From the NCBI GenBank assembly GCA_013368515.1, contig JABWCI010000006.1:1-64000 (forward strand): DNA of 64,000 nucleotides. Direction: 5' to 3'. The notes under the pieces are model-generated. The model was not told where the DNA came from. It did not search any database and worked only from the letters and a program-made list of their open reading frames with translations. A program made the translations under genes and the position numbers. The stretch comes from Candidatus Altimarinota bacterium (GTDB taxonomy: Bacteria > Patescibacteriota > Gracilibacteria > BD1-5 > UBA6164). Below, in pieces: positions 1 to 64,000 of the stretch; the stretch's first letter is position 1, and the number at the start of each line of letters is the position of its first letter.

Positions 1-984
1 GAAGCAAGAAAACCTACCAGTTGCAGCACCAAGTTGATTAAACTCTGGATGAAGTCTTCCCGTTACCGGATTTACTTTTTCAAGTAAAGAATCTCCAAAT
101 GCAGATATTAACTTTTCATATTTTCTATATTCTCTAAGAACAGCAGCAACAGGGTGACTTACTGCAGCAAGGATGTCATCACCAGTGGATGGAATATTTT
201 GTTTTAGCTTATTATTAAATAAGTCTAAAAGTTGAGTCTGACTATTTATGTTAATAGGGGGTTGAGATGTACCAAATAAATCAACGGATTGATAACGATA
301 CATATCTTTTATTGCATCATAAAACTTAGTTGCTGCTTCATCTCTTTTTACTTTTAAATTCTTAATTATCCCTTTCCACTTTTCTACGTCTATATATATT
401 CCTCTATGTTCCATTTCTGCTACTACTTTTGTTGTAGCAAATTCGAGTTTTGCTATGTTTATAATCTTTTCTTTCTGAAGTTTTTCAAGTTGTAATTTAA
501 ATATTGGAAATAGTATTAAAGTATCTAAAGCACCATATTCTAATTGTTCGTGTGTAAACCTTTGATGAAGCATTCCTACAAATGTTGTACGTATTGCCTT
601 TTCCATCTTTAAACCCAGATATTGTTCAGATAATGTTTTTAAACCAAAAAATCCAGGACCCAGACCTGCAGTAAGTACTCCTTCTGCAAGCATTGTATCG
701 TATATGTTATTCATCTCTACACCAGTTTGATGTTTTAAGAATTTGTAATCGAATTTAGCATTATGCAATATTTTAATAATTTTTGGATCTTCCATTATTG
801 TCTTATATCTAGGAACAGATTTTAAATCAACATCTCTAAAATTTATCTTTGCTTTATCTGTTATACTATCATAACTTATCATCATATAATTAAATTCCTT
901 TGTTGATAGTTTATCAAGACTTATTCATCTTATTCATGGATTTTTAATATATTCTGCTAGCATAGTATCATAATATCTTGCCAT
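1..984 (-). CDS. polA: DNA polymerase I, N-terminal part (runs off the window)
   Basis: Family A DNA polymerase for repair and Okazaki-fragment processing. The 328 visible codons contain an exonuclease-like region followed by the start of the polymerase domain, ending in LHPEFNQLGAATGRFS, a signature of PolA motif A surroundings. The exo II-like motif HNAKFD and an exo III-like LEYGALDTL are present, but no exo I D-x-E precedes them. Instead the protein opens with a second copy of the late exo segment (YYDTMLAEYIKNPG, then ISYDSITDKAK). I chose the ATG at 984 because a transcription terminator lies immediately upstream and leaves no room for more protein. TGA codons read as Gly in NPGIRG. There is no 5'-nuclease domain. 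The C-terminus lies outside the window. Proofreading may be absent, by inference. Confidence 0.9.
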
Positions 985-1030
985 TTTTTTAGTGTAAAAA
1001 ATTATTTTTCTTATTATATTTAAAAAAATA

Positions 1031-1058
1031 AAAAAGACTAGAAATTTTCTAGTCTTTT
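1031..1058 (-). terminator. Rho-independent terminator of ndk
   Basis: Hairpin with arms AAAAAGACTAGAAA and TTTCTAGTCTTTTT, ending in a T-run on the minus strand, six bases after the ndk stop. It separates ndk from polA. Confidence 0.85.
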
Positions 1059-1063
1059 TCTAA

Positions 1064-1510
1064 TTATGATATTACTTGGTCAATAACTCTTGTATAGTTA
1101 AATACATCTTGTCCTTTAAAAAATCTGTTTAATTCAATTGCAGCATTTTCTGGAGTATCTGATGCATGAATAATATTAGCATCAATAGTTAAACCAAAAT
1201 CACCTCTAATTGAACCAGGAAGAGCTTCAGCTGGATTTGTAGCACCAGTTAACATTCTAACAGTTGCAACAGCATTTACTCAAGTTGCAGCAATAGCAAC
1301 AACAGGAGTTCTTGTCATATATTTTTTAATTCCAGGAAAAAATGGTTTATCTTTTAAGAAATCATAATGTTCTTCGATGATAGCTTCATCTAATTGCATC
1401 ATTTTTAATCCACTGATTTTTAACCCTTTATTTTCTAATCTAGCAACAACTTGACCGATTAATCCTCTTTCAACTGTATCTGGTTTTAATAATATTAAAG
1501 TAGTTTGCAT
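1064..1510 (-). CDS. ndk: Nucleoside diphosphate kinase
   Basis: Balances NTP and dNTP pools by phosphotransfer through a histidine. The reading frame is a normal 148 residues: LILLKPDTVERGLIG at the start, then RTPVVAIAAT-G-VNAVATVR, then LTGATNPAEALPGSIRGDF and the nucleotide-binding tail with IIHASDT, where the active-site His (NIIHASD) is visible. The single internal TGA (1277-1279) falls where the family has the Gly of E-G-x-N-A, so this gene alone gives clear support for UGA as glycine. Start ATG at 1510; stop TAA. It is a single-gene transcription unit with its own terminator. No Shine-Dalgarno is visible. Confidence 0.97.
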
Positions 1511-1576
1511 ACTCTTTTTATTTAAAAATTAAAATTACAAAAAGATTATATAGTTTTTATTTATTAGTCAATTTTT

Positions 1577-2665
1577 TTATTGAACTTTATCTCATAATAC
1601 TATGATATAATCTATATTATTTTTTTCATTTAATAATATTTTTGGACTAAAATAATTATAATATATTCACAAGTTATCAAAATTTAAATATGGATTACAT
1701 TTTTTTTCTTCTTTTTCACAGTCTCATAGAAAATATAGTTTATTTAGATTATTGTAATTCAATTCTAAAGTTTCGTATCATTCTATATAATTAAATTCAT
1801 CTATTTTTTTTATCTCATTAACTATATTTTTAAAAAATATGTCTTCATTATTTCATTTTTTATAATAAATAAGAACTTTATTTTTTAAATCCTTTTCTTT
1901 TAGATTAGTTAGATTTGATCTAAAAATAGAAGACATATATTTTAAAGTATTTCAATTTTGATTATAGATATTGTATATGTCTATAAAACTTTGACTTATA
2001 GGTTTTAGAGTTGTATTTAAAATCAATATATTTTTATCTTTTGTTTGCAGTTTTTTATATTCAAAATTTAATTTATTTGAATATTTTTCATTTATCTTAC
2101 TATTTTCGCTACAATTTAAAGTGATTTCTAGATATCAATTATCTTTTAATTTACTTGAATCAATTTCAAAAAATACTCTGGAAATATCGTTTTTAACTAT
2201 AGTTTCTTTTTCTATTATTTTTCATTTATAGATATTTTCAAAATCATTTAGATTTAGCTCACAGTATATATTATTTAATTTTTTTAAACTATTATTTTCT
2301 TCTGTAATTATTGTTATTTGTTTTGATCATATATTTGCTATACTTAATTCAAATTTTTGCATAGAGTTTGATAAATATAGTGTATTGTCTATCAGTTTTT
2401 CCTCTATTTTTAGTATAGTATTTTTATTTGTATTTGAATCAAATTTGTGTAATAAATTGTTTTTTAGAGATATATTGAAAATAAAGAACACTAAAAACAA
2501 TATTATGAAAACTGCTAATAAAATCTTAAAATAGTATTTGTATTGTAAATTCATTTTAATACTACCTTTCTTTATAGATTTAACTATCTTTATTGATTTA
2601 TTTGATTTATCAATTTGTTTTCAGATTTGTTTTTTTATTTGTTTTATTTGTTTAGTTTTATTCAT
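1577..2665 (-). CDS. Membrane-anchored protein of unknown function
   Basis: 362 residues, not recognised. A basic cytoplasmic stretch of about 38 residues (rich in Lys, Gln, Ile) is followed by one hydrophobic helix, about residues 43-65 (ILLAVFIILFLVFFIFNI), and then a long Lys/Asn/Glu-rich extracytoplasmic region with no family motif that I can name. An internal ATG at 2554 would remove the basic leader, but the frame stays open to the ATG at 2665, which I prefer. Several in-frame TGA codons are read as Gly. It lies between ndk and trhP, both separately transcribed. Function unknown. Confidence 0.75.
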
Positions 2666-2860
2666 TTTTCATATTTTGTAAAAATAAATTTGTTTTATTA
2701 TACTCATTAAAAAAATATATCACTAGATTTTATTTAATTTTGATTGATTATTTGTAAAAAATACTTGATATTTAGTTTTTTTTCATAAAATAACATTACT
2801 TTTTAAAAAACTAAAAAGTGGCTAGTTTGGAACTAGTTTTATAACTTAATATTTTTAGTC

Positions 2861-4231
2861 ATGTCAAAAAAATTGGAGCTGTTAATGCCAGCTTGAGATA
2901 TGGAGAAACTTAAATTTGCTTATGCTTATTGAGCTGATGCAACTTATGTAGGTGCTCCTATGTTCTCTCTAAGAGCTAGAACAAATGCTTTTACAATGGA
3001 AACATTAAAAGAAGCTACAGATTATGCTCATAATCTAGGTAAAAAAATATATTTTACTGCAAATATTTATGCTCACAACATAAAAATAAAACCATTTTTA
3101 GCACAATTTAGAAAAATGGTTGAAATGTGACCAGATGCTTTTATAATGGCAGATCCAGGTCTTATTTATCTAGTTAGAAAAGAATTTCCAGATGTAGAAG
3201 TTCATCTATCTGTTCAAGCTAATAACACAAATTGGGCTCAAGCAGAATTTTGGTCTACTCTTTGAGTAAAAAGAATAATTCTTAGTAGAGAAATATCTAT
3301 TAAAGAAATGAAGGAAATCCATGAACATGTACCAAATATGGAACTTGAAGCATTTGTACATTGAGCTATTTGTATGGCTTATAGTGGTAGATGTCTTATA
3401 TCAAATTATCTAAGTAATAGAGATCCAAATCAATGAACTTGTTCTCATTCTTGTAGATGGGAGTTTAAAGTATTTAAAGATGAAAAAACTGAAGCAGAAT
3501 TAGAAACTGTTACAGGTAGACCGGAGGATTATGAAGAATTGACAGGTAATTTTTATCTAGAAGAAAAAGAAAGACCTGGAGATATAATGGAAATTGACGA
3601 AGATTCATATGGAACATATCTTATGAATAGTAGAGATCTTTGTGCTATAGATTATATGGAGGAACTAAAAGATGCTTGAATAATAAGCTTTAAAGTTGAA
3701 TGAAGAAATAAAACAGTTAATTATATAGCTTCAGTTTGACTTGCATATAGAGCTGCAATTGATGCAATTGAAAAGTGAGAAAAATATGATAGTCATAAGT
3801 TAGCTGAAGAATTATTTTCTATTGCAAATAGAGGTTATATTCCAGGATTTTTAGCTGGTAATCCAAATGCAAATGCACAATTCTATGAAAGAAATGGTAG
3901 TTATGGTACAAAAGCATTTTTATGAATACTTAGAGATTATGATAGTGAAAATAAGCTTGTTAGAGTTGAAGTAAAAAATAGATTTGAAAAAGGTGATAAA
4001 ATAGAAATAGTTTCACCAAGTTGAGTTAAAGAAGCTATTGTAGAAACTATTTACAAAACAACTTTAAATCACTGAGTGCATAAATCAACTACAACTTTTA
4101 CAGATTTTGAATATAGTTTTGATAAATCAAAAGCTGAAGAAGTAGAAACAGCTCATGGTTGATGATATGAAGTATGGATTAATATGGAAAATAAACCAGA
4201 AGCATTTAGTTTAATCAGAAAAGAAATATAA
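2861..4231 (+). CDS. trhP: Peptidase U32 family protein, YegQ/TrhP-like tRNA hydroxylation factor
   Basis: 456 residues. U32 family proteins of the YegQ/TrhP type take part in 5-hydroxyuridine formation at the tRNA wobble base, while some relatives modify 23S rRNA (RlhA). Visible markers: LELLMPAGDMEKLKFAYAYG at the N-terminus, VHLSVQANNTN, the U32 core EAFVHGAICMAYSGRCLIS, and the cysteine cluster TCSHSCRW that follows. More than ten in-frame TGA codons fall on conserved glycines, for example in PAGD and VHGAIC. The gene is followed by a strong terminator and appears monocistronic. The U32 family is certain; the choice of TrhP over RlhA is less so. Confidence 0.9.
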
Positions 4232-4248
4232 TTCTTGAAAAAATATAA

Positions 4249-4286
4249 AAAGTTATTAGATTATGTATATATCTAATAACTTTTTT
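4249..4286 (+). terminator. Terminator after trhP
   Basis: Stem AAAAGTTATTAGAT with ATCTAATAACTTTT followed by a T-run, just after the TAA stop. Confidence 0.85.
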
Positions 4287-4289
4287 ATT

Positions 4290-5456
4290 ATGTGACATAT
4301 TTTGGTTAATTCAAAAACTTATAGAAATATCATATTTACATTTGTTTGAATAATGTATTTTATCATATATTATCATTTAAGTTATGATTATATTGTATAT
4401 TATTTTACAAACAAAATAATATATTGAGATTATATAATATCATATTTTAATGCTATAATTTGAATGTTTACATCTATTTGAATAATAGGTATATTTATAA
4501 AAATATTTCAAAAAATAGTAGATAGTTTTTTTGACTCTAACAGAGAAAAATTATTTTTTCTAGACATATTGTACTGATTTATGTCTTTTACTAAATATTT
4601 TATTTCCCTTTTTGTTTTTATATATTTTGCTATAGTTCCTGCTTTTGTAGAGGTTTATTTACATAAATTTTATTTTGTTTCAATTATAGTAGTAGTTGTT
4701 TATTATATAACAAAATTTATTAATAAATACTTTGAAAAAGATTTATTAAAAAGAGCTAAACTTAAAACTCAATCTAAAACTCTATTCCCTTTTTTAAATA
4801 AAGTAATAGTAGTTTTTATATGGATAGTATGAGTTATAACGATTTTTGATAATCTAGGTTATAATATATCGGCTCTTATTGCATGAGCTTGAATTTGATG
4901 ATTGGCTATAGCATTTGCAGCACAAAAAAGTATAAGTAATATGTTTGGTGCTATAAATATACTTTTAAACAAACCTTTTAGTATTTGAGATTATGTTCGT
5001 ATTAATTGAGTTACTTGAACGGTTAAAGATATATGATTATCTTATCTTACTATCATTGATAAATTATGACATCAAGTAATGATACCAAATGAAGTAATTA
5101 TATCAAATAATGTAGAAAATTTTTCTATAAGAGAAAATAGAAGAACAGATTTCTCAATCTGAGTTGCTTTTTGAACTAGTTTAGAAAAGATGCAAGAATG
5201 AGTAAGTATTATTGAGTCTATATTGGAAGAAGAAAAAGAGCTTTGATTTATATGAAAATACAGAGTAAATTTTGATATGTTTTGAGAATTTTCTTTGAAT
5301 ATACAAGCTACATATTTTTCACTACTAAATGACTCTATAGATGAATATGTTAAACAAAAAGAAAAAATAAATCTAGAAATAAAAAATAGATTTAAAAAAG
5401 CAGGTGTAGAAATGGCATTCCCTACTAGAGAGCTTATAATTAAAAAAGAATCATAA
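4290..5456 (+). CDS. MscS family mechanosensitive channel
   Basis: 388 residues. Releases solutes on hypo-osmotic shock. Four to five hydrophobic helices fill the first 190 residues. They are followed by the MscS pore helix with its glycine/alanine pattern (ALIAGAGIGGLAIAFAAQ) and the beta domain (FSIGDYVRINGVTGTVKDIG, then HQVMIPNEVI), and then a C-terminal alpha/beta region. Many pore-helix glycines are TGA codons, which fits the helix-packing role of glycine in this family. The ATG at 4290 (MGHILVN) directly follows the trhP terminator; an ATG at about 4352 is an alternative. A terminator follows the stop. Confidence 0.93.
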
Positions 5457-5486
5457 AAAACTAAGACTTTTAAGTCTTAGTTTTTT
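5455..5486. terminator. Bidirectional terminator between mscS and the RhuM-like gene
   Basis: Palindrome AAAAACTAAGACTT / AAGTCTTAGTTTTT between two convergent genes. It can serve both. Confidence 0.85.
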
Positions 5487-5889
5487 ATATGAATTGAAAA
5501 GATTCTATTTTATTTTTGATTTCTATATATTTATTTTTAACTATTTCGAGTATAGTACTATTGCTTGAATAAGTATTTTTTATGATCCTATTTGTTTTTA
5601 TAAGTAGTTTTGTTTCGTTATATTTTTTTAATTTGTATCATACAATTATAATAGAATCTATACTATAGATTTTTGTAGTTTTATCTTTGGCTTTATTGTA
5701 AAAAGTAGAGCTATGTTTTATATCTAAACTAGATATGATATCACTTATATCCTTTTTCTTTACTTGAAACAATTCACTTATATCTTTTTTTGATAACTCT
5801 ATACTTCAGTTTTTATATACTATGTTTATAATAGAGTTGTTTCTTTCCAGTGAAATAGTTCAGTTTATGTGTTTTGTTAGCTTATTCAT
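5485..5889 (-). CDS. Small RhuM-like / phage-type DNA-binding protein
   Basis: 134 residues. The N-terminal half has a helix-turn-helix-like stretch (IELSKKDISELFQVKKKDIS). It is followed by SIDSIIIVGYKLKKYNE, resembling the YNLDVIISVGYRV box of RhuM/virulence-associated proteins, which are usually phage-derived. It is shorter than typical RhuM (about 330 residues) and may be the N-terminal domain only. Start ATG at 5889, stop TAA at the terminator. The link to RhuM rests on one short motif, so I regard it as suggestive. Monocistronic, convergent with mscS. Confidence 0.6.
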
Positions 5890-5970
5890 ATATCGATTTA
5901 TTAGTATATATTATGTATATATACTATATATACTTTTATATGCATTTCAAATTTTAATATAAATTTAATG

Positions 5971-5999
5971 TTGACATTATATTATTTATAAGTTATATA
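5971..5999 (+). promoter_or_regulatory. Sigma70-like promoter for the pheA-like gene
   Basis: TTGACA at 5971-5976, a 17-bp spacer and TATATA at 5994-5999, 28 bp before the ATG. Confidence 0.6.
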
Positions 6000-6026
6000 G
6001 TAAAATAATATAATTATTTATAAATT

Positions 6027-7106
6027 ATGAAAGTAGCTTGATTAACAACTTGAACATATACGCATAATGCTTGGCTTGAAATGTGATCACCTTGAAAATA
6101 TATTCCTCAAGAATGAAATAAACAAACAATAGATTTTTTGAGAGCAAATAGATCTGTTTGATTATTACCAAAACTCAATGTTTATTGATGACCAGTAGAG
6201 GAAGTTATGTCAAATATATGGAAGTTGAGAGAAGCTAGAATGCTTGGTTATTACAAATTGCAGATAAATCATGTACTTGCTTGAGTTTGAGAAATATGAG
6301 AAATAAAAGAGGTTCATGCACATCCTCAAGCTCTTATGCAATGTTCTGATTGATTATTATCACTTTGAGCAAATCCTGACTTTCTTTTTAGAGAAGCTTA
6401 TAAAACTCCACTTATGTATGAAACAAAACAAGTAGTTTTAGAAATACAAGATGAAGCTGGTAGTTTGGCTAGTGCTCTCAGAGTACTTGTTAACCATTGA
6501 GTTGATTTACAATATCTTCATTCTACTCCATATACTAGATGAAAATATAGATTTTACTTACTTATAAATGAAAAAGATTTGCCTTTGATGAATTCTAAAG
6601 TATTTAGAGATGAATTAAAAGAAGTATGATGAAATGTTGTTTTAGATGAATCTTGAAGTTTAGATGAGTCTTGAAATGTAAAGCTTGTAAAAACATCTAC
6701 TAATCTTTCTTCTTTAAATCAAGTTAAGTATGATCCAAATCTTGCATTGATTTGCAGTGAAAAAACTGCACTTGAAAATGGTTTAAATATATATCAAAAT
6801 CCATTTTGTCCTACAGATAATGAAACACATTTTAGTGTTATTTCCACTATGCAAGTAAACGATTTAGATGCTTTTAGTGGAATAGTTACCGATAAAGTTA
6901 TGGCTTTATTATCACTTCCAAATAGAGTTTGAGTATTGGCTCAATCATTAGAAATAATAAAAAATTACTGATTATCACTTAGTTTTATCATGTCTCTTGC
7001 AAATAATTCATGAGGTTATGATTTCCCTATGGTTATGGATAAACCAAAAAGTGTACTATTACAATCAGATATACAAAAAATCTGATGAAATTTGAGAATA
7101 TTATAA
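6027..7106 (+). CDS. Prephenate dehydratase-like protein with two ACT-like regions
   Basis: 359 residues. Prephenate dehydratase makes phenylpyruvate for Phe synthesis. Dehydratase pieces are recognisable: the opening beta strand (MKVAGLTTGTYTHNAW), the middle region ending HAHPQALMQCSDGL (family: SHPQALAQC), and a late segment LICSEKTALENGLNIYQN followed by DNETHFSVIS (family: AAIAS..A...GL.....I.D...N.TRF.V). Unusually, an ACT-like segment (LEIQDEAGSLASALRVLVNH) lies between these parts, and a second (LSLPNRVGVLAQSLEIIKNY) lies at the C-terminus. A TTGACA promoter precedes it and a terminator follows. Whether it still dehydrates prephenate or serves as an amino-acid sensor is not decidable here. 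Confidence 0.75.
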
Positions 7107-7133
7107 AAACACACTATATTAGTGTGTTTTTAT
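7104..7133. terminator. Terminator between the pheA-like gene and the rhs fragment
   Basis: AAAAACACACTA / TAGTGTGTTTTT palindrome overlapping the TAA stop. Confidence 0.85.
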
Positions 7134-7423
7134 AATTAATAAATTCTAGTTTATGATTATTACTATCATTTGCTTCTATCATTCTACCAAGAGAATCATA
7201 ACTATATGTTTCACTTGTTATTCAAACTACTCCATTTCAGTTTGTAATGTTTTTTGATATTAATCTGTTTTGAGAATCATAAGTATAGTTTATGATTGTA
7301 CCATTTGGGTCTATTTTTTGTACTAGATTATTGTTTGTATCATAAGTATAACTAGTTGTTAGGTTTCAAGAGTTTGTGACTTTACTATCAGTTTTAACTT
7401 TTCAAGTGTAAGTGTATGTATAG
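7114..7423 (-). pseudogene. RHS/YD-repeat fragment
   Basis: A stretch open on the minus strand between stops, with no start codon, encoding three YD-type repeats (SYTYDTNNNLVQKIDPNG, NYTYDSQNRLISKNI, TYSYDSLGRMIEAND). It is nearly identical to 11640-11826 plus a short piece near 12000 inside the large rhs gene, so it is a duplicated remnant and not an independent gene. It ends abruptly at the pheA-like terminator. Confidence 0.85.
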
Positions 7424-7458
7424 TTTTATATTATAATAAGTTTATATACTGTTTAAAT

Positions 7459-7794
7459 TTACACAGTAATATTTCTATATACATATCACATAAAAATAAG
7501 AATAATAAAATAAATAATAGAAAATATTAAACCCGTCCTGTGTAATTTGAATTTATAAATTATGTAGTAAAATACTACTAATATAAATATATTCATTACT
7601 ACGGATATTATAATTTCCTTATCTCAATTAAATGAGTAAAAAATAAAAAATCCCAATAAATTTGTCTTAAATAAATGAATATAATTTAAATTATTTAATG
7701 TTCAGTAAAAAAATGATAACAAAAAAATAGATGTATAGATAGTTACTATATATTTAAATATATAGTTTGATATGTTTTTTATTTTGATATTCAT
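7459..7794 (-). CDS. Small three-helix membrane protein, candidate immunity protein for the orphan rhs tip
   Basis: 111 residues, three predicted transmembrane helices (around residues 12-30, 58-76 and 84-104) and short Lys-rich loops. No known family recognised. ATG at 7794, stop TAA; three TGA codons read as Gly. It starts 16 bases after the stop of the rhs tip upstream, in the same direction. That is the usual position of the immunity gene after an RHS C-terminal toxin. The immunity role is inferred from position only. A small membrane protein could protect if the toxin acts at the membrane or is neutralised there. Confidence 0.65.
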
Positions 7795-7810
7795 AATTAA
7801 TTAGTTAATG

Positions 7811-9277
7811 TTAATATTTAGAATAATTAATGAATGAGTTTATAAAATCAATTCTATTAAAACTATTTACTTTATTTTTTAATAAAGACTCTTTTTCATT
7901 TATATATGCTGGTGCAACTTTTGCTGTCATAGTAATTCTTTCTAATTTAGATGTCTTATCATTTTCACTATTTCAATAATCAAAATAAGGTTTTACATCA
8001 TATTCTTTATGTAAATCTGATTCAGTTATAGGATCATAATAATTATATGTTCACATATTTTCAGCCTCAAGCACAAGTTTTCAAGTTTTATAATGATATA
8101 CTGCTTCCCTATGTCAATCCTTTGATATATATTTAGTATTAAACTCAAATGTTGGTGTATTATAACTATGCCAAACAGATTCAGATTGTGATAGTAATCT
8201 CCATCAATTTTTAATAGCATCTATTTCCGTCTCAGGCAAATCAACATTTAATACATTTCTTGCATAATGTTCTGCAGCAGTTTGTGGTATAGTTAATGGT
8301 TTCCCCTCCGTCCCCATCAAATCAACATAATTCAAACTATTATTCCCCACATAACTATATAAATTCACATCATCAGCTATATCAATTGGATCTCTAGATA
8401 TAAATCTACCAAGTTCGCTATTGTAGTATCTAGCTCTAAGATAATATAATCAAATTTCAGAGTTATATTCTCTTCCAGTATAAAGTCTAGTATTTCAGTT
8501 ATCAGTTCAACTAGTTATTTCAAAATTACCAAAACTATCATATTCATAACTTACAACTATATTTCAAGAACTATTACTTATTCACTCAACACTTCATAGG
8601 TGATTTTTATGATAATAGTAAATATCATTGTTTTCTTCATAAGCTATTAAATCATCTAATCAGATTCAGTTTATGTAATTCTTTGTTGTTGTAGTTTGAT
8701 TAACTAAATCAGTAACTTTTTCACTTAATATATTTTCATTACTATAAATATATTCTACTTTTTCATTTTCTAATTCTTTCAAGTACCTTCTATTGAGTAC
8801 ATCATAACTATATTGTGCTATTATTCAACTAGAAGTTTCTACTTTTGTAAGTCTGTTTTTGTAGTCATAACTAAATTCAAAAGTTCAGTTATTTTTTAGA
8901 TTTCAGTTATTATCATAAACAAAATTTGTATTTTCATTTGTAGTTACAAGACTTCAAGTATATGTAGTTATAGTTTCAGTTGTTCAACTTCAAGTTTGTA
9001 TTTCTTCTATTATTTTTTGTAATTCATAACTTGATATACTTCAACTAAGAGTTGTATATTGATTTAATATATTAGTTTCATAATCAAAACTTGCTCCACT
9101 TCAAGTATTAATATTAAAACTATTTATTCTGTTTCAAACATCGTCATAATTAAAACTTTCTAGAAGAGTTCAAGAATTAGTTTCATTAACATTTGTTAAT
9201 CTGTAAATATCATCATACAAATAATTTTTTACACTATCACTTGTTATTCAAACTACTCCATTTAATTTTATTATATT
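7811..9277 (-). pseudogene. Orphan RHS C-terminal tip (core plus toxin domain), 5'-truncated
   Basis: 489 codons open from a TAG at 9278-9280 with no plausible start codon. It encodes late YD repeats, the RHS core (LYYLRARYYNSELGRFISRD followed by PIDIADDVN), and a private C-terminal region of about 170 residues after DLMGTEGKP. That region contains GTYNYYDP, a downstream His, and YDVKPYFDYGN, which I recall as a recurring ending of RHS-type toxins but cannot name. The core part duplicates the large rhs gene; only the tip differs. Such promoterless, start-less tips are known as orphan modules that can recombine onto a full-length rhs. A candidate immunity gene follows directly. Confidence 0.85.
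8355..9250 (-). repeat. Direct duplication of the rhs core, copy 1 (copy 2 at about 10501-11292)
   Basis: This segment and 10501-11292 encode almost the same protein, from the YLYDDIYRLTNVNE repeat to the SRDPIDIADDVNLY core. Copy 1 has about 100 extra bases in the middle (the KIIEEIQTGSG segment). The homology gives a recombination path that could exchange toxin tips. Confidence 0.8.
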
Positions 9278-9280
9278 CTA

Positions 9281-9317
9281 AGAAAAATAGAAAATATTTT
9301 TAGTATTTTCTATTTTT
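9281..9317. terminator. Hairpin upstream of the orphan rhs tip
   Basis: AAAATAGAAAATA / TATTTTCTATTTT palindrome just past the stop of the candidate immunity gene 9323-9874. It probably ends the main rhs transcript and so would silence the tip downstream. Confidence 0.75.
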
Positions 9318-9322
9318 ATTTT

Positions 9323-9874
9323 TTATTCTACATATCAAAGTATAGATTCAATTTCTAACAATTTTAAGTTTTCATCAAATAATAATATCTGTTTACTTTT
9401 TTTAGTTTCAGGTTCAATTATATGAATTACTTGTTGAACAGTTGGGGTACTAAAAAATAGTCAAAATAATCTTACAACATGTCAATCCATTCTTATCAAA
9501 TATTTACTATCTTTTGTCCAAAAAGCATTAAAATAATTATTTGGATATAACCAAGCTCTATTTATCATTTTATTATTATTTGAATTAAAAATTCAAGACA
9601 TTTTAAAATAAAAATTTCAATTAGGACTATATATTTTTGTCTCTATATTTAGTTTTGAATTATTTATTTCTATATATTCTCATTTAAATATATTAAATTC
9701 CTTTGTATTTAAATCTAACAAAAAATTATCTTCTTTTCATTTAAATTTTATTACTATCTTTTCATTTATATTAGTTTCTTTTAAATCATACATATATCTT
9801 GTTAAATATCATAATCAAAAAATCATAATTATTACTAAGATAATTGACAATAACACTATATTTATTTTTTTCAT
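9323..9874 (-). CDS. Membrane-anchored protein, candidate immunity protein of the main RHS toxin
   Basis: 183 residues. An N-terminal helix (IVLLSIILVIIMIFGLGYL, about residues 5-23) anchors a beta-rich extracytoplasmic domain of about 150 residues with no recognised family. ATG at 9874 lies 7 bases after the TAA of the large rhs gene, so the two are co-transcribed, and a hairpin follows. Position directly behind a toxin tip suggests immunity. An extracytoplasmic domain would fit a toxin that attacks the envelope, which is consistent with the possible papain-fold tip. All of this is inference from order and topology. Confidence 0.7.
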
Positions 9875-9881
9875 ATTTTTT

Positions 9882-12800
9882 TTATTTAGCTAAATTAATT
9901 ATTTTTTCTCATATTTTTTTATAATTTAATTCTAGTTTTATATCATATCATAATCATCCAGGATTAGTTCATGGTAATGGTATAACTCAAGGTAAAAGAC
10001 TAGGAAATCAATTTATTTCTGTAAAATTAAAAAATCAAGCATATTCTAAAGCTTTTTCAACTTCATCACTACAATTATTTGTAAATGTATTATATCTTGG
10101 TAAATCTTGATAATCAGAATCATACCACTCTGCCAATTTTCATGTATTAATATATTTACTTTCAATTTTTGTAATTCAGTATAAATCATCACTTCAATTT
10201 ATTGCCATATCTTTATAATATTCTAATCAAAAATTTCATTGATTATTTCATCATACAGTTCATAGGAACATATCTCAATCACCTAGAGGATTAAATCATA
10301 TTGATTCTCAAGGATTATAATTAATTAAATATTCATTTCATCAGTAAATAAAATACATTGCTGCATGTCAAGAATTTCATTTAACTAAATCCATACTTTC
10401 AAAATACCAAGCATTACCTTCATTTTCTCTTATCCATTTTTTCTCAGTTCACAATGGGTCAGTATAACTCACCGGACTATTCCCCACATAAGCATAAAGA
10501 TTTACATCATCAGCTATATCAATTGGATCTCTTGATATAAATCTTCAAAGTTCAGCAGAATAATATCTTGCTCTAAGATAATAAAGATTTATTTCACTAT
10601 CAAACTCTCTACCAGTATAAAGTCTAGTATTTAAAATATCAGTTCAAGAAACTATCTCAAAATTACCAAAACTATCATATTCATAACTTACAATTATATT
10701 TCACATATCATCACTTATTCACTCAACACTTCATAAGTGATTTTTATGATAAAAATAAATATCATTATTTTCTTCATAAGCTACTAAATCATCTAAAGAG
10801 ATTCAATTTATATAATTCTTTGTTGTTGTAATATTTGTAATTTCATCAGTTGTTATTTCTTGTAGTATATTTTCATTACTGTAAATATATTCTACTTTTT
10901 CATTTTCTGTTTGTTTTAAATACCTTCTATTAAGTACATCATAACTATATTGTGCTATTATTCAACTAGAAGTTTCTACTTTTGTTAATCTATTCTTGTA
11001 ATCATAACTAAATTCAAAAGTTCAGTTATTTTTTAAGTTTCCGTTATTATCATAAGTATAATTTAAACTTCAAGATAAAGTACTTCAACTAAGAGTTGTA
11101 TATTGATTCAATATATTAGTTTCATAATCAAAACTAGCTCAACTTCAAGTATTTATATTAAAACTATTTATTCTGTTTCAAACATCGTCATAATTAAAAC
11201 TTTCTAGAAGAGTTCAAGAATTAGTTTCATTAACATTTGTTAATCTATAAATATCATCATACAAATAGTTTTTTATACTATCACTTGTTATGTTATTTAC
11301 ATCATCATAAGTATAATTGTAAGTATTTACTCAGTTATTTAAACTATTTATTCTACTTAAATTATCATATCATTTTATGATACTAGTATTATTTTCATAG
11401 ATTATACTAGTATTTTCTAGTCATGTATAATTGTAAGTTGCTACATTATTTGTGTTATATCAAATACTTGTAATTCTGTTTAATGTATCGTAAGAATAGT
11501 TTACTACATTATTGTTAGGATTTGTTATATTAGTTAGATTATTATTGTTATCATAACCATAACTAACTAGACTACCTGATTGAGTTTCAGTTATCATTCT
11601 ACCTAAACTATCATAACTAAATTCTAGTTTATGATTATTACTATCATTTGCTTCTATCATTCTACCAAGTTCATCATAACTATATGTTTCACTTGTTATT
11701 CAAACTACTCCATTTCAGTTTGTTATATTTTTTGATATCAATCTATTTTGTGAGTCATAAGTATAGTTTATGATTGTACCATTTGGGTCAGTTTTTTGTA
11801 CTAGATTATTATTTATATCATATACATAATTTACTTCTTTTTCATCAGCATAGATTTGTTTAACTAGTCTATTTAGTAAATCATATTCATAATTTGTTAT
11901 GTTTCATTCACTATCTGTTACACTAGTCATATTTCACTTATTATCATAAGTATAACTAGTTGTAATTTCTTGTCCTTCGTAGCCTTGGCGAAGAATGGAT
12001 GTTTTAACTTTTCAAGTGTAAGTGTATGTATAGTTTGTGATATTTCACTCTTCATCTGTTATACTTGTAACTTGATTAAGTTTGTTGTATGTATATGTTT
12101 TTGTTTTGTTTAAACTATTTGTTTCACTCACAAGTCTATTGTCAGAATCATAAGTATACTTTGTAGTTATAGTTTTATTTGTAGAACTTATTATTTTCTT
12201 TTCTATCAAATTATCATTTTTGTCATAACTATTTTGTACTTTATTTCATATACTATCCTCTACTTGTATCAATCTAGAAAATATATCATAACTATAGTTT
12301 ACTTCACTTCATTTTCAATCTATAGTTTTTATAGTATTTCATAGACTATCATATTTTGTGTTCGTTGTGATTACATCATTTGGTAGTTTATGATTTTTTG
12401 TTTCTATTACTCTGTTTTGTTTATCATATACAAGTTCTTGTTTTCATATCAAAACATCACTTGATGAGTATATTTCTTGTTTTGTTATGTTGTTTGATTT
12501 ATCATAAGTGTAGATTGTATAGCTTCAATTAATATCTATTTTTTTGATTATTCTATCAAATAAATCATATTCAAAGTTTATTTCGCTATTGTTTTGGTTT
12601 ATTTGTTTTATTAACCTTTCGTTTAAATCATAAGTATAACTTGTAGTTACATCATTGTTTTCATAACTAATTGTTTTACTCAAAATTAATCCATTTTCAT
12701 CATAGATATAACTTTCTACTGCTCCACTTCAAGTACTAGTTTCTATTATCCTAGAATTTGTATCATATGTATAATTTGATATTAGATTTACTCATGAATC

Positions 12801-15071
12801 TACTTCACTAGTAGATTGAGTTAGATTATCAAGTATATCATAAGTATAACTTGTATCTAAACTATCATTTGCTCATAATACTATTTTTTCACTAGTTTTT
12901 TTGTTTAGTGAATTGTAAATTATCTCATTTACTATTCATTCACTTGTAGTTTTACTTATTAATAAATTGAAATCATCATAACTTAGATTTGTTTCATTTG
13001 ATCTTCAATCTATTATTTTAACCATATTTCATTTTGTATCGTATACAAATATATTTTCTATAGCTAAACTTCAAGTTCATTTTATTATTTTTGTTAGGTT
13101 TCAAGCAGTATATTCAAAGCTAGTTTCTAATCATAAAGTATTTGTTTGTGAAACAAGTTGCCCACTTCAATTATATACAAAACTTTCATTTATACTTATA
13201 TCAGTTCAATCATAGTCTTTTACTCAAATCACTTCTTTTGATACTAGATTATTGTTTGTATCATAAACTAGATTTGTAATCAATCCATTTGGTTCAACTA
13301 TTTGAGTTGGTTTATTTGTATTTAAATCATAAGTATAATTTATAACTATGTCATTTATAGATCATGAAGAAGTAGTATCTTGTACCAATCTTTTTTCTAT
13401 TATATTATTGTTTATATCATAGTTATACAAAACACCATTTCAAAGAGGTTTTGTTTCTTTTATTAAGTTGTTATTTGAATCGTATTCATAATTGTATTCT
13501 AAATCACCACTTGTTTTTTTGATTATTTTTTTAATAGTATTTCAAAAACTATCATAATAGTAATCTATCACATTTCATTCTCTATCTGTAACACTATTTT
13601 TTGTAACTTTGTTATTTGTATCAACAGTGTAATCATAATAAATAGTTCCATTACCATATGTTTGACTAGAAACTCTATCGTTTGAGTCATAAGTATTTTC
13701 TACATATGTATTATTTGCAGAGTCTATTAGTTTTATTATGTTGTGAGAACTTTCAAAATCACTTCATATAGTATATGTGAATCAGATTTCTTTTTCACTA
13801 TTTCAATTTATCATTTTGATTGTTTTTAAATCAAACTGACTTCAAGTTGTTTCATTTTCTCCAAAATATATAAACTCTACTTCATTTCAAGCAAAATCTA
13901 TTATCTTGTACAATCTACTATGTCAGTAATAACTTAAATTATATTCTCTATTTAGAGTATCTGTTATCTTAACAAGTTGTCTATCATTGTTATATTCAAA
14001 ACTTAGATTATTTCCATAAGTATCAATTATTTTTTCTATCTTGAAATTATCTCAAAATACATATTTAGTTTTATCATCAAAACTTATTTCATATTTATCA
14101 TTAATCAATTCAAGATTTGCTTTTATAGTTTCATTTCTTTCAAAAGTACTTCAAGAACTTGTAAATTTAAATACTCATAATTTACCATCATGGATATTTA
14201 TATTTCAAGTTTCATCTTGAGTTAGATATATATTGTAATTAAAATCAAAATTATTTCATATTGGTCAATTATAATATGATTGATTTTTGTATTTTATTTT
14301 AAACTCAAAAGGCAGATTAACTCAGGCATAACTCATAAGAGTATTCTCATAATCAAATTCTCAAGTATTTAAGATAACTGGGTCTCCTAAACTTGTATCT
14401 TCTGATGGTTTTGCTAGTTTTTCAGCAGCATCAATTTTAACTTTTAGATTTGATATATCAAAAACTAGAGGTCAAGAAGAGATGTTTTGAGAAGTATTTT
14501 GGTTTGAGTTATTTGTTTGTGAATTGTTTGGATTATATTGAGATGGTCAAGTGTTAGTAATTATATCTGGAACGCATCAAGATACATTTATACAAATTTT
14601 TTCAGACCATTCATAGTTATTTGTTGCTGAAAATGAATAAGGTCTCCACTTTAGGTATAAATTAGTTCAATTTAATATTTGAGTTCACATTCAATATCTT
14701 GTTCATCAATTTTTATAACTTCAAATATTTTCTATGTTTACTTCATAATAGCTATGTGAAGCTATAGGCTCCCAAGTAATATATGTTCATGTACTTAATA
14801 TATTTCATTCTATATTATCAAATCATTTATTTATGTATATATATCATCATTGTTGTACTATTCATTTATTTTTAAAAGTTCAATTTATATATAAATTGCT
14901 ACTATTTCAATAATTAAATATATTTCATCAATAGTTTCAATTATTTTCAAAATTTCAATTTAAATATAAATTATAGTTATATGATGAATCAAATTTTGTA
15001 ATTCTACCTCATTCTTTTATTATTAAATTTCAATTTATATTTATAGCACTAATAGAAAAAATTGCTATATT
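9882..15071 (-). CDS. Large RHS/YD-repeat polymorphic toxin (main part, after an in-frame TAA)
   Basis: 1,730 codons including the stop. Order: Asn/Gly-rich beta repeats continuing from the upstream ORF; a DUF6531-like entry (LGDPVILNTGEFDYENTLMS, about residue 470 counted from the upstream ATG); over thirty YD repeats (consensus YxYDxxNRLxxxxxxxG); the RHS core YLRARYYSAELGRFISRDPI; then a tip of about 200 residues after YTDPLGT. The tip has GHAAMYFIYGG followed by NNCSDEVEKALEYAGF, a His-then-Cys order like permuted papain-fold (NlpC/P60-related) domains. YD shells enclose the toxin. No start codon exists after the TAA at 15072-15074, so expression depends on the upstream ORF. One short GC-rich insert lies at 11967-11996. 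Confidence 0.9.
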
Positions 15072-15812
15072 TTAGACAACTATTATATTTCTTCAATTTA
15101 TTGAATTTATTATTTCAGATATACTTAAATATTCAAAATTTGTATTTATTTTACCTCAAACTCTGTCTATATATATTTTTTCATTATTTCAATTATTGCT
15201 TGTAGAAGAATATATATTTCATGTTCAACTTATTCAATATATATAACTATCTTTTGGAATATTTAAAGTATATCAATTTAATACAATAACTTTTCAATGA
15301 TAAAATGTTCAGTTAATTATAGTATCTCATAATAAATATATATGTTGGTCTATATTTCAGTTATTTTTAAGTTCTCATTTTATATATATTTCTTTAGCTC
15401 AGAAAATATATCAATTATTTTCTAATCAATTTTGAAAATTAAATCTTACATTTTCAGAGTATCAATCAGTGATTCATCAGATAGTTCAGTTATTTATTGT
15501 TTTTCATAATATATTGAAATTATATTTAGAATTTGATGAAATCTTTTTAACAGATCAATTGTTGTTTATCGTCATTTCTCAAACAGTTATGTGTGTTCAA
15601 AAAACTATGTTTCAATTAACTATTGCTTTATCATTTATTCATGGAACTACTCATCATACCCATGTTATAGGACTACTCCAGTTTCATCAAGTTGATTTTG
15701 ATTCTATAGTTGCTGCGTCAACGTATCATAAAAAGGATCAAAATCATATTAAAAATATAGCTATTTTTAATATGATTTTATTATAAAAATTTACATTACT
15801 TTTTTCCCACAT
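15072..15812 (-). CDS. N-terminal segment of the rhs gene with signal peptide, ended by an in-frame TAA
   Basis: 246 residues. A signal peptide (hydrophobic core ILKIAIFLIGFGSFLGYV, cleavage probably near VDA-A, about residue 35) is followed by GGNWSSPITWVGGVVPG, typical of surface or autotransporter-like beta domains, and then many short N-G repeats (NNG, LNG). The ochre codon at 15072-15074 is in the same frame as the continuing rhs gene, which resumes with the same N-G repeat pattern, so this is one gene interrupted by a nonsense codon or a base-call error. ATG at 15812 (MWEKSN) gives a proper n-region. If the stop is real, secretion of the RHS body would be lost. Confidence 0.8.
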
Positions 15813-15948
15813 AATTTTGTAACTTAATAATAAAAACATTGTAACATCGATATTATACTAATTTGATATTAACAGAATATTAATTTTTTGATATATTTTT
15901 AAATTTTAGATAGATAATTTAATAAATTATATTATTTAAAAAATTAAA

Positions 15949-15980
15949 AAAACTAGAAGATTTATCTTCTAGTTTTTTTA
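15949..15980. terminator. Terminator of ftsK
   Basis: AAAAAACTAGAAGAT / ATCTTCTAGTTTTTT palindrome overlapping the ftsK stop. It insulates ftsK from the region upstream of rhs. Confidence 0.85.
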
Positions 15981-18161
15981 ATCTACATAAACATCTCTTG
16001 GTTTACTACCATTACTTGGTCACACTACTCAAAGTTCTTCAAGTATATCTAGTACTTTTGCAGCACGAGCATATCAAAGTCATAGTTTTCTTTGTATAAG
16101 AGAAGTAGATCATTTTTTACTTTCTTTTACTATTTGTATAGCTTTTTCAATTATCTCTGGATCTTCATCTTGGTCTCATTTATAATTTTCCATTATACTT
16201 CATTCTAGTTTCGATTTCCCTTCTGTTATTTCTGCTATTTGTAGATTTCAAATCATATCTGGATCAATAGTAAGTTTTAGTTTGTTTACTACTGCTTCAA
16301 CTTCATGAGTTTCAACTAGTACTCATTGTACTCTTTCTGCATCAACTGCTCAAGTTGGTGCATAAAGCATATCTCATCTACCTAGTAAGTCTTCAGCTCA
16401 AGCTTTGTCAATTACTGTTCTACTATCAATTTGACTAGCTACAGTAAATGCTATACGACTTGGTATATTTGCTTTGATTAATCAAGTAATTACATCAACT
16501 GATGGTCTTTGAGTTGCAACTATTAAATGCATTCAAACTGCTCTTGCCATTTGGGCTATACGAGCAATACTTGCCTCAACTTCTTTTTTGTTACCACTCA
16601 TCATCAGATCGGCAAGTTCATCAACAACTATAACTATATATGGAAGTTTTTCTTCTTTACTTACTTTTGCATTGTATTCTACTAGATTTCTAGCATGTAC
16701 TTTTGTTGCTAGATCATATCTTCTAAGCATTTCTGCAACACACCATTTTAGAGCATTTAAAGCTTTGTCTGGATTTGTGATAACTGGAGTTAAAAGATGA
16801 GGAATTCAGTTATAAACAGATAATTCTACTCTTTTTGGGTCTATCATTATCATCTTTAATTCACTTGGTGAAAATTTGTACAACATAGAGATTATAAATC
16901 AATTCATTCATACAGATTTTCAACTAGCTGTTTGTCATGCTACAAGTAAATGAGGCATTCTAACTAGATCTCAAACTACTATATTTCAACTTACATCTTT
17001 TCAGACAGCTATAGGTAATTCTAGTTTTTTATTATTAAACTCGCTACTAGATAATACTTCTTTTAAGTATACAGCCTCTCTTTTTGGATTTGGAACTTCT
17101 ATTCAAACTACACCAAGTCCAGGAATTGGAGCTTGTATTCTGATAGATTTTGCTTGTAAAGCAAGCGCCAGATCTTTTTTAAGATTTTCAATTTTTTGTA
17201 ATTTTACTCATTGTTTTGGTTTCAATCTATATTGTATAACTGTTGGTCATACTTGATATCATTCCATAGTTACTTCTATCTTAAATTGAAGAAGTTTTTC
17301 TTCTATCTCTATTTCTTTTTTTCTTATTTCATTTTTATCAACAGCGATTACATTTCTCTTACTATCCAGAAGTGATAATTCAGGAAATACCCAATTTTTA
17401 AATTCTGTATTTCTTATTATCTTTGCTTCTTTTTCTTCTTGCTTTTCTTCTTCTTTTTTAAATAGATTTCATATTATAGAATTGTCTTTTTTTTCTATAA
17501 TAATTTTTTTAGGATTTATAGGTGCATCTTCTATGTGCAATTGTTTAGGTTGTTTTGCTTTAGCTAGAGCTTCTTTTTCTTCTTTTAATTTTTCCATCAT
17601 TTCTTCAAGTTCTTGTTTTTTCCTTTCTAGTCTTTCATCATTTTTTGATTTAGAAACTTTTTTATTTTCTTTTGGACTAAATCAATCTCACACGAAAGTA
17701 TCTTTAATTTCTTTAAGTTTTTCAGGTATATCAAAAGCTTTTCTAGCAAAATTTACAGGAGAAAATCTAAAAAGTATAACAAGAGAAGTTAAAAATATTA
17801 TAAAAAAAGCAAGTAGAGTAGATATACTTCAAAGCAAGCTTTCAAGAAGAGGATATAGATTGAAAGTAGCATAATAATTTTTTATAAAAAATCATATTAT
17901 AGTACTAGTAGAAACAAAAAACATAAAAAGTCATATGATTCTAGTTATATTTACATTTACACTTTTATCTTTTATCATAAGTGCTCAAAATAAAACTAAA
18001 ACAGGTGAAAAAATCCATTTGTAATAATCTCCAAATAGGTTGTATAATCATAGTGATAAATAATATCACAATGTAGAATCTTTTTCTGATAAAAAAGAAA
18101 CTACTCAAATGAACAAAAACAAAACTATAGATATATATCTTTTTGTTTCATAATCTAGCAT
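15978..18161 (-). CDS. ftsK: DNA translocase FtsK/SpoIIIE
   Basis: 727 residues from ATG 18161; a GTG 18 bases earlier is possible. Pumps DNA through the closing septum. Four transmembrane helices occupy about residues 10-140. A Lys/Glu-rich coiled linker follows (residues 170-260), then the alpha/beta domains and the RecA-like motor: P-loop AGQTASGKS, Walker [15 protein letters not shown], and [16 protein letters not shown]. The C-terminal gamma winged helix is kept ([20 protein letters not shown]). The linker is short compared with E. coli FtsK and close to SpoIIIE. Gly residues in key motifs are TGA codons. Single-gene unit with its own terminator. Confidence 0.96.
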
Positions 18162-18255
18162 ATTAGGTTTTCTAGCCACTTTTTATTGTCTTACAATTAT
18201 ATTTTCTATTTTTAATATATCTTTTTTTATAAAATAATCAAGAAAAGACAAAATA

Positions 18256-18283
18256 AAAAAGCCATTACTTTTATAATGGCTAA
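18256..18283. terminator. Terminator between the M23 operon and ftsK
   Basis: AGCCATTA / TAATGGCT stem with flanking A and T runs. The surrounding 18180-18358 holds no gene. Confidence 0.7.
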
Positions 18284-18358
18284 TTATTTCAAATCTTAAA
18301 AATATCATGATTATCTATAAATATTGGTCTGCAATTAATATTTATAAATAAATATTAA

Positions 18359-18706
18359 TTATGCTGTTTCCCAATACGATTCTGCATCTGCTAAAACTCA
18401 AGACAATGTTAGTGGTACTTCAAAATCTTCACCTAATTTACTTACTTTTTCATCTCATAATCAAAACATTTGTGCTAGTTGAGCTTCAATTCTGAAGTGA
18501 GTTTCATTAGTTAATGGTTTAGTTTCTTCGTAAGTTTCTTTAATTACTTTCAATCTTTCTTCTCATCTTCTTGATAGTATATCTCTTTTTTCTAATGTAC
18601 TTAATAATCATTTGTTTAATTCTGTTCTAGTTGATTTAACTGGATTTTTTCATATATTTTCAACTCAAAGAGTTGTATTTGTTTTTGTTTCTATACTTGT
18701 TCTCAT
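18359..18706 (-). CDS. Conserved-looking small cytosolic protein, unknown
   Basis: 115 residues, soluble, mainly helical and charged, no motif recognised. It contains NPVKSTRTELNKGL early and EAQLAQMFGLGDEKVSKLGE late. In-frame TGA read as Gly, ATG at 18706, TAA stop. It is the last gene of a minus-strand unit beginning with the M23 peptidase and including the 37-residue ORF upstream. Function unknown. Confidence 0.7.
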
Positions 18707-18729
18707 ATTTTTATTATTATTTGATATTA

Positions 18730-18843
18730 TTAACCTAAAATTTCTATTATTCTTTTATTGAAATCATCTTCCATTTCTGGAGTTATTACTGATTCAGGAT
18801 CTTTTAGTCCTTCTCTTAAATGTTCTAGTTGTGTTGGATTCAT
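18730..18843 (-). CDS. 37-residue acidic peptide, unknown
   Basis: Starts one base after the TAA of the M23 peptidase gene and encodes a charged helical peptide (MNPTQLEHLREGLKDPES at the start, DFNKRIIEILG at the end). The tight spacing supports a real gene, but its small size leaves doubt. No family recognised. Confidence 0.5.
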   Translation of the reverse strand: MNPTQLEHLREGLKDPESVITPEMEDDFNKRIIEILG

Positions 18844-18844
18844 A

Positions 18845-21250
18845 TTATTTTAAAGTTAGGAATTTATTATTATAACTATTGAATATATTTGCTAGCATAA
18901 ATGTAGCTTCTCATCTAGTGATATTTTTTGTTGGTTGAAAATAACTTTCACCAAATTGATCTTTAAATGTTTTATTTCATAAAACATATGTTGCCAATTT
19001 ATTTTCTGCTTCATTTAAATCTCTATATTTTTTTGTTTCTGCTATTGTTTCTTGATTTATAACTAGGTATTTATATGTCATAGCCAAGAACTCTCATCTA
19101 TTTATAGAAGTATATTTTGAAGTTTTATTCATTTCTGCTTCTATATCTTTTATATTATTTGTAATTTTTGTTTTTGCTTTTGTATCTGTAGTTTGAGTAT
19201 TTAGTGAAACAAGAGAATTTTTAACCCATAGATAAGCATCATATTCTGTTAAATCTCTATTTTCAAGAAAATATCATTTATTTATTCATGTTGCCACTCC
19301 TTTTTCTAGCATAGTTAATACATCATTTTTATATTCATATGTATTTGCCAATCATTTAGGTTCAGTAACTTTTAGGCTTTTTGTTGCTAATATTTGATTG
19401 TTATATGTATTTATTATTTCAAATTTAGCATTTTTATTTATTGCTTTATAATCATATATAAGTAATCATGAAATTGTATCTTTATATGTAAAAGTTATTT
19501 CACTTTTAAATTCACTTTCATCACATCTTCTCTTATATACTTGGCTAATATTTTTTAGAGTTCAAGTTTTTATACAAACTTTATTTCATTCACTTGCTAC
19601 TAGTTTAAATGTAGAACCAAATGGAACATTTATTAGATTTGTATTGTTTGAGTCTTTAAATACTCATATTGCACTTTGACTATCTCAAATTGTTATAGAA
19701 TTTGGAGATATTATAGAACTTGTAGTTGGATAAATTGTTTTAGTATTATTAAATACATTTATATCAAATGTTTTTACAGTTACTGTTCAAACTTTTATAT
19801 ATAGTTTAGTTATTCATTCTTTTAATCATGTAACTTGTATATCTCTCTTTCAATCTGTAAAGTTAAATAATTTTGTAGGGAAAACACTTGCTGTTTCAGT
19901 ATTTAATATAAAAGTCATTCATCCAGGCATATTTCAAATAAAAGGTTTATTTCTTTTATCTGTTACTGTCAATTTTAATACTTCTGTTTTTCATAATGCT
20001 ACATTTGATGATGCATTTTGAAATTTTAAATCTATATTGTATCATTTTATAAATTCTTCTACTTCTTTTGCTTCTATTTCTTCTCTTGTCATAAGTTTTT
20101 CTTTACTTATTTTTTGAGTTGTAGAATTTACATTTGTAACCTCAGTTATAGTATCACTTGAATTATTTGTGCTTCAAGTTGCTAGGTATTTTTCATAATC
20201 TTTTTTAGTTTGAGTTCTTGTTGCTGGACCAAACCAACCTGCTCAAGTAGAGTTTCTATTTTCTATTACTTTAGTAGCTACTTGATAATCTATTACTGAT
20301 TCAAGTACATCATTATAATCTCAACTTATAGGACCATTATAGTAACCAAGAGATCTATATATGTTTTGAACTTGTTTTACATCATCGCTTGAATATCAAA
20401 TGTAAACTGTTCTATCAAAAATAGAATATGCTTGATTGTTTGTATTTGTATTTGTTGTTGTAGATGTGTTTTTATTTACATTTACTTTTGTTGTTGTAGT
20501 TATATTGTTTAATATAGCTCATTTTGTTTCTAAAAATGCTAATGGGTCAACTGTTAATTTTTCAAGTTCACCAAAACAAACTCATTCTTCACTTATTTTA
20601 TAATAACTATATGGACATGATTCATAACTATAATATGCTGGAGAAGAAGTTGTATCAATATCTATTTGAAAATGAAGGTGATTTCATGTTGAATTTCATG
20701 TTGAACCTACTTCTCAAATTTTTGTTCAAGCTTTTACTTTATCTCATTTTTGTACATCAATTTTTGACATATGAGAATAACTTGATACTATTTCTTTTCA
20801 ATTTATATTGTGTTTTATTGTAACATTGTTTCATAACATAGATAATTCACTTGCTATGATAACAGTTCATTCTGCAATAGAATAAACTGGAGTCCCTTTA
20901 GCTGTAGCTATATCAACTCACATATGTCATCCATTTCACACATCCCAACCATATTTATAACTTGATCACCATAATACAGTATATAATCTAGTATATTTGT
21001 TATATCAACCATTTTCAGTTGCATATCTTTGATAATCACTAGTTTTTAATATAGGTAGATCTTCTTTACAATCAGAGTTTAGTTCTCCAAAATCCGTAAA
21101 TCTACATTCAAGTTTAGAAATTTGCTTTAGTGGATATATCAAATCTGAGCTACTAGATGCCTCTAATGCAGTTATCGGACTAGTAGTGTTCAATAAGAAT
21201 ATACTAAGTAAAGTTAAACTTGTTAGTTTTTTTATTTTGTTTGTTCTCAT
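18845..21250 (-). CDS. Secreted M23 (LytM) peptidase with peptidoglycan-binding and SLH-like regions
   Basis: 801 residues. Signal peptide 1-28 (LTSLTLLSIFLLNTTSPI, cleavage near ITA-LEA). The LytM zinc endopeptidase domain lies at about 95-190, with zinc ligands in HMGVD and HLHF. A PG-binding-1 domain lies at about 258-335 (DVKQVQNIYRSLGYYNGPI). It is followed by Ig-like beta domains and a C-terminal SLH-like repeat (INRGEFLAMTYKYLV, then ITRGEATFMLANIF). It would cleave or remodel wall peptide cross-links while anchored to the envelope. It begins a small minus-strand operon with two unknown ORFs. Confidence 0.92.
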
Positions 21251-21597
21251 AATAGTTTTATTTTTGAAATAATTTAATTTACTAAATCCAAGCTTTATAT
21301 ATAATGTTTATAAATAATTAATTTTGCAGACTATTATTTATAATATATATAAGTATTGACATTTAATAATTTGTATACTTAAATTACTTTCACAAAAATA
21401 TTATGACATATTTATAAATACTTGTCAATTATTGAATTTGTGTTTTAATATATTTTGTTTTCAAAAAAATAACTCTTCCCTACTCTATGGGAAAAGTTAT
21501 TTAAAATATATTATTAAATAAATAATGCAAAAGTCAATTATATTGTATAATATATTTATACAATAATTATATAAAAAGTCAAATTAACTATAAAACT
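21251..21597. other. Intergenic region between divergent M23 and lgt genes
   Basis: No coding frame seen. It holds the promoters of both divergent genes, a TTGACA at 21356-21361 facing plus, and a lone hairpin at 21466-21502. Confidence 0.6.
21466..21502. terminator. Isolated hairpin with flanking A/T runs
   Basis: AATAACTCTTCCC / GGGAAAAGTTATT stem around TACTCTAT. No annotated gene ends here, so it either ends a short unannotated transcript or acts as a leader structure for lgt. Confidence 0.6.
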
Positions 21598-22347
21598 ATG
21601 ACTATATTTGAAATTACATTGTTTAATATAACTATAGCACCAACATATTATTGATTGATGTATGCTCTATCTTTTATCGTTTGATACTATGTATTATACA
21701 AAAGAGATATTATTCCTAGAGATAAATTAGATGATTTATTTTTATATATATTTTTATGAGTTGTACTTTGAGGTAGATTTTGATATATAATTTTTTATGA
21801 CTTAAATAATTATTTATCTAATCCATTAGATATAATAAAAGTTTGGGAATGATGAATGAGTTTTCATGGATGAGTTTTATGAGTTGTAACTTCTATGATA
21901 TTATTTGCAAAAAAATATAAGATTGATTTTTTAAAATTGGCAGATCAAATAACACTAGTTTTACCTATATGATTATGATTAGGTAGAATTTGAAACTATC
22001 TTAATAAAGAATTACTTGGGTATAGTGGTTATGACTGATTTTTTGCAGTTTATCTTGATAATGTATGATATTTCCCTTCTCCATTACTTGAAGCATTTTT
22101 AGAATGATTTGTTTTATTTTTGATTTTAAATTATCTATATATCAAAAAAATACTTAAAAAATGACAAATTGCATCTTTATTTCTTGTATTTTATGCTATA
22201 TTTAGGATTTTTGTAGAAGTATTTTTTAGGCAACCAGATGCTCACATAGGTTATATTTTCTGAGTCTTTACTATGGGGCAATTATTAACTATACCTATGC
22301 TTATAGTTTGAATTATTTTATTTTTAAGATTTAAAAATGATAAATAA
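21598..22347 (+). CDS. lgt: Prolipoprotein diacylglyceryl transferase
   Basis: 249 residues, about seven membrane helices. Transfers diacylglycerol from phosphatidylglycerol to the lipobox Cys of prelipoproteins. Family marks: GGRFGYIIFYD, the conserved MSFHGGVLG, and GLGLGRIGNYLNKELLG with the essential Arg. Most of these glycines are TGA. Its stop overlaps the start of the rhomboid gene, so the two are co-translated. Confidence 0.96.
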
Positions 22348-22915
22348 TATACCATTTTCTTTTAAATTGATATTCATTTCTCTTATTTTTACACTTTGAG
22401 CATATATAAAACCAGATTTATATATGTTTTGATTAAATCATAGTTTTATTGATAATTGAAATTATTTAGTTTATAGTATACAACTTTTTACAAGTGTGTT
22501 TCTCCATGGAGATCTTATACATTTTCTTTTCAATTCTATTTTCATATATATATTTTGAACTTCGCTTGAATTACTTATTTGAAAAAAGAAATTTATCATA
22601 TTTTTTATTTTTATAGTATTGTTTAATGGTATACTTTTAACTTATTTTACTAATTCAAGTGTAAATACTATTTGAATGAGTTGATTTTGAATGGCTATAA
22701 TTTCATATTATGTTTTGGAACTAAAATCAAGAAATAATAATGAATACAAATGATGAATAACTGCTATAATTATAAATTTACTTGTTTGATTTATGCCTTG
22801 AATAAGCTTACTTTGACATCTGTTTTGAGTTATATGATGAGTAATTTATTATTATTACAATAAAGAATTTTTCAAACCAAAATTTGTTTGAAAAATTAAA
22901 AATAGCGAACTTTAG
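22337..22915 (+). CDS. Rhomboid family intramembrane serine protease
   Basis: 192 residues, six membrane helices. Cleaves membrane proteins within the bilayer. The catalytic Ser lies in GMSGFGMA (family GxSG) and the His in SLLGHLFGVIGG; FLHGDLIHFLFN corresponds to the conserved HxxxxHxxxN helix. Overlaps lgt by 11 bases. The stop TAG lies in a terminator hairpin shared with the convergent holA. Confidence 0.93.
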
Positions 22916-22930
22916 TTCGCTATTTTTAAT
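22899..22930. terminator. Bidirectional terminator between rhomboid gene and holA
   Basis: AAAATAGCGAAC / GTTCGCTATTTT palindrome. The two convergent coding regions overlap by four bases inside it. Confidence 0.85.
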
Positions 22931-23841
22931 ATACATTTTTCTAACTCAAATCTAAAATCATCTTCTTCAGTTCATAGTAGTTTTCAGCTTTTCATTTTTT
23001 TATCTAGTTTTACTAAATCTATATAGAGTTTTTCTAGTTTTTCAAAACTTATATTATATTTTTTATTTATTAAAAAAGCTTTATTTCATAATCAAAGTAT
23101 GTTAGTAATCTCTGCTTGAGATTTATTTTCTTTTTTTAATTTCATTATAAAAACACTTGTTCTTAAGTTTGCTATTATATTATTATAAAAAGCATATACA
23201 TTAACTTGATTTAAAATTATATCTATTTTTTTAAGAGATTCTAATATGTTTTTATTTAGTATATCATCTATTATTAAAAATATATTTTCTTCTAATTCTG
23301 GTATTATTATATTTTTAATATGACTTATATCTATTTGAGGATAGATTATAGAAAGTTTTTCTATTTCGCTAACTATTTTTTGAGTATTATTTGCTTTGTA
23401 TTTTATAAGTAATCTAAGAGCATCATATGTTATATTTTTATATCTGGCAGATACAATTTTTTCTACATCATGTTCATTTTCACTATTAAACTCTTTTACT
23501 TGAGATAAATCTTGCAAATCTTTATATAGTTTTGTTCTTTTATCAGGATTATAATATGAAAAAAGTATCATATTATTTTCTGGAACCACTCTTATATTTT
23601 TTAATAAAAAATCTTGTATTTCTTCGTTTAGCTCTGAATTAAGTTCTATTATAATAAGTTTTTTTTCTCACATAAATCACTCTGAAAGCATATTTTGATG
23701 GAGAGTTTCCAATATGTTTTCATTTAATTCTTTGATTTGAAGTAAATTAAAATCACCATATTTTTCTACAAATTGGTTTTTCCATTTTTTTACAGCATCA
23801 TCTATCAAAAATGATGAATTTCATGTAAATAAATATATCAT
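22912..23841 (-). CDS. holA: DNA polymerase III delta subunit
   Basis: 309 residues. Opens the sliding clamp in the clamp loader. It starts MIYLFTGNSSFLIDDAVKKW, continues with LSEGFMGEKKLIIIE and the helical lid region (RYKNITYDALRLLIKY), and ends in the collar helices. The family is divergent but the order of elements matches HolA. ATG lies two bases after the mutS-like stop, so the two are co-transcribed. Confidence 0.85.
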
Positions 23842-23843
23842 AA

Positions 23844-25049
23844 TTATACTTCGTTTATTAAGTCTCTAAGTTTCTTATTATCTGATTTTTTTATAGTTTC
23901 TATTATCTCTAAAAGTGATTTTAGAGAGTTTTTTAAGTTAATTAAATCCCTAGGAGTTGTTCTATTTAGAGCAATTCTATTAAGTATTCAATTTATATTT
24001 GAAACTGATTGTAGTTTAGTTCTAACTTTATCTAAAAGTATCTTATCGTTTAAAAATGCTTCTACAAAATCTTGTCTTTTCTCTATTTTTACTATATCAT
24101 TTAGTGGTTTTAATATAGATTCATAAAGTAAATTACTTCATCAAATAGTTTTTGTTTTATTTAAAATTCAAAATAATGTTCATTCTTTAGTAGATTTTGT
24201 TGCTATATTATAAACTAGATCTAAACTTTTTATAGTTGAATCATCTAAGCTTAAAAAATTATTTAAATCAAGATATGATATAGATTTTAAAAAATCAAAA
24301 TCTGCTTTTTGGTTTGTAGTTAAGTATTCAAGTAACATACTAGACGCTCTTATTGCTTCACTATAATTTTCTATTCAAAATCAGATAAGATTTGTAGTTT
24401 GAAAGTGACTAACTAAGTGCTTGTAAGAATCCTTTTTAGTTTCAAAAAAATATATATTTAGCATGTATTTTTTTTCTAGTGTTTGCTTTATTTTTTCATC
24501 TCAAAATAGTTTTTTCTCTATAACCACTTCTTTAGGTCATACTTTTATTAATTCACTTTGTAGTGATTCAAAATCATTAAACTCACAAGTCTTCCATTTG
24601 TTTTCTCATATATTCAATATACTTAGTCAATACTTATTTTGAGTATTAGTTATTGATATAATATTTGAATTGTTAGTTTCATAATTCTCTCACTCTAATC
24701 ATATAGTTGCAGGTGTAACTACTCTAATAACTTCCCTTTTAACAATTCATTTTAAGTTTGGATCACTTATTTGCTCTGCTATTGCTACTTTGTATCATGC
24801 CTCTATAAGCATAGGTAAGTATTTTTCTTTTGCATGAAATGGTATTCAAGCCAATGGAGTTGGCTTTATAGCATTTTTATTTCTTGAAGTTACAGCTATT
24901 CATAATATCTTATTCGCAATAATAGCATCATCATCAAACATTTCATAAAAATCTCACATCCTAAAAAACAAAATAGCATCGCTATTTTGCTCTTTTAATT
25001 CATAATATTGAATCATTGCAGGTGTTAAATCTTTTTCTTCTTGTTGCAT
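23844..25049 (-). CDS. MutS N-terminal half without the ATPase domain
   Basis: 401 residues against about 850 in MutS. Domain I is intact (MIQYYELKEQ, FFRMGDFYEMFDDDA with the F-x-E mismatch wedge, PLAGIPFHA), as are the connector (IAEQISDPNLKGIVKREVVR) and the first part of domain III (GTLFGILNKTKTIGG, TTPRDLINLKNSLKSL). A clear TAA ends it where the lever helices should continue. No clamp or P-loop ATPase follows, because holA begins two bases later. It could be a split MutS whose other half lies elsewhere, a dominant DNA-binding remnant, or a decayed gene. The reading frame shows no decay up to the stop. Confidence 0.88.
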
Positions 25050-25058
25050 ATTTCTAAA

Positions 25059-26273
25059 TTAAAACATTACTTTAGATCTTTCTCTTCTGTATGAAAAACT
25101 ATCATTATCTACTTCTCTAGATATAGATAATAAAATACCTAGTCATATCATAAGTGATAAAAGAGATGATCAACCATAACTAACAAAAGGAAGAGTAATT
25201 CATGTTAGTGGTACTATATTTAGATTTACTCATATATTTATAAATGCTTGCATAAGTATCCGTGAAGAAAATCATATCGCTGCAAATTTTCCAAATTTAT
25301 CTTTCACTCTATTTGCAATATATAATCATCTATATCATATATACATATAAATAATTAAAATTATAGTTCATCATAAAAATCAAAGTTCTTCAATTATAAC
25401 TGCAAATATAAAATCTCATTGCACTTCTGGTAGATAACCAAATTTTTGTATAGATCAACCAAATCATTTTCAACTAAATCCTCAGCTTCATATAGCAATA
25501 AGTCATTGTTCTGTTTGATAGTTTATAGTTTTATTTTTTATTGCAACTTCATTGTCAGCCAAAAAATTGTCCATTCTTTGAGTAATATAACCTAAACTAT
25601 TAAGATTTTTTCATGTCACTTTATCATATTCTCAAATAGAATAAACACTAAAAACTAGAACTATTCATAAAATAACTGTTGAAGCCAAATGTTTTATATT
25701 CATTCAAGCATAAAAAAACATTATAACTGAAACTGGAAGTATAACCATTATAGTTCAGAAATCTGGTTGCATTCAAAGTAAAAATAATACTCATCAAACA
25801 ATTCACATAAATGGTAAATATCATTTTTTGAAATCAGACAAGTAACTATAATATTTTTTAAAAAATGCTGCTAAAAAAACAATAAGTCATACTTTTAAAA
25901 ATTCTGCTGGTTGTATTGTAAATGGAATTCATGGTATAGATATCCATCATTTTGCTCAGTTAAGGCTCATACCTAGTCACAAAACTACAACTAGTAAAAA
26001 AATAGCTATTCAAAATATATATTTTGAATGTTTTTCAAAAAGTGACGATTTAATCTTTGTAAAAATTCAAAGTATTATCAATGAAACTATTACATGTGTT
26101 ATATTTCTTATAACATAAAAATAATTGTATGCTTCATCTATATATCATTTTTGAGCTTGTAAATCAGTAACTCTAAAGGATGAATATACAGAAACTGAGG
26201 AAACCATTATCATTCAGAATATTACTAATGCAAGAACACTGAAAAATAATTTATAATCTATATTTTGTTTCAT
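25059..26273 (-). CDS. ftsW: FtsW/RodA peptidoglycan glycosyltransferase, probably FtsW
   Basis: 404 residues, about ten membrane helices. SEDS-family polymerase of lipid II at the septum. Markers: GWISIPGIPFTIQPAEFLK with the catalytic-region Asp replaced in context by the usual QPAE, GMQPDFGTIMVI, LIAIGSGGFSGKGFGGSIQK, FAVIIEELGFLGG, and FVSYGGSSLL at the end. The last motifs fit FtsW better than RodA. ATG overlaps the yggT stop (TAATG); ends 9 bases before mutS'. Confidence 0.92.
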
Positions 26274-26566
26274 TAAAATATTTTAATATTTAAATAATAT
26301 TCTCATACTGCAGGGTCTATAGAATAAACTAATCATTTTAAAAATATTAAAATAATTAATATTATTATTGGAGTAAAGTCCATTGGTCAAAATGTAGTAG
26401 GTATTATTTTTTTAATAAAATTATACATTGGGTCTATTATATCTGCTATAAATTTAGGTCTTGATTTAAGTCAAAATAGTGTTAACCAAGATAAAATTAT
26501 ATCAAATATTATTATATATTTTATAACATCTGTTAATAATAGTATAGCTATTAGGATAGTATTCAT
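26273..26566 (-). CDS. YggT family membrane protein
   Basis: 97 residues, two to three helices, with the YggT pattern IADIIDPMYNFIKKIIP and FGPMDFTPIIILIIL. The role is unclear in the family, but it is linked to the division and envelope neighbourhood, as here beside ftsW. Translationally coupled to ftsW by TAATG and 5 bases after rnc. Confidence 0.85.
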
Positions 26567-26571
26567 AAATT

Positions 26572-27297
26572 TTATTTTATTTTTAAATAAGCATCATATG
26601 CAGCTTGTTCTTGGGCTTTTTTCTTGCTAGATCATTTTCAAGTTCATTTTAAATCATCTCAAAAATATATTCATACTGTAAAGATTTTATCATGATCTAA
26701 TCATATTTCTTCTAATACTTGATATGTTGGAGTTACATCAAAATTGGCTTGTGCTAATTCTTGAATAGTTGTTTTATAATCTTTTGTTAAGTTATTTTCT
26801 ACCACTTCACGAACTACAGGATAAATATGTCTTTCTATAAAGTTTTTTGCTTCAATAAATCATAAATCTACATATATAGCTCAAATAACAGCTTCTACAA
26901 CATTTGCAAGAAGATAATCGTTATCTCTTCAGCCTGATTTTTCTTCTCATTTTCAAAGAAGCAAGTACTCACTAAAGTTTAGCTTTTTTGCTACATTTGA
27001 AAGATTTCTCCCCCTAACAATTGCACTTCTTATGTCTGTTAGTTCTCATTCTGTTTTAAATGGATAGTCTGAGAATAAATTACTAGTTACTACAAGCTCT
27101 AAAACTGCATCTCATAAAAATTCTAGTCTTTCATTATGTTCTGGTGCAAAATCAGGCTTTTCGTTTACTATTGATCTATGAATAAATGCTAAAATATAGT
27201 TTGAAATATCTTTAAAATCTATATCAAGTTCATGAATTAAAGATCAAATTTTATCTATATAAATTTGATTCTCAATCGCTTTCTTAGTTATAACCAT
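26572..27297 (-). CDS. rnc: Ribonuclease III
   Basis: 241 residues. Cleaves double-stranded RNA in rRNA maturation. Catalytic signature NERLEFLGDAVLELVVT, then a downstream acidic site near NVVEAVIGAIYVDLGF. A C-terminal dsRBD ends KGSSKKKAQEQAAYDAYLKI. Heads the rnc-yggT-ftsW-mutS'-holA run. ATG at 27297. Confidence 0.95.
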
Positions 27298-27428
27298 TAC
27301 TATGTAAATAATTTGTAAAATAATGAGTAAAAAACTAAAAAATTTAAAATCAAAAAAAATTTTTTTAATTGCATAACTTTTTATTTTTTTACTTATATAC
27401 TTTACTTTTTTTACAAAAAAAGTAAAGA

Positions 27429-27461
27429 AAAAACTCTTTAAAATTAAAGAGTTTTTATTTT
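27429..27461. terminator. Terminator of nusB
   Basis: AAAAACTCTTTAA / TTAAAGAGTTTTT hairpin overlapping the nusB stop. Confidence 0.8.
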
Positions 27462-27931
27462 TTAAAAATAGTATATTGACTTTCAAGTTTAAAATCCTGT
27501 TTTATCTTATTCAATTCATCATATTCATGTAAAACTTTGTTTAGTATTCCATTTACTATTTTTTTAGATGAATCGTCTCAATATACTTTTGCAACCTCTA
27601 CAGCTTCATTTACAGAAACTTTTCCAGGAATTTCTTCTGATAAAAAAAACATTTCAGCAAGAGCGATGTAAACAGGTATAATATTTACAACACTCATTTT
27701 ATCAAAATCAAATTTAGGAGAATATTTTTTAATTATAAATACAAAAAATGATTCATAATATTTGATAATTTTATTCATTTCAGCTAGATAATTTTCATCT
27801 CTTTCAAAAGTAAAAACTTCATCAAAGAATGAATTATAAAACTCATTTAAATCTAGTTCACAAAAAGTACTAGCATAGATTTCTTGATATAGTAATTTTC
27901 TAGATTTTTTACGATTTATTTTAGAGGTCAT
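27455..27931 (-). CDS. nusB: Transcription antitermination protein NusB
   Basis: 158 residues, all-helical. Binds boxA RNA with S10 for rRNA antitermination. The start SRKLLYQEIYA matches the family RELALQALYQ, and the end has IPGKVSVNEAVEVAKVYGDD followed by KKIVNGILNKV (family: NEAVELAKKYG...FVNGVLDKI). Follows rpmF in the same direction. Confidence 0.9.
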
Positions 27932-28015
27932 TTTAAAGAGCAGTAATTATATATAGTACAAAAAATAACATAGATAAAACAAAGTATATCTATGTATATT
28001 ATTTTAAAATAGTTA

Positions 28016-28225
28016 TTATATTCTAGTAGTTTTTTTATTAGATTTTTTTGCTATAACTTGTCTTCCGTTATACATACCATTTTCATCTACTACGTGTGCT
28101 AAACCAGTACTTTCTTTGTTTAACATAACTCTATTTTTTAATTTTCTAGCCATTTTTAAAATCCAAGCTGAAGTTCTCTCTCTAGTTAAAGATTTAGATG
28201 TTTTCTTTTTTGGTCCTATTGTCAT
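28016..28225 (-). CDS. rpmF: 50S ribosomal protein bL32 (zinc-free form)
   Basis: 69 residues. Recognised by the GPKKKTSKSLTRERT start (family: VPKRKTSKSRR) and HVVDENGMYNGRQVIAK (family: H.VC..CG.Y.GR.V). The zinc-binding cysteines are absent, as in C-minus paralogs. No TGA inside. Upstream of nusB. Confidence 0.85.
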   Translation of the reverse strand: MTIGPKKKTSKSLTRERTSAWILKMARKLKNRVMLNKESTGLAHVVDENGMYNGRQVIAKKSNKKTTRI

Positions 28226-28365
28226 TTTTCTATATTAAATAATAAATATTATAATTTTTACCTGGGGATTTTATAAATATTTTTAAAAAATGCAAATTTA
28301 ATTTGAAAAAAAAAATTATAAGGGTATATTTATAAAAAATATATAGTATAATTAATAAATTAAAA

Positions 28366-29052
28366 ATGAAAAAAATATTGATAATTGAAGATGATAAATG
28401 AATATCAACATCTTTGAAATTATATCTTGAAAATTCAGATTTTGAAGTTTTTTTACATAATGAGTGATTTTATGCTATAGAAAAAATATCAGAAGTAGTA
28501 CCTGATTTAATTATACTTGATATAAATCTTCCATGAAAAGATGGTATAGAAATAACAAAAGAATATAGACAAAACTGAAATATTCCAATTATAATGCTAA
28601 CTGCTAGATCTAGCGAGCTTGATAGAATTAATTGACTTGAAATTTGAGCTGATGACTATATAGCTAAACCTTTTTCACCAAGAGAACTTTTAGCTAGGAT
28701 AAATACAATAATAAGAAGAATTTGAGAACAAAAAATACAAGATCAAAAAGATGATTTACAATCTGATAAACTAAAATTTAGAGATATATGAATTGATTTA
28801 ACTAAAAGGTCAGTAACTAAATCAAACAAATTGATAACTTTAACAAGTAATGAGTATGATATACTTAAAAAACTTGTTGAAGAAAATGGTAAAATAGTAT
28901 CTAGAGAATATATAATGAAAGAAATCATAGGTTATGATAACTATTTATATGATAGAACAATTGATACTCATATTAAAAATCTCAGAAAAAAACTTGATGC
29001 AAAAGATCTAATATTGACTATTAGATGAGAAGGTTATAGAATTAATATATAA
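28366..29052 (+). CDS. OmpR-family response regulator
   Basis: 228 residues. Receiver domain with IIEDD, phospho-acceptor in LIILDINLPGKDG, Thr in MLTARS and Lys in IAKPFSP. The C-terminal winged helix is intact (LTSNEYDILKKLVEENGKIV through TIRGEGYRI). Partner of the kinase gene 9 bases downstream. Target genes unknown, possibly the secreted coiled-coil gene next to the pair. Confidence 0.95.
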
Positions 29053-29061
29053 AAAATCAAA

Positions 29062-30381
29062 ATGTCTTTATCTAGAAAATTTATCATAGCAATTTTAACT
29101 ACTATACTATTTATTACTACTATAAACATAGTAGCTTTTTATGTTTTTTATACTACTTATTTAAAAATATATTTAGTAGAAAAAATAGAATCAAGAGATA
29201 AAGTAACAATAGAGTATATAAATGAAGTTATTAAAAAACAGACTATTGATGACATAGAAAGTATATTTACTGACACTGAAATAGAATTTTTTGAATTACT
29301 TGAAAACAATGATTGAAAAATACCATTAAGTAAAGAAAAAAACGTTGATATAGTTGTAAATTACCTTGTAAAAAGTTGAATTGCACCAAAATACATAGAA
29401 GAAATAATTCCTACAGATAATTTCTGAAAAGTTTTGGAAGCTATGACTGATAAAAATTCACCAGAGTATAGATTTATAAATAAACTTAGTATATCTATAC
29501 TAATTACAAATATCATATCTATATCTATATCAATAATACTTTTAATAATTTTCATAAGAAAAACAATATATCCTATAAAAGATATAACTCAAAAAATAAA
29601 AGAGATACAGAATAAGAAATCAAGTAGTAAACAAACTGAAGAGTTAGTTTACTATAACAAAAAGGATGAAGTTTGATTGTTAGTAGATGCTATAAATAAC
29701 TTAAATAAAAAATTAAATTTACAAGATGAAATCAGAACTAGATTATTAGCTGATATAAGTCATGAACTTAAGACACCAATTACATCTATACAATGTTATC
29801 TTGAGTGAATATCTGATTGAGTAATTAAGCTTGACCAAAAAAATCTAAATTCTATTACTTATGAGATGAAAAGGCTTATTTCTCTAGTAAATAAGATAAT
29901 GGAATATGAAAAATTAGATAGAAAAAAATTAGATTTGTCTCTTAGTGACTTTCCCCTTTATGAGTTACTGATTAATTTAGTAGAAACTCATAAAAAAAGA
30001 TTGAGAGAAAATAAGCAAAGAATTAAAGTTAACTGAGAAATTTGATATATATTAACTGCTGATAAAGATTTATTTGTACAACTGGTACATAATCTAATTT
30101 GAAATTTCTTAAAATATGCTTGAAAAAATACTATTTTAAGAATAAATATAACAAAAAAGTATATAGAGTTTAGTGATGATTGAGTATGAGTTAAAAATAG
30201 CGAGATACCATTTTTAACTGAAAAATTTTATCAATGAAAAATAGAAAAAACATGAGATATAGATAGTAGATGAATTTGAGTTTGATTATCTATTGTTACA
30301 AAAATAATTGATAGTCATTCTTGGAGATATGAAATAAAGTCTGATTTATGAAAATGATTTAGCTTTAAAGTTTATATATAA
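29062..30381 (+). CDS. Sensor histidine kinase
   Basis: 439 residues. Two membrane helices (about 7-30 and 150-172) flank an extracytoplasmic sensor of about 115 residues. A HAMP-like linker follows (IRKTIYPIKDITQKIKEI), then the H-box SHELKTPITSIQ, N-box HNLIGNFLKYA, and G-boxes FSDDGVGV and GIGVGLSIV. All catalytic boxes are intact; many of their Gly are TGA. Forms a two-component system with the preceding regulator. Confidence 0.95.
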
Positions 30382-30516
30382 TCTTCACACAATATTCACA
30401 TTTAAAATTTTGTTTTTTACTTTTTTTTATTATTATGTTTTTACGAGTTAGGGGGTATTAAAGTTAAAGCCTAAAATTATTTTATTTTCCCCTTTCTTTG
30501 TTTAACTTTTTATAAG

Positions 30517-31326
30517 ATGTATAAGAATCTATTTTTATTTATAACATTTTTTATATCATTTTTTTCTACTGTGTCATATGCAAATGACTCAGTTATTTCT
30601 GATTCTACAAAAACAATTAGAGAATTGAAAGAAAATATAGAATGATTAGATAAGGCAAAAGAAGATTTATATATAAAAATTAAAGATTTTTCACCTGATC
30701 AAAAGTTAAAATCATATTTTAGAGATGATTTAAATCTTGTTGATTTAGAAAATATGAGATATATTATAGACTCATATAATAAAAATAAGTCTTTACTAGA
30801 AGTTGATTTACAAGAAAAATCTAAACAGTTACTTGATACGTCTGATATAAGAAAAAAATTATTAGAAGAAAAAAAAGAATTATATAAAAATCTTACTAAA
30901 TATATAAAAACAGATAGTTATGATGACTATAAAGAATATATAAAATCTGATACTACTATATATTTTGAAAAAAAAGAAATTGATTCTGATATATATAGAA
31001 AACAAGAAATTTTAAATACTAAAGTTAATGTTTTAGAAGAAAAAATAAAAGAACATAGAACTTATATAGAAGAGAGTTTACAGATATTGGTTGAGTGAAA
31101 AATGGATGAAAAACTAGAACTATTAAAGCAAAATAAAAATTTTACTGCACTAAAAAATACTCAAAAAATAGAAGTTATTGATAAAACTATCATAAAAACT
31201 CAATCACTTATAAAATCATTTGAAGAAGAATCTTCTATTTCAAATAGTCTAAATAATACTAAAAAAATAGAAGTTTATAAAATAGTATTATATAAGTTAC
31301 AGGATTTTAGAAATAGTTTTAAGTAA
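30517..31326 (+). CDS. Secreted coiled-coil protein, unknown
   Basis: 269 residues. Signal peptide MYKNLFLFITFFISFFSTVS with cleavage near YA-N. The rest is almost entirely charged helix with heptads (Lys/Glu/Leu), so it is probably a long coiled coil. It lies 135 bases after the kinase gene and ends at a strong terminator. No family recognised. It could be an output of, or an accessory to, the two-component system. Confidence 0.75.
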
Positions 31327-31360
31327 AAAAAATAAAACAGGCTTTGCCTGTTTTATTTTT
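31327..31360. terminator. Bidirectional terminator
   Basis: AAAATAAAACAGGC / GCCTGTTTTATTTT palindrome between convergent genes. Confidence 0.88.
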
Positions 31361-32746
31361 TTATATTTTCCAATCAAAATATTTTTCTAGTCATAATCTT
31401 TCGTCATCAAATTTGAATAGTTTCCCATCCTTTTTAAGCATATCTAAAACCTCATCTACTATTTTTTTAGATACATTTCTACCATAAAGATGTTCACTTT
31501 TTATCATAGATTTATTTGATATTGCTCATTTTACTATATCTACAATCAGTTTTGAGTTAACTGGTGGTGCTATTATATTAGTTCAGTCTAAGATAGTTTC
31601 TGTTCTATCTGAACCAAATCTTATTGTTACACAAGGTACATGAACTATATTTGCCTCTTCTTGCATGCTTCAACTATCAGTAACTACAGCTCAAGCTTGA
31701 CTTATCATATCTATAACTTCTGCATGATGAGCCAATGCTGGTCCATAAGCAAAATTTTCTTTATACTTTTCTTTTAGACTTTCTATATCTTCTCTAAGTC
31801 AATAGTTATCTATAGCAAATTCACTTGCATAAAGTCAAAGAAAACAAACATATACTCAGTCTTGTATCAATTTTTTTATTGCATTGTAAATTACTAAAAA
31901 TCTTTCTTTTTTTTCAGTATTTTCTCTCCTATGAATAGTTATAAAAATAAATGGTTTTCATTTCATATTTGGATATATTTCAAATGCTTTAGATTTATCA
32001 ATTTTTAATTTAGATATTTCTATTGCATCAGCAATTGTATTTCAAACTATTTTTATATGTTCTTTTGGAAATCATTCTTTTTTAAGTGTTTTACTGTATA
32101 GTTCTACTGGTACTGCAAATAATCAAGTCGATGCTTCTATTCATCTAGTATCAAACTGTTCTGGATAAGGTTCTATACTTCATGTTTCGTAAATATCAAA
32201 TTCTTGTAATTGTTTGTAGTATTTTTCCCATTTAAAATTTCACTCATTATAACTTGAAAATAAATTATGATAAAAATCTCTACTTGGAGTAAAAGTTCTT
32301 ATTCAAGCTTCTACATGTACTACTGCAAATTTATTCAAAAAAGCAGCTTTATCAGCAGTTGTAGCTGTTAAAGTATCTCAGTGAACATAAGGCACAGGTA
32401 TTTTCTTGTAATTATTTGATAATTCTACTAAAAAATCTCAAAGCCTTTCTATTACTAATGAAAATTTTTTATGTATAGGTCAAAATATATTTAAATTAAT
32501 ATCTACCTCCATTCAAAATTCTGTTAGCACTCACACACTTAAATTATAATCATAATGTTGTCATGTATGCACTAGTATAACTAACTCTCATCTTTTTTTT
32601 AGTTCTATATATAATGGTGCTTGCTTTATTATATCTGGTTTTGTAGCTATCATTATAATATGTGCATATTTTTTGTTACTATTTTCTATATCAAACCAAA
32701 AATTTGGTCTGATAAAAACTATATTTTCATCTTTTGAATTTATCAT
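31361..32746 (-). CDS. wecB: UDP-N-acetylglucosamine 2-epimerase (WecB-like)
   Basis: 461 residues. Converts UDP-GlcNAc to UDP-ManNAc. Family motifs: VHTGQHYD, YVHGDTLTATT, VHVEAGIRT, FITIHRRENTE, and VVTDSGSMQEEA. It is about 80 residues longer than WecB. The extra length lies at the N-terminus and in an insert between HVEAGIRT and FDTRGIEA. It would supply ManNAc for wall-linked glycans. Monocistronic, with terminators on both sides. Confidence 0.9.
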
Positions 32747-32747
32747 A

Positions 32748-32789
32748 AAAAAACTCTATAAATTAAACTAGCTTAATTATAGAGTTTTT
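32748..32789. terminator. Hairpin between wecB and the EamA-like gene
   Basis: AAAAACTCTATAA-type arms around GCTAG. It ends the EamA-like transcript coming from upstream. Confidence 0.8.
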
Positions 32790-32804
32790 TAGTTTATTTC
32801 AAGA

Positions 32805-33674
32805 TTATTTAAAATAATAACCAATTCATATCATGAAAATAACTAAAATTGATAGAATTATTTGCTTTGGTGTTGGAGAATCTCAAAGTATTAACTTCAT
32901 AGAAAATACAGAAAAAACAATAGTTATAAAGCTTAACAGAGATGCTATTAAAACTCAACTAGATTCTATTATCATAATAGATAATATAAATGATAACCGT
33001 CATAATAATGAAGATAGAAATCTATATTTATAAAACTGTTTTGTTTGTTTAAATAATAATGAAAAATCTTTTTTAAGTATTATATTATTTAAAGTATGGA
33101 ACAATATATAAAAAAATATAATAACTGCAAATATATCTAGAGTAGAATATTCAAATAATATTCTTCACATTATTAGAGTTGTACAAGCATACAAAAATTT
33201 TACAAAAATATATATTTTAACTTCTTTTTCTATTCATAGATTTTTATAATCAATACTAAAAAGCATAATTATTATAACTGTTAAAACTGAAATTAGAAGA
33301 GTTTTAAAACTTGTATATCCAGGATTTCAATAGAAAAATAAAAAACCAAGTAGTATAATAAAAAGTTTATCAAAACTAGCATATGGTAAGACTTTAGAAA
33401 CTTTAGTATTTTTTATAACATAAACCTCCATTAATCATGCAAATCAATCAAAAACTCATCATAAAAACAATAGAAAAATTACTCTTTTATCAGTAAATAT
33501 ATTGTCATTAATTCAAAATATAAATACAAATAAATAAATTACAAATAATCAAATTAATGGTCACATTAAAGCTAAAAGTCAATTGGGAAGTTTAGCTAAG
33601 TCTATTGATTTTTTCCGATAACTTCATGAAACCGCTCATAGTATTGATGATAAAATTCAAAATATAATACTCAT
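32805..33674 (-). CDS. EamA/DMT-type transporter
   Basis: 289 residues, about ten helices in two halves. First half SIIFGILSSILGAVSGSYRK, second half FLSSLLGRLSFILSIMI, and near the end LILGDSPTPKQIILSILV (family: LGE..t..q.iG..lI..G). Substrate unknown. The C-terminal half only appears when TGA is read through as Gly. ATG at 33674 overlaps the region just upstream of the preceding gene's stop. Confidence 0.85.
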
Positions 33675-33675
33675 A

Positions 33676-34290
33676 TTATTTAAATAATTCTATAATAAAA
33701 TTAATAATTCTTTTCCATAATGGTAATTTGATTGTTTTATTTTCACCTTCTTTTATTCTTTTCAATCAAGATTTTATATCTATAGTATTTTCTTGTATAG
33801 TAATAAGGTTTCTATCTAAAACTCATATAAATCAAGAAAATAAATTTAATCAAGATGATGTTTCATTTGTAAATTGTCTAGATAATAAAGCAAGTGAAAA
33901 ATCTAATTTTGTTATAATTTGTGTTCTAAATATATCGTCATTTAATGCCTTGAAATATTGTTCTTGAGATATCCTATATTCTTTGGGTATATATTTATCT
34001 ATGTCTTTTATTTCTTCTATTTGACTTATTTTTTCAAATATATCCTTTATTTCTTCTCTTGATATTTGAATTCATTCAATTATTTTTTTTGCAGTTTCAT
34101 GAGATACTACTCATTTATTAAGCATATTTTTTAAATAATCTAAATTATGTTCAGCTTCTATTTCAATATTTATAATTTCTTTTTGTTTTTTGAAATCTAT
34201 TTGTCTTTTTTCTTCAGCTTCTAATTCTTCTTTAGATATAACTCTATTTTTAATTCATTCATTTTGAAATCAGTTATTTTCTATAGTCAT
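33676..34290 (-). CDS. Unknown charged protein, coupled to the EamA-like transporter
   Basis: 204 residues. The N-terminal 100 are charged and helical (EELEAEEKRQIDFKKQKEI). A mid region carries a short Gly/Phe stretch (SSGLNLFSGFIGVLDRN), and the end is amphipathic (PLWKRIINFIIELFK). No family recognised. Its stop is immediately before the transporter start, so the two are probably co-translated. Confidence 0.7.
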
Positions 34291-34413
34291 AATTTATTTT
34301 TAGATTTAAATTTTTAAAGTATTATAATTAACTTTACTATTTTTAAAAATTATTTGCATAAATATGATAAATAAAATATAATTTAAAAGTATTTTAATAT
34401 TAACTTTAAAAAT

Positions 34414-35367
34414 ATGCTTTGATTTATTGTTCCATTAGCTCTTATAGTTGTTCCATTTGCTTTAATCTGAACTTTATGATTTGCTTGAATAGTTCCAGCT
34501 ATTATATTTGATATAATTTTAGCATCATTATCGATTAGAATTGTAAAACCTAATACTGTTATGACAGTAGAATTTTTTTGAAAATATAACAGAATATTAA
34601 GACCTGGTTTAAGTTTTATTATACCAGTTGTTGAAACAACTAAAACTCAAACTTTATATAGAAAAAATTTTCCTGTTGATGTTGATGGTATTACTGATGA
34701 CAATGTAACTGCTAGTATAGGTTTAAATGTAATATACTATGTTGAAGATGACAAAAATGATACAAATGAATGAAGTATATATAAATCTATATATAATATA
34801 GATGATCATAGAACTATGATGAAATCTACAATTGATGAGCAACTAAGAGCTATGATAGTAAGTTTTACACATAAAAATATATTTGAAAAAAGAGAAGAAA
34901 TAGGGCAAGTTATAGAAGAAAGACTTAGAAGTAAATTATCTAGTTTTGGGTTTAGACTTGATTCTATACAAGTAAGAGATATAAAACTAGCTCCAAGTGT
35001 TATGGAAGCTATGAATAAAGTTATAGAAACTGAAAAATTAAAAGAAGCTGCTCTAAATGAAGCTGAAGCTAAAAAAATAATGCAAGTAAAACAAGCTGAA
35101 GCTGAAAAAGAAAGTAAGATACTTCTATGAGAAGGTATGGCAGGTCAAAGAATGAAAATTGCAGAATGATTTAAAGAATCTGTTGATATGATTAAGAAGA
35201 CTGACAACTCTTTAAATGCTGAAAAGGTATTACAATTTTTACTTGATTCATCTAGAATTGAAACTCTTTGAAATATATGAGTACAAAATAATTCTAAACT
35301 AATTTATCTAAATGAAGATTTAGAATGAAGAGCATCTAAGCTTGTTTCATGAAGTGAAATAATGTAA
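34414..35367 (+). CDS. SPFH/Band 7 (stomatin/HflC-like) membrane protein
   Basis: 317 residues. One or two N-terminal helices (to about residue 38), then the SPFH domain: IVKPNTVMTVEFFGKYNRIL, the central PVDVDGITDDNVTAS, then LRAMIVSFTHKNIF, and a coiled tail rich in AEAKK. Such proteins form membrane scaffolds that recruit proteases or organise lipid domains. Monocistronic, with a terminator. Confidence 0.92.
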
Positions 35368-35370
35368 TTA

Positions 35371-35402
35371 AAAAAACTAACTTTTATAAGTTAGTTTTTT
35401 TT
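35371..35402. terminator. Bidirectional terminator after the SPFH gene
   Basis: AAAAAACTAACTT / AAGTTAGTTTTTT stem with T-run. Confidence 0.85.
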
Positions 35403-35731
35403 TAATATATATCACTTATATCATTTTGATGTTCATAAAAAGAAATCTCTTGTGATATTCTAACCGATCTATTAAAATTATTACAATTTTCAAATCTAGA
35501 GCAAACTATAGGGATTTTAATATTAGAAACACAATATCATTTACAGCTTTTATTAGAGATATTTACAATTAATCATGAAGATAAAACTCTAAATTCATCA
35601 CTTTTAGATAAAAAATCTATTGCTTTCTTAGTAGAATCTATCACTTCGAAAATATTAGGATTTTCTCCAATTTTCAATTTCAATCAATCTATATATTCTT
35701 TTACTCTCAAGTTATCACTAGGTTCTATCAT
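35402..35731 (-). CDS. Small cysteine-containing protein, unknown
   Basis: 109 residues. The C-terminal half carries two cysteine pairs, CKGYC and CSRFENC, spaced like a possible metal-binding site. The N-terminal half is helical (LKLKIGENPNIFEVID). No family recognised. ATG 35731, TAA stop at the shared terminator. Confidence 0.6.
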
Positions 35732-35797
35732 AAATATAGTATTACTTATATATATATTTTATATATAATACAAATTATATATAATTGCAAATTAATA

Positions 35798-36844
35798 TTA
35801 TTCTGGCTTTTTGTAATAATATCATCTTTTTACTCTTCTAATACTTTCTATAATATAATTAATCCAGTATTTTTTTGTAATTGGTAAGTCTTGAGCATGA
35901 AGTAAACTGTAATCATATCAAGAAAATTTTCTTTTAAATTTACTTACACCTGCAATAGGATGCTTTGGATTATTATCAGGAGAAACTCACCAAAAATTAT
36001 AAATAGTACATCAATTTTCTTTTGCATTTTTAATTGTTTCCCATTGACATAGATAATTTGGTGAAAATTTATGGCTAACTATATCACTAGCAGCTATATA
36101 ATAAACACAAGTATTAGCAAATCTTATAGTCATCAATATACTTTCTACTTTTCAATTATATCTAGCTGAAATTGTAGTTATATTATCTCAAAAAGACTCA
36201 TAAAGCATTTTTATAAAGTCACAAGAAAAACTATGATATCATATCTTTTCAGAGTGTTTTTGATGCATACTAGAAAGTAAGTCTATCTGTTCATTTGTAT
36301 TTCATATAACTATTTTAACTCACTCTTTAATTGCTCTATTTATATAATATCTATCTTCTTTTTTCATATTTGAAAGCAAATTTTCTTCACTTGGAGTTAA
36401 ATCAAGTAAATGAGTATCTTCTGCATGTTCATGCATTGGTGCATCTAAAAATCAAAGTTTTTTAAAACAATTTTTATTATTTAGTGTATTCTTAACTGGA
36501 GAATTAAATCTAATAAAATCAACTTTTTGAGACTTGGAAAATGAAAGAAGAAAATTTTTCAAATCATAAATTACTTCAAAAAAATCATATTCTTTCAATA
36601 TCAAAGGTGAGTGTGGAGCAAATAAATATGTTCATCTTTTTGCTTCGTTTTTGATTAATGGTAGTACTCAAATAAGTAATTCATTTTTATATATACCAAA
36701 TCTAAAAACTTTTTTTCATGCTAATTCTTGAAAAAATCACCATTCCCAGCTTGATAGAAAGCTTAAAAATTCAAATTTTTCTTTATTATTAATTATAAAA
36801 TTATTCCAATCGTTTTTATTTACTACTTCTTTTAATTTATACAT
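35798..36844 (-). CDS. FemAB-like peptidoglycan bridge aminoacyltransferase
   Basis: 348 residues. FemX/FemAB enzymes add amino acids from aminoacyl-tRNA to the lipid II peptide. Recognised by the GNAT-type arrangement: NFIINNKEKFEFLSFLSSGE at the start, DLTPSEENLLSNMKKEDRY (family: DL....ee.l..m....R), RAIKEGVKI, and TIYNFGGVSPDNNPKHP (family: Y.f.G......). It overlaps the start/stop of the DegT gene and closes a four-gene cluster. Confidence 0.88.
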
Positions 36845-38099
36845 TGTAATTATTTATTAATTTTACTATTTTTTCAGCATCTTTTATACTTACATTAGTT
36901 GAATTTGGCAAGAAAATTATATTTTTAGATAAATCTTCAGCTAATTTGCAATCTCATTTATATTTAGATTTTTCTAAATTACTAGTTTTTGGAGCTATAT
37001 TTGATCAGGTCCAGCTAGTTCAAAAAATTATTCATTTATCCTTAAAATAATTATAAAAACTTTCTAAATCTATAGCATTTTTAAATAAAATCGGGTATCT
37101 AAAATAGTTTAAGTCTTCTTGTTTTTGTTCTTTAAATAATATATTAAACATCTTATTATCTATATTTTCATTATAATAAATTGAAATGCTTTTTCTATGT
37201 TTTTGAATAAAAAATAATTTATTTAACTGGTCTAATGCTATATATGCAAGTGAATCAGGTAGAGAATAATATAATTTATCATTTTCACATTTTTTTTCAT
37301 TTTCATCTAAAACTTGATTAAATAGGTGAAATTTTTTTGATAAAAAAATTATAGTTTTTCATATAGAACAAAAATTATAAGTTTTTATTCATACAAATGA
37401 TAATACATTGTAAAGATGGTTTTGTAATAATATCTTTATATTTAACTTTTTTAGCTTCTTTTCTATTTTATTTTTTAGTTTAAAATATTTTTCATTATTT
37501 ATAAGTAAAAAACCTCAGTTTACACCTGATATAACTTTATCTCTTCATGTTGAAAATATAGCAAAATCTCAAAATAATCACAATTTTTTATCATATATTT
37601 TTGATCATAAGCTATGAGCACAATCCTCGATTAATAAGATATTATTTTCTTTTGCTATATTAACTATCTTTTTTATATTGCTTGGTTTTCAAAAAGTGTG
37701 TTGAACTATGATAGCTTTTGTTCTTGGTCAGATTTTTTTTATTAAATCATCCACATCTAATCATAAGTTTTCTTTGTCTATTTCTACATATATAGGAGTA
37801 AGTCATGATTGTATTATAGAATTTACAACAGAAATACAATTATAACTATTTATTATAACTTCATCTTTTGATTTAAATCATAGATTATTTAATAATTGAA
37901 AAATAGCAGTTCTTGCATTATAAAAACTAACTATCTTTTTATCATAAGCTCAAAAATAATCCAAAAATTTATTTTCAAGCTTAAGTTTATATTTTCATTT
38001 ACTGATTGAAAAAATCCTGTAGGTTAAAAAAGAAAGTGAACTATAAAAATGACTTTTTTCTAAAGTAGTAAAATTTTCAGCGAAAATTATTTTTTTCAT
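36837..38099 (-). CDS. DegT/DnrJ/EryC1-family aminotransferase
   Basis: 420 residues, PLP-dependent sugar aminotransferase family. Markers: FYNARTAIFQLLNNLGF, EVIINSYNCISVVNSI, IEDCAHSLGS (family: viEDaaqa.G), and the PLP-lysine region FSTGRDKVISGVNGGF. It could supply an amino sugar for the envelope. ATG is inside the 3' end of the murF-like gene; its stop overlaps the FemAB-like start. Confidence 0.88.
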
Positions 38100-39661
38100 A
38101 ATATTTTATTTAATTGTATACCAGATTTTCTTCATTCAAAAAGTATAATATCACCACTTTTAACCCAATCGAGGTCTCAGATAATATTTGACACCTTAAA
38201 TCATCATGCAACAAGTCATTTTATAAAATCATCTTTATTATTAATTCAAACATAAAATACTTTATCAACTAGCTTATTTTTTCAGATCTTTTTTCAAATA
38301 TCAAAATGAATTTTTCCTGATTTTTTTCAAAGTTCTAGTATATCATCCAAAACAAGTATTTTTCTATTTACATCTTTAAAATAACTAAGAGCTTCTAGTC
38401 AAGCATATAATCATCATTCTGATAAATTGTATGTATCATCTATAAAAATTATATCCTTATGTTTTTCTATACATAAAGTATTTTCAGGCATTTTTATATT
38501 CAACAATATAGATTTTAATTCATCTTTATCTAATCATATATCAAAACAAAAAGCTAGTATTCAAGTAATATTTATTATGTTATGTGTTCAAATAAGATTT
38601 GTTTTAAAAGTTGTTTTGCTTCATTTGTAATAAAAATCAAACTTTGTAATCATTTTTTTGACTTCAATTATGTCAGATTTTGCATCACAATTATCTTTAA
38701 TACCATACTTAACTATATTTAGTTTTTTATTGAAACTAGCTTTTCTTATATTTTTATCATCCCAGTTTATATATAAAATTCACTTATTTTCAAGCACTTT
38801 TTTTGCTATCTCGCTCTTGGCTTTTATAGTATTTTTAATTCATCAAAAAAGAGCAAGATGTTGGTTTCATATAGCAGTTAAAAAACCATATTTGTGATTA
38901 ACTATATCTCAAAGTGTTTCTATCTCTCATATCTTGTATGCTCACATCTCAACAACAAAATAATCAAATTTATTTTTTAGTTTTTTGATTATTAAGTCAC
39001 TGATTCAAAGCTCAGTATTTATATTTTTAGGAGTTTTTAATACTTTGTGATTTTGTTCTAAAATTTGGCTTAAATATTCTTTTACACTTGATTTTCAATA
39101 ACTTCAAGTAATACCAATTTTTATTGGATTTGTAGTAATTTTTGATCTCAATTTTGCTTCAAGTAGTTTTTTCTTTTTTATTTTATTTACAAGTGGCAAA
39201 CTTATAAAAACACTTAAAAATATAAATAAAAATGGTAAAACTAGATTTATAAGTATAAATAAAAATATGTTTTTACATAACGAAAATAATACAATTTCTA
39301 CAAAAATAAATATAAAAAAAGTAAGTAAAAATCTAGAAGTTATTTTTGGAAAAAACAAATGTTTTTTAACTATTTTTGATATAACAAATATAGTTTCTAA
39401 AAATAAAAGTGAGACTACAACACTATAAATAGTATTTTCAAGTAGTGGGTTTAAGTAATAACCTAAAACTATAATAAAAACTGGGATTTCTATATAAGCC
39501 CAAAAGTTTAAAATAGCCTTTTTTCATTGTAATGTTGATATATATTCTCTAAATCTATCCAATCTATATTCTTTTAATTGAATAACATAAAACCAAAAAA
39601 GGTATTTATTTATTATTGGTAGTATTGAAAAAAGTATAAGTAGCGTAAAATTTGTTTCCAT
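38087..39661 (-). CDS. Mur ligase (MurF-like) with an N-terminal membrane domain
   Basis: 524 residues. The first 165 form four to five membrane helices, absent from classic MurF. The ligase follows: P-loop GITGSYGKSSVKEYL, FVVEMGAYKIGEI, GNQHLALFGG, IFIDDTYNLSEGG and the C-terminal domain. MurF adds the terminal dipeptide to the stem peptide. The P-loop reads GSYGKSS in place of GTNGKTT-type, and membrane fusion is unusual, so the substrate may differ. Overlaps the DegT gene by 13 bases. Confidence 0.85.
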
Positions 39662-39662
39662 A

Positions 39663-40424
39663 TTATATATTTTCTAAAAATTTATTAACTAACAATTTAG
39701 GATTTTTTAAATGAATAGAGTGTCACTCATCTGAGATTATTATAAGCTTAGATTTTTTAATATTATTTCTCATAAAATAAGCATCAGAAATAGGAGTGTA
39801 AGTATCTGATTCTCACCGTATAAGTAAAGTATTTAAATCTATTTTTTTTATTAACTCTTTTATATCTTCTTTTATTATATTTAAGTATGTTTCCTTTAAA
39901 AAAGGAATTTCCTCACTTTTAATATAATCTGATCATCAAATAAAACTATAGATTTTTTTTCTTAGTTTACTTAAAGATTTTAATTTAAATATAAATTTAA
40001 AAGGTTTAGATAAAACTGAAAAAATAGCTTTCTTGATATTTCTTTTCTTATTTTTTCTAATTCAAGCACTATTATTTAAAACCAGAGTTTTTATAGAAAA
40101 TATATTTGAATTAGCTATTTTAATTGCAATTGCTCATCAATTACTATGTCACCAAAGTATGAAGTTATCTATTTTTAATTTTCTTAAAAAATTTGTAATT
40201 ACTTTCGCATATTCATCTAAATCAAATGCATAATCAAGCTTTGTTTCTCAAAATCAAGGTAAATCTGGGATTATTACATTGAATCATGACTTAAAAAGTA
40301 GTTCACCAACTTCAAGCCAACTATCACTTTTTCATCACCATCAATGCAAAATAACAATAGTTTCGCTATTGTTATCATCTATAAAATCTTTGTATTTTAT
40401 ATCTAAATTTGTAATATTTTGCAT
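39663..40424 (-). CDS. Alpha/beta hydrolase
   Basis: 253 residues. Oxyanion region ILHGWGGKSDSW, nucleophile elbow ILWGHSNGGAIAIKIA (Ser in GHSNGG), late acid/His pair around LIRGESDTYTPI and ISDEGHSIHL. Substrate unknown. First gene of the minus-strand cluster with MurF-like, DegT and FemAB-like genes, so an envelope role is likely. Its stop is 1 base from the ATG of the next gene. Confidence 0.9.
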
Positions 40425-40425
40425 A

Positions 40426-40460
40426 AAAAATTAGTTATATATGAAATATAACTAATTTTT
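40426..40460. terminator. Terminator of uvrD/pcrA
   Basis: AAAAATTAGTTATAT / ATATAACTAATTTTT palindrome between the uvrD stop and the hydrolase start. Confidence 0.85.
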
Positions 40461-40530
40461 CTTAAATATAAAGCTTGTTTTTATATTTTTGAGTTTATTT
40501 TATTGACAAGATGATATTAAATATTTTAAA

Positions 40531-42780
40531 TTATATTTTTCTAACAGGAGCTATTTTTATATTCATCTTAATTGCTCATTTTCATGTAAATGCAATAGTT
40601 GCAAGTTCTCAAGACAAAGTAGTTATTATACCATTTCAAAATTTAGGATGATTAACTCTATCTCAAAGAGAAAATGAAGTTATATCATTGTTTGCTAGTT
40701 TAACTTTTGGTTTAGAAAATGTTTCATTTGAAAAACTAGAATTAAATCAACTAAAACCTTCACTATTTGAAGATAATCTACTTCCTCAAAAATAATTATT
40801 TCATTTGTTTACAAAGTTTCATAAATCATAGTTTTCTATATGGTCTTTTGGTATTTCTTTTACAAATCTACTTTCAGGATTTCTAACATAATCTCAAAAA
40901 TTAAATCTTTCACTCGCTCTACTTATATATAGTTCTTCCCTAGCTCTAGTCATTGCTACATACATAAGTCTTCTTTCTTCTTCTAGAGCTGCAGCTTCTC
41001 AAATACTTCTAAAACTTGGAAAAAGTCATTCCTCCAGTCAAGTTAAAAATACTCTTTTTTGTTCCAATCATTTACTTGTATGAATAGTCATAAGAGTTAC
41101 ATATTCACTTCTTTCATCTTTTGTATCCATATCTGTTATAAGAGAAACTTCTTCTAGAAATATAGCCAAACTTTCTCTTGGTTCCATACCATTATATTCT
41201 GTTGCTACATTTACAAGCTCATCTATGTTTTCAAGTTTAGAATTTTTTTCTTCCTGACTAAGTCACTCAGTTATATAATCATCATATTTCGTTGTTTTTA
41301 CTATTTCTCTAAGCAACTCTGAAACTACTATTTGGTGAGATTTTTTAACTAAATCTTCAAAAATTATATTGAAACCTTTTATAGCAGCTTTAGCTCAATT
41401 ATTAAGCTCTTCTACTTCATCTATATTTTCAATTATTTGAGGATAAGTAAGTCCAAAATTTTCTTTATAATGATCCATAACTTCAATTGATTTTGCTCAA
41501 ATTTTTCTTGTTGGAGTATTTATAATCCTTTTCATTGAAACTGTATCATTTGGATTATGAATCACTCTTAGATAAGCAAGTAAATCCTTTATTTCAGCTC
41601 TATCATAAAACTTCATACCTCATATAACTCTATATGCTAGATTTTTTATCATAAGAGCTTCTTCAATTTTTCTTGATTGAGCATTTGTACGATACAAGAT
41701 CAAATTATCACTTAAACTAGATCAATTATCATTTTTTTCCTTTATAATCTCAGCTATTACGCTAGCTTCAATCTTGTCATCTGGTGCTTCTATATATTGT
41801 ATATGATTTCAATCATTGTTTTCTGTCCAAAGTTCTTTTTTGATTCATGAAGTATTTTTTGCAATTACCGCATTTGCTCATGAAATTATTTTTTTTGTAC
41901 TTCTATAGTTTTGTTCTAGTTTTACAACAAGAGCTTCACTATAATCTTTTTTGAAATTTATTATATTTCTCATATCAGCTCATCTCCAACTATAAATAGA
42001 TTGACTATCATCTCAAACAACAGCCAAATTTCTATATTTTTCTGCTAATAATTTTACTATTTGATATTGTACTAGATTTGTATCTTGATACTCATCAACC
42101 ATTAGAAATTTATATTTTTCTTGATATTCTTCCAATATTCTTCCTATTCTTAAAACCGCATAAGTTTTTATAAGTATATCATCAAAATCAATTGCATTAT
42201 TACTTATAAGGTCTTTTTCATATTCTAGATAAGCTTTAAAAACAACTTCTTTTATAGTACTATCAATTTCCTTTTCATAAGATTTGGCAGTTATTAAGTT
42301 GTTTTTTGCATTACTTATATAAAAAGCGATTTGTCTTGCAGGAAACTCTTTTTCATCTATATTAAGCTTGTTTTTAAGTATATTTTTAAGTACACTTAAT
42401 TTATCTTGTTCATCATAAATAATAAAATCTTTTCTTAATCCTATTTGTAATTCTTCGTTATTATACCTACTAAGTACATCTTTTAATATATATATTCAAA
42501 TAGAATGAAATGTACCTATAAGAGGGAAATTTCATTTTGCATATATGTTTCTAGGAGTTTCTATTCAAAGTGTTTTAGCAACTCTATCTCTCATTTCAGT
42601 TGCAGCTTTATTGGTAAAAGTTACCATCATTATGTTTCATGCTTTTATTTGTTTTTCTCTTATCATATACTCTACCCTAGCTGTAAGAGTTGCTGTTTTT
42701 CAACTTCAAGCTCAAGCTATAATTAGTAGTGGTCAATCAATATGATTTTTTGCTTCTTCTTGTTTTGGATTTAATGGCAT
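40531..42780 (-). CDS. pcrA: UvrD/PcrA-type DNA helicase
   Basis: 749 residues, superfamily 1A. Motifs: [20 protein letters not shown] (Q), [14 protein letters not shown] (I), [21 protein letters not shown] (II), [15 protein letters not shown] (III), [33 protein letters not shown] (VI). The C-terminal Tudor-like RNA-polymerase-binding domain is present ([20 protein letters not shown]) after a Gly/Ser/Asn linker. That tail is seen only when TGA is read as Gly: with standard code the protein would stop at about 40810, and a spurious plus-strand frame would appear there. Confidence 0.95.
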
Positions 42781-42920
42781 TTTTTAATAATTAATTATTA
42801 CTAAAACTAAATTAATCAAAAAAAAACTTTTTTCAATCAAAAGTAATTTTTCTTGTTAAAATATATTTGATTTATTTAATATTTTAAGTATAAATTAAAA
42901 AATAAACCTAAAAATCAAAT

Positions 42921-43322
42921 ATGAAAAATATAACTAGAGTTTGAGTTGCAGTTATAATTAAAAAAGATGATAAATATCTACTTTGACTCAGAAAATGAAC
43001 TCATTGATCATGAACTTGGTGATTTGCATGATGACATCTAGAATTTAAAGAAACTTTTGAAGAGTGTGCAAAAAGAGAAACTCTTGAAGAAACAAACTTA
43101 GAAGTTGAAAATATTAGATTTCTAAATGCTACAAACGATATATTTAGCGAATCAAATAAACATTATGTAACTATTTTTATGATTTGTGATTATAAAAGTT
43201 GATTTTTAAAAAATATGGAACCACATAAGTGTGAAAAATGGGAATGGTTTGATAGAAATAATTTTCCAGAACCTCTTATGATGCCAATAAATAATTTATA
43301 TAAAAGTTGAATTAATTTTTAA
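42921..43322 (+). CDS. Nudix hydrolase
   Basis: 133 residues. Hydrolyses a nucleoside diphosphate linked to X. Nudix box at about residues 37-59 (GGHLEFKETFEECAKRETLE, then ETN), with REUxEE complete and the last Gly replaced by Asn. KGTHGSGTWGFAGGH precedes it, as in NUDT15/MutT-like members. Starts a plus-strand run with 43325 and tlyA. Confidence 0.92.
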
Positions 43323-43324
43323 AT

Positions 43325-44548
43325 ATGAATAATACTAAATGACTAAAAGAAGATATTTCTGATAGAAAAATAATAGAATCTGTTTTAAGAAGTTTTTGAA
43401 TAGATAGTTCTCAAGCTGTAAATTATGTCCTATCAAAAAACTGAGATGATTTTTTAGATTGAAAAGATGATTGAGAAAGTAATTGAGAAGAATCAGAAAA
43501 TTGAGAACATTATTCTTGGGAAGAAATAATATTAAAATGATTAAACTTTGATAAAGATGCGCTTTCTCTTATATCTATGAATCCTATAATTGCTAGAAAA
43601 TTTTATTTAATTTTTTTTAGTCATATTGATATAAATGAGCTTGATGAAAAACAAAAAATAAAAATTATTGAGCAAATAAGAAATACAAATGTATCTGAAT
43701 GAGATTTTAGAAAAGTATTAAATTTTATATCAAATGAAAGAGAATGCTTAACCCAAGAAGATCCTAGAGAAGTAAATAAATCTTGAGCACTTGATATAAG
43801 AAAATTATCACCTTTTATGCTTGATAATTTTACTAGTTTCCCTAGAGTTATAAAACTTAGAAATGGTAGATTTATATCTATTCAAAAAAGTTCAGAAACA
43901 CCAAATAGTACAAAAGTTTTCACTATAAGATTTTGAATAAAAAAGGATAATGTTGCATTTCCAATATATACATGAATATGTAATCTGATTACTTGAAGTT
44001 GAAGTTATAATTTAACAGATTTACTATGAATAAAGTGAAAAACTGTATTTGCAGAAGATTTAAATGAATTAAAATTGTATCTTTCAAATTTCTATAATGA
44101 AAATCCAAATTTAAAATTACCTGAAATTAAGAGATGAAAAACTTGAAAAATCTGAGATTTAACTATTGATTTTATAAATAAATTAAAATGATGATTTTAT
44201 AAGGCTCAAATTTTTGATGCTTGAATAAATGATAAATGACATAAGGTTTTATTTATTCAAAGTAAAGATACAAATGATTGAGTATTTGCACAGTTGGAAA
44301 TGAATCTTTTTTCACAAAATTGAAAAAATATAATATATGTTTGAGCGCTATGAAAAGATGAAAGTAGAGAAAAGTTTATAAAAGCTATTCCTTGATTACT
44401 AACAAGACTTAGAGATATATTAAAAGAATTTGATGATTCTTGAGAAATCGAAATTTGGTCATTTAAAGCTGATAGAAGATGAAAAGAAGGTGTAATGAGA
44501 AAAGATAATATATCTCAAGTTATAAATAGATATAAACCTAAAAAATAA
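43325..44548 (+). CDS. Unknown 407-residue protein
   Basis: Soluble, no signal peptide. The N-terminus carries an acidic Gly/Asp/Glu/Ser linker (GKDDGESNGEESENGEHYS). It is followed by a helical region and then a C-terminal domain of about 200 residues with strands and a basic tail (ADRRGKEGVMRKDN). It ends 3 bases before tlyA. I recognise no family. Dense use of TGA-Gly shows it is native to the genome. Confidence 0.75.
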
Positions 44549-44551
44549 TAT

Positions 44552-45268
44552 ATGAGACTTGATCAATATATAACAGAAAAATTGGAAATAAGCCGCAACA
44601 AAGCACAAGCAATAATAAAAGCTTGAAATGTTTTTATAAACTGAGAAAAAATTATAAAAACATGATTTGAGGTAAAACAAAATATGGAAATAGCAATAAA
44701 TGAATTTGAACAAACAAAATATGTAGCTAGAAGTGCTATGAAACTGAAATGATTTTTAGAAGAAATAGACTTAAAAATAAAAGATTTTGTTTGTCTTGAT
44801 ATATGAAGTAGTACAGGATGATTTTGTCAAATATTACTTGAAAATGATGTAAAAACTATATATGCTATTGATGTTTGAACAAGTCAACTTCATGATATAG
44901 TTAGAAATAATAAAAAAGTAATAGTAAAAGAAAATACAGATATAAGAAACCTAGAAAAACTAGAAAATATAGACTTGATAACTTGTGATGTAAGTTTCAT
45001 AAGCCTTGAAATGATACTGCAAAGTATAATAAATCAGATGAATAATTCTACTATTTCCCTACTACTTTTTAAACCACAATTTGAAGTTGGAAAACAATTT
45101 ATAAATAAAAAATGAGTAGTAATTGATGAAAAAATAAGTGATAAAAAGCTAAATGATTTTTTACAAATTTGTAGAGATAATTGATTACAAATACTTAAAG
45201 TATCTAAATCAAAACTAGAATGAGAAAATGGTAATAAAGAAATATTTATTATGATTAAAAAAAAGTAA
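44552..45268 (+). CDS. tlyA: TlyA-family rRNA 2'-O-methyltransferase
   Basis: 238 residues. S4 RNA-binding domain at 1-60 (MRLDQYITEKLEISRNKAQA), then an FtsJ-like Rossmann methyltransferase: YVARSAMKLKGFLEE, SAM loop DIGSSTGGFCQILLEND, IDLITCDVSFISLEMIL, FKPQFEVGK. In the family it methylates cytidines of 16S/23S rRNA. The stop is in the GC-rich palindrome at 45268-45291. Confidence 0.93.
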
Positions 45269-45291
45269 AAGAGCCCCCTAGGGGGCTCTTT
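45268..45291. terminator. Perfect GC-rich palindromic terminator
   Basis: AAAGAGCCCCCT with AGGGGGCTCTTT, a perfect 24-bp palindrome, far richer in GC than any other hairpin here except 60839-60873. It lies between tlyA and the convergent small TM gene. Confidence 0.9.
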
Positions 45292-45546
45292 TCAATCAGC
45301 GTAAACAGTTCTTGGTTTTTGAGGAATAGCTAGCAGAGCTAAAAGAAACAAAAACTGTAAAGCAATGATTTGTTTCCAAAACATGGCAAAAATCCACATG
45401 CTGAAAAACAAAACAACACTAAACAAAATATATTCAAAAATGTAGCTAGTCACTCCTTTAATATGACTAGAAAAAAGAAGAAAAATATGCGGGATCAAAA
45501 GTGAAAGACAGAAAATTACTGGGTTATTTCCAATGAAATCAGACAT
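45292..45546 (-). CDS. Small membrane protein in standard-code style (TGA stop)
   Basis: 84 residues, three hydrophobic stretches (VIFCLSLLIPHIFLLF, IFEYILFSVVLFFSMWIF, IIALQFLFLLALLAI), tail IPQKPRTVYAD. It differs from its neighbours: no internal TGA, balanced codon use with GGA/GGG, an AAAGG Shine-Dalgarno-like sequence, a TTGACA promoter, and a TGA (45292-45294) at the end directly before a GC-rich terminator. Read with code 25 it would run on through the terminator. No family recognised. It looks acquired from a standard-code donor. Confidence 0.65.
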   Translation of the reverse strand: MSDFIGNNPVIFCLSLLIPHIFLLFSSHIKGVTSYIFEYILFSVVLFFSMWIFAMFWKQIIALQFLFLLALLAIPQKPRTVYAD

Positions 45547-45583
45547 TTTGCTTTACCTTTTAATTAATTGTTTAGGTTATTTT

Positions 45584-45611
45584 ATGTTACATAAAATAAA
45601 AACAATGTCAA
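45584..45611 (-). promoter_or_regulatory. Promoter of the small TM gene
   Basis: TTGACA (minus strand, 45611-45606), 16-bp spacer, TAACAT. About 38 bases before the ATG. Confidence 0.5.
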
Positions 45612-45616
45612 TATTT

Positions 45617-46699
45617 TTAAAACAATAAATTATTTTTGTCTTCACTTTGGTTATGTTCATCTGTTATTTTAACTTTCAGTTCAGAAAATAATTTATTTAA
45701 ATAATTTATCATATAAATAATTTCTAAATTTTTTAAATTTTTAATCTCTATTTCATAACCATTTTTCTTTCAAGTTTCTAAATCATATAAATCTTTACTA
45801 TTTTTTTCATAAATTGAAGTTCTTACTTTTGTCAATGAAGTAATTAGATTATTTATATATTCTATTTTTTCTTCATAAGATTTTTTTGAAATCTTTTTTT
45901 CAATTAGTGCTACAGCTTTTATTGAATTATCAATTATTTTTTTAGTGTCTAATCACTTTCTTTCTATAATAACTCAATCCATTATTTCTCTTCATGGTCA
46001 TAAAATATATCTTCAATTATATATCATAGCACTAGATCATCAAGCATCAAGATTTAAGGCATTATTACATCAAAATTTTAATAATAAATCAGGTAAATCA
46101 TTTAAAGATATACTTGAAACATATCAAGTATAAATAAATCTATTATTTATATCACTACAAATAAAATTTCTATCTATTTTTGCAGTCATTTTAGAATCAA
46201 CTAAACCTAGATCAATATAATCTTGTATTTTACTTTCGCCATCTTGCAATAAAAGTGGAAAATTAGCAAAGCCATAATATATATCTGCCTCTTTTTCCAT
46301 GTTTATCTTATTTGTTTGATATAAAAATGGATTATTCTTATTATCAATTGCAAATACTACTCTGTCTTGAGTTGAAACGCTAGTACCTATTTTTATTCAC
46401 TCAAAATATCTTTCATTATTTGTAAAATTTTTTCATCCGCATTCTTTATAACTTGCAGGACAAAAAAACACTCAGTTTATAGCTGAAACTCAATTATTTT
46501 TTTCCATAAGTTCCCTCATATTTGTTGCTCAAAAGTCAGGATTAACTCATATCTTAAATATATAATCACTAGATTTTGTATCGTATTTTACAACTCTAAA
46601 TTTATGTCAATCTATTGTTCTATCAATATAGTTATTTGCAATTACAGTACTAGTAATTAAAAAAAATAATCAGATTGCAATTATCCCATTTTTAAACAT
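45617..46699 (-). CDS. Secreted phosphodiester glycosidase (NAGPA-like) family protein
   Basis: 360 residues. N-terminal signal anchor (GIIAIGLFFLITSTVIA). The NAGPA-type domain shows INGVFFCPASYKECGG, then CNNALNLDAGGSSAMIYNGR and GREIMDGVIIERKG. Members hydrolyse glycosidic phosphodiesters such as GlcNAc-1-P linked groups. A helical tail of about 100 residues follows. It could trim wall glycopolymers. Monocistronic. Confidence 0.88.
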
Positions 46700-46837
46700 A
46701 TTTTTTAGATTAAATTATATTTAATGGTATTTTAATAATAAAAAAACAAAAGTAAAAGTATAAAAATAAAAATGTCTTTACTTGATTTATAAGCATTTTT
46801 TTATATACTCTTTTTTATTAAAAAATAAGTAAAAACG

Positions 46838-48307
46838 ATGCAACAAAAAGGAATAAATAAAAATGATATAATTGAAAATATTGAAATCGAAAAACTAGTT
46901 TTTGGTTGACAATGATTTGCTAGATTAAAGCATGAAAATCCAGATTTAGATTGAAGAGTTATTTTTATAACAGGTTGAGCTATACCTTGAAGTATAGTTA
47001 ATTTAAGAGTTTTAAAGAAAAAAAGTTGATTTTTGGAAACACAAATAGTTGATATAGTTAAAAAATCTCCTATTGAAAAAATCCATCCTACTAATATATA
47101 CTGAGAAAGTGGTTGATGGAAATGGATAAATATTCCTTATGAAGAACAACTTAAAATAAAAGAAAATCAAATTAAAGAAAGTATGCATTTGATTGAGAAA
47201 CTACAAGAAAATTTACCTTTTTTACCTATCGAGGCATCACCAATTATAGATTGATATAGAAACAAAGTGGAATTTAGTTTTGGTAAATATATATCAAAAA
47301 AAGACAATATAGAAGAGCATTTTAATCTAGGTTTTCATAAACAAGGTGAATTCTCAAAAGTACAAGACTATGATTGAGCACCTTTGATTGATGATATTCA
47401 AAATGAAGTTTTTAGTGAAATCAAAAAATTCACAAAAACTGTATGACTTCCAGTTTATGATCAAATGAGAGCTGAATGATTTTTCAGACATTTACTTATA
47501 AGAAAAACTCATTTTACAAACCAAATGATGATTTTACTTAGTTTTAATCCAAATTATTTTGAGTCTAATAAAAAATTAAATAAAGAAGAGAAATTAAAAG
47601 TTATCAAGGATTTTTTCATATCTTTAGCAAAAAAATATCCTATAATAAAATCAATTTATTATTCTCATAATGTAAATAAAAGTGATACTTTTATTTGAGA
47701 TTTAGAGTTAATTTATGGTGAATCTACTATTACTGAGAGCCTTTTATGACTTGATTTCAAAATCTCCCCTACTTCATTTTTTCAAACAAATAGTTCTTGA
47801 GCTGAAAAACTATATGAAATGGTTTTAGATTTTGCAAAAAAAGAAGATTTAAAAAATCAAATAGTTCTTGATTTATATGGTTGAACATGAACAATCGGTA
47901 TGATTTTTGCAAAAGCTTGAGCAAAAAAAGTAAAAAGTGTTGAAATGGTAACTTCAGCATCGCTTGATTGAAAAGAGAATGCAAAACTAAACTGACTTAA
48001 TAATATAGATTTTGTGAATGCAAAAGTAGAAGACTTTTTATGAGAATATATAGCAGCTTCTGAAAAAGCAGATCTACTTATAATAGATCCTCCTAGAGCA
48101 TGAATGCATCCTGGTGCATTACCAAATATACTTAGTTTTGGTACAAAACAAATCATATATGTATCATGTAATCCTGCAACTTTGGCTCGTGATTTAGAAT
48201 ACATACTTAAAAATAGTGATTATAAAATAGAAAAGATAAAACCAAAAGATATGTTTCCTCATACTCACCACATAGAAATTATTGTAAGTTTAATAAAAAA
48301 AGACTAA
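46838..48307 (+). CDS. rlmD: 23S rRNA (uracil-5-)-methyltransferase, RlmD/RlmCD-like
   Basis: 489 residues. N-terminal TRAM-like beta domain ([17 protein letters not shown]), a central domain with [13 protein letters not shown], and the methyltransferase with [31 protein letters not shown] and the catalytic Cys in [15 protein letters not shown]. No iron-sulfur cysteine cluster at the N-terminus, as in RlmCD. Terminator follows. Confidence 0.93.
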
Positions 48308-48321
48308 AAATAGTCTTTTTT
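48296..48321 (+). terminator. Terminator after rlmD
   Basis: AAAAGACTA / TAGTCTTTT stem plus T-run overlapping the stop. Confidence 0.82.
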
Positions 48322-48379
48322 TTGTTTTTAAAAATATTTTATGCTATAATATATTAAATAATCAAATAATAATATAACA

Positions 48380-49465
48380 ATGAATATAAAAGAAAAATTA
48401 GATACAATACTTGATTTTGCATCAAATAATAAATATTCTGATGTTCATATAAACACTAATTCAAATGTAAGAATTAGAAATCATAACTGAGAAATTGAAA
48501 TTATTGAAAAAATTTGAGAAGTCTTAATTGAAAAAACAGATAAAAATGAGATATCTGAAATAATTAAGATTATTTCATGAGCTGAAAAATATGAGTCTTT
48601 TATAATTGATAAAGAATTAGATACTTCTTATAAAATATGAAACTGAGATAGATATAGAGTTAATTGTTATTTTGATTCTCAATGAATTTCTATTGCATTT
48701 AGAATAATACCAAATGAAATACCTAGTATGGATGAATTATGATTGTGAGATCAGATAAAAGAAATGTGTAATAAGTCAAAATGACTAATTCTTATAACTT
48801 GACCAACATGATCATGAAAATCTACAAATATGGCTGCAATGATTGATTATATCAACAAAAATTTTAAAAAGCACATAATTACTATTGAAGATCCAATTGA
48901 ATTTTCATTTTTATCAGATAAGTCATTGATAAATCAAAGAGAAATTTGAAGTCACACAAATGAATTTTCAAATGCAATGAAATCAAGTTTAAGAGAAGAT
49001 CCAGATGTTATAATGTTATGAGAAATGAGAGATCCCGAGACCATTAAAACAGCAATAACATTAGCAGAAACATGACATTTGGTTATATCAACACTACATA
49101 CAAATGACTCTGTTCAAACTATTGATAGAATTATAGATATATTTCCTTGAAATCAACAATCACAAATAAGAATGCAGCTGAGTCAAAGCTTAGTTGGGGT
49201 ACTTAGTCAAAGATTAATACCTAGAAGTGATAAGCCTTGAAGAATTGCAGCAAGAGAAATACTTATAAGTGACGATGCGGTTAGAAACCTTATTATAACT
49301 TGAAAAACTCATCAATTATATAGTGTTTTAGAAGTATGAAAAAATAAATGAATGATACTTATGGATAAATATTTATTAGCTTTATATAATAAGCAAATAA
49401 TAGACAAAGAAACTCTACTTAGTTATGTTAGAGATAAAGAAAGTATATCAATGATTATTAATTAA
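48380..49465 (+). CDS. pilT: Twitching motility ATPase PilT
   Basis: 361 residues. Hexameric retraction ATPase of type IV pili. N-terminal PAS-like domain (SDVHINTNSNVRIRNHNGE), Walker A LITGPTGSGKSTNMAAMID, Asp box ITIEDPIEF, Walker B DVIMLGEMRDPETIKTA, His box LVISTLHTNDS. Upstream of a cNMP-binding gene in the same direction, 9 bases apart. CPR bacteria use pili for host attachment. Confidence 0.96.
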
Positions 49466-49474
49466 TATAATAAA

Positions 49475-50320
49475 ATGTTAAATATAAATTTTTTAGAAAA
49501 TTCTTGATTTTTTCAAATATTAACTCTTGATGAATGAGAGGTTTTGTTTGATGAGTGAGATATAGATAATAATCTTTATATTGTAAAAAATTGAGAATTA
49601 TCAATAGAAAAATATATTGATGAAACAAAAAAGGAAACTAAAGTTTTAGCTAAATTATTGGCTTGAGAAGTTTTCGGAGAAGGTTCTTTATGAGATAATT
49701 GACCTAAACAAGTAAAAATTATAGCAAAAATTAGAACAACTATATTATCAATAGAAGCTAAAAACTCATTTGAAAAATTTTTACTAAAACATACTAAATG
49801 ATGAGTAGATTTACTTTCTTCTATTATTTATATTTCAAACAAAAGATTACTTGAAGCAAATTTTTTGATTACATCAAGTTACAAAATTAATAAACATATA
49901 TCAGAATTAAGCGAGTTTAATAATATAAACTTATTTTCTATATTAGATGAATTTAGTAAAACTATTTCTTCTCAATACATAATTTACTTAGAAAAAAATC
50001 CTGTAATTGATAATGTTGCTATACTAAAATATGATTCTAGGAAAAAATGAAAAATGCAACAAGTAATAATTGATTTAAAAGATTCAATACTTGATATAGA
50101 TGATCTTAAAAATGAATGAATAGACATATCAAAATATAATTTAATTGAAGAGTTAAAAAATAAAAATGAAATTATAGGTTATTTTATAATTTGAAATAAT
50201 GATAAAAATTTTGATGAAGCTCAAAAAAAATCAATATCTATTATATCTGTATCTATTGCTTGATTTATTAAGCAAAAACAGTATTTTGAAGAATTAAAAA
50301 ATAAAGAATATATTGAATAA
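49475..50320 (+). CDS. Cyclic-nucleotide-binding domain protein with a C-terminal GAF-like region
   Basis: 281 residues. Domain 1 (about 12-130) has the CRP-type fold: LDEGEVLFDEGDIDNNLYIV, then LLAGEVFGEGSL (family: G..fGE.al), missing the usual Arg of the phosphate-binding cassette. Domain 2 (about 150-275) resembles a GAF sensor (SILDEFSKTISSQYIIYLEK). No DNA-binding helix-turn-helix. Coupled to pilT, so probably a sensor controlling pilus retraction, by inference. Confidence 0.82.
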
Positions 50321-50354
50321 AAAAAGATAACAAAAATTGTTATCTTTTTTTATT
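50321..50354. terminator. Bidirectional terminator
   Basis: AAAAAAGATAACAA / TTGTTATCTTTTTT stem between convergent pilT and macB units. Confidence 0.87.
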
Positions 50355-51564
50355 CAAACCTAAGAGCATCAATTGGTTTCATTTTTGCTGCTTTCCAAGC
50401 TGGAAATAATCAAAAAACTATTCACATAGCCATAGAAACTAAACTAGAAAAAATAATTACATTTAAGCTAAATTTAGCTGGCATTGGAGAATATTTATTA
50501 ACTAAATAAACACCTAACAAACTAATTATAAATGCAATAATACAACCTAATATACTTATAACAATTGCTTCAGTTAAGAATTGTATAATTATATCACTTT
50601 TTTTAGCTCATATAGCTTTCCTAATTCATATCTCTCTTGTCCTTTCTATAACAGAAACAAGCATTATATTCATTATTCATATTCATCCTACAAGTAATGA
50701 AATTCAAGCAATTCATCATAAGAATAATTGCATTTGAATTATCATCTTATTTATCTCTTTAATTGCTTCATCATTTGATTCAAGTCTAAATTTTGCATCA
50801 GATGGAATATTTAATCATGATAACTTCATAAGTAAAAATAATATATCTTTTTTTGTACTATCAATTTTTAATATATCATTAACAAATATGTATATGTTTG
50901 TTAATTTTTTTACTCAAAAACTAGATTCAAGAGTACTTATCGGAATTATCATAGAATAATTTAATTGCCAATCAGTTGATTTATCAAGAACTCAAATTAT
51001 ATCATAACTATATCATCATATCATTATTTGTTTTCAAATTGGATTTTTTCATTCAAATTCATATTTTACTAAGTCATTTCACAAAATAACAACTCTAGAT
51101 TTCTCATTGTAATTATTAGTTGTAAATCAATAACCATAAAGTATATTTATGTTTTTTAATTTTAAGTAATCTTTTGTTATTCATGTTATCTGAGAATACA
51201 AATCTTTTCATTCAAATTTTGATGCTCATCAATAACTACTTGCGAGTCCAGCAACTCACTTAATATTTCAAACATATTTTTGTATTGAATCTATAGTCAA
51301 TAAATTAAATATATCTACTACCTTTAAATAAGAAGTTTCGGTATTTTCTCATTCTCATGGAAAGTTATTGTTTTCGACTATACTTATTACATCATTTGAA
51401 ACAGAAAGATTTTCAAGCATCTGAGCCTTTAATCATTCTCAAAGAGCAAGCATAATAGTTACAGAAGAAATTCATATAACGATTCAAAGTGTACTTAATG
51501 TTGTCCTTAATTTATTTTTAAGTAATGAAGATACAGCGCTTATAAAATATTTTAAAATATTCAT
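50350..51564 (-). CDS. MacB-like ABC transporter permease (FtsX fold)
   Basis: 404 residues. One N-terminal helix (TLSTLGIVIGISSVTIMLAL), a large MacB periplasmic-core domain, then three helices with ERTREIGIRKAIGAKKSDII and LFPAWKAAKMKPIDALRFE, which are MacB signatures. Works with the ATPase and coiled-coil adaptor genes just upstream on the same strand. Substrate unknown: peptide, lipoprotein or toxin export is possible. Confidence 0.93.
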
Positions 51565-51579
51565 TTTGTAAAATTAATT

Positions 51580-52245
51580 TTAATCAACTATTTCTCAGTC
51601 TTTAATTTTTATAATTCTATTTGCATGACTTGCTATATGGTTATCATGAGTGATAATAATGATAGTTTTTCATGCTTTATTTATTTCTCTCAAAATATTT
51701 AAAATCTCTTCTCAAGTTTTTGAATCAAGAGCTCAAGTTGGCTCATCTGCCAAGATTAAATCAGGATTAATAACTAAAGCACGGGCTATTGCAACTCTTT
51801 GAGATTGTCAACCTGAAAGTTCATTGGGTTTATTTTTTAATTTATCTCATAATCAAACTTTTTCTAAATACTCTATAGCTTTATTTTTAGAATCTTTTCA
51901 TGAAAGTCATTGATATGTAAGAGGAAGGATAACTTGTTCCAATGCTGACATTCTAGGTAATAGCGAATAATTTTGAAAAATAAATCATATTTTTCTTGAT
52001 CTTATTTGTGATAATTTTGAGTCTTTTAACTTATCTACTCTTTCAGAAGAAAAATAATATTCTCAACTACTTGGAGTATCAAGCATTCAAATTATATTCA
52101 TAAGAGTAGATTTACCACTTCAACTAGGTCAGACAATAGCAACAAACTCTCAAGATTTTATCTCTAGATTTATATTTTTTAATATATCTATTGAGTTATT
52201 TTTTCAAAGATTATAACTTTTTTTTATATTTTTTAGATTTATCAT
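51580..52245 (-). CDS. ABC transporter ATP-binding protein (MacB/LolD type)
   Basis: 221 residues. Walker A VGPSGSGKSTLMNIIG, Q-loop, signature ELSGGQSQRVAIARALV, Walker B LILADEPTGALD, H-loop IIITHD. The glycines of the P-loop and signature are TGA. Co-transcribed with the permease downstream (15 bases) and the adaptor upstream (7 bases). Confidence 0.95.
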
Positions 52246-52252
52246 ATTTTAA

Positions 52253-54430
52253 TTATATTCAATAATACCCTCATCATTTAAAGTCATCTACATTAAAATT
52301 ATTTGCATCAAAATTGATTTCTAAAACTTGATCTCAAATTTCTAATCAAGAAACTATTTGAGTCATAGAATTACTTGTTATTCATATTTCTACAAATCTT
52401 TTTTCTTTTTTCCCATCAATTAAAACACTAACAAAGTTTTGTCAACTATCATTATCTAGTTCAATTGACATAGATGGTACAAGTATAGCATCATCTATTT
52501 TTTCAAATACTATTTCAACATTTGAAAACATACCAGAATATATATTTAAATCTCATTTATCAAGTAAAAATTTTACGATGTACTTTTTTGATCAATTATC
52601 ATCTGTTGGTTTAGAATCTATAAAAGAAATAGCTCATGTAAATGTCATATCTGGATAAGAATCAAAATTTGCATTTACTATTGTTCATTTTTTTATTTTA
52701 GTTATATCGATTTGATCAAGTTTTATTTTTACTTCAATTATATTTGGATTAACTAAATTTATATATTTTTCTTCTGTTGAGTTATTATTCAGATTATCTC
52801 AAACTTTTAAATTTAAATTATCAATTACTCAATCAAATGGAGCTCTAATTTCATAATTTTCAATTTTTTTATTTACATTATCTATATTTATTTCAGCTTG
52901 TTTAACATCATTTTGCAATAAAACTATTTCTTCAGGAAGATTATTACTTTCATATCTTTTTTGATATTCTTTTAGAGATATTTCATAATCAAGTTTAGAT
53001 AATTTTAATTCATTTTCTCTATCTTTTTTTCAATTTTCTATTTTGTATAATTCATCTTTTAATTCTCTTTTTTGCTTTTCTAAATTAAGCACTGATGTAT
53101 TATATGAAATCTCTAGCTCATTTATTTTATAAGGTAATGAAAGTGATTGAGTTTTATAGTCAAGTTCTGCTTTTTCAAGATTTGGTTTCAGATTTAATAA
53201 ATCATTTTTTAAACGAGTAACTTCTATTTGAGATCTTTGCTTTAAGATATCAATAGAATCCTCTTTTCTCAATTTATCAATATTATCAAGTGTGCTATTT
53301 TTTGATGAATTTGCATTATTTCTAATTGAGTTACCTGAACTATTTATAGAATCAATATTACTTTGTGTAAAATCTATTGTTTCAATACTATTTGTAGCTC
53401 ATTTAGATAGATTATCTCAAAGAGCATAAAGAGAATCGAAAATCTTTAACTCTTGTTCTAGTAAGTAAACTAAATTATCTATACTCTTAAAATCAGTAGT
53501 TTTATTGAAAGCATTTTGTAAATCAGTTTTTCTTCATTTTACTGCCCAATAAGACATTTCAGCATTGTTTTTATATGTTGAATCTTTTGCTGAAAAATAT
53601 ATATTTTTATCTCAAGAATAGTTATAATCTTTATCAATTTTTAATATAGAATTTGTATTTCTCAAAATTGAGTCATACTCGCTTAGATTTGTATATAGTT
53701 TTTCTTTTATATCATCTAAATTTCTATTGTATTGAATTATCTTATCATTAAGTGATTTTTCTTCATCTATAATTGCTTTTTCAAGTTTCCATTTTTCATT
53801 TTCAAAATTTGAAATTTTATATTCATAATCACTTTTTGAAAGCAAAAAATCTTTTTCATATTTTGCTTTTTCAAGTTCTAGTTCTTTTTTTTGTTTATCT
53901 AGATCAAGAGTAGATTTTTTTATATTTTCTTCTAATAATTTAATCCTATCTATATCATTTAAATCTTGAGTTGAAAAATCATATATAGAATTGTCTAATT
54001 TTCTCTTTTTGTTATCTATCTCTATTTCAGCTCTTATCTTATCCTCATAATTAAATTTAGATAAAGATTTTTCTAGGTTCAATTTAGAGTTTTCAAGTTT
54101 TAAATATGCTTCTTTAAGTTCATTGTTTAATTCTCATTTATCAAGTTCAGCTAATATATCTCATGACTTAACTAAATCTCACTCTTTTACATATACTCAT
54201 CTAACTGCTCAATTTAAATTAAATTTTAATTTTTGCTCATTTAAAAGATTTGTTTCTCAAAGTACATTTATACTAGAGACAAGAGATCAAGTTGATACAG
54301 TATAAAAAACATCATTTCAAACTGATGTTGCAGAATTATCTTTTTTATAAAATTTAAAATAATATACTACAGAAGATAATATAAGTAATAATACAAATAA
54401 AATAAAAAACTTGTTTTTAAATATTTTCAT
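52253..54430 (-). CDS. MacA/HlyD-type membrane-fusion protein with a very long coiled-coil region
   Basis: 725 residues, about twice MacA. N-terminal membrane helix (FFILFVLLLILSSVVYYF), a lipoyl half (LKFNLNGAVRGVYVKEGDLV), then a charged coiled-coil region of about 400 residues (roughly 105-545), interrupted by a Ser/Asn-rich loop near residues 320-375. The second lipoyl half (YEIRAPFDGVIDNLNLKVGD), beta barrel and C-terminal domain follow. Coiled coils this long would span a great distance from the membrane. In a monoderm cell without TolC it may reach through the wall or S-layer. First gene of the macAB unit. Confidence 0.9.
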
Positions 54431-54491
54431 AAAAATGGATTAAAATAATTATAATTTTAAAATATAACGATAAAAAAATAAAATCGTGACA

Positions 54492-55445
54492 CTATTTTTT
54501 ATATTTTTCAAGCAAATTTAGTAATTTATATTCTCACTTAACTGCTTTATACATACTATTTATACTTGGAGTTCAACTAGCGAGCAGCATTTTATTATTA
54601 TTGATTTCAGTAATCTTATTTGCAATTTCAACTGAATTATAACGAGGTGATTGATCTGATACATAACTATTATCATGTTCTTCATCAATAATTATAAGTC
54701 AAAGAGAGTTATATGGATAAAATAAAGCAGACCTAGTTCATAATATAATTTTAGCTTTGTTATGGTAGACATCTAAAAAATAATTTGTTTTTTTAGCTTC
54801 ACTAACAGTAGAATTTAGAAGTAAAACATCATCTCAAAAAACTTGGCATATTTTTTTATAAATCTGATTTCATAAAATAATTTCAGGTATAAGAAGTAAA
54901 ACCTGTTTATCTTGATTTATATAATGTTGTATAAGTTTTATATAAATTTCAGTTTTTCAACTTCAAGTTACTCAAAATAATAAAAATTTATTTTCTCTAC
55001 TATCAATTATATCTTGAAAAATACTTTCTTGAGCTTTAGTAAGAGATTTATCAAAGTCAAAATTATATCTATAATCTCATGTCTTTAAAAAATCTAGTTT
55101 GTTATTTATAAGTTTTTCTTTTAAGTTTTTAGGTAAAAATAGATTTAAACTATTATGGATTGGTGTAAAATAATTTATAGATATATATTCAAGTAAATTT
55201 AATCTATAATTATTTATTATTGGATTATTATTAATTATCTCTAAAATAGATTTTATTTCTATTTTAACATCCATATCAACTATATTATCTATGATTTTAT
55301 AAATTATACCATACTCTAAATTATTTTTTAATGGAATAGAAACAAGACATCATAAAACAATACCAGATAACAAATTATCTGGTATTTTATAAGTTAAACC
55401 TTGCTCATCAAAAGTCTTTCAAAAAGGTATTATAAGTGCATACAT
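54492..55445 (-). CDS. PriA N-terminal half (3'-DNA-binding plus first helicase domain)
   Basis: 317 residues against about 730 in PriA. Starts with the 3'BD-like domain (MYALIIPFGKTFDEQGLTYK), then LFGVTSSGKTEIYIKLIQ (Walker A), LLLIPEIILGNQIY, IILGTRSALFYPYNSLGLII with DEEHDNSYVSDQSPRYNSVE, and LLASGTPSINSMYKAVKGEY. A TAG ends it after NLLEKYKK. The zinc domain and helicase domain 2 with its Arg finger are missing, and the macA-like gene follows. Starts one base after the dnaX stop. A shortened PriA could still load on forks but should not unwind DNA. Confidence 0.88.
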
Positions 55446-55446
55446 A

Positions 55447-56871
55447 TTACACTATCTTAATTTTTATATTTTCTATTCACATTTCACCTAAAACACTATG
55501 CATAAGACTATGATTATCACTAGAATCTATAGATTTTTTAGTTATACTACTTGATGCTTTGATTTCTAATAAATCATCATAATAATCTATTTTTGATCAT
55601 CTAAGAGCCATAGTAAGTCATCATTTTGCTCATGATTTTTTTAAATTATCTATAAATAAATTTACATCAAAATTTGAATTGTTTGTTTTAGTTTTTTCTT
55701 CTTTTTGTCAAAAATCAAATATATCCTCTATATCGGATTTTGAAATATTAATCTCAGATTTTTCTTCTTCTATTTTATTTGTTTCAGATTTTTTTTCCAA
55801 TTCTCTATGATTCTCTATACTTACTATATTTTTTTGAATATGATTCTCTTTTTTTGTTGTAGTTTCATAGTTTCAAATTATCTTTAATATAGCTATAGTA
55901 AAAGTAGTATTTTCATCTAAAGAATTTTTAGATTTTATATAATATTCATCAAGTATATCTAAGATAAATATATAATTTTCTATACTTTCCCCTGTTTTAA
56001 CTTTATTTATTGCTATATTTTTTGCAGTAAAGATAAGTTCTTTAAAAAATAATTTTATATTTTTTCAATCATTTATTATAGTATCAAAAAGCTCTAAAAC
56101 AGCTATATCTTTATTTAGTAATTTATCCAAAAATAAATTGATTTCTTCACTAGAAATAATTCCCAATTTTGAAACTATATCATCATAAGAGATTTTTTTA
56201 TCACTTATTAATTGTTCAAAAAGAGATATAGCATTTCTAAGTCATCAATTACTATTTTTTATTATATAATCATATGAAGCATCATCTACTTCTATTCATT
56301 CATTTTGTGCTATATATAATAACCTTGACTTCAAATCTACATGAGAAATCCTTTTAAAATCATATCTTTGACAACGACTTATGATAGTTTCTGGAACCTT
56401 GTGAGTTTCAGTAGTTGCAAGTATAAACTTTACATGACTTGGCGGCTCTTCCAATATTTTTAAAAGTGCATTAAATGCTCATTTACTAAGCATATGTACT
56501 TCATCTATTATATAAATCTTGTACTTTGTTTTTGTCGGTAAGAATTGAGCTCTTTCTATAAGTTCTCTTATATTGTCAACTCAAGTATGACTAGCAGCAT
56601 CTATTTCTATAATATCAACCAAACTTTCACTTTTAAATTCTCTACATATTTCACACTCTAAACAAGGATTTCAATCATATGGATTTAAACAATTTATAGT
56701 TTTCGCAAGCAATCTTGCAGTTGTAGTTTTACCTGTTCATCTAGGTCAACATAAAAGATAAGCTCCTACAGTTTTTTCATTTGCAACAGCCTTTCTTAAA
56801 GTATCTTTTATAAAATCTTGTCATACAAGATTATCAAAATCACTTGGTCTATATTTTAAATATAAGCTCAC
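55447..56871 (-). CDS. dnaX: DNA polymerase III gamma/tau subunit
   Basis: 474 residues. Clamp-loader ATPase: [21 protein letters not shown]-loop [20 protein letters not shown], a four-Cys zinc module ([20 protein letters not shown]), [20 protein letters not shown], sensor [20 protein letters not shown]. The tail after about 360 is Lys/Glu/Asn-rich and short. GTG start (56871) gives VSLYLKYRP; no in-frame ATG precedes it. Head of the dnaX-priA' unit. Confidence 0.95.
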
Positions 56872-56895
56872 TTTTAAATAACTTAAGTAATAACG

Positions 56896-57026
56896 GGAAA
56901 TACTAGAAATGAACAAAAACAAGAAGTTCGAGGAAGAAAAATTTTTTCGAAAGGAGCTTACTGATATGTAAGTGACTGAGAAATAAATTTTTCTGACAAT
57001 GAAATTCGAAGTTTTTTCGCATTTCC
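56896..57026. repeat. 131-bp imperfect palindromic element (MITE-like or structured RNA)
   Basis: Centred near 56964 with a perfect inner hairpin CTTAC-TGATAT-GTAAG. The flanks are mirrored (AAAAATTTTTTC against GAGAAATAAATTTTT, GAAGTTCGA against TTCGAAG), and the outer ends are GGAAAT / ATTTCC. Noncoding; a 20-codon frame inside is probably chance. It directly abuts the murE stop at 57027 and sits upstream of dnaX. Could be a non-autonomous mobile element, or the murE terminator plus dnaX leader. Confidence 0.65.
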
Positions 57027-58334
57027 TTAAACTATAATTTTATTATCATCTATATCTTTTAATATCTGTTTAATAATTGTTTTATCATGCCACTCTATTG
57101 GTCAAGAATTGGTAACCATGATATGTTCATCTCATTTTCAAGCAACAAGTAAAGCATCTCATATTTCAAGTGACGAAACACCAACTTCAATAGCTTCCTT
57201 TCTACTTGGTATAACAAAAAAATCATTTCATTCTACCCTATTTATACCTGGTAATACATCTTTTATTATACTTTCTGTATTTTCAGTATAATCATCATCT
57301 TGAGTTAAAATAACAATATCACTATATTTTGAAACTATTTCTCACATTATAGGTCTTTTAGTTTTATCTCTATCTCAAGTTGCTCAAAAAACAGTAATTA
57401 TTTTTTTATAACCAATATCTTTTAAAGTAGTTAAAACTTTTTCAAGAGCATCAGGAGTATGTGCATAATCTACAAATATATCAGCTCATAATTCATTTTC
57501 TATAAGCTCTAATCTACCTGGAACTCAACTAATAGATTTAATTATCTCTATTATTTTTTCACCTGAAATAGAAAAAGACATAAAAACTCAAATAGCTGCC
57601 AATATATTTTCTATATTAAAATCTCATTTAAGTTTTGTTTCTATAGTTATAATCTTTCATGGTAATTTTACATCAAATTTTGTTAAAGTATTTTCTATTC
57701 TAATATTACTTGCAACTAAAGAAGCTCAATTTCATTTACCATAAAGATAAACTGAGTCATAAGTTTCTTCAACAAATAACTCACTATATTCAGATCATAC
57801 ATTTATTACTGCAGTTTTTTTAATTCAAGGTTTTCTATTGTAAGAGATAAGATTTTTAAATAAACTAAGCTTTGTATTTACATAATCTTTCATAGTTCTA
57901 TGTAAATCAAGATGATCTTGAGTTATATTAGTTAAAACAGCAATATCATAATCAAGTCACCAAACTCTAGACATTTTTATTCAATGACTAGCAGTCTCAA
58001 TAACAGCAATATCACATCATTCTTCTTTTGCTTGTTTAAATAATCTTTGTAATAAAAAAGCGTCTGGAGATGTCATTTTTGTATCATTTACATATTCTTT
58101 ATCTCAAATTATTATATTTACAGTTGTAAACATAAAAACTTTTTTTCAAGCTGCTCTTAATCATTTAGCAATTATATTTGAAGTTGTAGTTTTTCAATTA
58201 GTACCAGTTACTCAAATAATTATCATATTTTTTGAGGGGAATCAATAAGAAAAATTTGCAATTATAGCTCTTATCTTATGATAAGTTAATCTAAAAGGAT
58301 TATCTAAAGCAACTAGTTTTTTTATACTTAGCAT
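57027..58334 (-). CDS. murE: UDP-N-acetylmuramyl-tripeptide synthetase
   Basis: 435 residues. Adds the third residue of the stem peptide. Family marks: [53 protein letters not shown], and the C-terminal [20 protein letters not shown]. Lacks the first 60-100 residues found in many MurE. The DNPR motif for meso-DAP is replaced by DDDYTEN, so the third residue is unclear (Lys or other). ATG at 58334. Confidence 0.92.
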
Positions 58335-58404
58335 ACAAATAAAATTAATTATATTATCTTTTTATATAATAACTAAAATCCTTTAAAATGCTAGTTATTT
58401 TACA

Positions 58405-58441
58405 AAAAAAGATATTATTCTAAAATAATATCTTTTTTATA
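58405..58441. terminator. Terminator of the DUF4012 gene
   Basis: AAAAAAGATATTATT / AATAATATCTTTTTT palindrome overlapping the stop. Confidence 0.85.
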
Positions 58442-60526
58442 AATAAAGTCGCTTTTTATAGAGTTATATTTATCCTTTTTTCAAAACATATCAAAGTTTA
58501 TATTGTATTTTTTAATCCCTGGTTGTTTAAAAAATTTATAAGTATATGGAGTACAATTTGGATTTTTCAAAACATATGAAATAGTATTTAAACTCGTTTC
58601 AAGTTTCTCTGTATTTATATATAATTCAACTACTTTATAATTTTCCATTTCATAAACTTTTTGTCAACTAGATATATTTACTAAGGCATTTTTTGGAAGT
58701 AAAATTCTAGTAAAACTTTTATTTATTCATCTTCATTGAATATTTAAAATATCTGTTTTATTTACTACTCAATAACTATCAAGAAGCATATTTACCTTTT
58801 CATCTTCAAACTTAGAAAAATGATGAGATTTATATATATCTAGTTTTGTTTCAAAATCACAAGTTCATGATATTTTTGATACAGACTTATCATATCTATA
58901 TTCTATATATCTATCTGTTTTATTTCATCAAATTGATATATAAACAGGATAATTGAAATCTAGAGTAGAATTTAAATTTATTTCTCAATTCACTCATAAC
59001 TTCCAAAGTAAACTATTCTCATCACTATCAAACGAATAGAAAACTAAATCTCTATTCTTAACATGATCTACTATAACCTTTAAGTATGAATAGTAATCTT
59101 TTTTTTCTAATAGTTTTTCTTTGAATTCTCAGGCGAAATCAAAAAGTATTTGCTTTGGAGTACCAAGTGTTCACACTTTAAAAACTTTTGCTTCAACCAA
59201 AGTAGAAATAACTAAAGAAAAATTCTCACTAGTTATCTTTTTACCAAGTATTTTAGAATCAACTCACTTAACACTATCAAGTAAATCTAAAATAACATTT
59301 TGATTTATATAAATAATACCATCTATTTTATAATCTATCTTATCAAGAAAATATTTTATACTATTTGAGCTATCACGGAAAAATGGATAATAATTTGCAT
59401 CTCTCAAACCAAAAGTTCAAGTTATCTTATCAAGTCATTCTGGAGCTTTTTGTTTATCTGTATAAACTTTATTGATAAGCCATTCTAGAGCATATATATC
59501 ACTATTTTCTATATTTTTTATATTACCATTTGAAATAGTTATAAGCGCTGTACTTCACATAAATCCACCTGTTGCTCTAATCTCATCATTATTTTGAAAA
59601 ATTAAAAGATACTTTTTTTCTTCTTTTGCTCATAAAATATTAAGCATAGTATCATAATTTTTGTTTATAGTTTCAAGTAATAACAATCAAGTTTTAAGTC
59701 TTTCTTTAGTAAAGGATAACTTTTCATTTAAATATGAATTTCATAAATCTCATACTTTAGAATAACTCAAAAGTGATTTATAAAGCAAATAATATATTTC
59801 TTCATAATTATCTCTTATATTGACAAGTAGATTTGTGAGATAAATATTTTGAGGTCATCATTTAGAATCTATAAATAGATTTGTCTTAATATACAAATCA
59901 TAAGTTTTAGAAGCAAGATTTGATAAATCTTTTCATCAATCTATGATATAAATTACATTTCTTACATTATCATTTGGTAAAAATGTAAATGGTTTAACTA
60001 GAATATCTGCAAAGAAAAAAGAAACTTTTGCTTGTTTTATATCTGATAAAACTTTAGAATTATTTCAAAAATCTTGTTTAAGATTAAGTATATTTTGATA
60101 TCAAGAAGTAACTAGATTTTCAATTAATATCTTACTTGTTAAAAAGAAAAACAATATAAAAATAATAAATAAGCTGTATTTTTTAAATCTAAAAACTTTT
60201 TTTGGTTTATTTATCTTATAAATCAAATATCTTTTTTTAAAAGGATTAATAGCACTATCAAAATAGAAAGAAAAATCTTTATTTTGCTTAACCAAATCTA
60301 TATCAGTGTTTTTTTCTTGTTTTGAGAAACTGTCAAAATTTTTTGTTTTATACTTGTTTATTCTTATTTTTTTATCCAATTTTAGATTTATATCAGGTTT
60401 TTTAAAATTAAAAATATCATAAATTACTCTATTTCATAATTTACTAGGTTTTATATCTCTTTTTATAGAGTCAGATAAATCTATATTTTCATCTAGATTT
60501 GTTTCTAAATCATTTAATTTATCCAT
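58415..60526 (-). CDS. DUF4012-domain membrane protein
   Basis: 703 residues. Cytoplasmic N-terminus of about 120 residues, one helix (KYSLFIIFILFFFLTSKIL), then a large extracytoplasmic domain with the DUF4012 core LLIFQNNDEIRATGGFMGST. The role in the family is unknown; members occur widely in CPR and in surface-polysaccharide loci and may bind or polymerise wall glycans. Single gene with terminator, upstream of murE. Confidence 0.88.
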
Positions 60527-60603
60527 AATATTTTTAATAATTATATTTAATAAATATATTATTTTTATTTATTTAATCAAGAATAATTAATTAATTTTTA
60601 TAC

Positions 60604-60631
60604 TTGACAAATATATATTTATATTTATTAT
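60604..60631 (+). promoter_or_regulatory. Promoter of the small basic protein gene
   Basis: TTGACA at 60604-60609, 16-bp spacer, TATTAT at 60626-60631; transcription would begin about 45 bases before the ATG. Confidence 0.65.
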
Positions 60632-60671
60632 AAGGAAAGCAGAATAGCGCTTCGCATATCTGCTGAAAAAA

Positions 60672-60677
60672 AGGAGA
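60672..60677 (+). promoter_or_regulatory. Strong Shine-Dalgarno site
   Basis: AGGAGA core (AAAGGAGATC) ideally placed before the ATG at 60685. Such sites are absent before nearly all other genes here. Confidence 0.75.
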
Positions 60678-60684
60678 TCTCATC

Positions 60685-60819
60685 ATGGCTGCACGCAAAT
60701 CCAAAGCAACGGTAAAGGCGAAATTTCGCAAAGCCGCTGCTCGCAGAGCTCGCAAGGCAAGCGAGAAAAACTCTCGTAACAAACCCATGAATACGGGGAA
60801 TAAAAATGGACGCAAATGA
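60685..60819 (+). CDS. 44-residue Arg/Lys/Ala-rich basic protein, TGA-terminated
   Basis: Sequence begins MAARKSKATVKAKFRKAAAR and continues with RARKASEKNSRNKP. It is like histone-H1/HCT-type or other nucleic-acid-binding tails, with no named family. GC-rich codons (CGC, GCT, AAG), GGG/GGA for Gly, no internal TGA. Ends at TGA (60817-60819), 20 bases before a GC-rich terminator. Under code 25 the frame would read on past the terminator, so TGA works here as a stop or the gene comes from a standard-code donor. TTGACA promoter and a strong Shine-Dalgarno fit the second view. Confidence 0.75.
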   Translation: MAARKSKATVKAKFRKAAARRARKASEKNSRNKPMNTGNKNGRK

Positions 60820-60838
60820 GAGTTCACCCCCTCTAAAA

Positions 60839-60873
60839 AGCACCCGCAATCTTGCGGGTGCTGATTTTTTTTT
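60839..60873 (+). terminator. GC-rich terminator of the small basic gene
   Basis: AGCACCCGCAA / TTGCGGGTGCT stem with a run of nine T. Confidence 0.92.
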
Positions 60874-60888
60874 AAAATAAATCAATAA

Positions 60889-60918
60889 AAAAATTGGATT
60901 TCATCCAATTTTTTTATA
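60889..60918. terminator. Terminator of dnaA
   Basis: AAAAAATTGGAT / ATCCAATTTTTT stem overlapping the dnaA stop. Confidence 0.85.
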
Positions 60919-62335
60919 TTCACATACTATCTCTTATTATATTTACTTCATGTAATAAAGTTTGATCTTTTTTTATCATTGATTCAAGTTTATTACAACT
61001 ATATAGAACAGCAGCATGATTTCTACCAGAAAATATATTACCAATTCTTTCATAAGTATAATTCATTTTTGTTTTCAATAAATACATACTTACTTGTCTT
61101 GGGATCATAAATTCTTTTTTTCTATTATTTCAAGTTATTCATTCTACTTCTATACCAAAATGCTCTCCTACTCTTTTAATTATATCTTCATATGATTTAA
61201 TTGTAGTCTTTTCTATTTTTGTTTTACTAGAACCAAGTAAGTCAGTTGTAAAACTAAGTTTTTTAAGTTTTTCAGCAACTTTAGCTAAACTTGGAGTCAA
61301 TCAAGTTAATTCATATTCTGCTATCAATTGATTTAAAACTCATTCAAGTTCTCTTACATTTTCAGTTACATTTGCAGCAATGAATTCAGCTATATCTTGA
61401 GGAATCATAAATTCTTTCGCTCTTGCTTTTTCTTGAAGGATTGCAAGTCTAGTTTCAAAATCTGGTCTACCAATATCTACAGTTATACCCCATTCAAATC
61501 TACTTCTAAGTCTTGGCTCAAGTTCTTCTAATTCTTTTGGTGCTCTATCTCAAGAAATAATTATTTGTTTATTTTGTTCGTACAATATATTGAAAATATT
61601 GTATAATTCATTTTGTGTTTGTTCTTTTTTAGATAAAAATTGAACATCATCTATTATAAGTACATCTATTTCTCTAAATTTTTCTCTAAGTCTTTCTATA
61701 CTTCTTTTTTTAACTGCAGTAACATATTCAGTTATAAATTTATCAGCTGTAGTATAAACTATTTTTTTATCTCTAAATTTTTTAATTATCTCATTTCAAG
61801 TTGCTTGTAATAAGTGTGTTTTACCTAATCAAACATCTCAGTAAATATACAATGGGTTGTATGATTTACCTGGATTTCTACAAACAGCTTCACAAGCAGA
61901 ATAAGCTAATTGACTATCAGTTCAAACTATAAAATTTGATAAACTATATCTATCATTTACACATTTATCAGTTTTGATAACTTTATTTTCTCCAGTTCCA
62001 CCAAATGTAGCTTTTGATTTTTTTGATTTTGAATCATCTTTGTAAAAACTAGCACAATCAATTACATCAGTATTTGATGGATTATCTATATTTAAATCTA
62101 CTCTAAATTCTATTTCTTTTATACTTGGATTTTCAACTTGAGTTGACTCTAAAACTTCTTTATAAAATTTTGCCTCTAAGTTATCTTTCATAAATCCAGA
62201 AACAACTCAAAACGTTACTTTTGTATCAGTTAATTCAACAATTGAAATCTTTCTAAAATATACTAAAAAGTCTTGTTTTTTTACTCTTTCAATAATATTT
62301 GAAACTATATTTTGTAATTTATAATTGTTTTGCAT
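60914..62335 (-). CDS. dnaA: Chromosomal replication initiator DnaA
   Basis: 473 residues. Domain I 1-85, short linker, AAA+ domain with LYIYGDVGLGKTHLLQATGN, VLIIDDVQFLSKKEQTQNEL, sensor LEPRLRSRFEWGITVDIGRP, and domain IV with the DnaA box reader (RQVSMYLLKTKMNYTYERIG, then FSGRNHAAVLYSCNKLE). ATG 62335. Divergent from rnpB; oriC may be near. Confidence 0.97.
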
Positions 62336-62602
62336 CTTCTAGTCGTAAATTCGTAAATAAAATTGGAGATTATTAATATCTCTGAACTTCATTAAAGCTA
62401 TTCTATAAAAATAAAACCTCTAGTCAAAATTATATTTTACCTTGACGCATTTTTATGTTTAAATTTTGTAAACAACATACGACTTCCTTTTGTAATGCTA
62501 GCTTTTCTTAGTTTTTAACATTTAAAGTAAAAATATTTTATATATGAATGTTAAAAACAAAAATTTGTTGTATTTTTTATAAAAAAATTTATACTACTAA
62601 GC
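62336..62602. other. dnaA-rnpB divergent intergenic region
   Basis: AT-rich with inverted TTTTTAACAT / ATGTTAAAAAC (about 62512-62560) but no TTATCCACA-type box. It must hold both promoters; an origin here is possible but unproven. Confidence 0.5.
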
Positions 62603-63000
62603 GTGAGAGGAAGTATCTACTGCAAGTTTTACTTGGAGAGGAAAGTCTGGACATCACGAGAGAAACATAGAAGATAACAACTTCGGTTTAAGAATATAAT
62701 GAATAAATCTTAAATACCACAAGTGCCACAGAGACTATACTATTCCGCAAGGGAGAAAGGTGAAAAGTCATTTAGTGTTTATTTTTATTACTACATATAC
62801 TAGTGTGTGTGATAATTTTAAGCTATAGATGATTTCTAGGAAACTAGAAGTGGTAAACTGTATGTGATGCAATGGGAATGGTAGTTTTAGAGGTTATTCT
62901 CTCTATTGCTTCAAAAAACTATACCCAGCTCGAGCTTATGAGTAATTGTAGGCCTAGATAGATTGATACTTAGACACAGAATCCGGCTTATTACTCTCAC
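62603..63000 (+). ncRNA. rnpB: RNase P RNA
   Basis: About 398 nt. The conserved 5' P4 strand GAGGAAAGTCTGGACATCAC and the 3' strand ACAGAATCCGGCTTATT are visible, with P1 pairing GTGAGAG to CTCTCAC at the ends and an internal GATGCAATGGGAATGG region. It matches the 5' tRNA-processing ribozyme found in bacteria. Adk follows 32 bases downstream. Confidence 0.93.
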
Positions 63001-63032
63001 TTTAAAAATATTTAAAAATAAGATAATAAAAT

Positions 63033-63641
63033 ATGAAATTGGTTTTTACTTGAATACAAGGGTGTTGAAAATGAACTCAAGCAAGATTACTTGTAGAAAA
63101 ATATGGTTTTACATTACTTGAAATGTGAGCAGAACTTAGAAAACTAGCAGATTGAGAAAGTGAACTATGAAAAAGAGTTAAACAAACTATAGAAAGCTGA
63201 GCTCTTGTAACTCCAAGTGTAGTTTGAGAAATAATGAACGAAGTTATAACTTCTCAAACAAATGATAAACTTATACTTGATTGATTTGTAAGAAACGAGT
63301 GAAATAGACAATCTCTTGATAATATAACAAATGATTATAAAGTTGTATTTTTTGAATTAAGTAAAGAAAAAGCTATAGATAGATTACTTGGGAGAATGTA
63401 TGATCCAATAACATGAGAAACTTTCCCATCTAGTTTCAAAGTAAATCCATCTACATGAACAGAGCTTATAAAAAGAAAAGATGATAATGAAGCTTCTATA
63501 TTAAAGAGAATTGATGAATTTATGAACAATACATTACCAACTGCATTAGAGCAAGAAAAGCAATGAAAAGTTATAAGAGTAAATGCTGACCAAGATGTAG
63601 AAAGTGTATTTAAAGAATTAACTACTAAACTTTGACTATAA
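63033..63641 (+). CDS. adk: Adenylate kinase
   Basis: 202 residues. Converts AMP and ATP to two ADP. P-loop FTGIQGCGKGTQARLL, NMP-bind region LEMGAELRKLA, LILDGFVRNEGN (family: lDGfPR), LID region LGRMYDPITGETFPSSFK without zinc cysteines, and KRIDEF. TAATG overlaps the next gene. Confidence 0.95.
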
Positions 63642-64000
63642 TGATTTGATTTGCTCTATGAAGAGAATATAAACTAAGTATCGCTGAAATATTTACAGTT
63701 TTTCCAGAAGGGAAAACTGTATTTTATGATAAAGATGTTTTAATTTTAGAAAATTTAAATGAAAATTTAATATTAGAAAAAGCTAATTTTTTATGATGAA
63801 CAATAAAGATATTTAAAATAATAGACAATGAAATAATAGATGATGCTTTAAATATAGAATGAAAGTTTAAGTATGGAATTAGTACTTTTTGAGACAAAAA
63901 AAATCTAAAAGAAATACTTAATTCTACAAAAAAAATACTAAAAGAAAACGGAGTTTCATCTAGATTTATAAATAAAGATTTTAAAAATCTAAGTTCAGCT
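63641..64000 (+). CDS. Trm11/Trm-G10-like RNA methylase, N-terminal part
   Basis: 120 codons, cut by the window end. Starts MIGFALGREYKLSIAEIFTV and has FKYGISTFGDKKNLKEILNS, then KILKENGVSSRFINKDFKNL, like the THUMP-containing N-terminus of archaeal-type tRNA (guanine-N2) methylases. The methyltransferase domain lies beyond the window. Translationally coupled to adk. Confidence 0.75.

Follow-up and report, generated by a model that had tools for sequence, protein, structure and literature searches.

In which cell is a gene meant to be expressed that is written in the standard genetic code, carries its own signals and lies in the chromosome of a bacterium reading TGA as glycine? This question is raised by positions 60604-60873 of contig JABWCI010000006.1 (assembly GCA_013368515.1, Candidatus Altimarinota bacterium; Gracilibacteria; BD1-5; UBA6164), of which we analysed a stretch of 64,000 nt, the window. 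Throughout, G000 denotes the genome under study, G001-G005 its congeners, and G021 and G023 genomes of other genera; all genomes compared are MAGs.

Genetic code and translation machinery

G000 uses genetic code 25 (Gracilibacteria), with TGA supplying about 74-79% of the glycines. In the window, the neighbours of the cassette, here called unit K, contain 906 in-frame TGA per ~19,200 codons and stop at TAA or TAG only. Both a tRNA with the anticodon UCA and a tmRNA were found, and the search of G000 yielded no release factor above the RF2 cut-off. The single release-factor match has 15 in-frame TGA and scores below that cut-off, and therefore reads as RF1. The tRNA-Arg anticodons of G000 (L052-L080) are UCU, CCU and GCG only, so that CGA and CGG appear to be without a decoder, whereas both codons are used in unit orthologues, including those of G002 and G004. 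The 16S rRNA (L092:12828-14304) ends in GGACTATCTCCTT, not GGATCACCTCCTT, and native genes are without a Shine-Dalgarno sequence. Loss of the anti-Shine-Dalgarno was considered and ruled out: CTCCTT is retained in the 16S tail, and pairing with AAGGAG is still possible. A tRNA-like gene at L126:15873-15972 has tRNA-Lys(CUU) with an intron as its only ARAGORN reading.

Unit K, a standard-code cassette beside dnaA

Unit K lies between a DUF4012 gene and dnaA, the latter adjoined by a class A RNase P RNA (window 62601-63006, +). The promoter, AAGGAG, ORF, TGA stop and GC-rich terminator described in the first-pass annotation are all found at their positions (Table 1), and the setting it gave holds in two congeners as well. 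The promoter, aligned in two congeners, matches the consensus at 11 of 12 positions and is the top-scoring one within the 20 kb scanned; the terminator is the strongest of the same 20 kb. The contrast with the AT-rich neighbours is equally borne out: these are code 25, whereas GC across the window peaks in unit K (0.52 over 120 nt vs a mean of 0.23), where it exceeds even that of the RNase P RNA. CGC, present once in 18,017 window codons (ORFs of at least 150 aa), yet occurs several times within the 44 codons of unit K. Read in code 25 (TGA = Gly), translation runs through the unit's own terminator hairpin. The leader hairpin is similar in G004 and re-paired using other bases in G002, and we infer that it serves 5' protection.

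Table 1. Coordinates and properties of the standard-code units; positions refer to the window.
Feature	Position	Strand	Details
Sigma-70-type promoter of unit K, TTGACA-16-TATTAT	60604..60631	+	TTGACA 60604-60609, 16-nt spacer, TATTAT 60626-60631
5' leader hairpin of unit K, AGCAGA..TCTGCT	60638..60665	+	MFE fold
Shine-Dalgarno of unit K, AAGGAG	60671..60676	+	sequence
Unit K ORF, 44-aa Lys/Arg/Ala-rich protein, standard code	60685..60819	+	ATG 60685, TGA 60817-60819
Intrinsic terminator of unit K, GC-rich stem + T run	60839..60873	+	AGCACCCGCAATCTTGCGGGTGCT + GATTTTTTTT
Unit A, 272-aa membrane-anchored protein			TGA stop
Unit B, CDP-alcohol phosphatidyltransferase			PF01066 5.9e-21
Unit C, 66-aa protein			TGA stop
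Unit D, 63 aa
Unit E, 137 aa			TGA stop
Unit F, 107-aa protein			signal-peptide-like start
Unit G, 36-aa basic protein
Unit H, 97 aa
Unit I, 84-aa membrane protein, standard code	45292..45546	-	TGA stop
Promoter of unit I, TTGACA-16-TAACAT	45584..45611	-
Terminator of unit I, AAAAGAGCCCCCTAGGGGGCTCTTTT	45267..45292	-
Unit J, glucosaminidase-domain protein			signal-peptide-like start; PF01832 1.6e-16

Homologues of unit K are located between DUF4012 and dnaA in G004 (89% aa, TAA stop) and G002 (66% aa, TGA stop), and AAAAAGGAGA at the Shine-Dalgarno is unchanged across the three species. With dN/dS values of 0.04 (G000-G004) and 0.15 (G000-G002) and mostly third-position differences, sequence comparison confirms unit K as a real gene, syntenic and under purifying selection in the congeners. 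Conservation with TAA stops in all code-25 relatives, named beforehand as the finding that would speak against a foreign cassette, is not what we see: the stops are TGA, TAA and TGA. The junctions are the same in three MAGs, which excludes an assembly chimera. A chance ORF or structured RNA is ruled out by the third-position substitutions, and known RNAs gave sub-threshold matches only. L34 (rpmH), which is expected near dnaA, and other known families were likewise rejected, there being no Pfam or NCBIfam match; an L34-like ORF is located elsewhere (L114:13976).

The proposed homologue search was successful within the genus, and no homologue was confirmed outside it in family libraries, phages, plasmids, IMG/VR or GTDB contigs; a match in G079 (E 9e-4) is an unconfirmed candidate. 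A different cassette occupies the slot in G003 and G005, where it encodes members of one Cys/His protein family (50-51 aa), and in G001, where it has a 21-aa basic ORF (L018, L021, L022), while it looks empty in other genera among the dnaA loci read. The protein model shows a helix at residues 7-31 followed by a disordered tail. From this model, it is plausible that the basic helix binds nucleic acid; a target such as nucleic acid, the ribosome or the membrane is a guess on our part.

At least eleven units of similar build

Across 850 kb, corresponding to 74% of the G000 genome sampled by stretches, each standard-code ORF received a score for its promoter, its terminator and how foreign its codon usage is, and the candidates were then checked by eye. 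This revealed at least 11 scattered monocistronic units, K and ten more (A-J), a number that is a lower bound because 74% of the genome was sampled. Of the two standard-code islands initially claimed, unit K is the second and unit I probably the first; the count of two fell well short. Orthologues of unit I in G002 and G004 (58-60% aa) have TAA stops and one aligned flank. Using a strict scan for Shine-Dalgarno, promoter, ORF and terminator, we found seven units in the real and none in the reversed sequence. Among these seven matches is L093:8243-8833 (+), a possible further unit with a 196-aa ORF, a signal-peptide-like start, AAGGAG, promoter and terminator; its ORF has 11 GGN glycines and AT-rich codons, without foreign codon usage.

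Among the encoded products are small basic proteins and membrane proteins as well as the CDP-alcohol phosphatidyltransferase and the glucosaminidase-domain protein, the last of which, together with one other unit protein, looks secreted from its sequence. Unit C is modelled as a complete domain that extends up to the TGA (pLDDT 91.5), and structure comparison gave no significant match for this fold.

Codons, stops and signals of the units

None of the 62 glycines in the 11 units of G000 is encoded by TGA, compared to 74% expected (at the rate of native genes, log10 P is about -36). For arginine, CGN is used 26 times and AGR 24 times (26/50 CGN), vs 20 and 478 times in the native window genes. 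The units stop at TGA (5), TAA (4) or TAG (2). A Shine-Dalgarno sequence precedes 10 of the 11 units vs 1% of 429 native leader genes, and no clear one was found in 22 native housekeeping genes including those for ribosomal proteins. Upstream, 82% of the units vs 11% of native leader genes have TTGAC, and downstream, 91% of the units vs 5% of native genes have a terminator; like the codon values, these fractions are partly circular because promoter, terminator and codon score picked most G000 units, whereas Shine-Dalgarno, stop codon and orthologues were not selected on. In congeneric orthologues, chosen by homology only, the corresponding fractions are 68% for the Shine-Dalgarno, 82% for TTGAC and 79% for the terminator, with 14 TGA vs 14 TAA stops. 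High-expression codon bias as the cause was ruled out: the ribosomal protein and EF-Tu genes have a lowered TGA use, but keep AGA and a GC3 of ~0.1. In Shine-Dalgarno, promoter, stop and codons, the units show what is expected of a host-expressed gene, namely the recipient's signals and code and not those of the carrier.

Conservation and evolution

Apart from F, which has relatives in other genera, all units A-J have orthologues in congeners. The DNA on one or both sides aligns in every unit tested, in most cases on both. Synonymous divergence is mostly 0.5-2.3 (dS), with some pairs closer and others saturated, at dN/dS values of mostly 0.04-0.4; in some units there are signs that congeners have recombined. 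The composition of the units is nevertheless kept: GC3 across species is ~0.2-0.6 vs 0.06-0.08 for dnaA, and pooled fourfold-site GC in six genomes is 0.18-0.37 vs 0.02-0.04 for native genes. Unit C orthologues stop at TGA in 6/6 cases, including G021 of another genus, and those of unit A in 3/3, while the stops alternate between TGA and TAA in units K, B, E and I. Shine-Dalgarno and TTGAC also accompany the homologues of units B and F from other genera, and the B homologue in G023 additionally has a TGA stop and terminator. Neutral drift would make the codons AT-rich and home use would favour TAA over TGA; from this we infer expression in a standard-code cell. Likewise, the fact that the unit proteins are under selection while code 25 is disregarded suggests that translation takes place elsewhere.

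Origin and purpose of the units

We therefore consider it probable that the units, at least 11 in number, are kept in standard-code language because their products are made in another cell, most simply a host or prey. The main rival is a standard-code mobile pool of phages, plasmids or host bacteria in which the units would evolve and from which they would be recombined repeatedly into fixed slots, as passengers resembling phage morons. Like morons, the units are inserted singly, have an odd composition and bring a promoter and terminator of their own, and standard-code-compatible phages targeted by Gracilibacteria have been published (PMC10746230). The unit trees moreover conflict with dnaA, as G000 and G001 are dnaA sisters (dS 0.26) but differ by a dS of 1.75 in unit B; one flank of units B and G is likewise more diverged, and in G001, G003 and G005 the K slot contains small basic genes that are unrelated to K. 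Yet searches of 50,697 phage and 72,556 plasmid records (both sets with K, C and the slot alternative, one of them with the other units), of IMG/VR (by pattern, with K, C, A and F) and, for K alone, of GTDB contigs from beyond the genus found no homologue; both flanks align for most units, and the AT-rich promoters sit inside genus-conserved DNA. We thus regard such a pool as an unlikely source, though one to be taken seriously.

Recent horizontal transfer of ordinary host genes that have not yet ameliorated would explain standard code, Shine-Dalgarno, terminator and codons together, and capture from a host was one of the two readings offered by the first-pass annotation. It is highly improbable in light of synonymous sites that are near saturation while GC is still high in all species, of a conserved and not patchy position within the genus, and of TGA stops retained across genera. 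Recent capture is not supported for units that are mostly syntenic, without drift to AT-rich codons, and no close donor sequence was found in the searched phages, plasmids, IMG/VR or GTDB contigs. We attach equally little probability to home use under special control, in which the TGA would give a non-stop product tagged by tmRNA, and protein would appear only if tagging or TGA decoding fails. The terminator lies ~15-60 nt past the TGA, so that read-through meets the transcript end, which speaks for such control; however, the stop of K, B, E and I is TGA in some orthologues and TAA in others, and Shine-Dalgarno, codon usage and promoters are left unexplained.

Returning to expression in another cell, the second reading of the first-pass annotation, production for delivery into a host, fits the evidence best, although delivery itself is putative. 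In the mechanism we propose, whose chances of being correct in full appear evenly balanced, the recoded, parasitic-type bacterium keeps a dispersed standard-code regulon and passes its units on, as DNA or mRNA, to other bacteria, where the host makes the effectors. The units, as DNA or hairpin-capped mRNA, would reach the host cytoplasm and be expressed by host RNA polymerase or ribosomes, and their proteins would adjust the host; unit K may contribute a small, basic and helical protein whose target would be the nucleic acid, ribosome or membrane of the host. Inside the Gracilibacterium, TGA-ended units would be read through into the terminator and give non-stop products. Scattered single-gene units with own promoter and terminator would suit the transfer of random chromosome pieces or of single capped mRNAs. 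Counting against this mechanism, about half of the unit orthologues end in TAA and could be made at home, too, the 16S tail of G000 is still able to pair with AAGGAG, and some units bear the signs of recombination noted above. As to possible hosts, the code-25 relatives Vampirococcus lugosii (PMC8080830) and Strigamonas (PMC13059738) are described as epibionts or predators of Gammaproteobacteria.

If true, a bacterium would reprogram another one by host expression of foreign genes and not by protein injection. The code difference would make such genes easy to spot, by eye or script, the units would be candidate effectors for uncultivated Gracilibacteria, hosts could be inferred from unit codon usage, and host control by CPR bacteria would become testable. 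Even without transfer, there is a conserved second coding language in one chromosome, unexplained by current codon-reassignment ideas.

Relation to known systems

The T-DNA of Agrobacterium is carried on a bacterial replicon and contains genes and control signals written for expression in another cell. The units resemble it as they are carried by a bacterium and have the signals of another cell, but their recipient signals are bacterial, they are scattered single genes, no borders were seen, and the genetic code differs. Phage morons are single genes with own promoter, own terminator and odd GC. The units share these signals and the odd GC; unlike morons, they are chromosomal, occupy conserved positions across the genus and use another genetic code. 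Prophage context was not seen at the unit sites examined, as K lies between dnaA and DUF4012 and other units have genus-conserved flanks.

The nearest published idea is that of standard-code-compatible phages of Gracilibacteria and Absconditabacteria that may use code-25 as well as standard hosts (Liu et al. 2023, PMC10746230). There as here, the standard code is linked to code-25 bacteria and interpreted as a means of exploiting hosts with that code; in contrast, the units are bacterial chromosomal genes for which no phage or viral homologue was found. The accessible parts of the reports on Vampirococcus lugosii (PMC8080830) and Strigamonas (PMC13059738) make no mention of standard-code genes, and our literature search, covering freely available main texts, found no publication that describes sets of standard-code genes on code-25 chromosomes.

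With regard to a transfer apparatus, 13/13 genomes searched have a native-code gene for a VirB4/TraG-like ATPase, which scores under the family cut-off. No type IV secretion cluster is visible beside it, the neighbours being a SpoIIE phosphatase and L11, and because of these neighbours the ATPase is treated as a lead only. Besides its native-code copy, G001 contains a VirB4-like ATPase without in-frame TGA (C16:39059-40564), which, from its sequence, possibly belongs to a standard-code mobile element.
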